From positions 186,001 through 250,000 of the forward strand of contig NZ_JAMOKO010000001.1 of NCBI RefSeq assembly GCF_023656745.1: a DNA stretch of 64,000 nucleotides, read 5' to 3'. The translations under genes and the position numbers were made by a program. Below, piece by piece: positions 1-64,000 of this stretch. The stretch comes from Collinsella sp. BG-O-102 (GTDB lineage Bacteria > Actinomycetota > Coriobacteriia > Coriobacteriales > Coriobacteriaceae). Within the stretch, counting starts at the first letter, position 1, and every line of letters begins with the position of its first letter. Below the pieces are notes generated by a model, which did no database searches, was not told where the DNA came from, and was given only the letters and a program-made list of their open reading frames with translations.

Positions 1-25
1 CCTTGGTGTCAGTCGTTTTTTGCGC

Positions 26-2236
26 TTACTGGCCCGTAGAGGGGTCGGGCGTGGGCGTAGGATCGGGGGTAGGCGTAGGATCGGGTGTGGGCGTGGGAGT
101 AGGGGTGGGGGTAGGAGAGCCGCCCTCGCCGCCGCTACCGTCGCCGCCGCCGGTCGTACCGTCTCCGCCGGTGGTACCGTTGCCGCCGGTCGTATCGCCA
201 CCCGTGGTCTCGGTCGTCGTGGTGGTAGTCGTCGTGGTGGTTGCTCCCTCGTCTTTGTCGTCTTTGTCCTCCGACTTCTTGGCGTTGCTAGTGCCGTAGA
301 ACTTCCAGACGCTATTGTTCTTGTACGTGGGAGCCGTTCCGGTCTGGAATTCCTCGCGCTCGGTGCCCGCAAGAACGGTGTTCATGAACTTCTTAAAGAC
401 GGGCAGGTTGGTGCTGTCGCCCAGCAGGTCCGAACCGTACTTTTGGATGGGAATCTCGCCTGCGGAATAACCGGTCCACAGGGCGCATGTCAGTTGCGGC
501 GTGAAGCCGCAGAACCACAGGTTGGTGGTGTTGTCAGTGGTGCCCGTCTTGCCGGCATAGGGCTGGTTGACGTTCAGCGCGCCGGCGGCACCCGTGCCGC
601 TGCCCTGCATGACGCCGGATAGAACATCGGTAACCGCGGCAGCCTCGCCTTCGGTGAGCACCTGCGTGGGATTGTCGGTGTGCTGGTACAGAACCGAGCC
701 GGTACGCGAGTCGATCTCGGTAATGGCGATGGGCTGACGGTAGTAGCCACCGTTGGCAAACGTTGCGTAGGCAGATGCCATCTCGAGCGGTGAGATGGAC
801 CCGGTGCCGAGCGTCATGACGGGAACGTCCTCGATATTGTCCTTGGCGGGATCGATGCCAAGCTTTTTGACGAGCGATATGATCTTGTCATTGCCGATGG
901 CTTCGGCCACCTGAATGTAGCCGGTGTTGGATGAGTATGCCGTTGCCTGCTTAAGCGTGATGTTGCCATAGCTCTGGTTGCCGTAGTTTTGCACCTCGGT
1001 CGTGGTGCCCTTGGCCTTGAGCGGCGAGTTGCAGTTGAGGGTGACGTTGGGGTTCATACCGTTTTGGATGGCAGTTGCCAGCGTAAAGGCCTTAAACGTG
1101 GAGCCCACGGGGCGCTTTGCCGTAGCGTGGTTCACGTGATTCTCGTCGGCGTTGTAGTCGTAGCCGCCTACCATGCACTTGATGTAGCCGGTCTTGGGGT
1201 CAACGACGACCATGCCCATGTCCAGGCCGTCGAGCGAAAGCGTGTCGAGCTGCGAGCGCACAGCCTCCTCGGCCACCTGCTGCATGGTGGGGTCGATGGT
1301 GGTCTTGACGGTCAGACCGCCCTTAAAGAGCACGTCGGTGGAGAACTCCTGCTCAAGCAACTGCTTAACGTAGGAGACAAAGTAGGGCTGAGAGTACACA
1401 TCGACGCCACTGCCCGAAATCTCGGTCACGTTAAGCGTGATGGGCTCAGCCTGTGCGGCATCGTGCTCTTCCTGCGTGATGTGGCCCAGACGCAGCATGT
1501 TGTCCAGAACCTTATTGCGGCGGGACAGCGCCAAGTCGGGATTAACCGTGGGGTCGTACTGCGAGGGCGAGTTGGGAAGGCCGATGAGCAGCGCGGCCTC
1601 GCTCAGGGTGAGGTCGGCGGCGGTTTTGGACAGATAGGTCTCGGCGGCGGCCTCGATGCCATATGCTCCATGGCCGTAGTAGATGGTGTTGAGGTACATC
1701 ATGAGGATCTCGTCTTTGGAGTACATATCCTCCATCTTGATGGCGATATAGGCCTCGCGCACCTTACGCTCGATGGTCGAGTCGAATTGTTCCTCCTGCA
1801 AGATGGTGTTGCGAACCAGCTGCTGGGTGATGGTCGATGCGCCCTCGTGGCCACCGGTGAGGGTTGCCACCGATGCGCGTGCAATGCCCCAGAGGTCGAT
1901 GCCGCCATGCTCGTAGAAGCGCTCGTCCTCAACGTCGACAGTGCCCTGCAGCACGTACGGGGACACCTGGTCCTTGGTAATGGACTTGCGGTTTTGCGTG
2001 TAGAAGCTCGCAATGGTATTGCCGTTGCAGTCGACGATGTCGGTGGGCTCACTTACCAGGTAAGCATTGGCGTCGGTGTAGTCGGGCAGATCGGACAGCC
2101 AGCGGTTGACGTTGCCGATCATGCCGATGCCAAACGCTACGCCCGCGATAAGCAGAAAGCCCAAAAACGAGAGCAAGATCATGGGAAGGGCATGCGTCTT
2201 AGAGCGACCGCGCCCCTGTCGTTGGCGAGGACCCAT
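26..2236 (-). CDS. Class A penicillin-binding protein (bifunctional transglycosylase/transpeptidase)
   Basis: Peptidoglycan synthase acting at the outer face of the membrane: it polymerises lipid II and cross-links stem peptides. One N-terminal membrane anchor (about residues 17-40) follows a basic stretch. The GT51 domain carries EDERFYEHGG near residue 103. The transpeptidase domain has the SxxK motif GSTFK (Ser379), SSN and KTGTT near residue 560. The C-terminal tail is low complexity: a Thr run, then Gly-rich and Pro-Thr-Pro-Asp repeats, probably wall-spanning. An upstream ATG at 2296 is in frame, but I chose 2236 because GGAGGT lies 6 nt before it. It is divergent from the U32 peptidase gene. 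Similar to PBP1A/PonA; which paralogue cannot be decided. Confidence 0.93.
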   Translation of the reverse strand: MGPRQRQGRGRSKTHALPMILLSFLGFLLIAGVAFGIGMIGNVNRWLSDLPDYTDANAYLVSEPTDIVDCNGNTIASFYTQNRKSITKDQVSPYVLQGTVDVEDERFYEHGGIDLWGIARASVATLTGGHEGASTITQQLVRNTILQEEQFDSTIERKVREAYIAIKMEDMYSKDEILMMYLNTIYYGHGAYGIEAAAETYLSKTAADLTLSEAALLIGLPNSPSQYDPTVNPDLALSRRNKVLDNMLRLGHITQEEHDAAQAEPITLNVTEISGSGVDVYSQPYFVSYVKQLLEQEFSTDVLFKGGLTVKTTIDPTMQQVAEEAVRSQLDTLSLDGLDMGMVVVDPKTGYIKCMVGGYDYNADENHVNHATAKRPVGSTFKAFTLATAIQNGMNPNVTLNCNSPLKAKGTTTEVQNYGNQSYGNITLKQATAYSSNTGYIQVAEAIGNDKIISLVKKLGIDPAKDNIEDVPVMTLGTGSISPLEMASAYATFANGGYYRQPIAITEIDSRTGSVLYQHTDNPTQVLTEGEAAAVTDVLSGVMQGSGTGAAGALNVNQPYAGKTGTTDNTTNLWFCGFTPQLTCALWTGYSAGEIPIQKYGSDLLGDSTNLPVFKKFMNTVLAGTEREEFQTGTAPTYKNNSVWKFYGTSNAKKSEDKDDKDEGATTTTTTTTTTETTGGDTTGGNGTTGGDGTTGGGDGSGGEGGSPTPTPTPTPTPDPTPTPDPTPTPDPSTGQ

Positions 2237-2400
2237 ATATTGACCTCCAGGTATGTTGTGCCAGGCGGCAGGTATGCTGCCGGGCAGGATGGACATAAGT
2301 TATTACACGATAAACCAAACGAGGCGCGCGAGGCCTCGTGTATGCTGGATGACGGCATTTTTCAGAGTGAATGCATACCTTGTTGGTAAGGAGTTTGCCG

Positions 2401-4377
2401 ATGGCGATTCGGACGATGGGGCCGAGTGGACAATGCGATAACGAGCCGGGGGCTGCCGAGGTGGCGCTGCCCGAGCTGCTGGCGCCTGCCGGCGGACTCG
2501 ATCAGATGCTCGCGGCGATCGCAGCGGGCGCCGATGCCATCTATGCGGGCCTGGGTGGGTTTAACGCCCGCGTGAGCGCACACGGCTTTACCGACGACGA
2601 GTTTTTGCGCGGCTGCGCCGTGGCGCATGCGAACGGCGTGCGTGTATACGTGACGCTCAACGTGTTTGTGTTCGATGACGAGTTGGCCGACGCGGTGGCG
2701 CTGGGGGCGCACGCGCATGGGTTGGGTGCCGATGCCTTGATCGTGGCAGATGCCGGTCTGGCCTGCGCGTTGTACGCGGCGATTCCCGGGGTCGAGATTC
2801 ACCTGTCCACGCAGACGGGCGTCCATAGCGAAGGCGCCGTGCGCCTGGCTGCCGACGAGCTCAGGGTCGAGCGCGTGACGACCGCCCGCGAGCTGGCGGT
2901 CGACGAGATTGCCGCCCTGTGTGCTACCGGCGTGCCTATCGAGGTGTTCTGCCACGGCGCGATTTGCATTGGATATTCGGGCGCCTGTGAGTTTTCGGCC
3001 CTGCGGCGTGGACGATCGGCGATGCGCGGCGACTGTACGCAGCCGTGTCGCTTGGCGTACGACCTGGTGGACGAGGCGGGGGAGAGCGTCGTTTCCGTGG
3101 AGGGCGATCGTCTGCTGTGCCCGCGCGACTATCTGGGCATTGCGCACCTGCCCGAGCTTGTTGGGGCCGGGGTGGCGTCGCTCAAGATCGAGGGTCGCAT
3201 GAAAAACCCCGACTACGTGTTCAACGTGGTGCGGGTGTGGCGTCGTGCACTCGATATGCTGCGCGATGGCGCGTGGGATGCCGCTGCCGTGTCGGCGCTC
3301 GAGCGCGAGCTGGGCAGGTCGTTCAACCGCGGGTTTACCGATGCGTATCTGCGGGGGCGATCGGGTGCTGAGCTCATGAGCTTTGAGCGTGCGATTAACC
3401 AGGGCGTGCGCGTGGGCCACTTGGTGACGGTGGGTCACGAAGAGGTGACCGTCGAGCTCGATGCCGCCGTGGCCGCGGGCGACACGCTCGAGATCCGGTT
3501 CTATCCGGGTGCCGATGCACGCCCCGATGTGCCCAAGCGCTGGCCCCAGGTGCCTTGCCCCGTGGATGCCGCTGCGGGAGAGCGTATCGTCGTGCATTGC
3601 AAACGCAAGGTGGACGCGGGCTGCGAGGTCTATCTGATTCGCAGTGCCGGCGTGCTGGGGCAGACGGCAACGGTGTTGGAGCGCATGCGGGTCGAGGCAG
3701 ATGCGGTCGCGCCTGCTGAGCGGTCCGTTGAGGTGCTGCCGTTTGAGGGCGTTCTGGCAGATGGCGACGTGCCGACGGAGTTGGCGGGGTCGGCGGAGCC
3801 GGCAAAGCGCGAGGCTTTTGCTCGTATGGTCTTTGCCTGGGAGCTGATGGATGTGGATCCGCGCGATGAGCGGGATCTGTCCGATGCGACAGTGGTGCTC
3901 GACGAAGTGTGCCGCGCAGGCGACGCCGAGCGGACTCGGGCGCTTATGCAACGTACCGGGCGCGTTGTCTGCCGCAACCTGGGGCAGGTGGCGATGGCTC
4001 GCGAGCTGGGCACGGCGTTTGACGTGGCGGCGCCGGCGTTCTGCGCCAATCGGGCCACGCTTACCTGGCTGCGCGGGCTTGGCGCGAGGTGGGTATACTT
4101 GCCTGCCGAGCTGCTCAGCAATGATAGGGAGCGTATTGCCGAGCTGGCTGCTGAACCCGGCGTCTTGGGTCCGGTCGACGCCGACCGTCCCGAGCTCATG
4201 GTGTGCGAGCACTGCCTGCTGACCGCCGAGGGCGTCTGCGCCACCGATGCGACGGGGCGGGTCCGTTGCCGCGACTGCTTGCGTCGTCGGCAGGTGCGCT
4301 ATCTGGTCGAGCGTGACGGTACACGTCTGCCAGTTGCCATCGACGCATGCGGCAGGACGAGGATTTTCCTGTCGTAG
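2401..4377 (+). CDS. U32 family peptidase / RlhA-like protein
   Basis: A 658-residue U32 family protein. The N-terminal part begins with PELLAPAGG and DAIYAGLGGFNAR, typical of the family's TIM-barrel region. It continues through the conserved HGAICIGYSGACEFS and RGDCTQPCR cysteine region to SLKIEGRMK, and has a C-terminal Cys cluster (CEHC, then CRDC). Family members include collagenase-like proteases and the proteins for 23S rRNA C2501 or tRNA U34 hydroxylation (RlhA, TrhP). The long two-part form with these cysteines favours RNA hydroxylation, but that is inference. Start chosen at 2401 because AAGGAG lies 7 nt upstream; an earlier in-frame ATG at 2371 has no such site. Confidence 0.85.
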   Translation: MAIRTMGPSGQCDNEPGAAEVALPELLAPAGGLDQMLAAIAAGADAIYAGLGGFNARVSAHGFTDDEFLRGCAVAHANGVRVYVTLNVFVFDDELADAVALGAHAHGLGADALIVADAGLACALYAAIPGVEIHLSTQTGVHSEGAVRLAADELRVERVTTARELAVDEIAALCATGVPIEVFCHGAICIGYSGACEFSALRRGRSAMRGDCTQPCRLAYDLVDEAGESVVSVEGDRLLCPRDYLGIAHLPELVGAGVASLKIEGRMKNPDYVFNVVRVWRRALDMLRDGAWDAAAVSALERELGRSFNRGFTDAYLRGRSGAELMSFERAINQGVRVGHLVTVGHEEVTVELDAAVAAGDTLEIRFYPGADARPDVPKRWPQVPCPVDAAAGERIVVHCKRKVDAGCEVYLIRSAGVLGQTATVLERMRVEADAVAPAERSVEVLPFEGVLADGDVPTELAGSAEPAKREAFARMVFAWELMDVDPRDERDLSDATVVLDEVCRAGDAERTRALMQRTGRVVCRNLGQVAMARELGTAFDVAAPAFCANRATLTWLRGLGARWVYLPAELLSNDRERIAELAAEPGVLGPVDADRPELMVCEHCLLTAEGVCATDATGRVRCRDCLRRRQVRYLVERDGTRLPVAIDACGRTRIFLS

Positions 4378-4425
4378 GTGCTGCGTCGCGTCAGTTTGTT
4401 ATCATAAGAGAGTTTATGGACTTCC

Positions 4426-4452
4426 AGCACCGCCGTTTTCGGCGAGGGTGCT
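4426..4452 (+). promoter_or_regulatory. Leader hairpin upstream of tyrS
   Basis: AGCACC pairs with GGTGCT, enclosing GCCG-TTTT-CGGC. There is no U-run, and the AAAGGAGG Shine-Dalgarno begins 7 nt after the hairpin. The leader is too short for a T-box. The effect is unknown; it may stabilise the mRNA 5' end. Confidence 0.4.
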
Positions 4453-4473
4453 ATAGCAAAAGGAGGATACCCA

Positions 4474-5685
4474 ATGCTGTCTGTTGACGAGCAAATGCGT
4501 ATCATCACCTCGGGCGCCGCGCAGATCGTTCCCGAGGCCGACCTTCGCAAGAAGCTTGAGAAGGGCGAGCCCCTCAACATCAAGCTCGGCGTCGATCCCA
4601 CCAGTCCCGACCTGCACCTGGGCCACGCCGTGCCGCTGCGCAAGATGCGTCAGTTCCAGGACCTGGGTCACAACGTCACCCTCATCATCGGCAACGGTAC
4701 TGCGCTGATTGGCGATCCCTCGGGCAAGAATTCCACTCGCCCGCAGCTTTCGCAGGAGCAGATCGAGGCCAATGCCGAGACCTACGTGAGCCAGGCCATG
4801 AAGATCCTGGATCCCGAGAAGACCACCATCGTGCACAACGGCGACTGGATCTTGTCGATGGATCTGGCCGGTCTGCTGCAGGTGTGCTCCAAGTTCACCG
4901 TCGCCCGTATTCTCGAGCGCGACGACTTTACCAAGCGCTACCAGTCTCAGACGCCGATCGCCCTGCATGAGTTCCTGTATCCCGTGATGCAGGCTTTCGA
5001 CTCCGTGCAGATCAAGGCCGACGTGGAGATGGGCGGCACCGATCAGCTCTTCAACCTGCTCGCCGGCCGTGAGCTCATGGAGAAGATGGGCATGGAGCCC
5101 CAGATCGCGCTCACCATGCCGCTGCTCGAGGGCACTGATGGCGTCCGTAAGATGTCCAAGTCCTACGGTAACTACATCGGCCTGACCGACGCGCCCAAGG
5201 ATATGTTCGGCAAGACCATGTCCATCCCCGACGAGATGATCGGCAAGTACTACCGCCTGGCGAGCTCGCTCACCCCGGCCGAGGTCGACAAGATCGACGC
5301 TGCTCTGGCCGACGGCTCCGCCGATCCCTATGAGCTCAAGCGCGCTCTGGGCCGCGACCTGTGCGACACCTACCATGGCGCCGGTGCCGGCGACGAGGCT
5401 CAGGCCGAGTTCGACCGCGTGTTCAAGGAGGGCCAGCTCGCCGACTTCCCCGAGAAGCATATTGAGCTGACCGTCAACGACGAGGGCCAGATCTACCTCG
5501 CCGGCCTGCTCAAGGACCTGGGCCTTTCGGCCAGCGCCGGTCAGGCCCGCCGCGACATCGACGGCGGCGGCGTCAAGATCAACGGCAAGGCCGTGGCTCC
5601 CAAGAGCTACAACATCGACCCCAGCGCCCTCAAACTGGGCGACACCCTCTCCGTAGGCAAGCGCAAGGGCTTTAAATTGGTCTAG
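4474..5685 (+). CDS. tyrS: Tyrosyl-tRNA synthetase
   Basis: Class I aminoacyl-tRNA synthetase that charges tRNA-Tyr in the cytosol. The Rossmann-fold catalytic domain has the HIGH signature as HLGH (residues 48-51) and KMSKS in GVRKMSKSYGN. The tyrosine pocket includes GVDPTSPDLHLGH and MGGTDQLFN. The C-terminal 60 or so residues form an S4 RNA-binding domain (SASAGQARRDIDGGGVKING). At 403 residues it has the length of the TyrZ-like subgroup. The start is supported by AAAGGAGG 7 nt before the ATG. It is a single-gene unit with its own terminator. Confidence 0.97.
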   Translation: MLSVDEQMRIITSGAAQIVPEADLRKKLEKGEPLNIKLGVDPTSPDLHLGHAVPLRKMRQFQDLGHNVTLIIGNGTALIGDPSGKNSTRPQLSQEQIEANAETYVSQAMKILDPEKTTIVHNGDWILSMDLAGLLQVCSKFTVARILERDDFTKRYQSQTPIALHEFLYPVMQAFDSVQIKADVEMGGTDQLFNLLAGRELMEKMGMEPQIALTMPLLEGTDGVRKMSKSYGNYIGLTDAPKDMFGKTMSIPDEMIGKYYRLASSLTPAEVDKIDAALADGSADPYELKRALGRDLCDTYHGAGAGDEAQAEFDRVFKEGQLADFPEKHIELTVNDEGQIYLAGLLKDLGLSASAGQARRDIDGGGVKINGKAVAPKSYNIDPSALKLGDTLSVGKRKGFKLV

Positions 5686-5712
5686 CAAGTAGGTCAACCT
5701 AACATGTGCAAT

Positions 5713-5747
5713 AGGGCCGCAGCCGGGGTTCCCGACTGCGGCCCTTT
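5713..5747 (+). terminator. Intrinsic terminator of tyrS
   Basis: AGGGCCGCAG pairs with CTGCGGCCCT, followed by TT. It lies 28 nt after the tyrS stop codon. Confidence 0.85.
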
Positions 5748-5749
5748 GA

Positions 5750-5814
5750 GTTGCGGTGAAATAGTTCCTAAAAATGCCATACGGGCGCCCAGGCAGGAAC
5801 TATTCCACCGCAAC
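5750..5814 (+). repeat. 65-bp palindromic repeat, copy 1
   Basis: Imperfect palindrome with ends GTTGCGGTGAAAT and ATTCCACCGCAAC. The inner arms extend the stem with AGTTCCT and AGGAACT. The same 65-bp length and ends recur at 19829-19893 and 33973-34037. This copy sits directly behind the tyrS terminator. Confidence 0.8.
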
Positions 5815-5909
5815 TTTTTTCTCCGTCCCCAAGGGATCATTTGGCGGTGCCGTTAAGCGGAGAGGTGTGCCGCCGCTCCTCCTTTTGGGCATACAATGGC
5901 TATTGGTTT

Positions 5910-5945
5910 GCTGCGGTGAAGGCCTGTCCGCTCCGCAGCTTTTTT
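5910..5945 (+). terminator. Terminator-like hairpin in the ade leader
   Basis: GCTGCGG pairs with CCGCAGC across a 16-nt loop and is followed by six T. AAAGGAG of ade begins at 5954. A TACAAT -10-like hexamer lies upstream at 5892-5897, so the hairpin could act as an attenuator in a very short leader rather than as the end of an upstream gene. Confidence 0.5.
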
Positions 5946-5965
5946 CTACGGTTAAAGGAGTATGT

Positions 5966-7786
5966 ATGTCCGTTGAGGTCATGAGATCTGTGATCGAGGC
6001 CGCCGAGGGTCGTGTGCCCGTTGACACGCTGTTTGCCAACGCACAGATTGTCGATGTGTACGGCCAGCGCGTGGCGCCCGGTAGCGTTGCCGTCAAGGAT
6101 GGCGTGATCGTCGGTGTGCTCTACGATGGTCGCGACGATGCCGCCGGTACGTATGAGGCTGCCGAGGTCATCGATTGCCAGGGCCGCTATCTTGCCCCCG
6201 GTTTTATTGACGGACACTTGCATATCGAGTCTTCGAACATCCGCCCTGCCGAGTATGCGCGCATGGCGGCGACGCGCGGTACCACCACTGCCATTGCCGA
6301 CAGCCACGAGATCGCCAACGTTTCCGGCCTGGACGGCCTGCGCTTTATGATCGAGGACGGCCGTCGCGCGCCCATTTCCATCAAGTACATGATGCCCTCG
6401 TGCGTGCCCGCGCTGCCCGATGAGCAAGCAGGCGCTGTGATTACCGCCGCTGACATGCAGGCGTTTTTTGCCGAATATCCGGGTGATGTCTTTGGTCTGG
6501 GCGAAATGATGAACCTGCCGGGCGTCTTTATGGCCGATCCCGAGACCTGTGCTCGTATCGACGCTGCCAACCAGACGCCGTCCAAACAGGTTGACGGTCA
6601 TGCCCCGCTCGTTGCCGGCAAGGACCTCAACGCCTATGCTGCGGCAGGCATTATCGCCGACCACGAGTCGACGATTCCCGAGGAGGCGCTCGACAAGCTG
6701 TCTCGCGGCATGTACGTGATGCTGCGCGAAGGTACGTGCAGCCATGATCTGGCCAACCTGTCGCCGATGCTGCTGGAGAATCCCGCGCCCGCCCGCCGCT
6801 GCTGCTTTGCGACTGACGACCGCGCTCCTTCCGATGCGCTTGCAACCGGCATGATCGACAATGCCTGCCGCGTGGCGATTGAGGCCGGTATCGACCCCGT
6901 GGTCGCTATCTCTATGGCGTCCCTCTCCACGGCCGAGGCGTTTGGCCTGGATCACGGCTGCCGCGACCCGCACGAGCTACGCGGTGCGATTGCCCCGGGC
7001 AAGCGTGCCGACCTGCTGGTGCTCAATGACCTGACGTTTGCCACGGCTCCGCATCGCGTATATGCCGCCGGTGCTCTGGTGGCGCAGGACGGCACCTTTG
7101 TGGGCGAGATTGCACCCGAGATGGCCGAGGTTGCGGCCCTTGCCGATGAGCTGCGCGCCTCCGTTAAGCTGCCGAAGCTTTCGCTCGACGTATTCGACTA
7201 TGCCTTTAAGCCGGGCGAGGCCGTGATTGACGTGGTGCCGGGCAAGGCCATCACGGGCATGGTTCGTCCTGAGACTGACGAGGACTTGCGTCGCATTATG
7301 CTGATTGAGCGCCATGGCCGCGGCGTGTCGCTGCAGGCCGAGGGCGCCGACGGCGACGGCCCCGCTGGCCTGGGCCTGGTCGGCAAGCACATCGGTCGCG
7401 GCTGGGTGCGCGGTTTCACCATCACGGGTGGCGCCATTGCCTCCACGATCGGCCACGACTCGCACAACGTGTGCGTGGTGGGCGACAACGCCGCCGATAT
7501 GATGGCCGCCGTTGAGGCCGTGGGCCAGGGCGGCCACGTGCTGGTGCGCAACGGCGAGGTCGTGGCGCGCATTCCGCTGGCGCTCGGTGGCCTTATGAGC
7601 GAGGGCACGGCCGAGGACGTTGCCGCGCAGCACGACGACTTTATGGTCAAGGCGCGCGCCATGGGTATTGAGCCGCCGCTCGACCCCATCATGGGCATCA
7701 TCTTCCTGCCCCTGCCGGTCATCCCGACGCTCCGCATCCGCCCCGAGGGCATGTTCGACGTTACAACCTTCACCTACGCCGACTAG
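5966..7786 (+). CDS. ade: Adenine deaminase
   Basis: Metal-dependent amidohydrolase converting adenine to hypoxanthine and ammonia in purine salvage. The N-terminal part has PGFIDGHLHIESS, the metal-binding HxH. This is followed by DSHEIANVSG, GEMMNLPGV and VDGHAP, then a second conserved half (HDSHNVCVVGDN) typical of bacterial Ade. The 606-residue length matches the family. An in-frame upstream ATG at 5774 lies inside the 65-bp repeat and gives a non-conserved leader, so I chose 5966 with AAAGGAG 5 nt upstream. The stop codon lies inside the first of two direct copies of CGACTAGTCATCGGGGAC. Confidence 0.95.
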   Translation: MSVEVMRSVIEAAEGRVPVDTLFANAQIVDVYGQRVAPGSVAVKDGVIVGVLYDGRDDAAGTYEAAEVIDCQGRYLAPGFIDGHLHIESSNIRPAEYARMAATRGTTTAIADSHEIANVSGLDGLRFMIEDGRRAPISIKYMMPSCVPALPDEQAGAVITAADMQAFFAEYPGDVFGLGEMMNLPGVFMADPETCARIDAANQTPSKQVDGHAPLVAGKDLNAYAAAGIIADHESTIPEEALDKLSRGMYVMLREGTCSHDLANLSPMLLENPAPARRCCFATDDRAPSDALATGMIDNACRVAIEAGIDPVVAISMASLSTAEAFGLDHGCRDPHELRGAIAPGKRADLLVLNDLTFATAPHRVYAAGALVAQDGTFVGEIAPEMAEVAALADELRASVKLPKLSLDVFDYAFKPGEAVIDVVPGKAITGMVRPETDEDLRRIMLIERHGRGVSLQAEGADGDGPAGLGLVGKHIGRGWVRGFTITGGAIASTIGHDSHNVCVVGDNAADMMAAVEAVGQGGHVLVRNGEVVARIPLALGGLMSEGTAEDVAAQHDDFMVKARAMGIEPPLDPIMGIIFLPLPVIPTLRIRPEGMFDVTTFTYAD

Positions 7787-7831
7787 TCATCGGGGACGTT
7801 CTTAAACGACTAGTCATCGGGGACACTCTTT
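7780..7831 (+). repeat. Direct repeat pair, related inversely to 8851-8890
   Basis: CGACTAGTCATCGGGGAC occurs at 7780-7797 and 7807-7824. The 40 bp at 7792-7831 match the reverse complement of 8851-8890 at 33 of 40 positions, so the HAD gene between them is flanked by inverted repeats. The sequence belongs to a looser GGGGAC-type intergenic family also seen near 44.0 and 48.9 kb. Confidence 0.6.
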
Positions 7832-7925
7832 GGCGGGCTGCCTGACGTCGCGACCGTAGGACCTCTGACGCGCGTGAGCTATTTGCTAGGTCCTTGTAAC
7901 GTTTGCGCCCGCGGAGTCTTACCTG

Positions 7926-7990
7926 AGCTCCCTTTGGGTACGTTGGAATTGGATACACGTTCGATTCCAACAAGCCCGAAGGGAGCTTTT
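7926..7990 (+). promoter_or_regulatory. Long hairpin sequestering the RBS of the HAD gene
   Basis: AGCTCCCTT (7926-7934) pairs with AAGGGAGCT (7979-7987). A GGG/CCC pair and GTTGGAAT/ATTCCAAC (7942-7949 with 7964-7971) extend the stem. TTTT follows. The AAGGGAG Shine-Dalgarno of the next gene is the 3' arm itself, so folding should hide the ribosome-binding site or end transcription. Confidence 0.55.
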
Positions 7991-7992
7991 CC

Positions 7993-8787
7993 ATGTTTAA
8001 ACTGATTGCATCCGATATGGACGGCACGTTGCTTGACGAAAACAGCCAGGTGCCTCCCGAGACCTACGAACTGATTCTGGCGCTACACGAGCATGGCGTG
8101 CATTTTGCCGCATCGTCAGGTCGCCGCTACGATCGCCTGTGCGAGTTCTTTGCGCCCGTTCGCGACAAGATGGACTTTGTCGCCGCTAACGGTGCCCAGG
8201 TCTACGCCGACGGCAAAATGGTAGACCGTGAGGTGTATTCGCACCTGGCGATTCGAAAGCTCGCCCAAGCAGTCGCGACGTTTCCCAATCTGCATCTTGC
8301 GCTCTTTGACCGAACCAAGTCCTTCCTGCTCGATGACGAGTGCAAGTTCGTGCGTGAGGTCGATAAGGACCTTCCCAATGCCGAGCGCATTTGGGAGCTG
8401 CCCGATCCCAGCGTAAATATCATCAAGGCGAGTATCTTTTGCGATGACGGTGTCGTTATGGACAGCGCCTACGTGCTACAGCGCGAACTTGGTCAGCTCT
8501 TTACTTTTGCGCCTTCGGGCAACGCGTGGATCGATGCTATGCAGCCCGGTGTGTCGAAGGCCTCGGGCATCGCGCAGCTCGCGGAACACTACGGCATTGG
8601 ACGCGACGAGGTCATGGCGTTTGGTGACTCGATGAACGACTACGAGATCATTCGCTTTGTCGGCACGGGCTGCGCGATGGAAAACGCGCGCCCCGCGCTC
8701 AAGGCGGTGGCCGATCGCGTGGTGGGTTGTAACCGCGACCACGCCGTCCAGCAGGAGCTCCGTCGCGTGCTGGAGGGTCTCGCTTAA
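7993..8787 (+). CDS. Cof-type HAD-superfamily hydrolase
   Basis: Cytosolic phosphatase of the Cof/YbiV group (HAD IIB), usually active on sugar phosphates or cofactors. Motif I is DMDGTL with both aspartates near residue 9, motif II a Ser in AASSGRR, and motif IV is AFGDSMNDYEI. The cap domain lies between. At 264 residues it is full length. AAGGGAG is 7 nt before the ATG but lies inside a strong hairpin. A related 280-residue paralogue lies just downstream on the other strand. The substrate cannot be told. Confidence 0.9.
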   Translation: MFKLIASDMDGTLLDENSQVPPETYELILALHEHGVHFAASSGRRYDRLCEFFAPVRDKMDFVAANGAQVYADGKMVDREVYSHLAIRKLAQAVATFPNLHLALFDRTKSFLLDDECKFVREVDKDLPNAERIWELPDPSVNIIKASIFCDDGVVMDSAYVLQRELGQLFTFAPSGNAWIDAMQPGVSKASGIAQLAEHYGIGRDEVMAFGDSMNDYEIIRFVGTGCAMENARPALKAVADRVVGCNRDHAVQQELRRVLEGLA

Positions 8788-8795
8788 TCCGGCAG

Positions 8796-8890
8796 ATGGG
8801 GACGTTTCTTTTCTGCCGGCAGTGGGGGACAGTTCTTGCAGCTTTTTCGCGAAGAGTGTCCCCAACGACTCGTCATTCAAGAACGTCCTC
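8796..8890 (+). repeat. GGGGAC-type intergenic repeat
   Basis: Between two convergent HAD genes. It contains CCGGCAG...CTGCCGG around TGGGGACGTTTC, then a GGGGGAC motif, then 8851-8890, which is the inverted relative of 7792-7831. There is no coding content. Confidence 0.5.
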
Positions 8891-8906
8891 AGTGACTGGC
8901 CAATGA

Positions 8907-9749
8907 CTAGGCGAGAGCGGCCATGATGGTGCGGGCGACGCCGTCGTGATCGTTGTCATATTCGGTGATGGCATCGGCGGCCTCGCGGTCCTCGGGCTCG
9001 GCGTTGATCATGGCCATGCCGTGGCCCGCTGCCTGCAGCATGGGGATGTCGTTGATGTTGTCGCCGAACGCCCAAGCGTCGGCGAGACGCTCGCCCAGGT
9101 GCTCGCAGAGCCACGTGAGGGCCGTTCCCTTGGTGGCGCCCTCGCCCATGACCTCGATATTCATGGCGTACGAACGCGTGACCTCAATGCCTCCGAGCGT
9201 GTCGAGCTCCGCCGCGATGGCGTCGCGATCAGCCGGGTCGTGCCAGTACATGGCGATGCGCTCGAGCGTCTCGACCTCGTCGATCTTGCTGTCGATATCC
9301 ATGTCGATCGGTGTTCGTGTGCGCTTGAGCGAAGCCGCGATGTGTGGGTCGCCGCCGCAGAATTCGTCCAGGCGCGTGTAGAGCGAGCGGGAGAGGAAGC
9401 ACTGCCCGTCCGCGAAGATATCGAAGGTGACGTCATGGCCGGCGGCAATGCTATGGACGCGGTGGGCGATGGCGCGGTCGAGCGGTCGGCTCAAAATGCG
9501 CGTAGCACGTGAGGTGTCGGTGGGCGCATCCTCGTCGAGCTGCCAGACACTGGCGCCATTGGCGCAGACGGCATAGTGCACGGCGGGATGGGCGAGGATG
9601 GGCTCAAAGATGCCCGACAGCGGGCGCCCCGTGCAGGGCACAAACTCAATACCGCGGTGCGCAAGCTCGTCGAGCATCGCCCAGGTGGCGTCGCTCATCT
9701 GCTTGTCGCTCGTCAACAGCGTTCCATCCATATCGGAAAACACAATCAT
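8907..9749 (-). CDS. Cof-type HAD-superfamily hydrolase
   Basis: Second HAD IIB phosphatase. Motif I is FSDMDGTLL at the N-terminus, motif II CTGRP, and motif IV AFGDNINDIPML with the preceding Lys in GATKGTAL. It is 280 residues and full length. AGAAAGGG precedes the ATG. It faces its paralogue at 7993-8787 tail to tail. The two differ throughout the cap domain, so this is not a recent duplication. Substrate unknown. Confidence 0.9.
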   Translation of the reverse strand: MIVFSDMDGTLLTSDKQMSDATWAMLDELAHRGIEFVPCTGRPLSGIFEPILAHPAVHYAVCANGASVWQLDEDAPTDTSRATRILSRPLDRAIAHRVHSIAAGHDVTFDIFADGQCFLSRSLYTRLDEFCGGDPHIAASLKRTRTPIDMDIDSKIDEVETLERIAMYWHDPADRDAIAAELDTLGGIEVTRSYAMNIEVMGEGATKGTALTWLCEHLGERLADAWAFGDNINDIPMLQAAGHGMAMINAEPEDREAADAITEYDNDHDGVARTIMAALA

Positions 9750-9774
9750 TTGATGCAGCCCTTTCTGCTGGCAT

Positions 9775-9812
9775 AAAAAGCGTGGCCGAGGGCGGTGATT
9801 CCCTGGCCACGC
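9775..9812 (-). terminator. Intrinsic terminator of the citrate synthase unit
   Basis: On the minus strand GCGTGGCC pairs with GGCCACGC, followed by TTTTT. It lies 24 nt after the citrate synthase stop codon. Confidence 0.8.
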
Positions 9813-9836
9813 TCGAGTTCTATAACGGTCCGCGTC

Positions 9837-11255
9837 CTAGCGGTCGGCGAGCGGCTTGTACGCAAGCGGCTCGATAACCGGGCGATAAGCCGGGCGAATA
9901 ATGCGGTGCGCGCAGAAGAGCTCTTCCATGCGGTGTGCCGACCAGCCGGCCATGCGGGCGACGGCGAATAGCGGCGTAAAAAGCGTCTCGGGTACGCCGA
10001 GCATCTTGTAGATAAAGCCTGTGTACAGGTCGATGTTGGCGCAGATGGGCTTAGTCATGCCGTGGTCGCGCATCACCTGCGGTGCCAGGCGCTCAATGCG
10101 CTCGATGAGCGCGAACTCATCGCCCAGGTCCTTCTTGGCGGCAAGTGTGCGCGCGTAACGGCGGCACACCTCGGCGCGCGGGTCGCTCAGCGTGTAGACG
10201 GCGTGGCCCATACCGTAGATGAGGCCCGTGCCGTCGAAGGCCTGCTTGTCGAGAATCTTGCCCAGGTAGGCTGCGACCTCGTCCTCGTCCTCCCAATTGG
10301 AGACATGCGCACGGATGTCCTCGTGCATGGACACGACCTTGGCGTTGGCGCCGCCGTGGCGCGGGCCCTTGAGCGAGCCGATGGCCGCGGCGTAGGCGGA
10401 ATACGGGTCAGTGGCCGAGGAGGACAGCACGCGGCAGGCAAACGTGGAGTTGTTGCCGCCGCCGTGCTCGGCATGCAGCATGAGCATCACGTCGAGCAGC
10501 ATGGCTTCGTCGCGGGTGAATGCCATGCCGCCGCGCAACACCTGCAGGATGGTCTCGGCGGTGGAGAGGCCGGGCGTGGGGTGCGGTACATGAACCTCGG
10601 AGCCGCGGCGCTTGGCGACCGAGGCCATATGCGCGAAGGCGGCGATGCGGGGGAGACGGGCGAGCATGGAGATGGCGACGTCGATTTCGTGCTCGGGTGT
10701 AATGGCGTCGGGCTCGGCGTCGAAGGCGTAGAGCAGCAGCACGGCGCGCTGAAGCACATTCATGATGCTCGACGACACCGTGGTCATGGGGAACTCTTTG
10801 ACGTACTCGTCGCTCAGGTGCCTAAAAGCACCCAGACGTCCGCAAAAACCGTCGAGCTCCTCTTTGTTGGGCAGAGAGCCCGTGATGAGCAGGTAGGCGA
10901 CCTCTTCGTAGCCATAGCGATCCTCGGCCTGGGCGTTGTTGACCAGGTCCTCGATGCTGTAGCCACGAAGCGTGAGTTTGCCCTGATCGGGCACGACCTT
11001 TCCGTCGACCTTGTTGTAGCCATGCACATCCGAGATGCGGGTAAGGCCCGCGACCACGCCCGAGCCGTCGGCATTGCGCAGGCCGCGCTTGACGTTGTGC
11101 TCCACGAACAAGCCCTCGTCGTACGGGGCGGTCGGCAGGCCGTGGTAGAGGTTTTCGCTTTCGGGCGAAATCTGACGGCTCGCCTCGTAATCCAGAACCA
11201 GGCGGCTCAGGTGATCGTCGAAGCGGTAGTAGATTTTCTTGGCGTCGTAGGCCAT
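9837..11255 (-). CDS. Citrate synthase
   Basis: Condenses acetyl-CoA with oxaloacetate. The family core includes LHAEHGGGNNSTF (substrate His), then GPRHGGANAKV and GMGHAVYTLSDPR with the catalytic His and Asp. At 472 residues it has about 60 more N-terminal residues than the shortest bacterial forms. GAGAGGAG precedes the ATG. No aconitase or isocitrate dehydrogenase is in the window; in an anaerobe the enzyme would feed 2-oxoglutarate synthesis, which suits the GltBD genes at 37.8 kb. It probably shares a transcript with the ACT-domain gene upstream. A 2-methylcitrate synthase role cannot be excluded. Confidence 0.9.
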   Translation of the reverse strand: MAYDAKKIYYRFDDHLSRLVLDYEASRQISPESENLYHGLPTAPYDEGLFVEHNVKRGLRNADGSGVVAGLTRISDVHGYNKVDGKVVPDQGKLTLRGYSIEDLVNNAQAEDRYGYEEVAYLLITGSLPNKEELDGFCGRLGAFRHLSDEYVKEFPMTTVSSSIMNVLQRAVLLLYAFDAEPDAITPEHEIDVAISMLARLPRIAAFAHMASVAKRRGSEVHVPHPTPGLSTAETILQVLRGGMAFTRDEAMLLDVMLMLHAEHGGGNNSTFACRVLSSSATDPYSAYAAAIGSLKGPRHGGANAKVVSMHEDIRAHVSNWEDEDEVAAYLGKILDKQAFDGTGLIYGMGHAVYTLSDPRAEVCRRYARTLAAKKDLGDEFALIERIERLAPQVMRDHGMTKPICANIDLYTGFIYKMLGVPETLFTPLFAVARMAGWSAHRMEELFCAHRIIRPAYRPVIEPLAYKPLADR

Positions 11256-11332
11256 GCGCGCTCCTCTCCGGTCCGCTTTGGGGCCGCGCGCTTGGACGAT
11301 ATGACGTCAAGCTGCCCCGAGCGGCTTGTTCG

Positions 11333-11620
11333 CTACAGACGGTACATAAAGTTAAAGACGTCCTCGCGCTGAATGGACACGTTGACGCCCGAAAGCTCGC
11401 CTGCCTCGGCCAGGGCCTTCTGCAGCTCGGCGAAGTCGAGCTTGGATTCGGCGGTGTCGGCCAGCATGGTCATGGTGAAGATGTCCTCGATAATGGACTG
11501 CGTGATGTCGCGGATGTCGACGTTGGCCTCGCCCAGAACACGGGTGACGCCGGCGACGATGCCGGGGCGGTTCTTGCCAAGGACGGTGATGACGATGCGG
11601 GAGGACGAGATCTCGGCCAT
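11333..11620 (-). CDS. ACT-domain protein (UPF0237 type)
   Basis: A 95-residue protein made almost entirely of ACT fold. It starts with SSRIVITVLGKNRPGIVAGV, the ligand-binding loop of ACT domains, and continues with NVDIRDITQSI. Small ACT proteins of this type bind amino acids or partner proteins as regulators; the ligand is unknown. Start 11620 is preceded by GAAAGGG; upstream in-frame codons run through a repeat-rich spacer and are not credible. It lies 77 nt before citrate synthase on the same strand, suggesting co-transcription. Confidence 0.88.
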   Translation of the reverse strand: MAEISSSRIVITVLGKNRPGIVAGVTRVLGEANVDIRDITQSIIEDIFTMTMLADTAESKLDFAELQKALAEAGELSGVNVSIQREDVFNFMYRL

Positions 11621-11686
11621 GGGAAACCCTTTCGCGTGGTTGCGGTGCGCGGGGCGCTCCGCTACGGTACAGTGTTCATCATTGTA

Positions 11687-11784
11687 CCTGTCTGGCGCCA
11701 AAAGGGGCACCCTTGCTGCGGCGTTACACGTCTGCAACATGGGGCGCTTGTCTCGCGGGGTGTATTTTTGGCACCCTGGACAGG
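11687..11784. repeat. Imperfect inverted repeat
   Basis: Paired blocks CCTGTC/GACAGG, GCCAAAA/TTTTGGC and CACCC/GGGTG with internal loops span about 98 bp in the spacer between the ACT gene and rpmE. No other copy was recognised. Confidence 0.4.
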
Positions 11785-11898
11785 TCAGGCGGTTCCTGTT
11801 GGCGCCGCGATCGGGCAGATGCGCCTGTGCGCTCTGGTGCAAAGACCGTGAACCTTTTGTGGGACGTGCGGCGCCGTGGTACCATAGCCGAGTTTGTT

Positions 11899-11947
11899 GT
11901 CTTGGTCGGAAACCAAGACGCCTTATGCGCTGATCGGTAACCAGCGC
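11899..11947 (+). promoter_or_regulatory. Putative bL31 leader RNA
   Basis: Two adjacent hairpins precede rpmE: GTCTTGGT/ACCAAGAC (loop CGGAA) and GCGCTG/CAGCGC. The AAGGAG site begins at 11957. Ribosomal-protein leaders upstream of L31 genes are known in several bacterial groups and mediate feedback by the protein. That this is one is inferred from position and folding only. Confidence 0.5.
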
Positions 11948-11969
11948 CTGACTAATAAGGAGTCCTACC

Positions 11970-12395
11970 ATGAAGCAGGGTATCCATCCCCAGTATGTCG
12001 AGTGCACGGTGACGTGCTCCTGCGGCAACACTTTCAAGACGCACGCTACCGTGTCCGAGATGAAGGTCGAGCTTTGCAACGAGTGCCACCCGTTCTACAC
12101 CGGCCAGCAGAAGTTCGTCGACACCGGTGGACGCGTCCAGCGCTTCGCCGACAAGTTCGGTGGCGCCGCTGCCGCCCAGCTCAAGAAGGCTGAGGAGGCC
12201 AAGGCTGCCAAGGCCGCCAAGGCTGCTGAGGCCGAGGCCGCTCGCAAGGCCGCCGCTGAGGCTAAGGCTGCCGAGAAGGCCAAGCGTGCCGCTAAGTTTG
12301 CCGAGGAGGCTGCCAAGCAGGCCGCCGAGGCTCCCGCAGAGGCTCCCGTCGAGGAGGCCGCTGCCGAGGCCGAGACCATCGAGGCTGCTGAGTAA
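11970..12395 (+). CDS. rpmE: Ribosomal protein bL31 with long Ala/Lys/Glu-rich tail
   Basis: Large-subunit protein of the zinc-binding (C+) type: Cys16, Cys18, Cys36 and Cys39 occur in CSCGNTF and ELCNECHPF, followed by the family hallmark [18 protein letters not shown]. The usual protein is about 65-80 residues. This one continues to 141 residues with a tail made almost only of Ala, Lys and Glu, probably helical and surface exposed. AAGGAG lies 7 nt before the ATG. It has its own terminator and a structured leader. Confidence 0.95.
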
Positions 12396-12432
12396 ATAGC
12401 TCGCCGCGGAAACACTCGCATTCATGGCATTA

Positions 12433-12466
12433 GGGCCGCGCATCCATTTGGGTGCGCGGCCCTTTT
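12433..12466 (+). terminator. Intrinsic terminator of rpmE
   Basis: GGGCCGCGCA pairs with TGCGCGGCCC, followed by TTTT. Confidence 0.88.
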
Positions 12467-12478
12467 CTTTTTATTGGC

Positions 12479-12535
12479 GCAAGCTAACTCGTCCCCATTG
12501 CACCAGGTTGGTGCGAAGGGGATGGGTTGGCTTGC
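12479..12535. repeat. 57-bp inverted repeat of GTCCCC type
   Basis: Two 26-nt arms (12479-12504 and 12510-12535) match as reverse complements at 21 of 26 positions, most differences being G-U compatible. Sequence is unlike the TCTGTAAC family. A related TTGGTGCATTGGG palindrome lies at 48865-48966. A tandem pair of AGTCCCTTTTTGGCA follows near 12590. The rest of the spacer before secA shows nothing else. Confidence 0.5.
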
Positions 12536-12751
12536 ACCAAATGGCAGAGAGACAGCGTTTTCCCAGATAAAAGCTGCCAAAATAAACCAGTCCCTTTTTG
12601 GCAAGTCCCTTTTTGGCAGGTTGGTCGTAGTTATTACGTGGCGGTTGAGGTCGACCGCATAGGCGGCGCCTTGTTTGGCTAAAGTACATTTATCTGTGTT
12701 TAACTCGTCCAAGGTTTCATGCCGCGGGCGATGGCCAAAAAGGAAAACCAC

Positions 12752-15559
12752 ATGGGATTCATGTCAAAGTTGCTGTCCTTTGGATCTGATAAGGACCTGA
12801 AGCGCTACTACAAGATCGTCGACAAGATCAACGGTCTTGAGCCCCAGTTTGAGAAGATGACCGAGGAGGAGCTCCGCGCCCAGACCGATAAGTTCCGTGA
12901 GCGCTACGCCAACGGCGAGTCGCTCGATGACATGCTCCCCGAGGCCTTTGCCACCGTGCGCGAAGCTTCCAAGCGCACCATGGGCATGCGTCACTTTGAT
13001 GTACAGCTCATCGGCGCCATGGCGCTGCACGAGGGCCACATCGCCGAGATGAAGACCGGCGAAGGCAAGACCCTCGTCTCCACGCTGGCCGGCTATCTCA
13101 ACGCTATCGCCGGTAAGGGCGTGCACGTCGTTACCGTCAATGACTACCTGGCCAAGCGCGACTCCGAGTGGATGGGCCGTATCTACAAGTACCTGGGTAT
13201 GACCGTCGGTCTGCTGCAGAACAACATGCCGCTCGAGCTTAAGCGCCCAGCCTACCAGGCCGATGTCACCTATGGCACCAACTCCGAGTTTGGCTTCGAT
13301 TACCTGCGCGACAACATGGTCACCCGCCCCGAGCAGCGTGTGCAGCGCGGTCACAACTACGCCATCGTCGACGAGGTCGACTCCATCCTGATCGACGAGG
13401 CCAGAACGCCGCTCATCATCTCGGGCGCCGGCACCAAGTCCGCCAGCACCTACAAGGACTTCGCGCGCGCCGTGCGCGGCCTTGAGCGCGGCGAGGACGT
13501 CTCGCACGACATGCTCACCGCCACCGAGGACGTTGAGCCCACGGGCGACTTCGTCATGGACGAGGCCAAGCACACCATCGCCGCCACCGAGCGCGGCCTT
13601 AAAAAGATCGAGCGCCGCTTGGGTATCGATGACATCTATGCCGATCTCTCCGGCCAGCTGGTCAACCACCTGCAGCAGGCGCTGAAGGCCCAGTACATGT
13701 TCCACCGCGACAAGCAGTACGTGGTCACCAACGGCGAGGTTAAGATCGTCGACGAGTTCACCGGCCGTATCATGGAAGGCCGCCGCTACTCCGAGGGCCT
13801 GCATCAGGCCATCGAGGCTAAAGAGGGCGTGCTCGTGCGCGAGGAGAACCAGACCCTTGCCACCATCACCCTGCAGAACTACTTCCGCCTGTATGACAAG
13901 CTCTCCGGCATGACCGGTACGGCACTCACCGAGGACGCTGAGTTCCGCGAGATCTACAAGCTGCCCGTCGAGGTCATTCCCCCCAACAAACCCGTGCAGC
14001 GTGTTGACCACGAGGACCTGGTGTACCGCACCATTCAGGCTAAGTACAACGCCGTTGCCGACGACGTTGAGCGTCGTCACGCCAAGGGCCAGCCGGTCCT
14101 GGTGGGCACCGTCTCCATCGAGAGCTCCGAAAAGCTGTCCGCCGCCCTTACCAAGCGCGGCATCGCGCACGAGGTCCTTAACGCCAAGCACCACGAGCGC
14201 GAGGCCCATATCGTGGCCCAGGCTGGTCGCTATGGCGCCGTGACCATCGCTACCAACATGGCCGGCCGTGGTACCGACATCTTGCTGGGCGGCAACCCCG
14301 ACGAGCTGGTGCGCGAGCGTCTGGAGTACGAGGGCCTGACCATGGAGGACGTCACGCCCGAGCAGCTCGAGCAGTTTAACGCCGAGGCCAAGGAGACCTG
14401 CAAGGCCGAGCGCGAGCGCGTGCTTGCCGCCGGCGGCCTGACCGTCATCGGCACCGAGCGCCATGAGTCCCGCCGTATCGACAACCAGCTGCGTGGCCGT
14501 TCCGGCCGTCAGGGCGATCCGGGCGAGACCCAGTTCTACCTGTCGCTCGAGGACGATCTCATGCGCCTGTTTGGCGGCGACAAGATGGACCGCGTCTCCA
14601 AGATGATGGTCACGGCCGATATGGGCGACGACATGCCGATCCAGCACAAGATCATCTCCAAGGCCGTTGAGAGCGCCCAGCATAAGGTCGAGAGCATCAA
14701 CTTCTCCATGCGTAAGAGCGTTCTTGAGTACGACGACGTCATGAACAAGCAGCGCCAGGTCATCTACGCCGAGCGTAACAAGATTCTGGATGGCAAGGAC
14801 CTGACCGACCACATCACCGAGGTCATGCACGATACCGTGTACCGCTGCGTGCAGGAGTTCTGCACCAAGGACAGCCACGAGGGCGAGCGCGATCTTGAGG
14901 GTCTGCGCAAATGGGTCGTGGAGCTGACCGGGCATATCGATACCCCTCAGTTCCCCGACGAGGACTTTGAGGCCCTGGCTGCCGATGTCCTGGCCTATGT
15001 TGAGAAGTGCTACAACATGAAGGCCGAGCGTCTGGGCGAGGACCTGATGCGCGAGCTTAATACCCAGGTCATGCTGCGCGTCATCGATACGCGTTGGATG
15101 AACTACCTGCAGGAGATGGACTACCTCAAGACCGGTATCGGACTGCGCGGCTTTGGCCAGCGCGACCCGCTGGTCGAGTACAAGACCGAGGCCTACGGCG
15201 CGTTCCAGATGCTCGTCGATACCATGTACGAGGATTACCTGCGTACTGTTCTACGCATTGAGATCAAGGCTGCCCCGCAGGCTGTGGAGCACAAGGAGGA
15301 GCCCGCCCTTAAGGGTGCGCGCTTCTCTGGTCCCGCCGATGTCGATGGCGACAACAGCGATTCGGTGCTGCGCAAGCAGGCTCAGGTGCAGGCCCGTACC
15401 GCCGTCCAGGGGGGTCCGGCTGCCGTTAACAACGGTGGCAAGGTGACGACCTACCGTAAGTCCGAGAGCGACGACCCTTATGTCAACGTGGGCCGCAACG
15501 ACCTGTGCCCTTGCGGTAGCGGTAAGAAGTTCAAGTACTGCCACGGCAGGAATCGTTAA
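12752..15559 (+). CDS. secA: Preprotein translocase ATPase SecA
   Basis: Motor of the Sec pathway that pushes unfolded preproteins through SecYEG. DEAD-like motor 1 has the Walker A motif MKTGEGKT near residue 100 and DEVDSILIDEARTPL. Motor 2 has NMAGRGTDILLGG and GRSGRQGDPG. The C-terminus ends in the zinc-binding CPCGSGKKFKYCHG that docks SecB or lipid. Length 935. Four in-frame ATGs cluster at the start; 12752 has AAAAGGA 7 nt upstream and is preferred over 12719, 12731 and 12761. Its stop overlaps the prfB start by one base, so the two genes are translationally coupled. Confidence 0.96.
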   Translation: MGFMSKLLSFGSDKDLKRYYKIVDKINGLEPQFEKMTEEELRAQTDKFRERYANGESLDDMLPEAFATVREASKRTMGMRHFDVQLIGAMALHEGHIAEMKTGEGKTLVSTLAGYLNAIAGKGVHVVTVNDYLAKRDSEWMGRIYKYLGMTVGLLQNNMPLELKRPAYQADVTYGTNSEFGFDYLRDNMVTRPEQRVQRGHNYAIVDEVDSILIDEARTPLIISGAGTKSASTYKDFARAVRGLERGEDVSHDMLTATEDVEPTGDFVMDEAKHTIAATERGLKKIERRLGIDDIYADLSGQLVNHLQQALKAQYMFHRDKQYVVTNGEVKIVDEFTGRIMEGRRYSEGLHQAIEAKEGVLVREENQTLATITLQNYFRLYDKLSGMTGTALTEDAEFREIYKLPVEVIPPNKPVQRVDHEDLVYRTIQAKYNAVADDVERRHAKGQPVLVGTVSIESSEKLSAALTKRGIAHEVLNAKHHEREAHIVAQAGRYGAVTIATNMAGRGTDILLGGNPDELVRERLEYEGLTMEDVTPEQLEQFNAEAKETCKAERERVLAAGGLTVIGTERHESRRIDNQLRGRSGRQGDPGETQFYLSLEDDLMRLFGGDKMDRVSKMMVTADMGDDMPIQHKIISKAVESAQHKVESINFSMRKSVLEYDDVMNKQRQVIYAERNKILDGKDLTDHITEVMHDTVYRCVQEFCTKDSHEGERDLEGLRKWVVELTGHIDTPQFPDEDFEALAADVLAYVEKCYNMKAERLGEDLMRELNTQVMLRVIDTRWMNYLQEMDYLKTGIGLRGFGQRDPLVEYKTEAYGAFQMLVDTMYEDYLRTVLRIEIKAAPQAVEHKEEPALKGARFSGPADVDGDNSDSVLRKQAQVQARTAVQGGPAAVNNGGKVTTYRKSESDDPYVNVGRNDLCPCGSGKKFKYCHGRNR

Positions 15560-16707
15560 TGGCCGAGACTCTAGAGGTGACACCCGCCGAGTTGGACGCG
15601 TTTGCGGACCGACTCGGCGAGGTCGAGTCGTATCTCCATTTGGACGAGAAGCGTACCCGCGTAACGGAGCTCGAGGCCAAAAGCGTCGCCCCGGGTTTTT
15701 GGGACGACGCCGATGCCGCTCGCGCCACGATGGAGGAGATTGCGCGCGCCAAGGAGGACATCGCCGCCGTGGATACGGCGCGCGGTGAGCTCTCCGATGC
15801 TCGCGCCGCGTTGGAGCTTGCCGAGGAAATGGGCGATGATCCCGATGCCGCTGCGCTGCGAGAGGAAGCTGCCGCCACGGCGGAGCGCCTATCCCGCGCC
15901 ATCGACGAGCTTGAACTTGCGAGCTGGTTTACCGGCGAGTTCGATCACGGCGACGCAATTGTGACCATCAAGCCCGGGCAGGGTGGCTTGGAGGCCCAGG
16001 ACTGGACCTTCATGCTCTTTAAGATGTACATGAAGTACTGCCAGCGCCGCGGTTGGAAGGTCACCATCAACGATTGCCCCGCGGCCGAGGTTATCGGCAT
16101 CGATCGCGCGACCTTTACCGTCGAAGGCAAGGATGCCTTTGGCATGCTTCGTGCCGAGGCCGGAGTTCACCGCCTGGTGCGCATTAGCCCCACCGACGAC
16201 AAGAAGCGCCGCCAGACTACGTTTGCCGGCGTCGAGGTCATTCCGGTGCTGCCCGACGATATCGATATCGAGATTAGTCCCGATGACATTCGCGTCGACG
16301 TGTACCATGCAAGCGGCCCGGGCGGTCAGGGTGTCAACACCACCGACTCCGCCGTGCGTGTGACGCATTTCCCCAGCGGTATCGTGGTCACGTGCCAAAA
16401 CGAGCGCAGCCAGATTCAAAACAAGGCCGCGTGCATGCAGATCCTCAAGGCGCGCCTGTACGAGATTGAGCTCGAAAAGCGCGCCGAGGCCCTGGATGAG
16501 ATTCGCGGACCCAAGACCACAATTGGTTTTGGCAACCAGATCCGCAGCTACGTGCTCTACCCGTACCAGATGGTTAAGGACCTGCGCACGGGCGTGGAGA
16601 CCAGCAACGTCGAGGCCGTTCTTGACGATGGCGACCTGGATCCGTTTGTAATTGGCTATCACCGTTGGGCTACCGGCAACGCTGACGCGGAGACCCCGTC
16701 TGCCTAA
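15559..16707 (+). CDS. prfB: Peptide chain release factor 2
   Basis: Terminates translation at UGA and UAA. The GGQ motif (SGPGGQGVN, residues 255-257) enters the peptidyl-transferase centre. Two features stand out. The stop-codon-recognising tripeptide, normally Ser-Pro-Phe in RF2, reads Ser-Pro-Thr here (S210-P211-T212, codons AGC CCC ACC). The reading frame is also continuous, without the internal UGA frameshift site that autoregulates prfB in many bacteria. Overall sequence, length (382) and the secA-prfB neighbourhood are typical of RF2 rather than RF1. Confidence 0.93.
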   Translation: MAETLEVTPAELDAFADRLGEVESYLHLDEKRTRVTELEAKSVAPGFWDDADAARATMEEIARAKEDIAAVDTARGELSDARAALELAEEMGDDPDAAALREEAAATAERLSRAIDELELASWFTGEFDHGDAIVTIKPGQGGLEAQDWTFMLFKMYMKYCQRRGWKVTINDCPAAEVIGIDRATFTVEGKDAFGMLRAEAGVHRLVRISPTDDKKRRQTTFAGVEVIPVLPDDIDIEISPDDIRVDVYHASGPGGQGVNTTDSAVRVTHFPSGIVVTCQNERSQIQNKAACMQILKARLYEIELEKRAEALDEIRGPKTTIGFGNQIRSYVLYPYQMVKDLRTGVETSNVEAVLDDGDLDPFVIGYHRWATGNADAETPSA

Positions 16708-16833
16708 ACCGCTCGGTTTATGTGGAAATGGATTAAAACCCTCCGAGCAGGGTGGTTTTGTATCCAGAACAAACCCTGCGCAGGGGTGGTATTTGTTGGG
16801 CGAATCGGTAGAATCGAATACAAGAAGAAGTTC

Positions 16834-16862
16834 AAAGCGCATCCGATGGGGTGCGCTTTTTT
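16834..16862 (+). terminator. Intrinsic terminator of secA-prfB, abutting the next RBS
   Basis: AAAGCGCA pairs with TGCGCTTT and is followed by more T. The GAGGGAGG site of the YitT gene starts within 1-2 nt of the T-run, so the hairpin lies inside the expected leader of that gene. Confidence 0.7.
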
Positions 16863-16874
16863 GAGGGAGGCAGC

Positions 16875-17765
16875 ATGGCATATCGTCTGGACATCAAGCG
16901 CATTCTTTCGATGAACTTCTTTCACGATCTACCCCAGATCATGTTGGGGTGTGCCTTGGCCGCCATCGCGACCGACCTGTTTTTGATTCCCAACGGTCTT
17001 GCCGCCGGTGGCGTTACGGGTCTTGCGACGATTATCCAGGCGGTCGGCGCGGCGCGAGGCGTGTCACTTCCCGTCGGTATCCAGACCATCGTGATGAATG
17101 CCTTGCTGCTGCTGATCGTTATGCGCGAGGGCGGCATGTTCTATGTGGTGCAGACGGCGACGGGCTTTGTGCTGCTGGGCTTTTTTACCGATCTGTTTGC
17201 CCCGTTTGTAGCGCCTCTGGCACATGCGGACCTGATGCTTCCCGCTATGTGGGGCGGCATTATCACGGGCATCGGTTACGGCATGGTATTGCGCGCCGGC
17301 GCCAACACCGGCGGCTCGGACACGATTGGCCAAATCATCTCGCGTAACACCTCGCTGCCGGTGGGCTCGACCGTCATGGCAATCGACGTTGCCGTATGTG
17401 CGGCATCGGCTCCTGTCTTCTCCCTCGAAAATGCTCTGTACGCAGGACTTTCGATGGTGATTAGCGGCTATGTGATCGATGCCGTGGTCGATGGCGGCAA
17501 TAAGCGTCGTATGGTACTCATCATCTCGGATAACTTCCCCGATATCGCGGCCGACATCATGTATGGTCTGGGACGCGGCTGCACCAAATTAAAGGCGACC
17601 GGTATGTATTCGGGCGTCGAGAAGCCGGTGATCATGGTGATCGTTAGCCGTCGAGAGCTCAACACCCTTAAAACGATCGTGCGCGAGCGCGATCCTCATG
17701 CCATTGTGACGGTCGCCGACGTTACGGAAGCCTTCGGTGAGGGATTCAAGGACATTAACGCGTAG
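16875..17765 (+). CDS. YitT family membrane protein (DUF161/DUF2179)
   Basis: A 296-residue integral membrane protein. Four to six hydrophobic segments fill residues 15-200 with the family pattern (NGLAAGGVTGLATII; GANTGGSDTIGQIIS). The soluble C-terminal DUF2179 domain includes GVEKPVIMVIVSRREL. Function of the family is not established; some members have been linked to transport. Start 16875 is preceded by GAGGGAGG; an in-frame ATG at 16851 lies within the upstream terminator. Confidence 0.88.
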   Translation: MAYRLDIKRILSMNFFHDLPQIMLGCALAAIATDLFLIPNGLAAGGVTGLATIIQAVGAARGVSLPVGIQTIVMNALLLLIVMREGGMFYVVQTATGFVLLGFFTDLFAPFVAPLAHADLMLPAMWGGIITGIGYGMVLRAGANTGGSDTIGQIISRNTSLPVGSTVMAIDVAVCAASAPVFSLENALYAGLSMVISGYVIDAVVDGGNKRRMVLIISDNFPDIAADIMYGLGRGCTKLKATGMYSGVEKPVIMVIVSRRELNTLKTIVRERDPHAIVTVADVTEAFGEGFKDINA

Positions 17766-17972
17766 GGCCGACTGCGTTCCATCCAAAAGACGTTCACATT
17801 GATAAACCGTTTCATCAGCGGTTCTGCCTGCCAAATTGTTCAAATAATGATAAAAACTCTGGTAAAGCCATCAGTTTCCAGCATAATGAATGACGTACGT
17901 GCATTGCGGCTGTGTTGGGGTTACCTTCTGTGCCGTGCGCATTTTGCCTAATGAGGATGAAAGGAAGGCACA

Positions 17973-18803
17973 ATGAGCGACGAAGAGCTCAAAAAGGTTG
18001 CCAACGAGGTAAGGAAGGGCATCGTCACCGGCGTGCACGCTGCCAAGTCCGGCCATCCGGGCGGTTCGCTCGGCGCCGCCGACATCATGACCTATCTGTA
18101 CTTTGAGGAAATGAACGTCGACCCGGCCGATCCCCGCAAGGCCGATCGCGACCGCTTTGTGCTCTCCAAGGGCCATTGCGCTCCGGGCCTGTACGCCGTA
18201 CTCGCCGAGCGCGGGTTCTTCCCCAAGGAGGACCTCGAGACGCTGCGCCATATCGGCAGCCACCTGCAGGGTCACCCCAACATGAACGACACCCCGGGCG
18301 TCGACATGTCCACCGGCTCGCTCGGCCAGGGCATCTCCGCTGCCGTGGGCATGGCCGTTGCCGCCAAGCACTGGGGCGATACTTACCGCACGTACGCCCT
18401 GCTGGGCGATGGCGAGAGCGAGGAAGGCCAGGTCTGGGAGGCCGCCATGTTTGCCGGCAACCAGCAGCTCGACAACCTCTGCGTGATCGTCGACCACAAC
18501 GGCCTGCAGATCGATGGCCCCGTTGAGGAGGTCAACGACCCCATGCCGCTCGCCGACAAGTTCCGCGCCTTTAAGTTCCACGTGGTGGAGCTTGCCGACG
18601 GCAACGACTTCGACCAGATCCGCGCCGCCTTTGCCGAGGCCCGCGCTACCAAGGGGCAGCCGACCGCCATTATCGCCGAGACCATGAAGGGCAAGGGCGT
18701 CTCCTTTATGGAGAACCAGGTGGGTTGGCACGGTAAGGCCCCCAACGATGAACAGTTTGAGCAGGCCATGGCAGAGCTCACGGCCGCCGGAGAGGAGCTC
18801 TAG
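17973..18803 (+). CDS. Transketolase, N-terminal (thiamine-diphosphate) subunit
   Basis: First half of a split transketolase of the pentose phosphate pathway, transferring two-carbon ketol units. It carries the TPP/Mg motif GDGESEEGQVWEAAMFAGNQ, preceded by SKGHCAPGLYAVLAERG and the conserved HLQGHPN. It is 276 residues, the usual length for the stand-alone N-terminal subunit of anaerobes and archaea. GAAAGGAAGG precedes the ATG. The C-terminal subunit starts 2 nt after its stop, so the two are made in equal amounts. Confidence 0.95.
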   Translation: MSDEELKKVANEVRKGIVTGVHAAKSGHPGGSLGAADIMTYLYFEEMNVDPADPRKADRDRFVLSKGHCAPGLYAVLAERGFFPKEDLETLRHIGSHLQGHPNMNDTPGVDMSTGSLGQGISAAVGMAVAAKHWGDTYRTYALLGDGESEEGQVWEAAMFAGNQQLDNLCVIVDHNGLQIDGPVEEVNDPMPLADKFRAFKFHVVELADGNDFDQIRAAFAEARATKGQPTAIIAETMKGKGVSFMENQVGWHGKAPNDEQFEQAMAELTAAGEEL

Positions 18804-18804
18804 G

Positions 18805-19746
18805 ATGGCAGACGTCAAGAAAATCGCCACGCGCGCAAGCTACGGCGAGGCCCTCGTCGAGCTCGCCAACGAGCACGATGACTTTGTGGTCCTCGACGCC
18901 GACCTGGCCGCCGCCACGCAGACCGGTAAGTTTAAGGCCGCCTGCCCCGATCGTTTCTTTGATGTGGGCATTGCCGAGAGCAACCTGATGGGTGTTGCCG
19001 CTGGCATCGCAACCACCGGTCGCGTCGCCTTCGCGAGCACCTTTGCCATGTTCGCCGCTGGCCGCGCCTTTGAGCAGGTCCGCAATTCCATCGGCTATCC
19101 GCACCTCAACGTCAAGATCGGCGCCACGCACGCCGGTATTTCGGTGGGCGAGGATGGCGCCACGCATCAGTGCTGCGAGGATATCGCCCTTATGCGCGTT
19201 ATTCCCGGCATGACCGTCATCGTTCCCGCCGACGACGTCGAGGCCCGCGCCGTGACGCGCGCCGCCTACGAGTGCGACGGCCCCGTGTACATGCGCTTTG
19301 CCCGTCTGGCTTCGCCGGTCATCAACGACCCCGAGACCTACAAGTTTGAGCTGGGCCGCGGCATCGTCATGCGCGAGGGCGCCGACGTTACCATCATCGC
19401 CTGCGGTCTGATGGTCGGCGAGGCCCTCGAGGCCGCCGAGCAGCTCGCTGCCGAGGGTATCGACGCCGAGGTCATCAACATGCACACCATCAAGCCCATC
19501 GACGCCGACCTGATCGTCAAGAGCGCCACCAAGACCGGTCACGTCGTGACCGTCGAGGAGCACTCCGTGATCGGTGGCCTGGGCAGCGCCGTTGCCGACG
19601 TCCTGTGCGAGCAGTGCCCGACGCCGCTCAAGAAGATCGGCGTCAACGACACGTTCGGCGAGTCCGGCCCGGGCGCCGAGCTCCTGCACAAGTACGGCCT
19701 GGACGCCGCCAACATCGTGGCGACCACCAAGGAGTTCTTGGCATAA
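18805..19746 (+). CDS. Transketolase, C-terminal (pyrimidine-binding) subunit
   Basis: Second half of the split transketolase. It supplies the pyrimidine-binding domain (DADLAAATQTGKF; FFDVGIAESNLMGVAAGIA, with the Glu that activates TPP) and the C-terminal transketolase domain (TVEEHSVIGGLGSAVADVL). Length 313. An in-frame start exists at 18748 inside the partner gene, but 18805 has GGAGAGGAG just upstream and gives the conserved N-terminus. Confidence 0.95.
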   Translation: MADVKKIATRASYGEALVELANEHDDFVVLDADLAAATQTGKFKAACPDRFFDVGIAESNLMGVAAGIATTGRVAFASTFAMFAAGRAFEQVRNSIGYPHLNVKIGATHAGISVGEDGATHQCCEDIALMRVIPGMTVIVPADDVEARAVTRAAYECDGPVYMRFARLASPVINDPETYKFELGRGIVMREGADVTIIACGLMVGEALEAAEQLAAEGIDAEVINMHTIKPIDADLIVKSATKTGHVVTVEEHSVIGGLGSAVADVLCEQCPTPLKKIGVNDTFGESGPGAELLHKYGLDAANIVATTKEFLA

Positions 19747-19794
19747 GGCAAGGCGGATCTCAAGGACTGCTTCGCCAGTACTATGGAAACCCGG

Positions 19795-19826
19795 CAGGGG
19801 CGCTCTCTTGGAGGGCGCCCCTGTTT
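19795..19826 (+). terminator. Intrinsic terminator of the transketolase genes
   Basis: CAGGGGCGC pairs with GCGCCCCTG, followed by TTT. Confidence 0.85.
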
Positions 19827-19828
19827 CA

Positions 19829-19893
19829 GTTGCGGTGAAATAATGACTGTTTTGTCAGCCTAAAAGCTCAATTAATCCGCATTTCACTGCAAC
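19829..19893 (+). repeat. 65-bp palindromic repeat, copy 2
   Basis: Ends GTTGCGGTGAAAT and ATTTCACTGCAAC; the interior is unlike the other copies. It directly follows the transketolase terminator. The minus-strand gene at 19868-20599 ends inside it, so its last codons and stop are supplied by the repeat. Confidence 0.8.
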
Positions 19894-20599
19894 TTTCGAA
19901 AGCGTTCCCGCTTGTGCTGGCTCCGTCGCGACGATTGATTGCGGCTTGGCACAGTGCAACGACATCGGGGGCATCGCTGCCTCGGTATGTCATGGCGAGC
20001 AAAGCGGCATCATAGATTTCGTCATTGGTCACATCGGCGGCATCAATGGGGCAGAAGGTGAGAATTGAATCCTGTTCTGCAAGCTCGGCCAGATCGATCG
20101 TTTCACCCATGGCAAAGGCATCATCGAGGACGAGTGTGGCACTCGTGCATGGAATTTGATAGATCGTGCCATCCGCAGCGATAGGGGAACCTGCTGCCTC
20201 GAGCGTGTAGACACCTTGTATGAGATTGATGCCAGAGCCATCGGAGGCGACGAACTCAATTCTGTCGACCGTTATTCCGTCGATGGTCTTGCCCGTAATG
20301 TGTATCGGAACGCGCGATGCCCCGTTATCGGTGTCCCAGCCCGCAGCCGCGACATCCAGCACAATGGCGTGCTCCGAATGGGCGGATACGAAGTGCGACA
20401 ACACCTGCCGCAGATGAAGGCCCATACAGCTACCGCCGACAATGCCAATTACCAGCATGCAGGTAAGGATGATCGCAACGTGGTTCCGAGGCTTTACCCG
20501 AAGCTCAGAATCAGCAGAGATGCCATTGACGGCAGCCCCGCACGCTGTGCAGTACCTCACGCCATCGCGCAACTCAGCTCCACAATAAGGACAATTCAT
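19868..20599 (-). CDS. Zinc-ribbon membrane-anchored protein of unknown function
   Basis: A 243-residue protein. It opens with a zinc ribbon, MNCPYCGAELRDGVRYCTACG (two CxxC pairs), followed by one membrane segment (about residues 40-60, VAIILTCMLVIGIVGGSCMG) and an extracellular domain of about 180 residues that I do not recognise. This architecture is common among uncharacterised Gram-positive membrane proteins. I chose the ATG that places CPYCG at the N-terminus; another ATG at 20617 has AGGA upstream and is possible. The C-terminal residues are encoded by a 65-bp repeat, suggesting the original end was altered. Confidence 0.7.
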   Translation of the reverse strand: MNCPYCGAELRDGVRYCTACGAAVNGISADSELRVKPRNHVAIILTCMLVIGIVGGSCMGLHLRQVLSHFVSAHSEHAIVLDVAAAGWDTDNGASRVPIHITGKTIDGITVDRIEFVASDGSGINLIQGVYTLEAAGSPIAADGTIYQIPCTSATLVLDDAFAMGETIDLAELAEQDSILTFCPIDAADVTNDEIYDAALLAMTYRGSDAPDVVALCQAAINRRDGASTSGNAFESCSEMRIN

Positions 20600-20805
20600 A
20601 CTGGCCCCCACAACCATAGATGTTCCTATCGAGGCCACTGTAAATCGACAATCCAAATCCAAGTTGCGCAACAATCAAATCAAGCCCATTTCAAGCAAGA
20701 GCTTCCTCCGGGAAGCGGGCCCATCCCAACAAAGTGCAATTCAGACCCTCCCAAGCATGCATTTGCTGCACCTAATAGAAACGCGGCGACTCCTTAGTAG
20801 CCGCA

Positions 20806-20928
20806 GGCCACGCACAGGGTTACCTCCCAAATCTTTCCGCAGGACGGAGGAGTCCCCGCAGCGCGAAGCGCACAGCGGGGACTCCGACATGTCCGAGGAC
20901 GATTTGGGAGGTAACCCTGTGCGCGGCC
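20806..20928. repeat. 123-bp perfect-like long hairpin
   Basis: Outer arms GGCCACGCACAGGGTTACCT... (20806-20833) and its reverse complement (20901-20928) differ at one position in 28. Inner arms GGAGTCCCCGC and GCGGGGACTCC (20849-20859 and 20875-20885) enclose GCGCGAAGCGC, which itself folds. No open frame is credible. It lies upstream of ftsE; it may be a miniature transposable element or a structured RNA. Confidence 0.6.
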
Positions 20929-21031
20929 GGTGAGACCAAAACCCCGCCATGCTTCTTATGTGCAGCGAAGTTAATGCTGCTAAAATACAAAGCGCTCATG
21001 TAGTTTAAACGTACGACGATAAGGAGCACCA

Positions 21032-22252
21032 GTGGGTAACCACTTCCGTACCTCCGGTGCGGGCGATGACGCCCCCAAGACGCAGCCAGGCGCCGCGGGC
21101 ACTCGTTTCGCCACCCCGGATTCAGAGGATCAGCTGTTTAGCCCGATCCCCGCACAGCCGGCAGATCAGGCACAGCCGGCATCAGATCCCTTTGCCTACA
21201 ATCCCACCAATGATGTCGAGCTTTCCGAGGCCGCGGGTTTTGAGCCCGTGCAGAAGGTGACCGCTCGCGTGGATCAGCCCCAGGCGGACACTGTCGCGCC
21301 GCAGCCTGTCATGGCCGGTATTCCCGATCCCATGGCTCCTGCGACTCCGGCGCCACAGCCTGCGCAGTCCGGCCTTTTTGCCGGTATTCCCGATCCTACG
21401 CAGCCCGCGGCTCCCGTAGTCGAGAGCGATCAGGCCGCCGAGGTCGCAAGCCTCGACAATGCGCTCAACAACCCCGACTTTACGTCGGTGTTTGCGCCCA
21501 TCGATCCGCAGGCCAGCCGCAAGAAGATGGCCAAGCAGGCCGGTGTCGAGCCCGTCATCCTCATGGAGCACGTCACCAAGATCTACCCGGCACAGCCCAA
21601 CAAGCCCGCGCTCGACGACATCAACATCGAGATCTATCCTGGCGAGTTTGTCTTCTTGGTCGGTCACTCCGGCTCGGGTAAGACCACGCTGCTGTCGACG
21701 CTCAACCGCGACGTCAAGCCGACGAGCGGCCGCATTTTGGTCGCCGGCCAGGACCTTATGAAGATCAAGAACCGCAAGGTTCCGTTTTTGCGTCGCCAGA
21801 TCGGTGCCGTGTTCCAGGACTTTAAGCTCCTGCCGCAGAAGACCGCCTATGAAAACGTGGCGTTTGCCCTGCAGTGCATCGGCAAGCCCAAGGGCGTCAT
21901 TCGCAGCCAGGTGCCCGAGGTGCTTCGCCTGGTCGGTTTGGCCGATCAGATGGACTCTCTGCCCGATCAGCTGTCCGGTGGCGAGCAGCAGCGCGTCGCC
22001 GTTGCCCGCGCTATGGTCAACCGTCCGCCGCTGCTTATCTGCGACGAGCCCACGGGCAACCTCGACCCCGCGATTTCGCTGGGCATCATGAAGCTGCTCG
22101 AGCGCATTAACCGTACCGGCACCACCGTGATCGTCGCCACGCACGACCGCGAGATGGTCGATAGCATGCACCGTCGCGTGATCGCCCTCGAGGGCGGCCG
22201 CGTAATCCGCGACCAGGAGAGGGGAGGTTACGGCAACTATGGCACCAACTAA
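21032..22252 (+). CDS. ftsE: Cell division ATP-binding protein FtsE with long N-terminal extension
   Basis: ATPase of the FtsEX complex, which activates peptidoglycan hydrolases at the septum. The ABC domain occupies about residues 175-406: Walker A GHSGSGKTT (211-219), Q-loop GAVFQDFKLLP, signature LSGGEQQRVAVARA, Walker B LLICDEPTGNLD and the H-loop ATHD. The first roughly 174 residues are a Pro/Ala/Gln-rich, likely disordered extension with two GIPDP motifs; FtsE is normally about 225 residues. The start is a GTG with AAGGAG upstream. It overlaps ftsX by 14 nt. Confidence 0.93.
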   Translation: MGNHFRTSGAGDDAPKTQPGAAGTRFATPDSEDQLFSPIPAQPADQAQPASDPFAYNPTNDVELSEAAGFEPVQKVTARVDQPQADTVAPQPVMAGIPDPMAPATPAPQPAQSGLFAGIPDPTQPAAPVVESDQAAEVASLDNALNNPDFTSVFAPIDPQASRKKMAKQAGVEPVILMEHVTKIYPAQPNKPALDDINIEIYPGEFVFLVGHSGSGKTTLLSTLNRDVKPTSGRILVAGQDLMKIKNRKVPFLRRQIGAVFQDFKLLPQKTAYENVAFALQCIGKPKGVIRSQVPEVLRLVGLADQMDSLPDQLSGGEQQRVAVARAMVNRPPLLICDEPTGNLDPAISLGIMKLLERINRTGTTVIVATHDREMVDSMHRRVIALEGGRVIRDQERGGYGNYGTN

Positions 22253-23159
22253 CGTGGGCTATTCGCTCAAAGAGGCTATCAGCCACTTCTTCCGTAACTG
22301 GACCACCTCGCTCGGCGCCGTCATCACGATCTTCCTTTCGCTGTTTATCATCGGCCTGTTCATTATGGGTTCCGCGATGCTGAACTCCGTGATCGGTACC
22401 GTCGAGGATCAGGTTGTCATCAATGCCTTTATTAGCGATGACGCCGATCAGGCAGACGTCCAGGCCTTTGAGGCCGAGCTCAAGACGTGGAGCAACGTCA
22501 AGTCCGTGACCTATAAGGATAAGGACGACGCGCTGGCCGAGTACACGAGCAAGATGTCGGGCAACGCCGACGCCACCATGAGTGCGCTCGACGGCCAGAA
22601 CCCGCTGCCCGCCTCGTTTGCGATTGAGATGGACGATCCGTCTCAGGTCGAGAGCACGGCCAAGAAGCTCAAGAAGAACGCCGACTTCCAAAAGATCGCG
22701 GACGACGGCGACGTCAACGCGAGCGTGCTGTATGGCCAGGAGGAAGTGAGCCGCCTGTTCCAGGTAACCAACTACATCCGTATCGCCGCCGTGGTGCTCG
22801 TCGGTCTGCTGACCTTTATCGCGTTCATCTTTATCAACAACACGATTCGCCTGTCCATTACGGCGCGTCGTCGCGAGATTGCGATTATGCGCCTGGTGGG
22901 CGCCAGCAACGGCTTCATTCGCGGGCCGTTCATTACCGAGGGCGTGCTGCAGGCCATTCTGGGCTCGCTGCTTTCCATCGGTGTTTTGGAGTTGCTGCGC
23001 AACCTGCTGGTTCCGCGCCTGCAAGAGAGTGTTGGCTGGATGTCGTTTACGCTGCCGATGCAGTACTATCTGGTGACCTACGCCGCACTGATTCTTGTCG
23101 GCGTGATCATCGGCCTCTTTGGCTCTGCCATCGCCATGCGCCGTTATCTGCGCGTGTAA
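22239..23159 (+). CDS. ftsX: Cell division permease-like protein FtsX
   Basis: Membrane partner of FtsE. It has the N-terminal segment TTSLGAVITIFLSLFIIGLF, a large extracellular domain (about residues 55-175) that contacts cell-wall hydrolases or their adaptors, and three further membrane segments. Between these lies RREIAIMRLVGASNGFIRGPF, the conserved cytoplasmic coupling region. Length 306. The GGAGAGGGGAGG site is inside the end of ftsE. Confidence 0.94.
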   Translation: MAPTNVGYSLKEAISHFFRNWTTSLGAVITIFLSLFIIGLFIMGSAMLNSVIGTVEDQVVINAFISDDADQADVQAFEAELKTWSNVKSVTYKDKDDALAEYTSKMSGNADATMSALDGQNPLPASFAIEMDDPSQVESTAKKLKKNADFQKIADDGDVNASVLYGQEEVSRLFQVTNYIRIAAVVLVGLLTFIAFIFINNTIRLSITARRREIAIMRLVGASNGFIRGPFITEGVLQAILGSLLSIGVLELLRNLLVPRLQESVGWMSFTLPMQYYLVTYAALILVGVIIGLFGSAIAMRRYLRV

Positions 23160-23182
23160 GCGCTGCGGATATGCCGTCTGCA

Positions 23183-23217
23183 ACGGGTCGTCCCTTTCCA
23201 GGGGCGGCCCGTTTTTT
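23183..23217 (+). terminator. Intrinsic terminator of ftsEX
   Basis: ACGGGTCGTCCCT pairs (with G-U pairs) with AGGGGCGGCCCGT across TTCC, followed by TTTTT. Confidence 0.85.
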
Positions 23218-23301
23218 GATCCCTAGGGGACGGAGGAAAACGGATCACTTAGGGGGTCGGTCGATTCGAGTGATCCGCAATCCTGCCGTCCCCTAGGGAT
23301 C
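23218..23301. repeat. 84-bp palindrome
   Basis: Outer arms GATCCCTAGGGGACGG and CCGTCCCCTAGGGATC are perfect; inner arms CGGATCACT and AGTGATCCG add to the stem. It follows the ftsX terminator directly. Fragments of the outer arm (GTCCCCAAGGGATCATTTGG) recur at 5826-5845 and near 34983. Confidence 0.65.
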
Positions 23302-23352
23302 ATTTGGGTAGACTCTTGGGGTGTAAACGGCTATCGATAGTAAGGAGGCGCC

Positions 23353-25488
23353 ATGGGGCGCAATAACAAACATAAGCGTAGCGCACGCAATAAACGCGGG
23401 CCGGTGCGCAGCGAGCGTCGCCCGAGCATGACTGGCCGCGTTCAGCTCCATGAGCACAGCGCTTATGTCGTGACCGACAACGGCGATTACAAGGTCATGG
23501 GTCGCGGTAAGCGTGAGATTATGGACGGCGATACCGTGGCCGTAAGCATCAAGGCGGGACCGCGCGGCGATCGTCGTGCCGTGATCGAGGGCGTCATCGA
23601 GCGCGCCGCCATCAGCGTGGTGGGTACGTATCAGACGGCCGGCCCGCTTGGCGTGATCGAGCCGCTCGATTCGCGTCTCAAAGCCGATTTCTTTATTTTG
23701 CCCGAGGACACTTCGGCGGAGCGCCTGGGCGTGCATCCTGGCGATGTCGTCGTCGCACGCATTCTGGCCTACCCGACGCGCTTGGAGTCGGGCACGGTGA
23801 CTCTTGAGCGCCGTATCGGCGGCGACGATGCGCCCGATCTGGGCGTCCAATATGTTATGGCGCGCTATGGCTATACCGACAGCTATCCCGAAGCGGCTCT
23901 GGCAGAGGCAGAGGCGCTTTCGCTCGATGTGGCTGCAGCGCTTAAAGACCCGCTTCGTCGTGACCTGCGCGATCGCTTTGTCATCACCATCGACCCGGTC
24001 GATGCGCGCGACTTTGACGATGCCATCTCGCTCGAGCGCACGCCCGAGGGCGGCTATAAGCTGGGCGTACATATTGCCGATGTTTCGCACTATGTTGCCT
24101 GGGATGGGCATATCGACCTGGAGGCCCGCCATCGCACGACGTCGGTGTACCTTGCCGATCGCGTGCTCCCCATGCTGCCCGAACGCTTGTCGAACGATTT
24201 GTGCTCGCTGCGTCCTGACGAGGACCGCTTGGCGTTTACCGTCGACATCGAGCTCGACGCGCAGGGCCGTGTGCGCCATTATGACCCCTATCCCAGTGTG
24301 ATTCGCTCGCGTGTGCGTATGGACTATGACGGTGCCGAGGCGCTGCTGGTGCGTGCCGGCGCAGTTGAGTATTCCGTGTTGGAGGGCGCTGCGGAGGATG
24401 TCGCTGCGGCCGAAGCCTCGCGCGAAAAAGCGCTCGAGCGCGGGCTTGCGTGCGAGGACACTGCTCACAGCTGTAACGTTGACCTGGCCGATTTCCTGGT
24501 CGCCGCAAACGAACTCGCGGAGCTTCGGCGTCGCATACGTCGCGCACGCGGTTCGGTCGACTTTGATACGGCCGAGATTCGCGCGCTGCTGGATGAGGAC
24601 GGCGTGCCCGTGCAGATTGTGGCACGCGAGCGCTCCTGCGCAACCTCGCTTATCGAGGAGGCAATGCTGCTGGCTAACGAGTGCGTCGCCGAGTGGCTGG
24701 CCGACCGCGATATCGAGGCGTGCTATCGCGTGCACGATGACCCCAGCCCCGACAGTCTGCACGGTGCTGCTGCGGCGCTGGCGCAGCTCGGTATCATCGA
24801 TGATCGCCGTGCGGCGGGCATTACCCTGGGAAGTCCAGACGAGTTGCAGGCGACGGTTGACGCTGCTGCCGGCACGGCTAACGCGCCACTCGTCAACACG
24901 CTCCTTTTGCGCAGTATGCAGCGTGCGTTGTATAAGCCTCGCAACGAGGGCCACTTTGCGCTCGCCGCGCCGTGCTACTGCCACTTTACAAGCCCCATTC
25001 GCCGTTATCCCGATCTGGTGGTGCATCGCGTACTCAAGCTGCAGCTGGCATACGAGCAGCTGGGTGGAAAAGACGCCTTGGTGCGTACGCCGAGGCTGAT
25101 CGGAAAAGGCCGAGAGTCGCTTCCGCGCATCCTGCCGCAAATCTGCCGCGCGTGCAGCGATGCCGAGCGTGCGGCCGACGCTGCCAGCCATGCGACGCAA
25201 AAAATCAAGATTGCGCAGTACTACGAGGATCGCCTGGGCGAGCGCTATGCCGGAACGGTCTCATGGGTCAGCAGCATGGGGCTATTTGTGCGCCTTGATC
25301 TAACGCAGGTCGAGGGACTGGTTTCCATTAAGAGTTTGGGTAACGAGTGGTTTGAGTTTGACGAGGACGCGCTCACGTTGACGGGTGCCGACACGGGGCG
25401 TCGTTTTGAGTTGGGGCAGCGCGTGATCATCGAGGTCTCGCGCGTCAACACGACTCGCGGACATTTGGACTTTAAGCTCATTCATTAA
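23353..25488 (+). CDS. rnr: Ribonuclease R
   Basis: Processive 3'-5' exoribonuclease that degrades structured RNA. The N-terminus is short and basic, then come cold-shock-like OB folds. The RNB catalytic domain has TIDPVDARDFDDAISLE with the clustered aspartates that bind magnesium, YVAWDGHIDLEA and HFTSPIRRYPDLVVHR. The C-terminus is an S1 domain (YAGTVSWVSSMGLFVRLD). Length 711. GTAAGGAGG precedes the ATG. RNase R usually works with SmpB-tmRNA; smpB is 8 kb away (33489) and no tmRNA gene was recognised here. Confidence 0.95.
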   Translation: MGRNNKHKRSARNKRGPVRSERRPSMTGRVQLHEHSAYVVTDNGDYKVMGRGKREIMDGDTVAVSIKAGPRGDRRAVIEGVIERAAISVVGTYQTAGPLGVIEPLDSRLKADFFILPEDTSAERLGVHPGDVVVARILAYPTRLESGTVTLERRIGGDDAPDLGVQYVMARYGYTDSYPEAALAEAEALSLDVAAALKDPLRRDLRDRFVITIDPVDARDFDDAISLERTPEGGYKLGVHIADVSHYVAWDGHIDLEARHRTTSVYLADRVLPMLPERLSNDLCSLRPDEDRLAFTVDIELDAQGRVRHYDPYPSVIRSRVRMDYDGAEALLVRAGAVEYSVLEGAAEDVAAAEASREKALERGLACEDTAHSCNVDLADFLVAANELAELRRRIRRARGSVDFDTAEIRALLDEDGVPVQIVARERSCATSLIEEAMLLANECVAEWLADRDIEACYRVHDDPSPDSLHGAAAALAQLGIIDDRRAAGITLGSPDELQATVDAAAGTANAPLVNTLLLRSMQRALYKPRNEGHFALAAPCYCHFTSPIRRYPDLVVHRVLKLQLAYEQLGGKDALVRTPRLIGKGRESLPRILPQICRACSDAERAADAASHATQKIKIAQYYEDRLGERYAGTVSWVSSMGLFVRLDLTQVEGLVSIKSLGNEWFEFDEDALTLTGADTGRRFELGQRVIIEVSRVNTTRGHLDFKLIH

Positions 25489-25517
25489 CCGGCACGGAGT
25501 GAGTATCGGCAGAGCGT

Positions 25518-25547
25518 AGAGGGCGGTCTTTCGGGGCCGCCCTCTTT
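25518..25547 (+). terminator. Intrinsic terminator of rnr
   Basis: AGAGGGCGG pairs with CCGCCCTCT, followed by TT. Confidence 0.8.
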
Positions 25548-25666
25548 GCGTGTCTCTTGATTACCCTGCCATGAGCTCGGCCTCTTCTTCATATGCTTTT
25601 GGGAGATAGGACCTACCAAAACAAACCTGTCCCTATTTGGCGGGTTTACGAGAGAGCGGGGATGTT

Positions 25667-26272
25667 GTGGCAACGGTGTACGGGTATGCGCGGGTGAGCT
25701 CGCGTGATCAAAATCTGAATCGGCAGCTGGATGCGCTGGGTGCCTATGGCGTGGAACCGGCGAACATCTTTGCCGACCATGCGAGCGGTAAGGACTTTGA
25801 TCGCCCTCGGTATCGGGAACTGCTTCATGTCTTGGCTTCCGGTGACGTGTTGGTGGTGCTTTCCATCGATCGGCTGGGTCGAAACTACAGCGAGATACTC
25901 GAGGAATGGCGTCGTATAACCAAGGAACTTGGTGCGGCCATCGTTGTGCTGGATATGCCGTTGCTCGATACGCGTGCGAGAGATTGCGGCGGATCGGATG
26001 TGACCAGCACGCTGATCGCCGATATCGTTTTGCAGCTGTTGAGTTACGTAGCGCAGGTGGAACGAGAGAACATCCACCGTCGTCAGGCGGAGGGAATCGC
26101 GGCGGCGCGGGCACGCGGCGTGCGTTTTGGTCGACCCCGCAAGCCGTGCCCTCCGCAATTTGAACGAGTGCGCGATATCTATGAGGCGGGCAATATTACC
26201 CGGAGTCAGGCGGCAAAGCGCCTAGGTGTGTGCGTGGGGACCTTCGATCGCTGGATGCGCGAGACGGAGTAG
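25667..26272 (+). CDS. Serine recombinase (resolvase/invertase family)
   Basis: Small site-specific DNA recombinase of about 201 residues. The N-terminal catalytic domain has YGYARVSSRDQNLNRQ with the nucleophile probably Ser11, then VVLSIDRLGRNYSEI and the long E-helix region. The C-terminal HTH is ITRSQAAKRLGVCVGTFDRWM. It resembles Hin/Pin invertases and transposon resolvases. No inverted recombination sites or transposase were recognised beside it, so its substrate is unknown. Start is uncertain: GTG 25667 behind GCGGGGAT is preferred over TTG 25637. It looks like an orphan or the remnant of a mobile element. Confidence 0.85.
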   Translation: MATVYGYARVSSRDQNLNRQLDALGAYGVEPANIFADHASGKDFDRPRYRELLHVLASGDVLVVLSIDRLGRNYSEILEEWRRITKELGAAIVVLDMPLLDTRARDCGGSDVTSTLIADIVLQLLSYVAQVERENIHRRQAEGIAAARARGVRFGRPRKPCPPQFERVRDIYEAGNITRSQAAKRLGVCVGTFDRWMRETE

Positions 26273-26671
26273 GGGTGCCGGGGATGCGGGCTCAGCGACT
26301 ACCGCCGCCTATCCCGACCCGCTTGCCCCCGTTCGCATATGGATGGGCACCAACATCCGTCGTGTCGCCCATACCGTAGAGTTCTTCTTTGTTGGGCTGT
26401 TTGCCTCGTTGGCGGCGGTGTGCTTGGATAAGCGCATAACCTGTCCCATTGGCGCCCACGCGAGACGCTGTTAACAACCCTGTTACGAATAATGCGACCT
26501 TGATGAATCATTTTGTGTCGCGCGTATTTCCGAGCGGTCGGATTTGAGGGGCGAGTGGTAGAATGCCCGCCCTTTGTGCGCCATGATGCGGCACAATGTA
26601 CCGTAAAAGCTGTTTATATCCGGTACGAATCGTTCGTTGGTCTTTAATTCTTCTCAACGGAGGTGTTTGAG
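26273..26671. other. Intergenic region before murR
   Basis: About 400 bp without a credible gene. The distal half is AT-richer and is expected to hold the murR promoter and possibly its own operator, but I could not fix either. The proximal part shows no repeat I recognise. Confidence 0.4.
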
Positions 26672-27523
26672 ATGGCAAACGGATTGCTTTTAAGGCTTCG
26701 CGAGCGTGAGCTCAGCGCAAGTCCGGCGGAGCGCAATGTCATCGCATACGTGAGTGCTCATCCGCATGAGGTGGTCGGGCTGTCCGTCCGCGGTCTTGCC
26801 GATGCCACGTTCTCCTCGCCCTCGAGCATTTTGCGCTTTTGCAAGCGCTTGGGTTTTGCGGGCTACAAGGAGTTCCAGCGCGAACTGATTGCCGAGCTGG
26901 CGCTCTTGGGTGACAAGAAAGACGTGGCCCTCGAGGACATCTCCGTGGATGACAGCGTCGAACGTATCGTGGGGAAGGTGATGAAAAGCAACGTGCGCAC
27001 GATCGAGGCGACGGCGCGAACACTCGATTACACCGTTTTGGAACGATGTGCAGCCTATCTTAAGCAGGCGCGCATGGTCAATCTGTTCGGTATTGGTGCT
27101 TCTCGCTTGGTTGCACACGATCTGGCACAAAAGCTCATGCGTGTCGACAAGGAATGCCATCTGTACGATGACTGGCACGACCAACTCTTGTGCGCCAAGA
27201 ACATGCACGAAGGCGATATCGGCATTGCTTTTAGCTACTCGGGCTTAACGCAAGAAGTACTGGACTGCACCGCCGAGGCCCAACGCCACAACTGTCCCGT
27301 TGTGGCCGTGACCAAAGTAGATGGATCGTCCAAGCTTGCCACCATGGCCGATGCCGTGCTCGGCGTTGCTGCAAGCGAGCCCTTGGTCCGCAGCGGTGCC
27401 ATGGCCTCGCGTATGGCTCAGCTTATGGTTGTCGATGCCCTCTACGCTGCTTACGTTGCGAGCGATTACGAACGGGCGACGCATCTCATCAAGCAAAACT
27501 ACATCGAGAAACAGGAAAGATGA
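26672..27523 (+). CDS. murR: MurR/RpiR-type transcriptional regulator
   Basis: DNA-binding regulator of 283 residues. The N-terminal HTH_6 domain (ERNVIAYVSAHPHEVVGLSVRGLADATFSSPSSILRFCKRLGF) is followed by a SIS domain that binds phosphosugars (NLFGIGASRLVAHDLAQKL; GIAFSYSGLTQEVLD). As the first gene of the MurNAc operon it most likely senses MurNAc-6-phosphate. ACGGAGG supports ATG 26672 over the in-frame GTG at 26663. It may activate or repress; that cannot be read from sequence. Confidence 0.9.
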   Translation: MANGLLLRLRERELSASPAERNVIAYVSAHPHEVVGLSVRGLADATFSSPSSILRFCKRLGFAGYKEFQRELIAELALLGDKKDVALEDISVDDSVERIVGKVMKSNVRTIEATARTLDYTVLERCAAYLKQARMVNLFGIGASRLVAHDLAQKLMRVDKECHLYDDWHDQLLCAKNMHEGDIGIAFSYSGLTQEVLDCTAEAQRHNCPVVAVTKVDGSSKLATMADAVLGVAASEPLVRSGAMASRMAQLMVVDALYAAYVASDYERATHLIKQNYIEKQER

Positions 27524-27533
27524 GGTGAACAAA

Positions 27534-28457
<924 letters not shown>

Positions 28458-28514
28458 GTGCGCGGCGTGAGCTGATATGACATCCAGACGAGATACCCAA
28501 TACAAGGAGGAGTT

Positions 28515-29945
28515 ATGACGAACAAAGAACTGGCTCAAAAGCTGCTGGACCTTTTGGGCGGTAAAGACAACGTGCTCGCAAACGCGGCGTGCATGACGCG
28601 CCTGCGCGTGACCGTCAAAGACACGGGCAGCGTCGACACGGAGGGTATTAAGGCACTCGACGGCGTGATGGGCCTGGTCGAGGACGACACGATGCAGATC
28701 GTGCTGGGGCCGGGCAAGGTGAATAAGGTGCTCGAGGAGTTCTCCAAGCTCACCGGCCTTGCGAAAGGCGTTGCCGACGAGAGCGTGGTTGACGCTGCGG
28801 CCACAAACAAGGCCGCGCAGAAGGCAAAGTACGAGTCCAAGCCGGTTCAGGCCTTCCTCAAGAAGATTTCCAATGTCTTCGTCGCCCTGCTTCCCGGCAT
28901 CATTGCGGCTGGCCTCATCAACGGTATCTGCAACGTCATTAACGTCTCGACGGCAGGCGCGCTTGCAGGCGAGTGGTGGTACCAGGGCATTCGCTCCATG
29001 GGCTGGGCCCTGTTTGCCTATCTGCCCATCTTGGTGGGCTATAACGCGGCACGTGAGTTTGGCGGCTCCGCTGCGCTGGGCGGCATCGCCGGCATGATGT
29101 GTATCGCCAACAGTGCCATGCCCCTGCTTGCGCCTGGTGCGGCTGATCCTGCCGCTGCCATTCTGCTGCCGCTCACCAATGCGCAGTACAACCCCGCAGC
29201 GGGCGGCATGATCGCGGCTCTTATCGCTGGCGCATTTTTTGCCTGGATGGAGCGTCAGATTCGCAAGGTTATGCCCAACGCACTCGACACGTTCTTGTCC
29301 CCGCTGCTGGTGCTCATCATCGGCGCCTTTGCTCTGATGCTCGTCATCCAGCCGGTTGGCGCATGGCTGACGACGGCGATCTTTAGCGTTTTGACCTTTA
29401 TTTTCGAGAAGCTGGGCGTCCTGGGCGGCTATATCCTGTCGGCAGGCTTCTTGCCGCTGGTTTCCGTCGGCCTGCATCAGGCGCTCACGCCGATCCATGC
29501 TATGCTCAACGATCCCGACGGCGCTACCAAGGGCATCAATTACCTGCTCCCCATCCTTATGATGGCTGGCGGCGGCCAGGTCGGTGCCGGTTTGGCGCTG
29601 TACTTTAAGACCAAGAACGCCAAGCTCAAGAAGTACGTCGCAGAGTCCATTCCCGTTGGAATCCTCGGTGTGGGCGAGCCTCTGATGTATGCCGTTACGC
29701 TGCCGCTCGTTCGTCCGTTTGTAACGGCCTGCCTGGGTGCCGGATTTGGCGGCGCGCTCGCGGCGCTGCTTCACATCGGCACGGTTTCTCAGGGCGTTTC
29801 CGGTCTGTTTGGCCTGCTGATCGTCGTTCCTGGTCAGCAGCTCGGCTACGTTGCCGCTATGCTGCTTGCCTATGCCGCCGGCTTTGTCCTGACGTGGTTC
29901 TTTGGCGTCGACGAGCAGAAGATCAACGAGTTCTTTGGCGAGTAG
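28515..29945 (+). CDS. murP: PTS EIIBC component, MurNAc-type
   Basis: Phosphotransferase permease that imports and phosphorylates its sugar. The EIIB domain at the N-terminus has the phosphorylated Cys26 in ANAACMTRLRVTV; the rest is an EIIC domain with about ten membrane segments (ISNVFVALLPGIIAAG; VGLHQALTPIHAM; GVGEPLMYAV). There is no EIIA domain, as in MurP, so a separate EIIA must serve it. MurNAc specificity is inferred from murQ and mupG on either side. AAGGAGG precedes the ATG. Confidence 0.92.
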   Translation: MTNKELAQKLLDLLGGKDNVLANAACMTRLRVTVKDTGSVDTEGIKALDGVMGLVEDDTMQIVLGPGKVNKVLEEFSKLTGLAKGVADESVVDAAATNKAAQKAKYESKPVQAFLKKISNVFVALLPGIIAAGLINGICNVINVSTAGALAGEWWYQGIRSMGWALFAYLPILVGYNAAREFGGSAALGGIAGMMCIANSAMPLLAPGAADPAAAILLPLTNAQYNPAAGGMIAALIAGAFFAWMERQIRKVMPNALDTFLSPLLVLIIGAFALMLVIQPVGAWLTTAIFSVLTFIFEKLGVLGGYILSAGFLPLVSVGLHQALTPIHAMLNDPDGATKGINYLLPILMMAGGGQVGAGLALYFKTKNAKLKKYVAESIPVGILGVGEPLMYAVTLPLVRPFVTACLGAGFGGALAALLHIGTVSQGVSGLFGLLIVVPGQQLGYVAAMLLAYAAGFVLTWFFGVDEQKINEFFGE

Positions 29946-30012
29946 TTTGATATCGCGAGCCGTGTTGCTCAGGGCTCGCGGCGCGCGGCAGATTTCTTGA
30001 TGCTATGGTTGT

Positions 30013-30046
30013 GCCGGCGGGGCTAACTGCTCCGCCGGCCTTTTTT
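30013..30046 (+). terminator. Terminator between murP and mupG
   Basis: GCCGGCGG pairs with CCGCCGGC, followed by six T. AAAGGAG of mupG starts right after the T-run, so mupG lies behind a full terminator with no room for a separate promoter. Confidence 0.8.
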
Positions 30047-30062
30047 AAAGGAGTGTTGAAGC

Positions 30063-31115
30063 GTGAAAACGGGTATTTCGATTTATCTTTCCAGCCCTCT
30101 GCAGGATATTGAGCGGACGATTGAGCATGGTGCCGCGGCGGGTGCGCGCTATGCGTTCACCTCGCTGCATATTCCCGAGGATGGGGGGGCGGCGTATGCC
30201 GATAAGGTCCGTCATGTGCTGTCGCTGCTTTCCGCCCGCGGCATTGCGCTCATCGCCGATGTGGGGCCGCGCACGTGCGATTTGCTCGGGCTTGAGCGCA
30301 TCGAGGACCTGCGCGATCTGGGGTTGGAATACCTTCGTTTGGACTATGGCTTTAGCGCCCAGCGGGTCGCGGAGCTGTCCGGTGTATTTCGCATTGTGGT
30401 CAATGCATCGACGGTGAGTTCTGATGAAATCGCATCGTGGTGTGAGGCCGGTGCCGATGTGACTCGTTTTGCCGCCTGTCACAATTTTTACCCCAAGCCT
30501 TATACCGGTTTAGCTCTGGAGGACATTGCTCGGGTGAATCTTCGTCTTGCGGCGCTTGGATTCGAAATCATGGCTTTTGTGCCGGGTGATGCCAACGTTC
30601 GCGGGCCGGTATTCGAGGGACTGCCGACGGTCGAGGCACAGCGCGGTCGCGCGTCAAAGGTTGCTCTCAATATGCTTGAGCTTGCACATGGCGCCGATTG
30701 CGACATTGTGTTGGCCGGCGACCCCGATCTTTCCGATGCGGGCTGGACGCAGTTTGCTCATGTTTCCGCCGGATACGTGGACCTGCAATGCGAGCTTGAG
30801 CCCGGTTATGCCTATGTACGTGGGCAGATTCATCACGACCGACCCGATTCGAGCACCCTCATCTTTAGGTCTCAGGAGTCGCGTACGACGCTTAAGCCGG
30901 ATTCCGTGCCGATGGATGCCGGTGCCGGCCTGTCACGAAAGACGGGGTCGATCGCTGTGAGCAATAGCGGCTATGGGCGCTACGAAGGCGAGCTTGAGAT
31001 TGCGCGGGTCGATCTTCCCGGTGACGAGCGCATGAACGTTGCGGGCCATATCACGCCCGAGGCAATGGAGCTGCTGCCGTTCATCAAACGCGGATTCGGG
31101 GTACGGTTCGTTTAG
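30063..31115 (+). CDS. mupG: 6-phospho-N-acetylmuramidase (DUF871, MupG-like)
   Basis: A 350-residue DUF871 protein. It starts TGISIYLSSPLQDIERTIEHGA, typical of the family TIM barrel, and ends with the family's cyclophilin-like C-terminal domain (MNVAGHITPEAMELLPFIKRG). In Staphylococcus aureus MupG splits MurNAc-6P-GlcNAc imported by MurP. The same partners (murR, murQ, murP) stand directly upstream, which supports the role. Start is GTG with AAAGGAG 9 nt upstream. A strong terminator sits between it and murP. Confidence 0.9.
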   Translation: MKTGISIYLSSPLQDIERTIEHGAAAGARYAFTSLHIPEDGGAAYADKVRHVLSLLSARGIALIADVGPRTCDLLGLERIEDLRDLGLEYLRLDYGFSAQRVAELSGVFRIVVNASTVSSDEIASWCEAGADVTRFAACHNFYPKPYTGLALEDIARVNLRLAALGFEIMAFVPGDANVRGPVFEGLPTVEAQRGRASKVALNMLELAHGADCDIVLAGDPDLSDAGWTQFAHVSAGYVDLQCELEPGYAYVRGQIHHDRPDSSTLIFRSQESRTTLKPDSVPMDAGAGLSRKTGSIAVSNSGYGRYEGELEIARVDLPGDERMNVAGHITPEAMELLPFIKRGFGVRFV

Positions 31116-31207
31116 CGTGTGACCCGTGGGCTACAATTGGCCCATCATACGAAGGCGTCTCGTGTGGCGTGTGCCTGCGTTGGCCGATCTATATTCGGAG
31201 GATTCCC

Positions 31208-31567
31208 ATGACCGTACTGTTTGTTGAATATCCCAAGTGCTCGACCTGTAAGAAGGCCAAGGCATGGCTGGACGAACACGGGGTAGAGTATATCGACCGC
31301 GATATCGTTTTGGACAATCCCACGGCTGATGAGCTTGCGACCTGGATTGCTCGTTCGGGACTGCCGGTGCGGCGCTTCTTTAATTCGTCGGGCATGAAAT
31401 ATCGAGAGCTGGGCCTGAAGGCGCGTCTAGATGCGGGCATGACGGATCGGGAGTGCTACGAGCTGTTGGCGACCGACGGCATGCTGGTTAAGCGTCCGCT
31501 GTTGGTGGGCGACGACTTTGCGATTCCCGGCTTTAGGGAATCGGCTTGGGTCGAGGCGTTGCTGTAG
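31208..31567 (+). CDS. ArsC/Spx family thioredoxin-fold protein
   Basis: A 119-residue protein with YPKCSTCKKAKAWL near the N-terminus, the CxxC-type active site of the ArsC/Spx/YffB family, and the typical GLPVRRFFNSSGMKYRELGLK segment. Spx-type regulators share the CxxC, while arsenate reductases of this family use a single Cys, so either a redox enzyme or a regulator is possible. No arsenic genes are nearby. GGAGG is 5 nt before the ATG. Confidence 0.85.
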   Translation: MTVLFVEYPKCSTCKKAKAWLDEHGVEYIDRDIVLDNPTADELATWIARSGLPVRRFFNSSGMKYRELGLKARLDAGMTDRECYELLATDGMLVKRPLLVGDDFAIPGFRESAWVEALL

Positions 31568-31639
31568 CGGCTGCGGAAAGTGCGACCCGTTTTGAGTGCT
31601 CAGGGTGGGACGTGTTTTCCATCGGCGGGCTCGCTCGGC

Positions 31640-32050
31640 TCAATCCTCGAGCTGTGCCCATTCGTGCGGATCGTAGACCTTTACGTGCTTGTTGGGCTTG
31701 CCGCTCCAGTACTCCTCGTCCATAAAGGGCAGATATGCCTGAACACCGGGGCAGATAAAGGGAATCCGCTGCTGTTGCAGTCGCTCGCGCTGTCGCTGCT
31801 CCAGGTGCGCCTCGGATATGACAGTCGGCATACCGGACAGCTCGACGAGGCTTGCCTGGATTCGCTTAAGGTCGGGGAGTCCCGCGTGCCATGACATCCG
31901 CATGATCAAAAAGGATGCACGGCGGTTTTTTGCCTGCATCACCGTGATGGCGGGGCGCAGAGTGGGATGGATTTTGTCCCGTTCGGGCCAAAGGTCAGCA
32001 GTGATCTCGAGGCCCAGGGTCTCCCATAGGTAATCAAGCTCTTCGTCCAT
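31640..32050 (-). CDS. Hypothetical protein, possibly a truncated regulator
   Basis: A 136-residue protein. The segment IPFICPGVQAYLPFMDEEYW resembles the (I/V)PFIVPGKQ-YLP motif that I associate with the N-terminal half of some Gram-positive proteins carrying a C-terminal winged helix. No DNA-binding part follows here. The C-terminus WSGKPNKHVKVYDPHEWAQLED is acidic. Start ATG follows GAGGCGCC. Function unknown; it could be a shortened member. Confidence 0.6.
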   Translation of the reverse strand: MDEELDYLWETLGLEITADLWPERDKIHPTLRPAITVMQAKNRRASFLIMRMSWHAGLPDLKRIQASLVELSGMPTVISEAHLEQRQRERLQQQRIPFICPGVQAYLPFMDEEYWSGKPNKHVKVYDPHEWAQLED

Positions 32051-32243
32051 GGCGCCTCGATATCTACGTGATCATTGATACTTCGATTGTGTTGCCTGGT
32101 GCTATCGTTTTCGCGGTAGAATCTGCCAACGGTTGACGGCTACCGCTCGCGGCGTTTTGCCCTTCGTGTGCAGCGGTCGACTTCACAGGTCCTTCACGTG
32201 TTGGCCGTATTTGACTGAATTTCAAAAAAGTCAAAATTGGGGC

Positions 32244-32272
32244 TTGCGTCACGGCCGGACTTCCCGTATATT
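32244..32272 (+). promoter_or_regulatory. Promoter of the tRNA-Gln/tRNA-Glu unit
   Basis: TTGCGT and TATATT are separated by exactly 17 nt, placing the transcript start about 38 nt before tRNA-Gln. A TTTGACT...AGTCAAA inverted repeat lies just upstream. Confidence 0.65.
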
Positions 32273-32316
32273 TCTTTCTTGCGCAAAGGCACAGCCGAGC
32301 GCAGCGATGCAGTCAT

Positions 32317-32390
32317 TGGGATGTCGTCTAATGGCAGGACAGCGGATTCTGGTTCCGTCAATGGGGGTTCGACTCCCTCCATCCCAGCCA
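32317..32390 (+). tRNA. tRNA-Gln (anticodon CTG)
   Basis: Acceptor stem TGGGATG/CATCCCA, anticodon stem GCGGA/TCCGT with loop TTCTGGT (anticodon CTG), T-arm loop GTTCGAC, discriminator G and an encoded CCA. Confidence 0.93.
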
Positions 32391-32407
32391 TTGCATTTGC
32401 TACATAT

Positions 32408-32484
32408 GGCCCGTTCGTCTAGCGGTTTAGGACGCCGCCCTCTCAAGGCGGAGATCACCAGTTCGAATCTGGTACGGGCTACCA
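32408..32484 (+). tRNA. tRNA-Glu (anticodon CTC)
   Basis: Acceptor GGCCCGT/ACGGGCT, anticodon stem CCGCC/GGCGG with loop CTCTCAA (anticodon CTC), T-loop GTTCGAAT, discriminator A and an encoded CCA. It lies 17 nt after tRNA-Gln, so one transcript is likely. Confidence 0.93.
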
Positions 32485-32494
32485 AAATTGAACG

Positions 32495-32523
32495 CCCGGG
32501 CCTCGTAAGAGACCCGGGTTTTG
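32495..32523 (+). terminator. Terminator of the tRNA unit
   Basis: CCCGGG-CCTC pairs with GAG-ACCCGGG across GTAA, followed by TTTT. Confidence 0.8.
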
Positions 32524-32581
32524 TGTATTGACCGATATTTAAGGCGCGCGTTGAGTCTGCCGCCCGGACCGAGGAGTTGTC

Positions 32582-33499
32582 ATGGACCTGCCTATCAGCT
32601 TGGAAGACATCACGTATGCCGAGAACTATCTGGCGCAGGGCGACCTGGCTACGGCGACGCCGCTGCTTGAGCGTCTGGTGGAGCTCGCCGAGGAGTATAT
32701 CGACGCTGAGTGCAAGACGGAGGAGAAGCGCCAGTACTTTAGCTTCGACAGCAAGTTTGAGCGCCTGGCCTATCGCCGCGTGGAGAAGGATCCGCGCGAG
32801 CTGGTGCAGGTCGAGGTTCCCTTTGACCGCCTGTACTCCGACATGGCGTTTGCCTACATTCGCCAGCAGGATTATGTGAGTGCTCGGAATGCCCTGATGC
32901 AGGCCGTGCGTTGGGATCCCATGAACTGCAACTATCGCTTGGACTTGGCCGAGCTGTTCCGCGCGCTCGAGGACAAGCAGGAGTGGGCATCGCTCTCGTT
33001 CTCGGTGCTGGAGCGCGCGAGCGACGGTAAGTGCGCCGCACGCGCCTACACCAACTTGGGTCAGTACTTCTTGGAGCCCGAGACCGAGAACATTTCGGCT
33101 GCCGTGGGCTGCGCGCGTCTGGCGCTGCGCCTGGCGCCCAATGATGCGCATACGACGCGCCTGCTCAACAAGATCCATACCACCTATCCGGATGCCGCGG
33201 ACGAGAGTGACGACCATGTGATGGGTGAGCTCGCCCTGCAGGGCGTGCCGACCTCGCCTTCGGCCGAGATCGCCATCTGCCTGATCATGTGCGCGACCGA
33301 CGCTGCGAGCGACGGCGACAAGCAGGAGGCTACGCGCCTGACGGTCCGTGCCCGCGACCTGGTGGGCGAAGAGGCGTGCGCGGCGATTATCAAGCTGGTG
33401 CGCGAGAGTGATGCCGAGCTTAACGCCGAGCGCAAGGCAAAGCGCGAGGCTGCGGGCTCAAACGCCGATGGCGCCAAGGAGGCCGGCGATGCCCAGTAA
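32582..33499 (+). CDS. Tetratricopeptide-like protein of unknown function
   Basis: A 305-residue soluble, helical protein. Segments such as AENYLAQGDLATATPLLERLVEL, DMAFAYIRQQDYVSARNALMQAVRWDP and AYTNLGQYFLEPETENISAAVGCARLALRLAPND have the spacing of TPR helices. The C-terminus is a charged Ala/Lys/Glu tail. GAGGAG precedes the ATG. It overlaps smpB by 11 nt, so its translation is coupled to SmpB synthesis, but a role in trans-translation is only inference. Confidence 0.75.
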   Translation: MDLPISLEDITYAENYLAQGDLATATPLLERLVELAEEYIDAECKTEEKRQYFSFDSKFERLAYRRVEKDPRELVQVEVPFDRLYSDMAFAYIRQQDYVSARNALMQAVRWDPMNCNYRLDLAELFRALEDKQEWASLSFSVLERASDGKCAARAYTNLGQYFLEPETENISAAVGCARLALRLAPNDAHTTRLLNKIHTTYPDAADESDDHVMGELALQGVPTSPSAEIAICLIMCATDAASDGDKQEATRLTVRARDLVGEEACAAIIKLVRESDAELNAERKAKREAAGSNADGAKEAGDAQ

Positions 33500-33959
33500 G
33501 CGCGAGCGCAAGCTCATTTCCAAGAATCGCTCGGCACATCACGAGTACTTTATCGATGAGACGTTTGAGTGCGGTATTGAGCTGAGCGGTACCGAGGTCA
33601 AGTCGATTCGCGAGCGCGCGTGCCAGATTACCGATACCTTTGCACTGATTCGTGGCGGGGAGTGCTGGCTCGTCGGCCTACATATCCACCCTTATAGCCA
33701 TGGTGGCGTGTGGAATCGCGATCCCGACCGTCGGCGCCGTCTGCTGCTGCACCGCAAGGAGATCGACTTTCTTGACGGCAAACTTCGCAACCGTGGTTAT
33801 GCGCTGGTTCCGTTGGAGCTCTACTTTAATACCGACGGTCGCGTAAAGCTGCTGCTGGGCCTAGGCCGCGGCAAGAAGCTTTACGACAAGCGCGAGGATA
33901 TGGCCAAGCGCGATGTCCAGCGCGAGATCGACCGCGCCCTCAAGGAGCACAATCGCTAG
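33489..33959 (+). CDS. smpB: SsrA-binding protein SmpB
   Basis: Binds tmRNA and delivers it to stalled ribosomes. The protein is 156 residues: KRERKLISKNRSAHHEYFIDETFECGIELSGTEVKSIR is the canonical oligonucleotide-binding start, LHIHPYSHGGVWNRDPDRRRRLLLHRKEI the tmRNA-contacting middle, and GKKLYDKREDMAKRDVQREIDRAL the C-terminal tail that enters the mRNA channel. ATG 33489 lies within the end of the TPR-like gene. No ssrA gene was recognised in the window. Confidence 0.96.
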   Translation: MPSKRERKLISKNRSAHHEYFIDETFECGIELSGTEVKSIRERACQITDTFALIRGGECWLVGLHIHPYSHGGVWNRDPDRRRRLLLHRKEIDFLDGKLRNRGYALVPLELYFNTDGRVKLLLGLGRGKKLYDKREDMAKRDVQREIDRALKEHNR

Positions 33960-33972
33960 GCGTTCTGTATAA

Positions 33973-34037
33973 GTTGCGGTGGAATACGGACTGTTTTGCC
34001 TGTTTGAGGGGCTATTCAGTCCCTATTTCACCGCAAC
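33973..34037 (+). repeat. 65-bp palindromic repeat, copy 3
   Basis: Ends GTTGCGGTGGAAT and ATTTCACCGCAAC; inner arms GGACTG and CAGTCC extend the stem. Located 13 nt after smpB. Confidence 0.8.
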
Positions 34038-34080
34038 TGCGGGCGTCTCATCTTTCTTACTGTTCTGACACATATGTCTC

Positions 34081-34114
34081 AAAGGCGGCATCCGTTATGG
34101 GCGCCGCCTTTTTT
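34081..34114 (+). terminator. Terminator-like hairpin upstream of the flavin reductase gene
   Basis: AAGGCGGC pairs with GCCGCCTT, followed by TTTT. It may end smpB transcription or act in the next gene's leader. Confidence 0.7.
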
Positions 34115-34165
34115 GTGGGTACATACATCCATGAGGTTCCAACCCGGGTTAGGGGAGTGATCGTT

Positions 34166-34669
34166 ATGGACAAAACTGCGTTCTTTACCATGCCGAGCGG
34201 TCTGTACGTGGTGAGCGCCGCGGCAGACGGGCTGCGCGCCGGCTGCGTCATCAACACTGCGGTGCAGGTGACGTCCATGCCGCCGCGCATTTCGGTTGCC
34301 GTGAACAAGGACAACGTCACCTCGGGCGTCATCGCATCGGCCAAAGCGTTCGCGCTGACCGTGATCGATCAGACCGCCGACATGCTCTACATCGGTAACT
34401 TTGGGTTCCGCACCAGCAGCGATTATGACAAGTTTGCCAAATACGAGACCCGCGAGACGGCTCTGGGCATGCCCTATGTGCCCGAGCACGCGACGGCCCT
34501 GTTTAGCTGCCGTTTGATCGACACTGTGGATGTGGGCACGCATCTACTGTTTATCGGCGAGGTCGAGGATGCCGAGCACCTGAGCGACGAGACGCCGCTC
34601 ACCTACGATTACTACCATAAGGTCCTGAAGGGCAAGACGCCTCCGAAGGCGTCCTCGTATCAAGGCTAG
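34166..34669 (+). CDS. Flavin reductase-like FMN-binding protein
   Basis: A 167-residue split-barrel flavoprotein: MPSGLYVVSAAADGLRAGCVINTAVQVTSMPPRISVAVNKDN is the characteristic FMN-binding N-terminus. It ends YYHKVLKGKTPPKASSY, a motif I associate with the reductase part of high-molecular-weight rubredoxins (Hrb) of anaerobes. A rubredoxin-like gene follows 89 nt later, so together they are a split version of Hrb, likely passing NAD(P)H electrons to rubredoxin for oxygen or NO detoxification. GGGGAG is 8 nt before the ATG. Confidence 0.87.
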   Translation: MDKTAFFTMPSGLYVVSAAADGLRAGCVINTAVQVTSMPPRISVAVNKDNVTSGVIASAKAFALTVIDQTADMLYIGNFGFRTSSDYDKFAKYETRETALGMPYVPEHATALFSCRLIDTVDVGTHLLFIGEVEDAEHLSDETPLTYDYYHKVLKGKTPPKASSYQG

Positions 34670-34686
34670 AAATGTTCTAAAAATAC

Positions 34687-34714
34687 TTGCATTATATTAT
34701 TGATAACATATACT
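34687..34714 (+). promoter_or_regulatory. Promoter of the rubredoxin gene with PerR/Fur-like site
   Basis: TTGCAT and TATACT are 16 nt apart in an unusually AT-rich stretch. TTATATTATTGATAA (34692-34706), between the two boxes, matches the PerR-type 7-1-7 palindrome at 11 of 14 positions. The promoter call is reasonable; the operator is tentative. Confidence 0.5.
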
Positions 34715-34758
34715 AATAAGCGAAGTACATCACCAGTCGCGTTCGAGAGGAGAACATC

Positions 34759-34902
34759 ATGGCTGAGGAGAAGAAGACGTATAAGTTCGTGTGCATCGTT
34801 TGTGGCTACGAGGTTGAGGTCGACACGCCCGAGCTGCCCGAGGACTACGTGTGCCCGGTCTGCGGCGTCGGTCCCGATCAGTTTGAGCTCGTCGAGGAGT
34901 AG
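34759..34902 (+). CDS. Rubredoxin-like protein (47 residues)
   Basis: Small Fe(Cys)4 electron carrier. The sequence has Cys12-x2-Cys15 (FVCIVCGYE) and Cys32-x2-Cys35 ([14 protein letters not shown]). The 16-residue spacing between the pairs is much shorter than in free-standing rubredoxins (about 29) and close to the rubredoxin-like domains of rubrerythrins and Hrb. AGAGGAG precedes the ATG. It has its own promoter and terminator, so it may be expressed beyond the reductase gene upstream. Confidence 0.88.
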
Positions 34903-34941
34903 CTCGCAGACACACGGCGAAAGCCGAACATAGCTCTGTCC

Positions 34942-34977
34942 AAGGGCCTCGGTCGAATTCTCGCCCGGGGCCCTTTT
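34942..34977 (+). terminator. Terminator of the rubredoxin gene
   Basis: AAGGGCCTCGG pairs with CCGGGGCCCTT (one G-U), followed by TT. Confidence 0.85.
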
Positions 34978-35045
34978 CCTCCGCCCCCAAGGGATCGCGG
35001 TTGCTGTTGGCCGATCCTGTCTGTTGTGAGTCCGGCCGACCTTTT

Positions 35046-35182
35046 GTCTCAATCTGTAACATCTAACGGTGGAAATTTGGCCCACTTGTTACAGATTGAG
35101 ACAAACGGAGCTGACCCTCGGAATGATCTCGATCTGTAACATCTAGACATCAAAAGCGGGTCTAGATGTTACAGATCGAGAC
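35046..35182. repeat. 57-bp palindrome array A (2 units)
   Basis: Units at 35046-35102 and 35126-35182, starts 80 nt apart, with a 23-nt spacer. Arms: GTCTCAATCTGTAACA with TGTTACAGATTGAGAC, and ATCTCGATCTGTAACA with TGTTACAGATCGAGAC. Unit 2 also pairs TCTAGAC with GTCTAGA. It lies between the converging rubredoxin and mntH genes. Confidence 0.9.
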
Positions 35183-35209
35183 GTTTGCCTGAGTAGGTGC
35201 CCCGCCCCA

Positions 35210-36466
35210 TTACATCCCTGTCAACAACACGACATCGAGAATCGTCACGATGGCACCGATCCCTACGAGCAGCGCGTTGAGTGGACGCGAATTGGCGTAT
35301 TTGCCCATGACGCGGGGTGAACTGGTGAGCCGTATGAGCACAAAGACCGTAATCGGTAGCTGAAGCGACAGCAGTGCCTGACTCCAGATGAGACCTTCAA
35401 AAGGATTTGGGACGACCAGGCACGCCGTCACTGCGCCGACGAAACAGGCCGCCACCCCGATCGAGGAATGTCGGTCGTGGATATCGTATTCCTCGTCGAA
35501 CATGCCCGCAGTGATGGTCCCCGCCGCCATGCCCGCTGTCACGCTGCTCGATAGTCCCGCGAACAGCAGCGCTACCGCAAAGATGGTCGAGCTCGCCGGG
35601 CCCAGAATGGGGGAGAGCGTGGCCGCTGCGACGGCGAGGTCGTCTACGACCATGCCGTGCGCAAAGAAGGTCGTTGCGGCCAGGATGACCATGGCCGAGT
35701 TGATTGCCCAGCCCACGCCCATCGAAATGAGCGTGTCGAAGAGCTCGTAGCGCAGACGCTCTTCGATAACCTGCTCGCCTTGGCCTTCGAAGTGCATGGA
35801 TTGGATGACCTCGGAGTGCAGAAAAAGGTTGTGTGGCATAACGACCGCACCCAGGACACTCACGATAATCGCGGCAGAGCCAGTGGGCATACTGGGCGTG
35901 ATCCAGCTTGCGGCGGCTTGCGGCCAGTCGACCTTGACTAGTGCAAGCTCGGCCAAAAACGAGAGTCCTACCACGCCTACGAAGGCGATGATCCAGCGTT
36001 CGGCTCGCTTGTAGGAGTTCGTCATGAGCATCGCCATCGATACTGCCGCCACGATGACGCAGCCCGCACGCACGGGCAGCCCAAAGAGCATTTGAAGGGC
36101 AATCGCGCCGCCCAGGACTTCGGCCATGGCGGTGGCGATGGTCGCGAGATAGGCGCTGCCGAGCACCGCGCGTCCCACGATGCGGGGGAGAAAGCGGGTC
36201 GTGGCCTCGGCAAGGCAGGCGCCCGTGGCGATGCCCAAGTGCGCCGCGTTGTGCTGCAGCACGATGAGCATAATCGTGGACAGCGTGACGATCCACAGCA
36301 GCGCGTAGCCAAACTGCGAGCCCGCGGCCATATTGGAGGCCCAGTTGCCCGGGTCGATAAAGCCGACGGTCACGAGCAGCCCGGGGCCGATATGCCGCGC
36401 AATGTCTAGGCCTCCGTGACCACCGGTGCGTCGGGAGCCAAAGTGTTGTTTGAGATGGTTGAGCAT
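35210..36466 (-). CDS. mntH: NRAMP-family divalent metal (Mn2+/Fe2+) transporter
   Basis: Proton-coupled metal importer with about 11 membrane segments and 418 residues. It has the metal-site helix 1 motif DPGNW (residues 38-42), helix 6 AVVMPHNLFLHS with the Met-Pro-His metal ligand, and TNSYKRAERWI in the loop typical of the family. AGGAG is 6 nt before ATG 36466; an in-frame start at 36502 lacks one. It follows gpmA by 75 nt on the same strand. Confidence 0.94.
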   Translation of the reverse strand: MLNHLKQHFGSRRTGGHGGLDIARHIGPGLLVTVGFIDPGNWASNMAAGSQFGYALLWIVTLSTIMLIVLQHNAAHLGIATGACLAEATTRFLPRIVGRAVLGSAYLATIATAMAEVLGGAIALQMLFGLPVRAGCVIVAAVSMAMLMTNSYKRAERWIIAFVGVVGLSFLAELALVKVDWPQAAASWITPSMPTGSAAIIVSVLGAVVMPHNLFLHSEVIQSMHFEGQGEQVIEERLRYELFDTLISMGVGWAINSAMVILAATTFFAHGMVVDDLAVAAATLSPILGPASSTIFAVALLFAGLSSSVTAGMAAGTITAGMFDEEYDIHDRHSSIGVAACFVGAVTACLVVPNPFEGLIWSQALLSLQLPITVFVLIRLTSSPRVMGKYANSRPLNALLVGIGAIVTILDVVLLTGM

Positions 36467-36541
36467 GGTGCGCTCCTGCGTATGGGCGGCGTGACGTCGC
36501 ATCTGGGTCGTGCGGCGCCACGCGTCGGATTTGGGTTGGGG

Positions 36542-37315
36542 CTACTTGTGCGCTTTGCCCTGATTGGCCACGGCGTCGATCTTGGCGGCGATGGTCGCCG
36601 GGTCGCCGATGTAGCGCTTGTCGAGGACATTGAAATCGGTATCGAAGGTGTAGACGAGCGGCACGCCGGTGGGGATGTTGACCTTGAGGATCTCCTCGGG
36701 CGTGAGGTGCTCGAGCTTCATGACGAGTGAGCGCAGGGAGTTGCCGTGTGCGGCGATGAGTACGCGCTTGCCGGCGAGCATCTGGGGGCGAATCTCGTCT
36801 TCGAAATAGGGCCAGGCGCGGGCGATCGTGTCCTTGAGGCATTCGGTATAGGGCAGCTGATCGGGCGCGACATCACGGTATTGCTCCTGGGTGTGGGGAT
36901 CGCGCGCGTCGTTCGGCTCGAGTGCCGGCGGGCAGATATCGAAGGAGCGGCGCCAGATGAGCACCTGCTCGTCGCCGTGCTCCGCCGCGGCATCGGCCTT
37001 GTTGAGACCCTGCAACGCTCCGTAGTGGCGCTCGTTGAGCTTCCAGGATTTGATGACGGGCAGCCACTCGCGATCCATTTGGCCGAGCACGATGTTGAGG
37101 GTGTGGATCGCGCGCTTGAGGCGCGAAGTGTAGCAGACGTCAAAGTCGAAACCGGCTTCTTTGAGGGCTCGACCGCCTGCTGCGGCTTCTTCGCGGCCCG
37201 TGTCGGTGAGCTCAACATCGGTCCAGCCGGTGAACAGGTTGAGCTTGTTCCACTCGGACTCTCCGTGACGGATGAGGACGAGTTGCATCGTCTGCTGGTC
37301 TGCTTGGTGCGCCAT
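36542..37315 (-). CDS. gpmA: 2,3-bisphosphoglycerate-dependent phosphoglycerate mutase
   Basis: Interconverts 3- and 2-phosphoglycerate in glycolysis. LIRHGESEWNKLNLFTGW holds the phosphorylated His17; LNERHYGALQGLNK is the substrate loop; LIAAHGNSLRSLVMKLE holds the second catalytic His. At 257 residues it is the dPGM type. AAGGAGG lies just upstream of the ATG. The 460-nt upstream region is shared divergently with gltB and contains two 57-bp repeats. Confidence 0.95.
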   Translation of the reverse strand: MAHQADQQTMQLVLIRHGESEWNKLNLFTGWTDVELTDTGREEAAAGGRALKEAGFDFDVCYTSRLKRAIHTLNIVLGQMDREWLPVIKSWKLNERHYGALQGLNKADAAAEHGDEQVLIWRRSFDICPPALEPNDARDPHTQEQYRDVAPDQLPYTECLKDTIARAWPYFEDEIRPQMLAGKRVLIAAHGNSLRSLVMKLEHLTPEEILKVNIPTGVPLVYTFDTDFNVLDKRYIGDPATIAAKIDAVANQGKAHK

Positions 37316-37453
37316 AGGGGCCTCCTTGATCTGGCACGGTGTGCGTGCCGTTTGCTTGACGCCGCAAAGGATACCCGTTTTAAGCTTAAAAGTTAACCAA
37401 GACTAACAAAATTGTTGTATTTGAATGGGATGGTGAAAGGGGGCTGCCGAAAT
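37316..37453 (-). promoter_or_regulatory. Probable gpmA(-mntH) promoter region
   Basis: An AT-rich stretch (37380-37430) contrasts with its surroundings. GTTAACCAAGACTAAC (37392-37407) resembles half-sites of DtxR-type operators, which would suit the metal transporter gene downstream. Promoter boxes could not be fixed with certainty. Confidence 0.25.
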
Positions 37454-37590
37454 GTCTCGATCTGTAACAGTTTGCCGCCAAAACCGACCCTTCGTGTTAC
37501 AGATCGAGACAAACCAAAACCGTCCCGCAGAAAATCTCAATCTGTAACATCTAGGCGCCAAAATCGGTTCCTCCTGTTACAGATTGAGAT
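37454..37590. repeat. 57-bp palindrome array B (2 units)
   Basis: Units at 37454-37510 and 37534-37590, starts 80 nt apart, spacer 23 nt. In unit 2 both ends changed together (ATCTCAA...TTGAGAT), keeping the stem paired. It lies between the divergent gpmA and gltB genes, so it is not a terminator for either. Confidence 0.9.
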
Positions 37591-37774
37591 GTTTGAAGCG
37601 GTGAGCTTACAAGCCGAACTTGGGCGCCTTGTTGCCGCCCTTGAGGTCGGCGGTGCCCACTCGTAAGGTGTGCGTTACGCGATTGTTTCGAAACGGGCGG
37701 GAAACACAACGATGCCCTGATGCTCCTACTATGCCTATTCAACTGACTGTCTAAATATCTAGGGGAGGATCGCG

Positions 37775-40700
37775 ATGCAGGCAGATTCCGCTCAACAGCA
37801 GGGCCTTTATCGCCCCGAATTCGACCACGATGCATGTGGCATCGGCGCACTTGCCGATATCAACGGTGAGCGCCATCACCAGATTCTGGACGACGCGCTG
37901 TCCATTCTGGTCAACTTGGAGCACCGCGGCGGCACGGGACTCGAGAAGAACACCGGCGACGGTGCCGGTATCCTGTTCCAGGTTCCGCATCACTTTTTTC
38001 GCAAAGAGGCTCAAAAGTGCGGCCAGATTCTGCCGGCAGAGGGCGACTATGGCGTGGCCATGCTGTTCTTTCCGCAGGACGACAAGGGCGTAGAGGATGC
38101 CCGTCGCGTGTTTGAGGAGGGCTGCGCCGAGGCCGGCGTGCCGCTGCTCTTTTGGCGCGAGGTGCCCGTCGACCCGCACGACCTGGGCGAGACGGCACGC
38201 GCCTGCATGCCCACCATTCTGCAAGCCTTTCTGGGCCGCCCCGACGATACGCCGGCGGGTGACGCCTTCGAGCGCCGCCTGTACGTGTGCCGTCGCACTA
38301 TCGAGAAGAAGGCCGATGCCGAGTTTGCCCTGCGCGACAAGATCTTCTACGTCTGCTCCATGAGCTCGCGCACTATCGTGTACAAGGGCATGCTCGTCGC
38401 CACGCAGATGCGCCGCTTCTTCATCGATCTCAACGACGCCGCTGTCAAGACGGCCGTTGCGCTCGTCCACTCGCGCTACTCCACCAACACCACGCCCAGC
38501 TGGGAGCGTGCGCACCCCAACCGTTTTATCATCCACAACGGCGAGATCAACACCCTCAAGGGCAACGTCAACTGGATTCGCGCCCGCGAGCCCAACCTGT
38601 ACAGCCCCGTGCTGCAGCATGATCTTGAGCGCGTGATGCCCATCATCAACCGCGAGGGTTCCGACTCCGCGATTCTGGACAACGTGCTCGAGTTTTTGGT
38701 TATGAACGGTCGCCCGCTTACGCGTGCCGCGTCCATGTTGCTGCCCGAGCCGTGGGACCATAACGACAGCCTGAGTGAGGAGCGCCGCGCCTACGACGCT
38801 TACCAGTCCATGCTCATGGAGCCGTGGGACGGCCCTGCCGCCATCGCCTTTACCGACGGCCGTACCCTGGGTGCTGCTCTCGACCGCAACGGCCTGCGTC
38901 CCGCCCGCTACTATGTGACGCGCGACGGTCGCTTTATGCTGGCAAGCGAGGTGGGTACCATCGAGGTAAGCCCCGAGAACATCCTGACGAGCGGCTGTCT
39001 GGGGCCGGGCCAGATGCTCGAGGTCGATTTTGCCCGCGGCCGCGTCATCTACAACGACGAGCTGCGCGCCCGCTATGCCAAGGAAAAGCCTTACCGCGAC
39101 TGGATTGCCGAGGAGACGCTGACCGTTGACGCGCTTGATGAGCCCGTTGCGACAACGCCCGCCGAGGACGCCGAGGTACCCGTCGCCGTGCGTATGGCCA
39201 AGCTCGGCTACCACTGGGATGACGTTGACGAGGTCGTGCGTCCCATGGCCCAGCAGGGCAAGGCGCCGCTCGCCTCGATGGGCATCGACGCGCCGCTGGC
39301 TTGCCTGTCCAAGAAGACGCGCTCGTTCTTTGACTACTTCTATCAACTATTCGCTCAGGTCACGAACCCGCCGATCGATGCCCTTCGCGAGCATATGGTG
39401 ACTTCGACCACGCTCTATCTGGGCAACCACGGCAACCTGCTCGAGGATTCCCGCACGGCCTGCCAGCTGGTGCGCTTGGAGCGCCCGTTGCTCAACGAGG
39501 AAGAGTTTGACCGCATCTGCGCCATCGACCGCGTGGGCTTTAAGACTCGCCGCTTCCGTGCCGTCTACCGCCGCGACGCCGGCGAGGGCGCACTGCAGGC
39601 TGCGCTCAAGCAGCTTGCCGAGGACGTTGAGGCTGCGGTCCGCGACGGCGTGAACATCGTGGTGTTGAGCGATCGTGCCGCTGCGGGCGAGGTGCCCGTG
39701 CCGTCGCTGCTCGCTGTGGGCTGCGTGCACAACCACCTGATCCGCGCCGGCGTGCGTACCTTTGCCGACATCGTGGTGGAGTGCGGCGACGCCGTGTCCC
39801 CGCATGACTTTGCGGCACTGGTGGGCTACTCTGCGAGTGGCATCTATCCGTACAACGCACATGCGTGCATCCGAGATCTGGCTGCACGCGGCGACCTGGA
39901 CGTGACGGCCGAGCAGGGCATCGCCAACTACAACAAGGCTGCGACGGCGGGCATCGTCTCCATCATGTCCAAGATGGGCATCTCCACGGTGCAGAGCTAC
40001 CACTCTGCGCAGATCTTCGAGGCCGTGGGCTTTACGCCGGAGTTCGTCAACGCGTACTTCGCCGGCACGGTGAGCCGTGTGGGCGGTATGGGCGTCGAAG
40101 ATGTCGAGCGCGAGCAGAATGAGCGCTATGACGCCGCGCTCGCCATCCTTAAGAGTCCGGCTCCCGATCAGCTGCCCACACTGGGCCTGACCAAGTGGCG
40201 CCCGCTCGGCGGCGAGGATCACCTCATCGATCCGCAGACTGTCTACTTGCTGCGGACCGCCTGCCGTGAGGACAGCTACGACACCTTTAAGGAGTACAGC
40301 GCCCGCCTGCACCGCACCGGCCGTGCCGTGCGCCTGCGCGACCTGCTGGACTTTGATGCCGGCGGCCGCACCCCGGTGGCACTCGACGAGGTGGAGCCCG
40401 CGCTCAACATCGTCCGCCGCTTTAACACCGGCGCCATGTCGTACGGCTCCATCAGCAAAGAGGCGCACGAGTGCATGGCTATCGCCATGAACCGCCTGCA
40501 TGGCCGTTCCAACTCGGGCGAGGGCGGCGAGGACCCGCGTCGCGAGACCCCGCTGGCCAACGGCGACTCCAAGAACTCCGCGATCAAGCAGGTGGCAAGC
40601 GCGCGCTTTGGCGTGACGAGCCGCTACCTGTGCAGCGCCTTTGAGATTCAGATTAAGATGGCCCAGGGCGCCAAGCCCGGCGAGGGCGGCCACCTGCCCG

Positions 40701-42472
40701 GCAAGAAGGTCTACCCCTGGATCGCCGAGGTCCGTCAGTCCACGCCCGGCATCGGCCTGATCTCGCCTCCGCCGCACCACGACATCTACTCCATCGAGGA
40801 CCTGGCAGAGCTGATCTTTGACCTTAAGAACGCCAACCCCGGCGCGCGCGTGTCGGTCAAGCTGGTCAGCGAGGCCGGCGTCGGCACCATTGCTACCGGC
40901 GTGGCCAAGGGTGCCGCCGACAAGATTTTGATCAGCGGCCATAACGGCGGCTCGGGTGCCGCGGCGCGCGATTCCATTTGGCACGCCGGTCTGCCGTTGG
41001 AGCTCGGCCTTGCCGAGGCCCAGCAGACGTTGCTGCAAAACGGCCTGCGCTCCCGCGTGGTGCTCGAGGCCGACGGCAAGCTCATGGACGGCACCGATGT
41101 TGCCGTCGCCTGCTTGCTGGGCGCCGAGGAGTTTGGCTTTGCAACCATGCCGCTCATCTCCATGGGCTGCCTCATGCAGCGCGACTGCCAGCAGGATACC
41201 TGCCCGGCCGGCATCGCGACGCAAAACTGCCGTCTGCGTCACGGCTTCCGCGGTAAGCCCGAGCACGTTGAGCACTTTATGCTCTTTGTTGCCGAGCAGC
41301 TGCGCGAGGTCATGGCGACCCTGGGCTTCCGCACCGTCGACGAGATGGTCGGCCATCCCGAGTGCCTGCGCCAGATCGAGGTGCCGGGCAACCGCAAGGC
41401 CAACCTGCTCGATCTGTCGCCCGTGCTGGCGAGCGCGACCTGCGAGTTCGGTGCCCATATCCCGGGTGCCGACGGTCGCCACTTCCTCCCGCAGATGGCC
41501 GCGGACAGCGAGCTCGACAAGACGCTCGACTCCACGCTGTTTGTGCCCTATACGGCCGATGCCCGTGCGCACCTGCGTCCGATTCGCTTCCGCGCCGATA
41601 TCGCCAACGTCAACCGCTGCGTGGGCACCATCCTGGGCAACGCGGTGACCAAGGCACATCCCGAGGGCCTGCCCGCCGGCTCCATCACCATCGATTGCGA
41701 TGGTTCGGCCGGTCAGAGCTTTGGCGCCTTCCTGCCGCGCGGCATTACGCTCAACGTGTGCGGCGACGCCAACGACTACTTTGGCAAGGGCCTTTCGGGT
41801 GGCGAGGTGTCGGTGCGCCCCAACCCGCATGCGACCTACAAGTTCGACGAGAACATCATCGTGGGCAACGTTGCGTTCTTTGGCGCCACGAGCGGCCGCG
41901 GCTTCATTAACGGTCTTGCCGGCCAGCGTTTTGCCGTGCGCAACTCCGGCGCCACCGTGGTAGTCGAGGGCTGCGGCAACCATGGCTGCGAGTACATGAC
42001 GGGCGGTCTGGCGCTCATCCTGGGCGAGGTCGGGCAGAACTTCGCCGCCGGCATGACGGGTGGCGTGGCCTATGTCTTTGACCAGTACGGTACGCTCGAT
42101 GCCCGTGTGAACCACGAGAGCGTTGAGCTCAAGGCCCCGACGGCCGGCGAGCTGGCGCAGATTCGAGAACTCATCCAGGAGCACGTGGACGCGACGCAGA
42201 GCCCGCGCGGCATTAAGCTGCTCTACAGCTTTGAGACGATGAGCAAGCACTTTGTGAAGGTCATTCCGACCGAGTACGAGCGCGTGCTGGCGATTGTCGC
42301 TGCGGGCGAGGCTGCCGGCAAGACGCATGCGCAGGCAGAGGAGCTGGCGTTTGACATTGTGACCGGTCGCGCGAGCGCCGCGGATGTCGCTCGCTTTGAT
42401 GTCGCGGGCGGTGCCGCGGACGCTGCGTCCGTGGCTGCCAGCTCTGTTGCTTCGACCAAGAAGGAGGCGTAA
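37775..42472 (+). CDS. gltB: Glutamate synthase, large subunit
   Basis: Makes glutamate from glutamine and 2-oxoglutarate. A 20-residue propeptide precedes Cys21 (FDHDACGIG), the N-terminal nucleophile of the class II glutaminase domain. The FMN-binding synthase domain has the 3Fe-4S cysteines in GCLMQRDCQQDTCPAGIATQ. The C-terminal GXGXG beta-helix domain includes YGTLDARVNHESVEL. At 1565 residues it is full length. GGGGAGG precedes the ATG. gltD follows after 5 nt. Confidence 0.97.
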   Translation: MQADSAQQQGLYRPEFDHDACGIGALADINGERHHQILDDALSILVNLEHRGGTGLEKNTGDGAGILFQVPHHFFRKEAQKCGQILPAEGDYGVAMLFFPQDDKGVEDARRVFEEGCAEAGVPLLFWREVPVDPHDLGETARACMPTILQAFLGRPDDTPAGDAFERRLYVCRRTIEKKADAEFALRDKIFYVCSMSSRTIVYKGMLVATQMRRFFIDLNDAAVKTAVALVHSRYSTNTTPSWERAHPNRFIIHNGEINTLKGNVNWIRAREPNLYSPVLQHDLERVMPIINREGSDSAILDNVLEFLVMNGRPLTRAASMLLPEPWDHNDSLSEERRAYDAYQSMLMEPWDGPAAIAFTDGRTLGAALDRNGLRPARYYVTRDGRFMLASEVGTIEVSPENILTSGCLGPGQMLEVDFARGRVIYNDELRARYAKEKPYRDWIAEETLTVDALDEPVATTPAEDAEVPVAVRMAKLGYHWDDVDEVVRPMAQQGKAPLASMGIDAPLACLSKKTRSFFDYFYQLFAQVTNPPIDALREHMVTSTTLYLGNHGNLLEDSRTACQLVRLERPLLNEEEFDRICAIDRVGFKTRRFRAVYRRDAGEGALQAALKQLAEDVEAAVRDGVNIVVLSDRAAAGEVPVPSLLAVGCVHNHLIRAGVRTFADIVVECGDAVSPHDFAALVGYSASGIYPYNAHACIRDLAARGDLDVTAEQGIANYNKAATAGIVSIMSKMGISTVQSYHSAQIFEAVGFTPEFVNAYFAGTVSRVGGMGVEDVEREQNERYDAALAILKSPAPDQLPTLGLTKWRPLGGEDHLIDPQTVYLLRTACREDSYDTFKEYSARLHRTGRAVRLRDLLDFDAGGRTPVALDEVEPALNIVRRFNTGAMSYGSISKEAHECMAIAMNRLHGRSNSGEGGEDPRRETPLANGDSKNSAIKQVASARFGVTSRYLCSAFEIQIKMAQGAKPGEGGHLPGKKVYPWIAEVRQSTPGIGLISPPPHHDIYSIEDLAELIFDLKNANPGARVSVKLVSEAGVGTIATGVAKGAADKILISGHNGGSGAAARDSIWHAGLPLELGLAEAQQTLLQNGLRSRVVLEADGKLMDGTDVAVACLLGAEEFGFATMPLISMGCLMQRDCQQDTCPAGIATQNCRLRHGFRGKPEHVEHFMLFVAEQLREVMATLGFRTVDEMVGHPECLRQIEVPGNRKANLLDLSPVLASATCEFGAHIPGADGRHFLPQMAADSELDKTLDSTLFVPYTADARAHLRPIRFRADIANVNRCVGTILGNAVTKAHPEGLPAGSITIDCDGSAGQSFGAFLPRGITLNVCGDANDYFGKGLSGGEVSVRPNPHATYKFDENIIVGNVAFFGATSGRGFINGLAGQRFAVRNSGATVVVEGCGNHGCEYMTGGLALILGEVGQNFAAGMTGGVAYVFDQYGTLDARVNHESVELKAPTAGELAQIRELIQEHVDATQSPRGIKLLYSFETMSKHFVKVIPTEYERVLAIVAAGEAAGKTHAQAEELAFDIVTGRASAADVARFDVAGGAADAASVAASSVASTKKEA

Positions 42473-42477
42473 GTGCC

Positions 42478-43959
<1,482 letters not shown>

Positions 43960-44374
43960 GGCGGCTGTCCACAGCTGAATCGTCAAGGGCTGTCCCCAAC
44001 GGCCGGCCCAAAAGGAACGTCCCCAAGTGCCGGCAGCTGGGGGCGTTCCTTATGTGCCGGCATTCGGGGACACTCCTTGCGGGTTTGCGGGCGACTTTGT
44101 CATTTGTCGACGTACAAGTATTCATTCGTCGACGTTTGCGACTGTGGTGCTCTGCTGTTTCTGTGGTGGCAGCGGGCATCTGGCTCAAAATGGCGGGTCA
44201 GCTGTCTATATCTACCTGCCGTTTCTTTGCGGTGCGCATTTTCGGTCAAGCATCCCGTCAAGTGTTTGGTCGGCAGTTGGTTTGCAGCCGGAGGCCTATT
44301 TTGTCCGTGCTGACAGTGGCTGCCCACCCTCCTCGTAAGCTCAAATTGAGGTTCATCAGTTTGAGGAGGATGCC
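43960..44374. other. Intergenic region with GTCCCC-type repeats
   Basis: No credible gene in 415 bp. AAGGAACGTCCCCA (44012-44025) pairs with TGGGGGCGTTCCTT (44038-44051) in a hairpin, flanked by two copies of GTGCCGGCA. Short repeats of TCGTCGACGT-like sequence follow at about 44100-44140. The distal 200 bp show nothing recognisable. Confidence 0.4.
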
Positions 44375-45082
44375 GTGACTGACCACGTTTTAGACCGAGC
44401 GCAGCTAGCCGAAGCCGTCGGCAACGATATTGCCGACATGGCCCATTTTTGGATGCTGCGGAAGTTCCAGTTTTTGGAGCCGGCGCGCGAACAGTTCGAG
44501 ATCATTGTCGACCCGTGGCTCAGCTATTGCACCGAGCCTTCGCAAAACGAAATCATGGCCTACAACATGGCATTTACCGATTGGCTGCTCTTCGAGCGCC
44601 CCTATCGCCATGGCAAGACGCTGCTCGAGCTGTATGTTGAAGAGCCGCCGACATCGCTTTCGCCTGCCGCGCTCAAGCGGCTCGAGCAGGTACGCGACAC
44701 GCAGTATTTCTCGCGCTTTGGCATTTTGGACAAGGATCCTGCGACTGGTATGGTCGCGCTGAAGGACACGCGCGCCGACCGTCGCTTTGATGTCTACGAC
44801 CCGCATATCGTGCAAAAGGAGCATTGGAGCGACGGAGCGATTGCGGTGCGCCTCGCCTGCGTCGACGATGTCTGGCTGACGGCGGGACAGCTCTATCTGT
44901 ACGACATCGCGCGCCTGAGTGACACGGCAGTCGATGGGCCGGGTGCGGTGCATCCGGAGGACCTGCAGGATGGCTTTGACACCTCGTGCATCAGTTTCTT
45001 CTTGCGCCTGGTCCGCGACATCATGGGCGCCCGGGGGCGGTACGTAAAGTCGCTCAACATCTACGAGCAGGAGTGGAAGTAG
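44375..45082 (+). CDS. Hypothetical protein
   Basis: A 235-residue soluble protein that I do not recognise. It is rich in aromatic and acidic residues (FWMLRKFQFLEPAREQFEIIVDPWLSYC; MAFTDWLLFERPYRHGKTLLELYVEEPP) and has no membrane segments or clear motif. The composition and the good GAGGAGGA site before GTG 44375 argue that it is real. It is followed 40 nt later by the first 57-bp repeat of array C. Confidence 0.7.
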   Translation: MTDHVLDRAQLAEAVGNDIADMAHFWMLRKFQFLEPAREQFEIIVDPWLSYCTEPSQNEIMAYNMAFTDWLLFERPYRHGKTLLELYVEEPPTSLSPAALKRLEQVRDTQYFSRFGILDKDPATGMVALKDTRADRRFDVYDPHIVQKEHWSDGAIAVRLACVDDVWLTAGQLYLYDIARLSDTAVDGPGAVHPEDLQDGFDTSCISFFLRLVRDIMGARGRYVKSLNIYEQEWK

Positions 45083-45122
45083 GGGATGGGCAGCTGTCGC
45101 CTGCCTTGCCCTCTGTCTTTAT

Positions 45123-45260
45123 GTCTCGATCTGTAACGTTTAGGGACCTGGAGAACGTCTACCTGTTACAGGTCAAGACGTTTGGCACCTGGTTGGGGGG
45201 GATGTCTCAATCTGTAACATCTAGCGGCCAAAAGTTGGTCTTCCTGTTACAGATCGAGAC
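45123..45260. repeat. 57-bp palindrome array C (2 units)
   Basis: Units at 45123-45179 and 45204-45260, starts 81 nt apart, spacer 24 nt. Unit 1 is the most decayed copy (right arm GTTACAGGTCAAGAC). The array ends 26 nt before the ATG of the AbiEi/DUF559-like gene. Confidence 0.9.
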
Positions 45261-45286
45261 GTTTGTCGGCGGCGGCAACGGTGACG

Positions 45287-46366
45287 ATGGTCCAGTTGTC
45301 CGATGTGGTGATGGAAGTGTCTAATACCGTTTTCAAACACAAGCATACGACTCGCAACACGTTGGCGCGGAGCAGGATGCTCGCGCGGCTCACGGAGGCG
45401 ACCGAGCAAGGTGCACTGCTCGCAACGCATGACAATGCCGAGCTCATGTGGCTGCGACGCCATGTCGGAACCGACGATATCGCGGAGCCCGAGTCGTATC
45501 TGTTCTGTTTTCAACATGATTGGGATACGTTGACACCGGCGGAGCGAGCGCTGCGTACCATCAAAGGGCTTGCAGAGTTTCATCCCGATTGGGCGTTTTG
45601 GGGTTATGACGCGGCACTTTTGTGGGGTTTGGAGGTGCCGAATGATCTGCTTGGGCCACGATATCTTGTTAAGACAGGTTGCTCGGTGACGTTGAGCAGC
45701 GGCTGCAGGTTGTTGCGTCCGCAGATGGCGGGCACGCTCGAGCGTGTTGATGGCGTGCGGGTGACGTCGTTTTGGCGCACGGTGAAGGATTGTCTGCTGC
45801 GTGCGCCGTTTTCGTATGGTCTGGCGATCGCCGATTCTGCGCTGCGGGCGAAGGGCATATCGCGCGACGACCTCTGCGAACGGCTCCAGGCCGATTGCGA
45901 GGGCAGACGCGGGTATCGCAGAGCTCAGGTGATTGCGTCGCATGCGGACGGGCTGTCCGAAAACGGTGGCGAGTCTCGGTTCCGGGCGTTCTTTATTGCA
46001 TACGGTTTTCCGGTGCCAGAGTTGCAGGTGGAGTTTCGTGACCCGCTTGATTCGAGCCAAGTGTTTCGCGTTGATTATTTCTGGAGGCTAGAGGACGGGA
46101 CGTGCGTGATTGGCGAGCTCGATGGAAAGGGAAAGTATGCCTTACAGAACGACGAGGGTCGGGAGTCGGTCGACCCATTCGTGGCAGAACGTCAGCGAGA
46201 GTCTCATCTGACGATGCTCGGACATAAGGTGCTGAGGTTTACGTTTGATGAGCTCAAGAACCCAGGGAAGCTGGCTGAAAAGATGAGGCTGGCGGGTATT
46301 TCGCAGCGGGCCGATTTGGCTGAGGGATGGAAGCGTCAGTGGTATGGTGCTAAGGGGTGCAACTGA
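45287..46366 (+). CDS. AbiEi/DUF559-like protein with PD-(D/E)XK-type nuclease C-terminus
   Basis: A 359-residue protein with the layout of actinobacterial proteins carrying an AbiEi-like N-terminal half (FHPDWAFWGYDAALLWGLEVP; VTSFWRTVKDCLLRAPF) and a Vsr/DUF559-like C-terminal half. The latter shows ESRFRAFFIAYGFPVPELQVEF, FRVDYFW, then VIGELDGKGKY and HLTMLGHKVLRFTFDEL. E, D and E-x-D-x-K fit an endonuclease active site. Family assignment is from pattern memory. No Shine-Dalgarno stands out before ATG 45287; TTG 45263 and ATG 45311 are alternatives. Arrays C and D of the 57-bp palindrome flank it by 26 and 28 nt. No AbiEii toxin gene is adjacent. Confidence 0.72.
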   Translation: MVQLSDVVMEVSNTVFKHKHTTRNTLARSRMLARLTEATEQGALLATHDNAELMWLRRHVGTDDIAEPESYLFCFQHDWDTLTPAERALRTIKGLAEFHPDWAFWGYDAALLWGLEVPNDLLGPRYLVKTGCSVTLSSGCRLLRPQMAGTLERVDGVRVTSFWRTVKDCLLRAPFSYGLAIADSALRAKGISRDDLCERLQADCEGRRGYRRAQVIASHADGLSENGGESRFRAFFIAYGFPVPELQVEFRDPLDSSQVFRVDYFWRLEDGTCVIGELDGKGKYALQNDEGRESVDPFVAERQRESHLTMLGHKVLRFTFDELKNPGKLAEKMRLAGISQRADLAEGWKRQWYGAKGCN

Positions 46367-46394
46367 CGCGAATGTGGTTGTTTCTGCCGAGTTT

Positions 46395-46692
46395 GTCTCG
46401 ATCTGTAACAACAAGGGGCCGTTTGGCCTCGTAGCTGTTACAGATCGAGACAGAAGGTTGGCTGCCGCTAAAAGATCTCAATCTGTAACATCTCGAGGCC
46501 GAAAACCTGTCTACTTGTTACAGATTTAGATGTTTGACGACAGGGCTGGAGAATATCTTAATCTGTAACATCTAACGGCCAAAAACCGCTCTAACTGTTA
46601 CAGATCGAGACAAAGGTTGGACGCGGTGCCGAAAGATCTCGATCTGTAACATCTGGCTGCTAAAACCCGGTCTACCTGTTACAGATCTAGAC
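46395..46692. repeat. 57-bp palindrome array D (4 units)
   Basis: Units at 46395-46451, 46475-46531, 46555-46611 and 46636-46692; starts are 80, 80 and 81 nt apart; spacers 23, 23 and 24 nt. Centres of units 2-4 share a CTAAAA or CCAAAA core, while unit 1 has a TTT core, as expected if some units are inverted. It begins 28 nt after the AbiEi/DUF559-like gene. Confidence 0.92.
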
Positions 46693-46841
46693 ATTTTCCT
46701 GATGTCGCTGGGGTGGGACTGCAACGCATTTCGTTCCCCGCATCTCCTTCTTGCTCCGTTAACCGATATGTCCGCAGCAATTCCGCCGCGCTAGGTAATA
46801 ATGGACAAATGTTCAAGTTAATCGTGAGGGAGGAGCTCGAT

Positions 46842-48212
46842 ATGGCGTCTGCCGATCGTTCTACGTTGTTTATCAATGCGACCATTCTGGATGGTTCGGA
46901 GCATATGGAGCCGCAACCCGATATGGCCGTGGCCGTTGAGCGCGGTGTCATCACATGGATGGGGCCGAGTGCTGTGGCGCAGGCGCCCGCGGGTGCCGAG
47001 GTTATCGACCTGGGTGGTGCGTATCTCATGCCCGGTCTCATCAATATGCACGTGCACCTGTGCGGCTCGGGCAAGCCTGTCTCGGCCGGCGATGCGGGCG
47101 CGCTGATGAAGAAGCTCGATAATCCCGTGGGCCGCACCATCGTCCGCCGCATCCTCAAAGGCAGTGCCCAGCAGCAGCTAGCAAGCGGCGTGACCACGGT
47201 GCGCGGCGCGGGCGACCCGCTGTTTGCCGATCTGGCCGTGCGCGATGCTATCGATGCCGGCAAGTATCAGGGTCCTCGCCTGGTGGCGTCGGGAACGGGC
47301 ATCACGGTGCCGGGCGGCCATGGTGCGGGCCTGTTCGCCCAGGTGGCCAACAGTCCCGCCGAGGCAGCCGAACAGGTGCGCGACCTGTATGCGCGTGGTG
47401 CCGACGTCATTAAGCTGTTCGTGACGGGCGGCGTGTTCGATGCGACCGAGGTGGGCGAGCCGGGCGTGCTGCGTATGCCAGTGGAGGTTGCCGCGGCGGC
47501 ATGCAAGGCGGCGCACGATATGGGCCTTCCGGTTATGGCCCATGTCGAGAGTACCGAGGGCGTGAAGGCCGCGCTTGAGGCCGGCGTTGACACGATTGAG
47601 CACGGCGCTCCGTTGACACCCGAAATCTTGGAGCTGTACCGTGGCGCCGCGGGCACGCAGCTCGAGGGGCGTGCTCCGAGTGTGACCTGCACTATCAGCC
47701 CGGCGCTGCCGTTTGTATTGCTCGACCCGGAAAAGACCCATTCTACCGATACGCAAAAGAAGAACGGCGACATCGTGTGTTCGGGCATCATCGAGAGCGC
47801 CCGCGCCGCACTGGAAGCTGGCGTTAAGGTGGGCCTGGGTACGGACTCGAGCTGCCCGTTCGTGACGCAGTACGACATGTGGCGCGAGGTTGCCTATTTT
47901 GCCAAGTATGTCGGCGTGAGCAACGCCTTCGCGCTGCATACGGCTACGCAGGTCAATGCCGAGCTCCTGGGGCTGGGCGGCGAGACCGGTACGATCGAGT
48001 GCGGCAAGGCCGCCGATATCCTGGTGACGCGCAAGAATCCGCTCGATGACCTGTGCGCTCTGCGTGAGCCGATACATGTGATGTGTCGCGGTGATCTGGT
48101 ACGCAAGCTCAAGGTAAAGCGTATTCCCGAGGTGGACGCCGAGCTCGACGCGATTATGGCCATGCCGGCCGAGGCGCTGGCCGAGGAGCTCGCCCGCGAC
48201 GGTGTGGCATAG
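46842..48212 (+). CDS. Metal-dependent amidohydrolase (imidazolonepropionase/prolidase-like)
   Basis: A 456-residue TIM-barrel hydrolase of the family containing imidazolonepropionase and Xaa-Pro dipeptidases. Motifs: LMPGLINMHVHL (metal HxH), VIKLFVTGG with the probable carboxylated Lys, VMAHVES and TIEHGAPL (metal His), and GLGTDSSCPF (catalytic Asp). It ends with GTIECGKAADILVTRKNPLDDL, the usual C-terminal sandwich. The substrate is unknown. GGGAGGAG is 6 nt before ATG 46842; the frame is open further upstream into array D but without a start signal. Confidence 0.9.
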   Translation: MASADRSTLFINATILDGSEHMEPQPDMAVAVERGVITWMGPSAVAQAPAGAEVIDLGGAYLMPGLINMHVHLCGSGKPVSAGDAGALMKKLDNPVGRTIVRRILKGSAQQQLASGVTTVRGAGDPLFADLAVRDAIDAGKYQGPRLVASGTGITVPGGHGAGLFAQVANSPAEAAEQVRDLYARGADVIKLFVTGGVFDATEVGEPGVLRMPVEVAAAACKAAHDMGLPVMAHVESTEGVKAALEAGVDTIEHGAPLTPEILELYRGAAGTQLEGRAPSVTCTISPALPFVLLDPEKTHSTDTQKKNGDIVCSGIIESARAALEAGVKVGLGTDSSCPFVTQYDMWREVAYFAKYVGVSNAFALHTATQVNAELLGLGGETGTIECGKAADILVTRKNPLDDLCALREPIHVMCRGDLVRKLKVKRIPEVDAELDAIMAMPAEALAEELARDGVA

Positions 48213-48245
48213 GTGTGACAAAGGTGTAGCTCCGTTGCCACATAC

Positions 48246-48283
48246 AAAAAGCCGAGGTCTCAACACGAGGCCTCGGCTTTTTT
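48246..48283. terminator. Bidirectional terminator
   Basis: AAAAAGCCGAGG pairs with CCTCGGCTTTTT between convergent genes; a U-run forms on either strand. Confidence 0.88.
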
Positions 48284-48345
48284 ATCGAACAAATACTTAA
48301 GATTTGGGACAAACAAACCTGATTAATTTGTCCCGCGTGCGGGCG

Positions 48346-48819
48346 CTAAGAGCGGGTTTCCATCTTGGCGTGGCACTTGGGGCAGGTGACGCGGATCTTG
48401 CCTTTGCCCTTGGGGACGGAGAGCATCTGGCCGCAGTTGGGGCACTTGAGGTATGCCGTGGTTTTGCGGCCCTTCCACATCTTCTTGGCCGTGCGCTTGG
48501 CACGCTCAAAGTCTTCCTTGCTGGTACCGGCCGTGCGCGAGGCGTTGGCAGCCGCGGCGCCGCTACCCAAGCTCGCTACGAACTTGCCCAGGCCGGGGAC
48601 GTTAGCGGTCGCGGCGACAAAGGCCGCGTTTTCCTTGCGGCGCGCGTCGATGTTTTTGGACAGGCCGCGCAGCACGCCGAGTACGATTACGGCGATGGCG
48701 ATCCAGCTGAGCCACTGGATGTGAGCCATCGATCCGACCATCGCGAAAATAATTCCTATGAAGCCCAGCACGATGGTGAGCTCGTCGGCGCCGTTACGAC
48801 CCTTCATAAAGTCATTCAT
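48346..48819 (-). CDS. Membrane protein with C-terminal zinc ribbon
   Basis: A 157-residue protein: two membrane segments (about residues 13-30 and 35-52, ELTIVLGFIGIIFAMVG and WLSWIAIAVIVLGVLRG), a basic linker, and a zinc ribbon YLKCPNCGQMLSVPKG...VTCPKCHAKM. The family is widespread in Firmicutes and Coriobacteria but uncharacterised. Start 48819 follows AAAGGC; further upstream in-frame codons lie in a repeat. Confidence 0.78.
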   Translation of the reverse strand: MNDFMKGRNGADELTIVLGFIGIIFAMVGSMAHIQWLSWIAIAVIVLGVLRGLSKNIDARRKENAAFVAATANVPGLGKFVASLGSGAAAANASRTAGTSKEDFERAKRTAKKMWKGRKTTAYLKCPNCGQMLSVPKGKGKIRVTCPKCHAKMETRS

Positions 48820-48864
48820 GCGAATTGCCTTTCGTTCGATATGCTGCACGCCTTTATACCCCTT

Positions 48865-48966
48865 TTGGTGCATTGGGGACGGGTTAATCTGCACCAAGGT
48901 GGTGCAAACGTACCTGTCCCCGAACACCAAGACGGTGCAAAGAAGTTTGTTCCCAATGCACCAATT
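48865..48966. repeat. About 100-bp TTGGTGCATTGGG palindrome
   Basis: TTGGTGCATTGGG at 48865-48877 is mirrored by the CCCAATGCACCAA ending near 48964, with inner GGTGCA/TGCACC blocks and a central GTCCCC. The csoR stop codon overlaps its end. Related in sequence to 12479-12535. Confidence 0.45.
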
Positions 48967-49237
48967 ACTTGGCGAGCTTGTCGACGACGCGCTCTATCTC
49001 GGTGAGCTTGGCGGCTTTGAGCTCCTCGTCGCCCGATTCGATGGCCGACGCGACACAGCCCTCGATATGCGCCTTGAGCACGTCGGCGTTAATGCGGGCG
49101 ATGAGTGCCTGCGTGGCCATGAGTTGCGTGGAGATATCGACGCAATAGCGATCCTCCTCGACCATCCGCAAGATGCCGTCAATCTGGCCGCGCGCCGTCT
49201 TGAGCATGCGGGTCACCGATTTGTGGTCTGCCATCAT
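48965..49237 (-). CDS. csoR: CsoR-type copper-sensing repressor
   Basis: A 90-residue all-helical repressor that leaves DNA on binding Cu(I). The metal ligands Cys32, His57 and Cys61 (YCVDISTQL; KAHIEGCV) are all present. The start has two Met codons; GAGGACC precedes them. It is the third gene of copA-copZ-csoR, and a matching operator lies upstream of copA (52057-52074), so the operon is probably autoregulated. Confidence 0.92.
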   Translation of the reverse strand: MMADHKSVTRMLKTARGQIDGILRMVEEDRYCVDISTQLMATQALIARINADVLKAHIEGCVASAIESGDEELKAAKLTEIERVVDKLAK

Positions 49238-49285
49238 GGCGGGTCCTCGTTTCTGGTCGATGGGGTCGAATGCCTCTGGTAGCTG

Positions 49286-49507
49286 CTACGCAGCGGTCAC
49301 AGACAGGGCGTGGAACTTCTCGCCCGCGCCCTCGACGGCGTCGGCGAGCTGCTCGGCGGTCACGGTGTCGGCGCACTCTACCTGGACGGTCTGGGTCTCG
49401 TGATCGGCGTCGGCATCGGTCACGCCGGCCACGTTGAGCAGCGCGGTCTCGACAGTAGCGTCGCAGTGGCCGCACATAAGGCCGGAAGTCTTAATTGTGT
49501 AATGCAT
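49286..49507 (-). CDS. copZ: Copper chaperone CopZ-like HMA protein
   Basis: A 73-residue heavy-metal-associated domain with GLMCGHC (Cys12, Cys15), the Cu(I)-binding MxCxxC motif. It would carry copper to CopA. GGAG lies just before the ATG. It is separated from copA by a 152-nt spacer holding a 58-bp palindrome. Confidence 0.9.
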   Translation of the reverse strand: MHYTIKTSGLMCGHCDATVETALLNVAGVTDADADHETQTVQVECADTVTAEQLADAVEGAGEKFHALSVTAA

Positions 49508-49569
49508 GGGTGTACTCCTTATCGATTGAGATTATCTGACAGTTTAGTCGTGAACAGCGTCATCTTAAA

Positions 49570-49669
49570 GGTGCGCTGAGGTGCCTGAGATTGCCCCGAA
49601 AGAGGAGCGAAGCGTACTTGGGTACGCGAGCGACGGTTTGAGGGGCAAGGTTGGGTGCATCAGCGCACC
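49570..49669. repeat. 58-bp palindrome, copy 1, with outer arms
   Basis: Core 49591-49648: TTGCCCC...GGGGCAA around GCGTAC-TTGG-GTACGC. Outer arms GGTGCGCTGA and TCAGCGCACC (49570-49579 and 49660-49669) are specific to this copy; the second includes the copA stop codon. Copy 2 is inverted at 61136-61193. Confidence 0.8.
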
Positions 49670-51999
49670 GTCTTAGGCTTAAAGGATTTCAGGCGCAGCG
49701 CATTGGACACGACGCAGACACTCGACAGGCTCATGGCCGCGGCGCCAAACATCGGCGAGAGCTGCCAGCCGGTGAGGGGGAAGAACACACCCGCGGCGAG
49801 TGGAATGCCGATGCCGTTGTAGAACAGCGCCCAGAACAGATCCTGCTTGATGTTGCGAATCGTGGCGCGTGACAGCTCGATGGCGTGGGCGACGTCCATG
49901 AGGTCGCTGCGCATGAGCACCACGTCGGCGCCCTCCTTGGCGATGTCGGCGCCGGTGCCGATAGCGAGGCCAACGTCGGCGCGCGCCAGGGCGGGGGAGT
50001 CGTTGATGCCGTCGCCCACCATGGCGACCTTGCTGCCCGCATCCTGCAGTTCGCGCACGTGGCGTTCCTTGTCGGCGGGCAGGACGTCGGCGATAAACTG
50101 CTCACTGGTGAGTCCCACGCGGCGGGCGATGGCCTCGGCCGTCACGCGGTTGTCGCCGGTGAGCATGCGCACGTCGACGCCGAGCGAGCGCAGCGCGGTA
50201 ACGGCCTCGGCACTTGTCTCCTTAACCTCGTCGGCCACGGCGACGATACCGGCAAGCTCGCCGTTTTTGGCAAAGAACAGCGGCGTCTTGCCATCGGCGG
50301 CAAATCGCCCCGCAAGTCCTGCGGGCACGGTGATACCCAGCTCGCTCATCAGGCGCACGTTGCCGGCTGCGATGACATTGTGCCCCTCGCGTGCCGTAAC
50401 GCCTCGCCCGGGCACGGCGGCAAAGTCCTCGACCATGCGTGCGACGATTCCGCGCGTCTCGCACTCGGCCATAATCGCCTCGGCCAGTGGGTGTTCGCTC
50501 TGGCGTTCCAGCGCGGCGGCCAGCTTGAGCAGCGCCTTTTCGCTCATGGCGGGCGAGCCGTCAGTGCGCGTGGCCACCACGATATCCGTCACAGCCGGTT
50601 TGCCGCGGGTGACGGTGCCGGTCTTATCGAGCACCACGGTGCCCACGTTGCGCAGATTCTCCAGCGCTTCGGCGCTCTTAAACAGAATGCCCATCTCGGC
50701 GCCCTTGCCGGTGCCAACCATAATGGCGACGGGCGTGGCCAGGCCCAGCGCACACGGGCAGCTGATCACCAGCACGGCCACGGCGGAGGTAAGCGCCTCG
50801 TTTACGCTGCCGGTCAGCACCATCCACGCCACAAAGGTCACGGCCGAGATCGCAAACACCACGGGCACAAACACGCCAGCGACCTTATCGGCCATGCGGG
50901 CGATGGGCGCCTTGGTGGCGTTGGCGTCCTCGACGAGCTGGATGATTTTGGCGAGCGACGTGTCGGCGCCCACGCGCGTGGCACGGAAGGTAAACGATCC
51001 GGTGCGGTTGACCGTGGCGGCGTTGACGGTGTCGCCGGCGGTCTTTTCCACGGGGATGGACTCGCCGGTGAGCGCGCTCTCGTCCACGGCCGAGCTACCC
51101 TCGAGTACCACGCCGTCGACAGGGATGGACTCGCCGGGGCGCACGCGCAGCACCTGGCCGGGAAGGATACTGTCGACGTCGACGGTGGCCTCGGTACCGC
51201 CCTCGGCCACGACGGTCGCGGTCTTGGGCGCCAGGTCAATGAGCGCCTCGATGGCTCCGCCGGTTTTGGATTTGCTGCGCGTCTCGAGGTATTTGCCCAC
51301 GGTGACGAGCGACAGGATCGTGCCGGCGCTCTCAAAATACAGGTTGTCCATGCCCGTCATCATGGCCTCGTGGATCTGACCTGCGGCTAGCTGGTCGGCC
51401 ATGATGAACATGGCGTAGAGCGACCAGGCAATGGAAGCGGTGGCGCCCACGGCGATGAGCGCGTCCATGGTGGGTGCGCCGTGTACGAGCGACTTGAAGC
51501 CGTTGATAAAGTACGCGTCGTTGACGTAGACGATGGGGATGAGCAAGACGAGCTCGGTGAGCGCCAACGTCATGCTGTGGGTGTGGTCGGTGAAGACGCT
51601 GGGCAGCGGCCAGCCAAGCATGTGTCCCATGCCTATGTAGAACAGCGGGATGAGGAAGATGATCGAGATGATGAGGCGGGTGCGCATGGCGGAGGCGACG
51701 GCCTCCAGCTTTTTGGTGGGCGACTCCATATGGGCGGCGCCGGACCTGGCTTGCGCGCTGCCGTTGGGGGCGGTTTCGGTGCCCGTACTGACGGGCGAGG
51801 CCGAGTAACCCGCGCGATCGACAGCGGTGCAGATGTCGTCGGGGGAGACCTGCGCGGGGTCATAGTCCACCAGCATGGAGCCGGCGAGCAGGTTGACGGC
51901 GACGCTTTGGACGCCGTCGAGCTTGCTGACGGCGCGGTCCACGTGCGCCTGGCAAGCGGCGCATGTCATGCCGCCCACGTCGAACGTATCTTGAGCCAT
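49660..51999 (-). CDS. copA: Copper-exporting P1B-type ATPase
   Basis: Pumps Cu(I) out of the cytosol. One N-terminal HMA domain has GMTCAAC (Cys13, Cys16). A linker rich in Ser/Gly/Ala is followed by eight predicted membrane helices with the copper-binding CPC in [13 protein letters not shown]. The actuator has ALTGES, the phosphorylation site is [12 protein letters not shown], the nucleotide domain has the SEHPLAEAI His-Pro, and [10 protein letters not shown] closes the P domain. Length 779. AGAAAGGAG precedes the ATG. First gene of the copper operon. Confidence 0.96.
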
Positions 52000-52047
52000 G
52001 GCTTCTCCTTTCTGTAGTTCGGTGTTGGAATTGTTAACCCGCAGATA

Positions 52048-52077
52048 CTATACACCCATACCCCCAGGGGGTGTCTA
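52048..52077 (-). promoter_or_regulatory. copA promoter with CsoR operator
   Basis: On the minus strand TAGACA and TATAGT are 18 nt apart. The spacer is filled by the GC-rich palindrome ATACCCCCAGGGGGTGTC (52057-52074), the classic CsoR-type box (runs of C and G around a short centre). CsoR bound here would block polymerase. Confidence 0.75.
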
Positions 52078-52150
52078 GTAATAGTTGGAATGTATGACTT
52101 TTCATTACAGATGAGGGTGGCGGCTCGATCAATGGTCGCCTCTGCCAAAC

Positions 52151-52528
52151 ATCTCAATCTGTAACGTCTGGACCGGTTTTTGAACCATAGCTGTTACAGA
52201 TTTAGACAAACATTTCAGCCGAAAACTAACGTCTCGATCTGTAACAACTAGACCCCGTTTTACCGAGTATTTGTTACAGACCAAGATAAACAGTTGGCGG
52301 GAAACTCAATGTCTCAATCTGTAACATCTAGCAGCAAATATGACCTCTAACTGTTACAAATCGAGACAGGCCGTCCGCGGTCAACTCAAATGTCTTGATC
52401 TGTAACATCTAGAGAGGTTTTTGACCCCTTACTGTTACAGATTGAGATGTTGTCTCGCGGGGCTGGGGTTTGTCTCGTTCTGTAACATCTAGACTTGTAT
52501 CTGCCGAGCTAGTGTTACAGATCGAGAC
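52151..52528. repeat. 57-bp palindrome array E (5 units)
   Basis: Units at 52151-52207, 52231-52287, 52311-52367, 52392-52448 and 52472-52528. Starts are 80, 80, 81 and 80 nt apart; spacers 23, 23, 24 and 23 nt. The spacers have no common sequence beyond short A- or T-rich ends. It fills the space between the copA promoter and the end of the kinase gene. Confidence 0.93.
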
Positions 52529-52570
52529 AATTGCCGGGGAGGGGTTCCGTTACGGCAAGACACCCGCTCC

Positions 52571-54655
52571 CTAGAGGCAGAACCCGGGGATCACGCAGGT
52601 CCGTTTGTCGGGTTTGCTTGCGGGCGTGGCGTACATAAAGGCGTCGCCGTCGTGGCCCACACGGTTCATGTAGAGCGTGCCTTCGCTCTCCGATGTGTCG
52701 GGACTCACCGTGCGCTCCCACCAACAGGTGTCTTTGCCCTTCCACTGGCGAACCATCGTCTCGTTCGTGGAATACGGACTCACTTTAAGCTCGCGGAACA
52801 GTTGGTACTCCTTGCCCTCGCCGTTGTAGATGTCGGCCAAAAAGTGATAGCCCTCGGCAAACGAATAGGGCGGTTGCGTACCGCACAGCTCGACCATGGC
52901 GGGCAGCCAAAGGGTTGCGGACAACTCGCTCAGACACGATGCGCTTCTGGCGGCGCCAACGTTATTCGAGATCTTTTTGACAGACTTGATGAGCACGCGC
53001 AACTCGTTGGGCAGCAGCTCAAGGCCGTCGTTGTCGAGCCATTCCCGCAGCTCGCAATCTGCCCAGCCGGCGCTCAATGGTTGGGCCGCGGCGTCGCGTT
53101 CGGCAATGCCGGCATCGAACATAAACGTCAGTCCGGCCTTGCCCGTCCCGTCCAGAAGCTCGTCGTGGCGGATGCCCACGAGTTGTGCGCCGACCTCCAG
53201 CCCGTTGGTGAGCGTGACGCGCTTGGTGCACGGATAGGGGATATGCCCATCGGCATCGAGCAGATGATAGCGCTTGGCAATCTCGCGTGCCTCGCTACGG
53301 GTCCCGGCGGCCTTAATCATGAGCGAAATTTCCTGCAGCTGAGCCCAGGTGTAGTCGTCAAGCGAGCTGCGGATACCGTCCAGGTAGTCGGGGATGCCAA
53401 AGCCACGGGTCGCCGCGCCAATGACGCCGAGCCCCGCAACGACTGCAACGACGCCGCCGATAATAAAGCGACGGCGGGTCATGGCATCGTGACAGGCCTG
53501 CTCCAGGATCTCTCGTGCGCGCTCGCCGGCGACGTCGACCTTAAGGTGCGTACCGGAGTCGATGTCGATTACGGCGTCATTGCCCGCGCCCTCGCAGCCC
53601 TCAGATTCTGCAGCGGGGAGGTATGCCGAGAGCGCCTCGAGCATCTGCTGCTCGGTGGGGCGATCGCCCTGTTCAACCGAGATACCTTTCATGATGATCT
53701 GGACGAGTGCCTCGTCGTCATTGCATCGCGGCTCGAGCGGTGCCGGCTTGGTCTTGGTCTTTATGAGGCAGAACGAGCCGGTTGCCGCGGCACCCGTCGA
53801 CTCGACATCGAACGGTTTGCGACCGCTGTAGAGCTGGTACAGAATACTCGAAAGCGCATAGACGTCGATCGCGGGCGAGCGGCGAAGGGCCGCGATGCCT
53901 TCGATATCCTGCGTGAGCATCTCGGGCGCGGCGTATGCGGGCGTGGCAAAGCGCCAGATGTCGGCGCGCCGGGTGATCGTGTCGTCGCCGAGGGCCATGG
54001 TCGCGGAGCCCATGTCGATGAGGCAGGGGTCAAAGGAGCAATCGACGATCTGCTACTCGAGCGTTCGGCTGGTGGTGCGGAACATGATGTTGGCAGGCGA
54101 CAGGTCGCGATGGACGACCGGATTCACGAGGCCTTGGGTCATCAAGAGCGCACGAAGCACGGCGTTTCCGACGGCGGCGACCATCTGGGTGGTCAGCCCG
54201 CCCGAGGCGTCGTGCGGAAGCAGGGGCAGCGCCTGCTTGAGCGAGGTGCCCTCGACCCACTCCATGAGGATGAGCGGGTCATCCTCACACGATCCGTAGC
54301 CATAGACGCGCGGAAATCCGCGCAGGTGCGAGACGGTACACAGATGACGGTACTCCTCGAACAGAGCGGCGGTGTTGGCCAGGTGCGCGGCCGATTGCTC
54401 GGCGGAGCGGTCGAGGGCTTGGCCGGAAAGGATGGCGTTGTCCTTGAGTAGCTTGACGGCAAAGGCTTCGCCGCTCGTGTTGGTCGCGCGCAGTACGTGC
54501 CCGATGTTGCCGTTGTTGCGACGGGTCGTTTGAAGAATAAGCGTCATAAACCGACGCTTGGCGTCGTCCTCGGCGCTGGGGTTGACCGCCACGGCGGTAT
54601 CGAACGTATCGAGACGGATGAGTTTGTCGCCATAGGCGCTATCGGTAGTATCCAT
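52571..54655 (-). pseudogene. Ser/Thr protein kinase with DUF6273-like C-terminus, interrupted by in-frame TAG
   Basis: The 5' part (200 codons from ATG 54655, AAAGGAA upstream) holds the kinase N-lobe with AVKLLKDNAI and the catalytic loop VVHRDLSPANIMF. Codon 201 is TAG (54053-54055). The same frame then continues without shift: the Mg loop CLIDMGSA, the activation region TPAYAAPEML, a basic stretch, one membrane helix (RRRFIIGGVVAVVAGLGVIG), and an outer domain with REWLDNDGLELLPNEL and ATPASKPDKRTCVIPGF like DUF6273. The kinase core is thus split between HRD and DFG-like motifs by one nonsense codon, a CAG-to-TAG change at its simplest. TAG is an ordinary stop elsewhere (tyrS, ade). Confidence 0.8.
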
Positions 54656-54742
54656 GGCGTTCCTTTGTCTGGCATGGGTTGCCGCGCGTATACGTGGGCA
54701 GTGCGGATATCGATAAGGTACTATGATAGCCGCGCTGCCCAC

Positions 54743-55035
54743 GTATACCGTTGAGTATTGTCGTTTACGACGCAGAAGGTAGAAGACGAAAGACGGGCGG
54801 CGACCGTCTTTCGATCGCCGTCCGCACTAGGTGTTGTGTGCCATGACGTTGTTGACGCCGACGATGCGCGACATCGGCGGCAGGCCCCCGCAGGCGCTGT
54901 GCGGCCTGCCCCAATTGCAGTTGACCCTTGTCCCGGGCAGCTATCGTGAGTTTATCTTCCGGCCTTTAACGCTTCTTTAGAAACGGCCTTCACCCTAGGA
55001 ATTGCAAGTAAGTAATCCTTGGGATGGAGGCTCTC
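54743..55035. other. Spacer between kinase gene and ABC module
   Basis: About 290 bp without a convincing gene. GACGGGCGGCGACCGTC and GGCAGGCC...GGCCTGCC give local hairpins. A 45-codon frame at 54842-54979 has no ribosome-binding site. GC content rises from here on. Confidence 0.35.
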
Positions 55036-55749
55036 ATGGCATACGTATTGGAGACGCGCGGGCTCACGAAGCGGTTCGGCCGCGGCAGCCGCGCGCAGAT
55101 GGCGGTCGACGGCGTGAGCCTGCACGTGGGGGAGGGGCGCGTGTACGGCCTGCTCGGCCCCAACGGCGCGGGCAAGTCCACCACGCTCAAGATGGTCACG
55201 GGGATGCTGCGCCCCACCTCGGGGCAGATCCTGGTCGATGGCCATCCGTGGAGTCGAAACGACCTGTATTCCATCGGCTCGCTCATCGAGCAGCCGCCGC
55301 TCTACCCCAACCTCACGGCGCGCGAGAACCTGCTCGTGCGCACCACGTTGCTGGGCATCCCCGAGGGTCGCATCGCCGAGGTGCTCGAGACGGTTGACCT
55401 TAAAGACACCGGGTCCAAGCGCGCCGGGCGCTTCAGCCTGGGGATGAAGCAGCGGCTCGGCATCGCGATCGCGCTGCTCGCGAGCCCGCGGCTTCTCATC
55501 CTGGACGAGCCCACCAACGGGCTCGACCCCATCGGCATCGAGGAACTGCGCGGGCTCATCCGCAGCTTCCCCAAGCGCGGCATCACGGTCATCGTATCGA
55601 GCCATATCCTGGGTGAGGTGGAGCAGACGGCCGATGACATCGGCATCATTACGGGCGGCCGGCTCGCCTACCAGGCGCCGCTTCAGAGGGGCCAGGACCT
55701 CGAGGCCCTGTTCATGGACGTGTGCCGACGGACGGGGGTGGCCGCATGA
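55036..55749 (+). CDS. ABC transporter ATPase, lantibiotic-immunity type
   Basis: A 237-residue ATP-binding subunit resembling the LanF/BcrA/CprA group that expels or resists peptide antibiotics. Walker A GPNGAGKST, the Q-loop region SLIEQPPLYPNLTARENL (characteristic of the group, with Glu in place of Gln), signature FSLGMKQRLGIA, Walker B LLILDEPTNGLDP and H-loop SSHIL. GGAGG stands 5 nt before ATG 55036, better than ATG 55024. It overlaps the next gene by ATGA. Confidence 0.9.
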   Translation: MAYVLETRGLTKRFGRGSRAQMAVDGVSLHVGEGRVYGLLGPNGAGKSTTLKMVTGMLRPTSGQILVDGHPWSRNDLYSIGSLIEQPPLYPNLTARENLLVRTTLLGIPEGRIAEVLETVDLKDTGSKRAGRFSLGMKQRLGIAIALLASPRLLILDEPTNGLDPIGIEELRGLIRSFPKRGITVIVSSHILGEVEQTADDIGIITGGRLAYQAPLQRGQDLEALFMDVCRRTGVAA

Positions 55750-56579
55750 GCCGGTCTGCTGCTGTGTCCGAGCGCGTCGAGAAGCCGGTGCCGCAGGCGG
55801 GATCAGCGCGCCGTCCCGGCCTCTTCCGCGCCCTGCGCTCCGAGGCGCTGAAGAGCTCCCACGGGGCGCCGGTCAAGGTCGCCATCGCGCTTGCGTTGCC
55901 GTTCCCGTTGCTCTTCGGCCCGCTCTCGGGGCGCTTCGGCATGAGTGCCGGGCTCTCGTTCTCGGCATGGAACTACTACTACGTGCTGCTCTTGCCCGTG
56001 GCGCTCACGCTCATCTCCGCGTGCGTGGCCAACTACGATGCGCGGCTGCGCGGCCACGTGCCGCTCTCCAGCCCGGCTCCGCTCGGACAGGCCTGGTGGG
56101 CGAAGGCGCTCTGGTGCCTCGCGCTCTCGGCGCTCTCGAACGCTTGCGTACTCGCCGTGTACCTCGTGGGTGCCGTCGTGAACCCGGGTGGGCCATCGGT
56201 TCCCGCGATGGCGGCCGCTGCGGTGACGAGCGTCATCGCGACGTCGTGGATGATTCCGGTGACGCTCTTCCTTGTCTGCCGGGTCGGCATGCTCGCTGGC
56301 GTACTGGGCCCGCTTGCGGTGCAGATCGGCGGGGGCTTCGCGTGGTCCGCGGTGGGAGGCCTGTGGTGGGCGCTTCCGCCGGCGGCCTCCGTCATCATGC
56401 CGAGCGCCTTCTTGCCTGTGCTGCCCACGGCCGAGCCGCTCTCGGCGTCGCCCGGGCTCGCGGCTGCGATCGGGTCCTTCGGGCCTGTTCAGGCGGCGGC
56501 GCTCGCGGTTTGCGCGGCGGCGTTCGTGCTGCTCACGTTCGTCGGTGCGGTCTGGTTCAGGGGATCGGAGGAACTGTGA
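55746..56579 (+). CDS. ABC-2-type permease of the lantibiotic-immunity module (first)
   Basis: A 277-residue membrane protein with about six hydrophobic segments (PVKVAIALALPFPLLFGPL; WNYYYVLLLPVALTLISACV; MIPVTLFLVCRVGMLAGVLG). FRALRSEALKSSHGAP at the N-terminus is typical of EpiE/MutE-like permeases. It overlaps the genes on both sides (ATGA, then TGATG), so the three subunits are translated together. Confidence 0.83.
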   Translation: MSRSAAVSERVEKPVPQAGSARRPGLFRALRSEALKSSHGAPVKVAIALALPFPLLFGPLSGRFGMSAGLSFSAWNYYYVLLLPVALTLISACVANYDARLRGHVPLSSPAPLGQAWWAKALWCLALSALSNACVLAVYLVGAVVNPGGPSVPAMAAAAVTSVIATSWMIPVTLFLVCRVGMLAGVLGPLAVQIGGGFAWSAVGGLWWALPPAASVIMPSAFLPVLPTAEPLSASPGLAAAIGSFGPVQAAALAVCAAAFVLLTFVGAVWFRGSEEL

Positions 56580-57418
56580 TGGGAAGCGGAAGGCATGTTG
56601 GCTCGAGCGTTGGCCAGACGTCCCGGATGTCCCTATGGCGCGCCGTGCTCTCGGAGTGCGTGCGGCTCAAGCGCTCCCCGTTGATCGCGCTGCACCTGGC
56701 GTGCGGCCTTATCGCCGGCGTTGCCTGCGGGGCATACTTCGGCGTGGCGCCGTGGGATCCGCGACTTGGAACGGACGCGTTCGTCCAGCTTATCGGCGCG
56801 CTCATGCCCCTCATGGTCGCGATCGTGTGCGGCCTGGATATCGACGGTGAGCGCGAGGCGTCCGGCCTTTCCAACCTGCTCGCGTTGCCGTCGAGGCGCA
56901 TCGCCCTCGCCGCGCGCGTGCTCGTGCTGTGGCTGCTCGGCATCATTGCGATGGCGGTGGCGCTCGGGTCATTTGCCGGCGTGATCGGTGCCTTTGGGCG
57001 CGACGCGTTCTCGGCAGGGGTCTACGCCCGCGCCGCCGCGGGCATGGCGGCGGGCTCGCTCGTGCTCTACGTCGCGTCGGCCTGGCTCGCGCTCGCCCTC
57101 GGCAGAAACGCCGCCATCGGGGTCGGCGCGGCGGGCCTCGCCTGCGCCCTCTTCGCCGTGGGCGGCCTCGCGCACGGGCTTGTCACCGGCGAGCTCACCG
57201 CGGCCTCGTCGGGTGTGCTCGGCTACGTGCCGTTCGCCTGGGCGGAGCGGCTGGGGTCGCTGCTCGTGGAGCTTGGGCTTGCCACGGATACGGGTTTGCG
57301 CGCGGTGATATGGCAGCTTGAGGTGACTTCTGTCCTTGCCTTGGTGGTCACGGCGATTTGCCTTGTCGTCCTTCTCGTCTGGATTGGCTTCTTCGAAGAG
57401 GGGAGGAAGGGCGAGTGA
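56579..57418 (+). CDS. ABC-2-type permease of the lantibiotic-immunity module (second)
   Basis: A 279-residue membrane protein with about six hydrophobic segments. LWRAVLSECVRLKRSPLIALHLACG parallels the N-terminus of MutG/EpiG-type subunits, and DIDGEREASGLSNLLALPSRR is a conserved cytoplasmic loop. The start ATG overlaps the previous stop, with GGAGG upstream. The frame is open for a further 950 nt upstream, through the first permease gene, but that is chance in GC-rich DNA. Confidence 0.83.
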   Translation: MGSGRHVGSSVGQTSRMSLWRAVLSECVRLKRSPLIALHLACGLIAGVACGAYFGVAPWDPRLGTDAFVQLIGALMPLMVAIVCGLDIDGEREASGLSNLLALPSRRIALAARVLVLWLLGIIAMAVALGSFAGVIGAFGRDAFSAGVYARAAAGMAAGSLVLYVASAWLALALGRNAAIGVGAAGLACALFAVGGLAHGLVTGELTAASSGVLGYVPFAWAERLGSLLVELGLATDTGLRAVIWQLEVTSVLALVVTAICLVVLLVWIGFFEEGRKGE

Positions 57419-57530
57419 GCTCGCGGGGGTGCCTGCCGTTCCGCTCGCCACGCGTCTGCCATCGTTCGATCTCGCACGGGTAACATGAACTAGGATGGAA
57501 CGAGCAAATCCGCTATTGAGGGGGAGTGTG

Positions 57531-58217
57531 ATGGCCCGCATCCTTGCGGTCGACGACGACCGCGCCATACTTCAGCTGCTCGAGCGGGCTCTCTCCCGCG
57601 ACGGTCACAAGGTCGAGTGCGCCGACGACCCAACGACGGTCCCTGCGATGGATCTCTCTCGTTACGACCTTATCCTCACGGACGTGATGATGCCCGGTCT
57701 CGGTGGCTTCGAACTGGTCCGCCTCGTCCGGGGCCGCTTCGACGGGCCCATCATGTTCCTCACGGCCAAGGTCACCGAGGACGACGCGGTGCTGGGCCTC
57801 GGCCTCGGCGCCGACGACTACGTGCGCAAGCCCTTCGGCGTGGCGGAGCTGCGCGCGAAGGTGGCTGCGTCGCTCCGCCGCGAGCGCCGGGTGCGCCGGA
57901 GCGTGCTCGACCTCGGACGTGCACGCTTCGACCTCGGGGCGCGCGAGCTCAACGTGACAGCTCCCGACGGCTCGACCGGCGCGCCCGTCCCCCTCACGCC
58001 TACCGAATATGGCATCTGCGAGTTTCTCGCCAAGCATCCCGGTCGCGCCTACAGCCGGTCGCAGATTCGCGAGGCGGTGCGGGGCTGGGAGAGCGAGGCG
58101 GATGACGCGGCCGTCTCGGTCCACGTGGGCAAGGCGCGTGCCAAGCTCCGGGCTGCGGGCGTCGACCCCATCGCCACCGTGTGGGGTGTCGGATATAAGT
58201 GGGAGGCGGGGAGATGA
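57531..58217 (+). CDS. OmpR-family response regulator
   Basis: A 228-residue two-component regulator. Receiver: acidic pocket VDDD (residues 7-10), phosphorylated Asp51 in LILTDVMMPG, TAK and KPFG. The C-terminal winged helix has TPTEYGICEFLAKHPGRAYSR and VSVHVGKARAKL...IATVWGVGYKW. GGGGGAG precedes ATG 57531. Coupled by ATGA to a kinase gene and placed behind ABC genes, it probably activates the ABC module in response to a peptide antibiotic, as CprR or NisR does. Confidence 0.93.
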   Translation: MARILAVDDDRAILQLLERALSRDGHKVECADDPTTVPAMDLSRYDLILTDVMMPGLGGFELVRLVRGRFDGPIMFLTAKVTEDDAVLGLGLGADDYVRKPFGVAELRAKVAASLRRERRVRRSVLDLGRARFDLGARELNVTAPDGSTGAPVPLTPTEYGICEFLAKHPGRAYSRSQIREAVRGWESEADDAAVSVHVGKARAKLRAAGVDPIATVWGVGYKWEAGR

Positions 58218-59224
58218 GCCGTCTTCGCGGTTTGGACGGCCGCATTCGCGTCCCGCTTGCCCTCGTAGTCGGTCGCTACTTCGCCCTCGTCCTGTTCGGG
58301 GCGCTGCTGACCGTGGGCGGGCCCTGGGCACTGTTCTTCGGCGCGATGGCGCGCGGCGAGGTGCTCCCGGCGGACTGGGGCTCGACCCATGCGGACGAGA
58401 CTGTCGGCGACATCGCTTCGGCGGGTCATCTTGATCCCGACTCGCTCTCCACCGCATACCGCGTGGCGCGGCTTTCGGCCGTGGGCAGCGTCCTCTTCTC
58501 GGACATGGGGGAGGAGGCACTCGCCAGCGCCCAGACGTCGGTCTCCTCCGCAGCTGCCGCCGGTGAGACGTCCGCCCGCCCCGGCCCCGACGTCTCGTCC
58601 GGCTCGTACGCGCGGGTGGCGGCCGTGAAGCTCGCCGATGGTACCTGGGCGGCAATCTCCTGGGACATGATGCCCCACTGGGCCGACCGCGCACGGGACG
58701 CGTCCTGGCCGAACCCCCAGGACCTCTGGCTCGCCTCGACCATCATCGGCACGGTTCTCATGGTCGTTCTCGTCGCCCTGCGCGCCGCGCGCGTGCTCAC
58801 GCGCAAGATGGAGCCGCTCGTGGCGGCGGCGAACGCCGTTGCCGCCGACGACCTCGACAGGCCCGTCGGAACGAGCGACGTTGCCGAGGTCGACGACGTG
58901 CTCGCCGCGATGGAGCGCATGCGGGTCTCGCTTAAACGCTCGCTCGAGGAGCAGATGGCCTCCGAGGAGACCCGGCGCGAGCGCATGGAGACGCTCGCCC
59001 ACGAGCTCAAGACCCCGCTCACCCTCATCCAGGGCAACGCCGAGCTCCTCGCCGCCGACCTCGAGGAGGGGCGGCTCCGGGGCGAGCAGGCCGACGAGGC
59101 CCGCGCCATCCTCGATGCCACCCACCGCCTGGACGCGGCCCTCATCGACATCATCGCCGCCTGGCGGGAGGACGAGCGGGACGGCGAGGGGCGGTCGGAA
59201 CCCGATGCGGATTCGCGAGGCTAA
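58214..59224 (+). CDS. Sensor histidine kinase lacking the ATPase domain
   Basis: A 336-residue membrane kinase. Membrane helix 1 lies at about residues 20-43, an extracellular sensor at about 44-170, and helix 2 at about 178-198. HAMP-like and HisKA domains follow, with the phosphoacceptor His263 in LAHELKTPLTLIQGN. Only 73 residues follow the His, ending in a charged GEGRSEPDADSRG tail; none of the N, G1 or G2 boxes of a HATPase_c domain exist here or in other frames of the 175 nt downstream. It cannot autophosphorylate alone. Start overlaps the regulator stop (ATGA). Confidence 0.88.
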   Translation: MSRLRGLDGRIRVPLALVVGRYFALVLFGALLTVGGPWALFFGAMARGEVLPADWGSTHADETVGDIASAGHLDPDSLSTAYRVARLSAVGSVLFSDMGEEALASAQTSVSSAAAAGETSARPGPDVSSGSYARVAAVKLADGTWAAISWDMMPHWADRARDASWPNPQDLWLASTIIGTVLMVVLVALRAARVLTRKMEPLVAAANAVAADDLDRPVGTSDVAEVDDVLAAMERMRVSLKRSLEEQMASEETRRERMETLAHELKTPLTLIQGNAELLAADLEEGRLRGEQADEARAILDATHRLDAALIDIIAAWREDERDGEGRSEPDADSRG

Positions 59225-59329
59225 GCTCCGAAGTGCGCAACAGTGAAATAGAACCGATTGACGGGGATGCCTGACTGCCCCAGCCGACTCTTCATCCATA
59301 TCGGATGTGGGCGTGCGCAGCGAGGGGAC

Positions 59330-59384
59330 TTTACACCCTTGTCTCTCCGTCTTACCATAGACGTACGTAAAAGCGTACGCTTTT
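59330..59384 (+). promoter_or_regulatory. Promoter and palindromic operator of the toxin-antitoxin operon
   Basis: TTTACA and TACCAT are 17 nt apart. Just downstream lie ACGTACGT (59361-59368) and the perfect 16-bp palindrome AAAAGCGTACGCTTTT (59369-59384). The E. coli YefM-YoeB operator also has two palindromes with GTAC cores, so autorepression is likely. Confidence 0.7.
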
Positions 59385-59399
59385 GAGAAGGGAGGCCGC

Positions 59400-59651
59400 A
59401 TGACTTCTATTACGGCAACGGCGGCACGCAAGGACCTGTACAACGTTATCGCGCGCGTCAACGAGGACTGCGCTCCGGTGGCCATCACGAACAGTCGCGG
59501 TAAGGGTGCCGTGCTCGTCGGAGAGGATGAGTGGGCCTCTATCGAGGAGACGCTCTATCTCATGGGTGTTCCCGGCGTTGCCGAGTCGATTGTTGCAGGG
59601 AAGGCGGAGCCGGTCGAGAATTGCGCCACCGAAGACGCGCTGGACTGGTAG
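59400..59651 (+). CDS. YefM/Phd-family antitoxin
   Basis: An 83-residue antitoxin. ITATAARKDLYNVIARVNEDCAPVAITNSRGKGAVLVGEDEW is the canonical Phd/YefM fold that dimerises and binds DNA; the acidic C-terminus (ESIVAGKAEPVENCATEDALDW) wraps the toxin. GGGAGG precedes the ATG. The toxin gene starts 2 nt after its stop. Confidence 0.92.
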   Translation: MTSITATAARKDLYNVIARVNEDCAPVAITNSRGKGAVLVGEDEWASIEETLYLMGVPGVAESIVAGKAEPVENCATEDALDW

Positions 59652-59653
59652 CC

Positions 59654-59950
59654 ATGTGGCTTGTCGTGTTCACCGAGCAGGCCCAGAAGGATGCAAAGCA
59701 GCTCAAGGCGGCGGGGCTTGCCGGCAAGGCGAAGGCGCTCGTCGCGGCAGTGCGGGAGGATCCCTTCAAGGTTCCTCCGCGCTATGAGGCCCTCGTTGGC
59801 AATCTATCTGGCCTCTACTCTCGCCGCATCAGCCTGCAACACCGCTTCGTTTACGAAGTAATCAAAGAGGAGATTGAGAGGGACGGCGCCCTCTATGAGG
59901 GTGCGGTCAAGGTCGTTCGCATGTGGACGCATTATGACGGGGTGCGATAA
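59654..59950 (+). CDS. YoeB-family mRNA interferase toxin
   Basis: A 98-residue toxin of the YoeB/RelE fold, which cleaves mRNA on the ribosome. TEQAQKDAKQLKAAGLAGKAKALVAAVREDPF opens the fold; YEALVGNLSGLYSRRISLQHRFVYEV holds the catalytic Glu/Arg/His; the C-terminus AVKVVRMWTHYDGVR carries the conserved WTHY. It is complete. Translation is coupled to the antitoxin. Confidence 0.92.
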   Translation: MWLVVFTEQAQKDAKQLKAAGLAGKAKALVAAVREDPFKVPPRYEALVGNLSGLYSRRISLQHRFVYEVIKEEIERDGALYEGAVKVVRMWTHYDGVR

Positions 59951-60124
59951 CGGCTGGACGCTGTACGCGACCCTCATCGACATCATCTCCGCCTCTGAAA
60001 CCCGCTGTCACCCTAAGGTGTCAACCGGCCCAGCGGCGCCGGCTCCGTGCCCCTTCCGCGAAAGAATGTAACCGCGCCGACAGAGACGGCGCGTACGAAC
60101 GCATTCACAAGAAGGGGACACGAT

Positions 60125-61102
60125 ATGACTTCTCAGGTACTGGAACGTCCGGCGGGGACGGTCGAGGGGGCGCCGGCGCCGGCCGCCTCGGGCGAGTCCC
60201 TCGCCGTATCCACCCGCGGGCTCACCAAGCGCTACGGCGACGCGACGGTCGTGGACGACATGGACCTCGAGGTGCCCGAGGGCGCGGTCTACGGCTTCCT
60301 CGGCCCCAACGGGGCGGGCAAGTCCACCACGATGAAGATGCTGCTCGGGCTCGTGCACGCATCAGGCGGCGAGGCCGTCGTGCTCGGGCGGGAGATGACC
60401 CCGGACAACCGCCTCGAGGTGCTGCGCGAAGTGGGCTCGCTCATCGAGGCCCCCAGCTGCTACCCGCACCTCACGGCGCGCGAGAACCTCGAGATCGTGC
60501 GGCGCCTGCGCGGGCTGCCCGAGAGCTGCATCGACGAGGTCCTTTCGGTCGTGCGCCTGGACGACGCGAAGACGCAGCGGAAGCTCGTCGGACACTTCTC
60601 CCTCGGCATGAGGCAGCGCCTGGGCATCGCCGCCGCGCTCATGGGGCACCCAAGGCTGCTGCTCCTGGATGAGCCGACGAACGGCCTCGACCCCTCCGGC
60701 ATCCACGAGATCCGCCAGCTCGTGCGCGAGATGCCGGGGCGCTTCGGCTGCACGGTCATCGTCTCCAGCCACCTGCTCTCCGAGATCGACCAGATGGCCG
60801 ACCACGTGGGCATCATCAACAGGGGCCGCATGGTCTGGCAGGGGAGCATGGCCGACCTGCACGCCCGCGCGCGCCGATGGCTGGCGCTGCGCACCACGGA
60901 CAACGCCGCGGCGGCGGGGGCGCTGCCGGGCGCGGTGGCCGACGGGGAGTGGCTGCGCATCAAGGCCGTGGACGACGCGACCGCCGGGCAGGTGACGCTC
61001 GGGCTCGCGAAGCGAGGCATCGGCGTCGTGCGGCTGGAGGAGCGCGCCGAGTCGCTGGAGGACATATTCCTTAAGCTCACGGGGATGGAGGCTACGCTGT
61101 AG
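60125..61102 (+). CDS. ABC transporter ATPase, lantibiotic-immunity type (second module)
   Basis: A 325-residue ATPase. Walker A GPNGAGKST, SLIEAPSCYPHLTARENL with Glu at the Q-loop as in the first module, signature FSLGMRQRLGIAAAL, Walker B LLLLDEPTNGLDPSG. It differs from the 237-residue paralogue by a Pro/Ala N-terminal extension of about 30 residues and a C-terminal domain of about 90 residues, as in BcrA-type proteins. ATG 60125 follows AGAAGGGG. Confidence 0.88.
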   Translation: MTSQVLERPAGTVEGAPAPAASGESLAVSTRGLTKRYGDATVVDDMDLEVPEGAVYGFLGPNGAGKSTTMKMLLGLVHASGGEAVVLGREMTPDNRLEVLREVGSLIEAPSCYPHLTARENLEIVRRLRGLPESCIDEVLSVVRLDDAKTQRKLVGHFSLGMRQRLGIAAALMGHPRLLLLDEPTNGLDPSGIHEIRQLVREMPGRFGCTVIVSSHLLSEIDQMADHVGIINRGRMVWQGSMADLHARARRWLALRTTDNAAAAGALPGAVADGEWLRIKAVDDATAGQVTLGLAKRGIGVVRLEERAESLEDIFLKLTGMEATL

Positions 61103-61121
61103 CGGCTTCGCTGCGGCTTCC

Positions 61122-61207
61122 CCTGGTACCGCACCTTGCCCATCAAACCGTTGCTCGCGTACCAAAGTACGCGTCGCTCCTCTTTCGGGGCAATCTGCGG
61201 CACCAGG
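61122..61207. repeat. 58-bp palindrome, copy 2, with outer arms
   Basis: Core 61136-61193 is the inverse of 49591-49648, same length. Outer arms CCTGGTACCGCA (61122-61133) and TGCGGCACCAGG (61196-61207) have one mismatch and differ from those of copy 1. Located between the ATPase and permease genes. Confidence 0.8.
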
Positions 61208-61261
61208 AAAACCCTTCGCATGGAACATCGCAGTTCACATTCTTCGACTGGAGGAAGACAT

Positions 61262-62050
61262 ATGCCATCTCAAGTTGTTGCATCGGACACCGGCCAGCCC
61301 GGCCTCGTCCAATCCGTCGCGCTCGAGTTCGCCAAGGCGCGCCGCAAGCACCTGTGGCTGGCGAGCCTGGGCCTGCTCGCGTTCCAGTTCGCCTGGCTCG
61401 TCGCGGGCGCCTCCAACACCGTGCGCCACAACCCTGACTTCGACGGCATCCTCTACATGCTGCCGCAGCTGAACGCCATCGTCCTGCCGCTGCTCTGCGC
61501 CATCGTGGCCTCCACCGTCACCGACGTGGAGAACCGGGCGAACATGTGGAAGCTGCTGCTCACCATGGAGGACGGCGGGCGCGTGGTCGCGGCCAAGTGG
61601 GCGGCGTGCCTCCTGATCCTCGCCGTGGTCGTGGGCGTCCAGACGGCGGGCGTCGCGGCGGTCGCGTACGGGATCGGGTTCCAACAGAACCTGCCGGGGC
61701 CGGCCCTGCTCGCCCGCTACGCCATCAGCACGTTCGTCGTGTGCGCCATGCTCATCACCATCGTGCAGGCGGTCTGCCTCGCCACCGCCAACCAGTTCGC
61801 GCCGATGATCGTGGGCGTGGGCCTGTGCTTCCTCGGGCTCTTCATCGCCTACCTGCCTCCGGTGTTCAGCTGGTTCGTGCCGAGCGCGTACTTCTTCGTG
61901 TGTCGCCTCGTCGACGGCGCCTACGACGCCTCGCAGCACATGAGGTTCTGGGCGGCGCCGTTCCCGGCCGCGGGGCTCGCCGTCTGCGTCGCCGTGACCG
62001 TCGCCGCGTTCATCGCCTCCAGGCGCGCCTTCGCCGCCCGCGAGCTGTAG
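61262..62050 (+). CDS. ABC-2-type permease (second module, first subunit)
   Basis: A 262-residue membrane protein with about six membrane segments (HLWLASLGLLAFQFAWLVAG; LNAIVLPLLCAIVASTV; PMIVGVGLCFLGLFIAYLPPV). LEFAKARRKHLW and DVENRANMWKLLLTM are shared features of lantibiotic ABC permeases. TGGAGG precedes the ATG. The 159-nt gap to the ATPase gene holds the 58-bp palindrome. Confidence 0.85.
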   Translation: MPSQVVASDTGQPGLVQSVALEFAKARRKHLWLASLGLLAFQFAWLVAGASNTVRHNPDFDGILYMLPQLNAIVLPLLCAIVASTVTDVENRANMWKLLLTMEDGGRVVAAKWAACLLILAVVVGVQTAGVAAVAYGIGFQQNLPGPALLARYAISTFVVCAMLITIVQAVCLATANQFAPMIVGVGLCFLGLFIAYLPPVFSWFVPSAYFFVCRLVDGAYDASQHMRFWAAPFPAAGLAVCVAVTVAAFIASRRAFAAREL

Positions 62051-62062
62051 GGAGGTTTGATC

Positions 62063-62803
62063 ATGCTTGCATCCTGCATATCCGCCGAGTTCATCAAGAT
62101 GCGCCGGGCGCCCGTCTGGGCCGCCTTCGCCGCGCTGCCCGCCGTCTCCGCGCTCATCGGGAGCGCCAACTACGTGGCCAACCTCGACCTCCTCACGCCC
62201 GGCTGGGAGAACCTCTGGACCCAGCACACCCTGTTCATCTGCTACTTCTTCCTCCCGGCGCTCATCGGCGCGGGCGCGAGCTACCTGTGGCGGCTCGAGC
62301 ACATGGGCTCCAACTGGAACGAGCTCATGGTCGCCCCGGTGCCCGCGCGCGACGTGTTCGTCGCCAAGCTCGCGGTCCTCGCCCTCCTGGACCTCGTCGC
62401 GTTCGCGGCCATGACGGCGTTCTTCGTCGCGAGCGGCATCGTCCTGCACGTGCCCGGCGCCTTCCCGGTGGCGTCGTTCGCCGAGCAGGTGGTGCTGGGC
62501 TGGATTGGGAGCCTCGCCATCTGCGGCATACAGCTCGTCGTTTCCATGCTCGTGCGCAACTTCGCCGTGCCGGTGGGCGTCGGGCTGGGTGGCGGGATCT
62601 TGGGGATCATGGCGGCGATGGGCGGCCTTGGCTACGTCTTCCCGTACGCGCTCATGCAGTCCGGGATGAACAGCAACGCCCTCGTGGTGCTCGACGCGCC
62701 GCACATCGCCCAGATCGCCGTGTTGAGCGTCGTCTACGTGGCCTGCTCGGTCGCCTTCGCCTCGGCCTGGCTCCGCACGCGCGACGTCGTCGCGGCGAAG
62801 TAG
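62063..62803 (+). CDS. ABC-2-type permease (second module, second subunit)
   Basis: A 246-residue membrane protein, about six membrane segments. ISAEFIKMRRAPVWAAFAALPAVSALIG at the start and YLWRLEHMGSNWNELMVAPVPARDVFVAKLAVL in the loop parallel the first permease and the LanG family. GGGAGG is 7 nt before ATG 62063, 12 nt behind the previous stop. Confidence 0.85.
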   Translation: MLASCISAEFIKMRRAPVWAAFAALPAVSALIGSANYVANLDLLTPGWENLWTQHTLFICYFFLPALIGAGASYLWRLEHMGSNWNELMVAPVPARDVFVAKLAVLALLDLVAFAAMTAFFVASGIVLHVPGAFPVASFAEQVVLGWIGSLAICGIQLVVSMLVRNFAVPVGVGLGGGILGIMAAMGGLGYVFPYALMQSGMNSNALVVLDAPHIAQIAVLSVVYVACSVAFASAWLRTRDVVAAK

Positions 62804-62845
62804 CGCCCGGCGTGCTCGTACAATGTGGTGTCGGGATGTGAGGTG

Positions 62846-64000
62846 ATGGGATTGGACGTGAGGCCATGCGGGCCGGGCCTTTCCGGCGCCGCCGCGCCGT
62901 TGGACGCGTGGGACGACGCGCCCCTTCTGCGGCTCGCCGCGCCCGTGCTCTGCGTGGCGTGGGAGGCGGCGATGTTCGCCCGCGTGGTGTTCGCGGGGGC
63001 GGACCCCTCGCTGTCGGCGCCCTCGTCCCAGGCCGCCCTGTTCGTCCTCATGGCCGTCGGCTGCGCGGCGCTGTTCCTGCGCTACCGCCTTCCGGTCGTC
63101 TCCGTGCTCTTCGAGTCGGTCGTTGGCCTGCTGGCCTCGGTGATGGGCGCGCTCGCGTACGTGTACTTCCTCCCGCTCGTCGCGCTCTACGCCTGCGTGG
63201 CCCGCGCGCCCCGGCGCGAGGCGGCCGCGGGCGGCGTCGCCGCCGTTGCGGCCGTCGCGCTCTCCGCCGTGGTCGACGGGTTCGCGGGTGCCTCCGCATC
63301 GCCCTCCCCCTCGCTTGCGATGACGCTCGCCGGCATCGGGTACCCGCTCATGCTGGTGCTCGGGGCGGCGCTGCTCTCGCGCTTCCGCTTGCAGCGCCTC
63401 CGGGAGGCGGAGGCGGCCGCCCGCGCCGAGGCGGAGCGCGACCGCGCGCTCGCCAAGAGCCGCATCGCCGCCGAGCTGCACGACTCCGTGGGACACGACC
63501 TCACGGCCATCGTCGCGCTCTCGGAGGGGCTCGCCGGCGCGACCGGGGACGAGCAGCTCGACCGGGCCATCGCGAGCATCAACGAGCTGGCGCGCTCGGG
63601 GCTCGCCGACACGCGCCGCGCCGTGCGGGCGCTGGCGGGCGAGGCGAGGAGCACGGCGGCGCCATCCGCTCTGCCGGGTTCCGCGCCCACCGAGAAGCCG
63701 GCCGAGCGGCATCGCTGGGACGAGATCGCCGCTCTTCTTGGGTCCGTCCGCGCCGCCGGCGTCACGGCCGCCCTCACGGAGACGGGCGTGCGCCCGGACG
63801 ACCCCTCCCAGGCCGGCCTCGCCTTCCGCGTCTGCCGCGAGGGCGTCACGAACGCGCTGCGCCACGCCGCGGGGCTCTCGCGGCTCACGGTCTCGGTGGA
63901 CCACGGCGGGGATGGCTCTGCCGACGTCGCAATCCGCGACGATGGAACCCCTGGCGAGGGGGCCGGGGGTCCGGGCACCGGCATGGGCCTCTCCCGCCTG
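62846..64000 (+). CDS. NarL-type sensor histidine kinase (incomplete at window end)
   Basis: Open from ATG 62846 (GTGAGGTG upstream) to the last base, 385 codons. Residues 25-180 contain about four to five membrane helices with little extracellular sequence. Then come a coiled coil (LREAEAAARAEAERDRALAKS), the HisKA_3 motif AAELHDSVGHDL with His212, and the start of the ATPase domain (FRVCREGVTNALRHA; IRDDGTPGEGAGGPGTGMGLSRL). LiaS/DesK-like architecture. It probably regulates the ABC module before it, with a LuxR-type regulator expected just outside the window. Confidence 0.88.
   Translation, partial: MGLDVRPCGPGLSGAAAPLDAWDDAPLLRLAAPVLCVAWEAAMFARVVFAGADPSLSAPSSQAALFVLMAVGCAALFLRYRLPVVSVLFESVVGLLASVMGALAYVYFLPLVALYACVARAPRREAAAGGVAAVAAVALSAVVDGFAGASASPSPSLAMTLAGIGYPLMLVLGAALLSRFRLQRLREAEAAARAEAERDRALAKSRIAAELHDSVGHDLTAIVALSEGLAGATGDEQLDRAIASINELARSGLADTRRAVRALAGEARSTAAPSALPGSAPTEKPAERHRWDEIAALLGSVRAAGVTAALTETGVRPDDPSQAGLAFRVCREGVTNALRHAAGLSRLTVSVDHGGDGSADVAIRDDGTPGEGAGGPGTGMGLSRL

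Follow-up and report, generated by a model that had tools for sequence, protein, structure and literature searches.

Is a single in-frame TAG in an otherwise open kinase gene of Collinsella sp. BG-O-102 a recent nonsense mutation, a stop that is read through, or a boundary between two halves that are made separately? The first-pass annotation of this DNA raised these three alternatives for a minus-strand gene in the window (the whole 64,000-nucleotide stretch analysed here). The features concerned are as follows.

52571..54655, minus strand: interrupted kinase gene, from ATG to terminal TAG, encoding a kinase domain, then a likely membrane segment, then DUF6273
54053..54055, minus strand: in-frame TAG, codon 201 from the ATG; CAG in all 18 distinct relatives
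54056..54655, minus strand: likely translated N-terminal fragment of 200 aa, with the N-lobe and the HRD catalytic loop and lacking DMG and APE
52574..54052, minus strand: downstream part of the gene, with DMG, APE, the remaining C-lobe, the likely membrane segment and DUF6273

The plus-strand CTA at 54053-54055 is a TAG on the minus strand, and its reported position inside a Ser/Thr kinase domain is confirmed. The kinase frame comprises 695 codons between the ATG at 54655, which has AGGA 5 bases upstream, and the stop at 52571-52573, which is also TAG. The codon at 54053-54055 is the sole inner stop, in agreement with the earlier description of a frame of about 690 codons that is otherwise undamaged. 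The codons upstream of it are in frame with the ORF at 52571-54013, and the translation reads HRDLSPANIMFRTTSRTLE, then the stop, then QIVDCSFDPCLIDMG...APEML. The TAG lies 17 codons after the Asp of HRD and 13 codons before the Asp of DMG, the latter distance having been given earlier as 19 codons; in our numbering of the protein (P0001), whose first codon is the one preceding the ATG, the TAG is residue 202 and the DMG Asp is residue 215. By eye, residues of about 397-414, counted from the ATG, form a hydrophobic run that resembles a membrane segment. The genome of the strain (2.27 Mb in 45 contigs) has one copy of the interrupted gene.

When the TAG is read as a residue, a Pkinase match (PF00069) runs across it with an E-value of 4.6e-18 and 66 bits, compared with the Pfam cut-off of 31.7 bits. 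The two gene halves searched separately gave E-values of 4.9e-8 and 4.8e-7, with 33.1 bits for the N-terminal half, above the cut-off, and 29.9 bits for the downstream half, below it. Since one match spans the TAG and the halves are far weaker, the kinase reading is not a chance result, and the earlier view that a single frame reads as a kinase before and after the codon holds. The same translation matches DUF6273 in its C-terminal part (Pfam, E = 4.3e-7). The Lys, H-x-D, Asn, D-x-G and the Pro-Glu of APE are invariant in a 20-row alignment of the family. In the uninterrupted relatives, one chain holds HRD together with D-x-G and APE; the TAG allele as written does not.

With the TAG read as a residue, the gene resembles the bacterial Ser/Thr protein kinases in its match over the PF00069 cut-off and in these invariant residues; it differs from them in the TAG that separates the catalytic loop from DMG. 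It has DMG in place of DFG, as do its close relatives. The C-terminal domain of PknB-type kinases consists of PASTA repeats, whereas that of the window gene is DUF6273. Five further Pkinase matches over the cut-off are found in the genome, all without inner stops. Matches to defence kinases (mad6, PD-T4-6 and others) covered the kinase domain only, and no defence system is claimed. A structure model has a mean pLDDT of 65.9 and a pTM of 0.53, the kinase domain being mostly good and the C-terminal part largely poor; the TAG codon falls in a short helix (200-206) between the predicted strands 191-194 and 211-213. All ten full-length alignment rows have Ser/Thr-Arg-Arg-x-Phe/Leu directly N-terminal of the likely membrane segment (about residues 393-400). 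We take this motif to resemble a twin-arginine (Tat) signal, and Tat could perhaps export the DUF6273 domain from within a kinase chain.

A contig scan found 31 kinase loci, of which 16 are 91-94% identical and titled Collinsella aerofaciens or Collinsella sp. A search of 43 genomes of the genus found the kinase at 89% identity or more in 18, including the window strain, and a match of only 39-43% in five others. Removal of identical copies reduced the 34 close loci to 18 distinct relatives, and all 18 have CAG at the position of codon 201; none has TAG. The TAG is thus a lineage-specific C-to-T change, and the glutamine codon in the close relatives compared points to an ordinary broken gene, not to a new reading of the code. 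Protein identity of the frame with six aligned close relatives is 91-94%. Distant homologues have Q, E, D, A or V at the aligned position, or a gap there, which suggests that the site accepts other residues though not a stop. No relatives of the kinase were confirmed in IMG/VR. Literature searches on Collinsella pseudogenes (among the matches listed) and on a Collinsella protein kinase with a premature stop codon found no title on this gene.

We then consider the age of the lesion. With the TAG and its preceding codon left out, and with a private codon scored as synonymous when its amino acid occurs elsewhere (no tree was used), the count of private changes for the window gene comes to 18 non-synonymous and 20 synonymous; the pooled counts for the 18 others are 55 and 96 (p = 0.26). 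Pairwise dN/dS is 0.12-0.17 when the window gene is paired with each of 15 relatives, with loci L017, L050 and L053 omitted because of inner gaps or a missing start. The corresponding values for one relative, L008, against the others are 0.08-0.17, except for the near-identical pair with L011 (0.64). Since the slight non-synonymous excess is not significant, it gives no independent sign of lost constraint, and since decay is not visible in the substitutions, the lesion is young or false. Together with CAG in all of the relatives, this agrees with a recent mutation, the one of the three earlier alternatives that stands; readthrough and separately made halves fare poorly, as discussed below.

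We consider it probable (roughly 0.83) that the locus is a recent CAG-to-TAG nonsense allele that inactivates an accessory, membrane-anchored Ser/Thr-type kinase. The change would cut short a chromosomal protein composed of a kinase domain, a membrane segment and DUF6273: its chain would end at residue 200, past the catalytic loop but ahead of the Mg-binding DMG, with RF1 presumably terminating translation at the TAG. The fragment would lack the Mg-binding Asp, the activation segment, the membrane anchor and the C-terminal domain, and the allele would hence be null; judged from kinase anatomy, termination would cost the DMG/APE part and hence the activity. Belinky et al. 2021 argue that in-frame stops are frequent in bacteria, with many of them short-lived and some reversed (PMC7918605). 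A CAG/TAG example given there likewise has one in-frame TAG against CAG in relatives in an otherwise intact frame, with eight TAG and ten CAG, whereas the TAG here is confined to one lineage. The survey agrees with a young nonsense allele of the ordinary kind; among the publications considered, it also gives readthrough its strongest support (PMC7918605).

Readthrough at a useful level, yielding a little full-length kinase, would be in keeping with a frame and constraint that look intact on both sides of the TAG. The codon lies in an insert that is variable among distant homologues, so many inserted residues might be tolerated, and the survey argues that many bacterial in-frame stops persist with low dN/dS (PMC7918605). 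However, none of the 57 tRNA genes detected in the assembly (RF00005 at E 0.01 or better, anticodons by ARAGORN) has a CUA anticodon, in a census that could miss a very unusual tRNA; this was the suppressor check suggested earlier. The 57 matches comprise 30 in the search loci, two in the window and 25 in 23 fetched stretches. RF1 (prfA) is present in the genome, over its profile cut-off. TAG terminates 9 of the 25 conserved window ORFs other than the kinase (10 of 26 with it), and none of those 25 has an inner stop, leaving the kinase alone among the 26. An ORF was counted when its identity to one of two reference genomes (G005 or G018) reached 92.5% or more, with 90% or more of its length covered, a filter that omits more diverged or frameshifted genes; at least one of the 26 (32244-32528, ending in TGA) overlies the two tRNA genes of the window and can scarcely be a gene. 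Since TAG is a common terminator and inner stops are confined to the kinase, UAG seems to be an ordinary terminator in this strain. We thus reject amber suppression or a changed code and, with TAG shared by none of the 18 relatives, a recoded amber codon of the pyrrolysine or suppressor type. The same observations, including the lack of conservation of the TAG, make useful readthrough highly improbable.

Separate synthesis of two halves, working together or apart, could draw on the six in-frame ATG codons (no GTG or TTG) in the first 700 bases past the TAG, the nearest 39 bases downstream. However, none of the six has AGGA, GGAG, GAGG or AAGG within 20 bases upstream, and internal ATGs without a Shine-Dalgarno-like motif make separate halves unlikely. 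Most relatives have a single chain, and the split would fall inside the kinase domain, between the two predicted strands that flank the TAG helix. Taken together, these points render this alternative hardly credible. If the strain itself had a sense codon at 54053-54055 and the TAG were an error of sequencing or assembly, this would be in keeping with a lesion of a single base, with the freedom of the 25 other conserved ORFs from inner stops and with private substitutions that show no significant decay. On the other hand, the same lack of further lesions speaks for good base quality, the assembly has a completeness of 99.98% and a contamination of 0.59%, and substitution errors are rare in consensus sequence; we regard an error as unlikely.

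Further interrupted genes were suggested by inner stops in the mechanically called ORFs of G005 and G018, and were rejected for the two stops checked. The stop at 2302-2305 lies ahead of the point where a window ORF (26-2296), intact and 756 aa long, begins; that at 11954 falls on a match to the L31 leader RNA, where the sequence agrees with both references at 98-99%. The remaining flagged stops, judged by eye as a group, are antisense, short or poorly conserved. The 410-base stretch 11841-12250 shares 99% identity with G005 and 98% with G018, well above the 91-92% of the other stretches compared, and contains the Rfam L31-Coriobacteria leader at 11927-11962.

In four loci, the match of the relatives stops at 54830, and no ORF of G005 or G018 matches past 54742 at more than 60% identity. 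The region beyond, 54831-62803, adjoins the broken kinase, was not found at the corresponding place in those relatives and contains the following genes.

within 54831-62803: ABC ATPase gene of the lantibiotic-protection type (TIGR03740, over cut-off)
within 54831-62803: permease, MutE/EpiE-like (under cut-off)
within 54831-62803: response regulator
within 54831-62803: likely histidine kinase (assigned by eye, with no match in NCBIfam)
within 54831-62803: second ABC ATPase (under the TIGR03740 cut-off)

The window also contains arrays of a 16-base half-site, GTCTCGATCTGTAACA, whose orientation flips about every 40 bases, giving a unit of 80-81 bases with variable spacers of about 24 bases.

35046-35182, 37454-37590, 45123-45260, 46395-46692 and 52151-52528: GTCTCGATCTGTAACA arrays

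The half-site matches 30 times in the window, where 0.25 matches are expected, and 91 times in the genome, where the reversed control matches once. Counts per genome are 52 to 127 for the 22 members of the aerofaciens group searched and 0 to 5 for the other 21 genomes of the genus. The array at 52151-52528, the one searched against Rfam, had no match at E up to 1, and a literature search on palindromic repeats of Collinsella aerofaciens gave no title on the half-site array among the matches listed. The arrays are candidates for either a hairpin RNA or a protein-binding array.

The kinase seems to have been lost more than once in the aerofaciens group. Three of its genomes have differing kinase lesions: the TAG of the window strain and two different one-base deletions, in G008 (whose sequence is that of L017) and G024, which could be assembly errors. 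In G001, G019, G021 and G034, the neighbouring ATPase gene is present at 93-94% identity with no kinase DNA in at least 6 kb fetched beside it; the genus search gave no kinase hit at E 1e-100 in the first, second and fourth of these, and in G021 the only hit is a homologue elsewhere, at 42%. Of the 22 group genomes, 21 have the ATPase gene at full length and free of stops, and G032, which is 72% complete, shows part of it. Thus 7 of these 22 genomes have a broken or missing kinase and none a broken or missing ATPase (Fisher p = 0.009); with broken genes alone, the counts are 3 of 18 for the kinase and 0 of 21 for the full-length ATPase (p = 0.09). Since the genomes are species representatives with a shared history, both tests are rough. 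G002, counted as intact, has a match that begins at residue 6, with differing DNA upstream of that residue. In two more distant members of the genus (G016:C1:511635-513965 and G022:C6:31467-33779), one TAG lies within the P-type ATPase match and may simply be the gene end.

From these losses, the kinase gene looks dispensable in the group. A bolder scheme would make it a contingency gene of the aerofaciens group that is repeatedly selected off (the TAG, two deletions and four absences), the amber codon being a short-lived off or low state with trace near-cognate reading of UAG in a tolerant insert, and with reversion restoring the gene; we hold this to be very unlikely. With the young nonsense allele as the preferred reading, the locus should be annotated as an interrupted gene and not as a recoded gene. 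A kinase broken or missing in 7 of the 22 compared genomes of the group, with its neighbour gene intact, hints at a signalling function that is dispensable, or sometimes disfavoured, in gut Collinsella.
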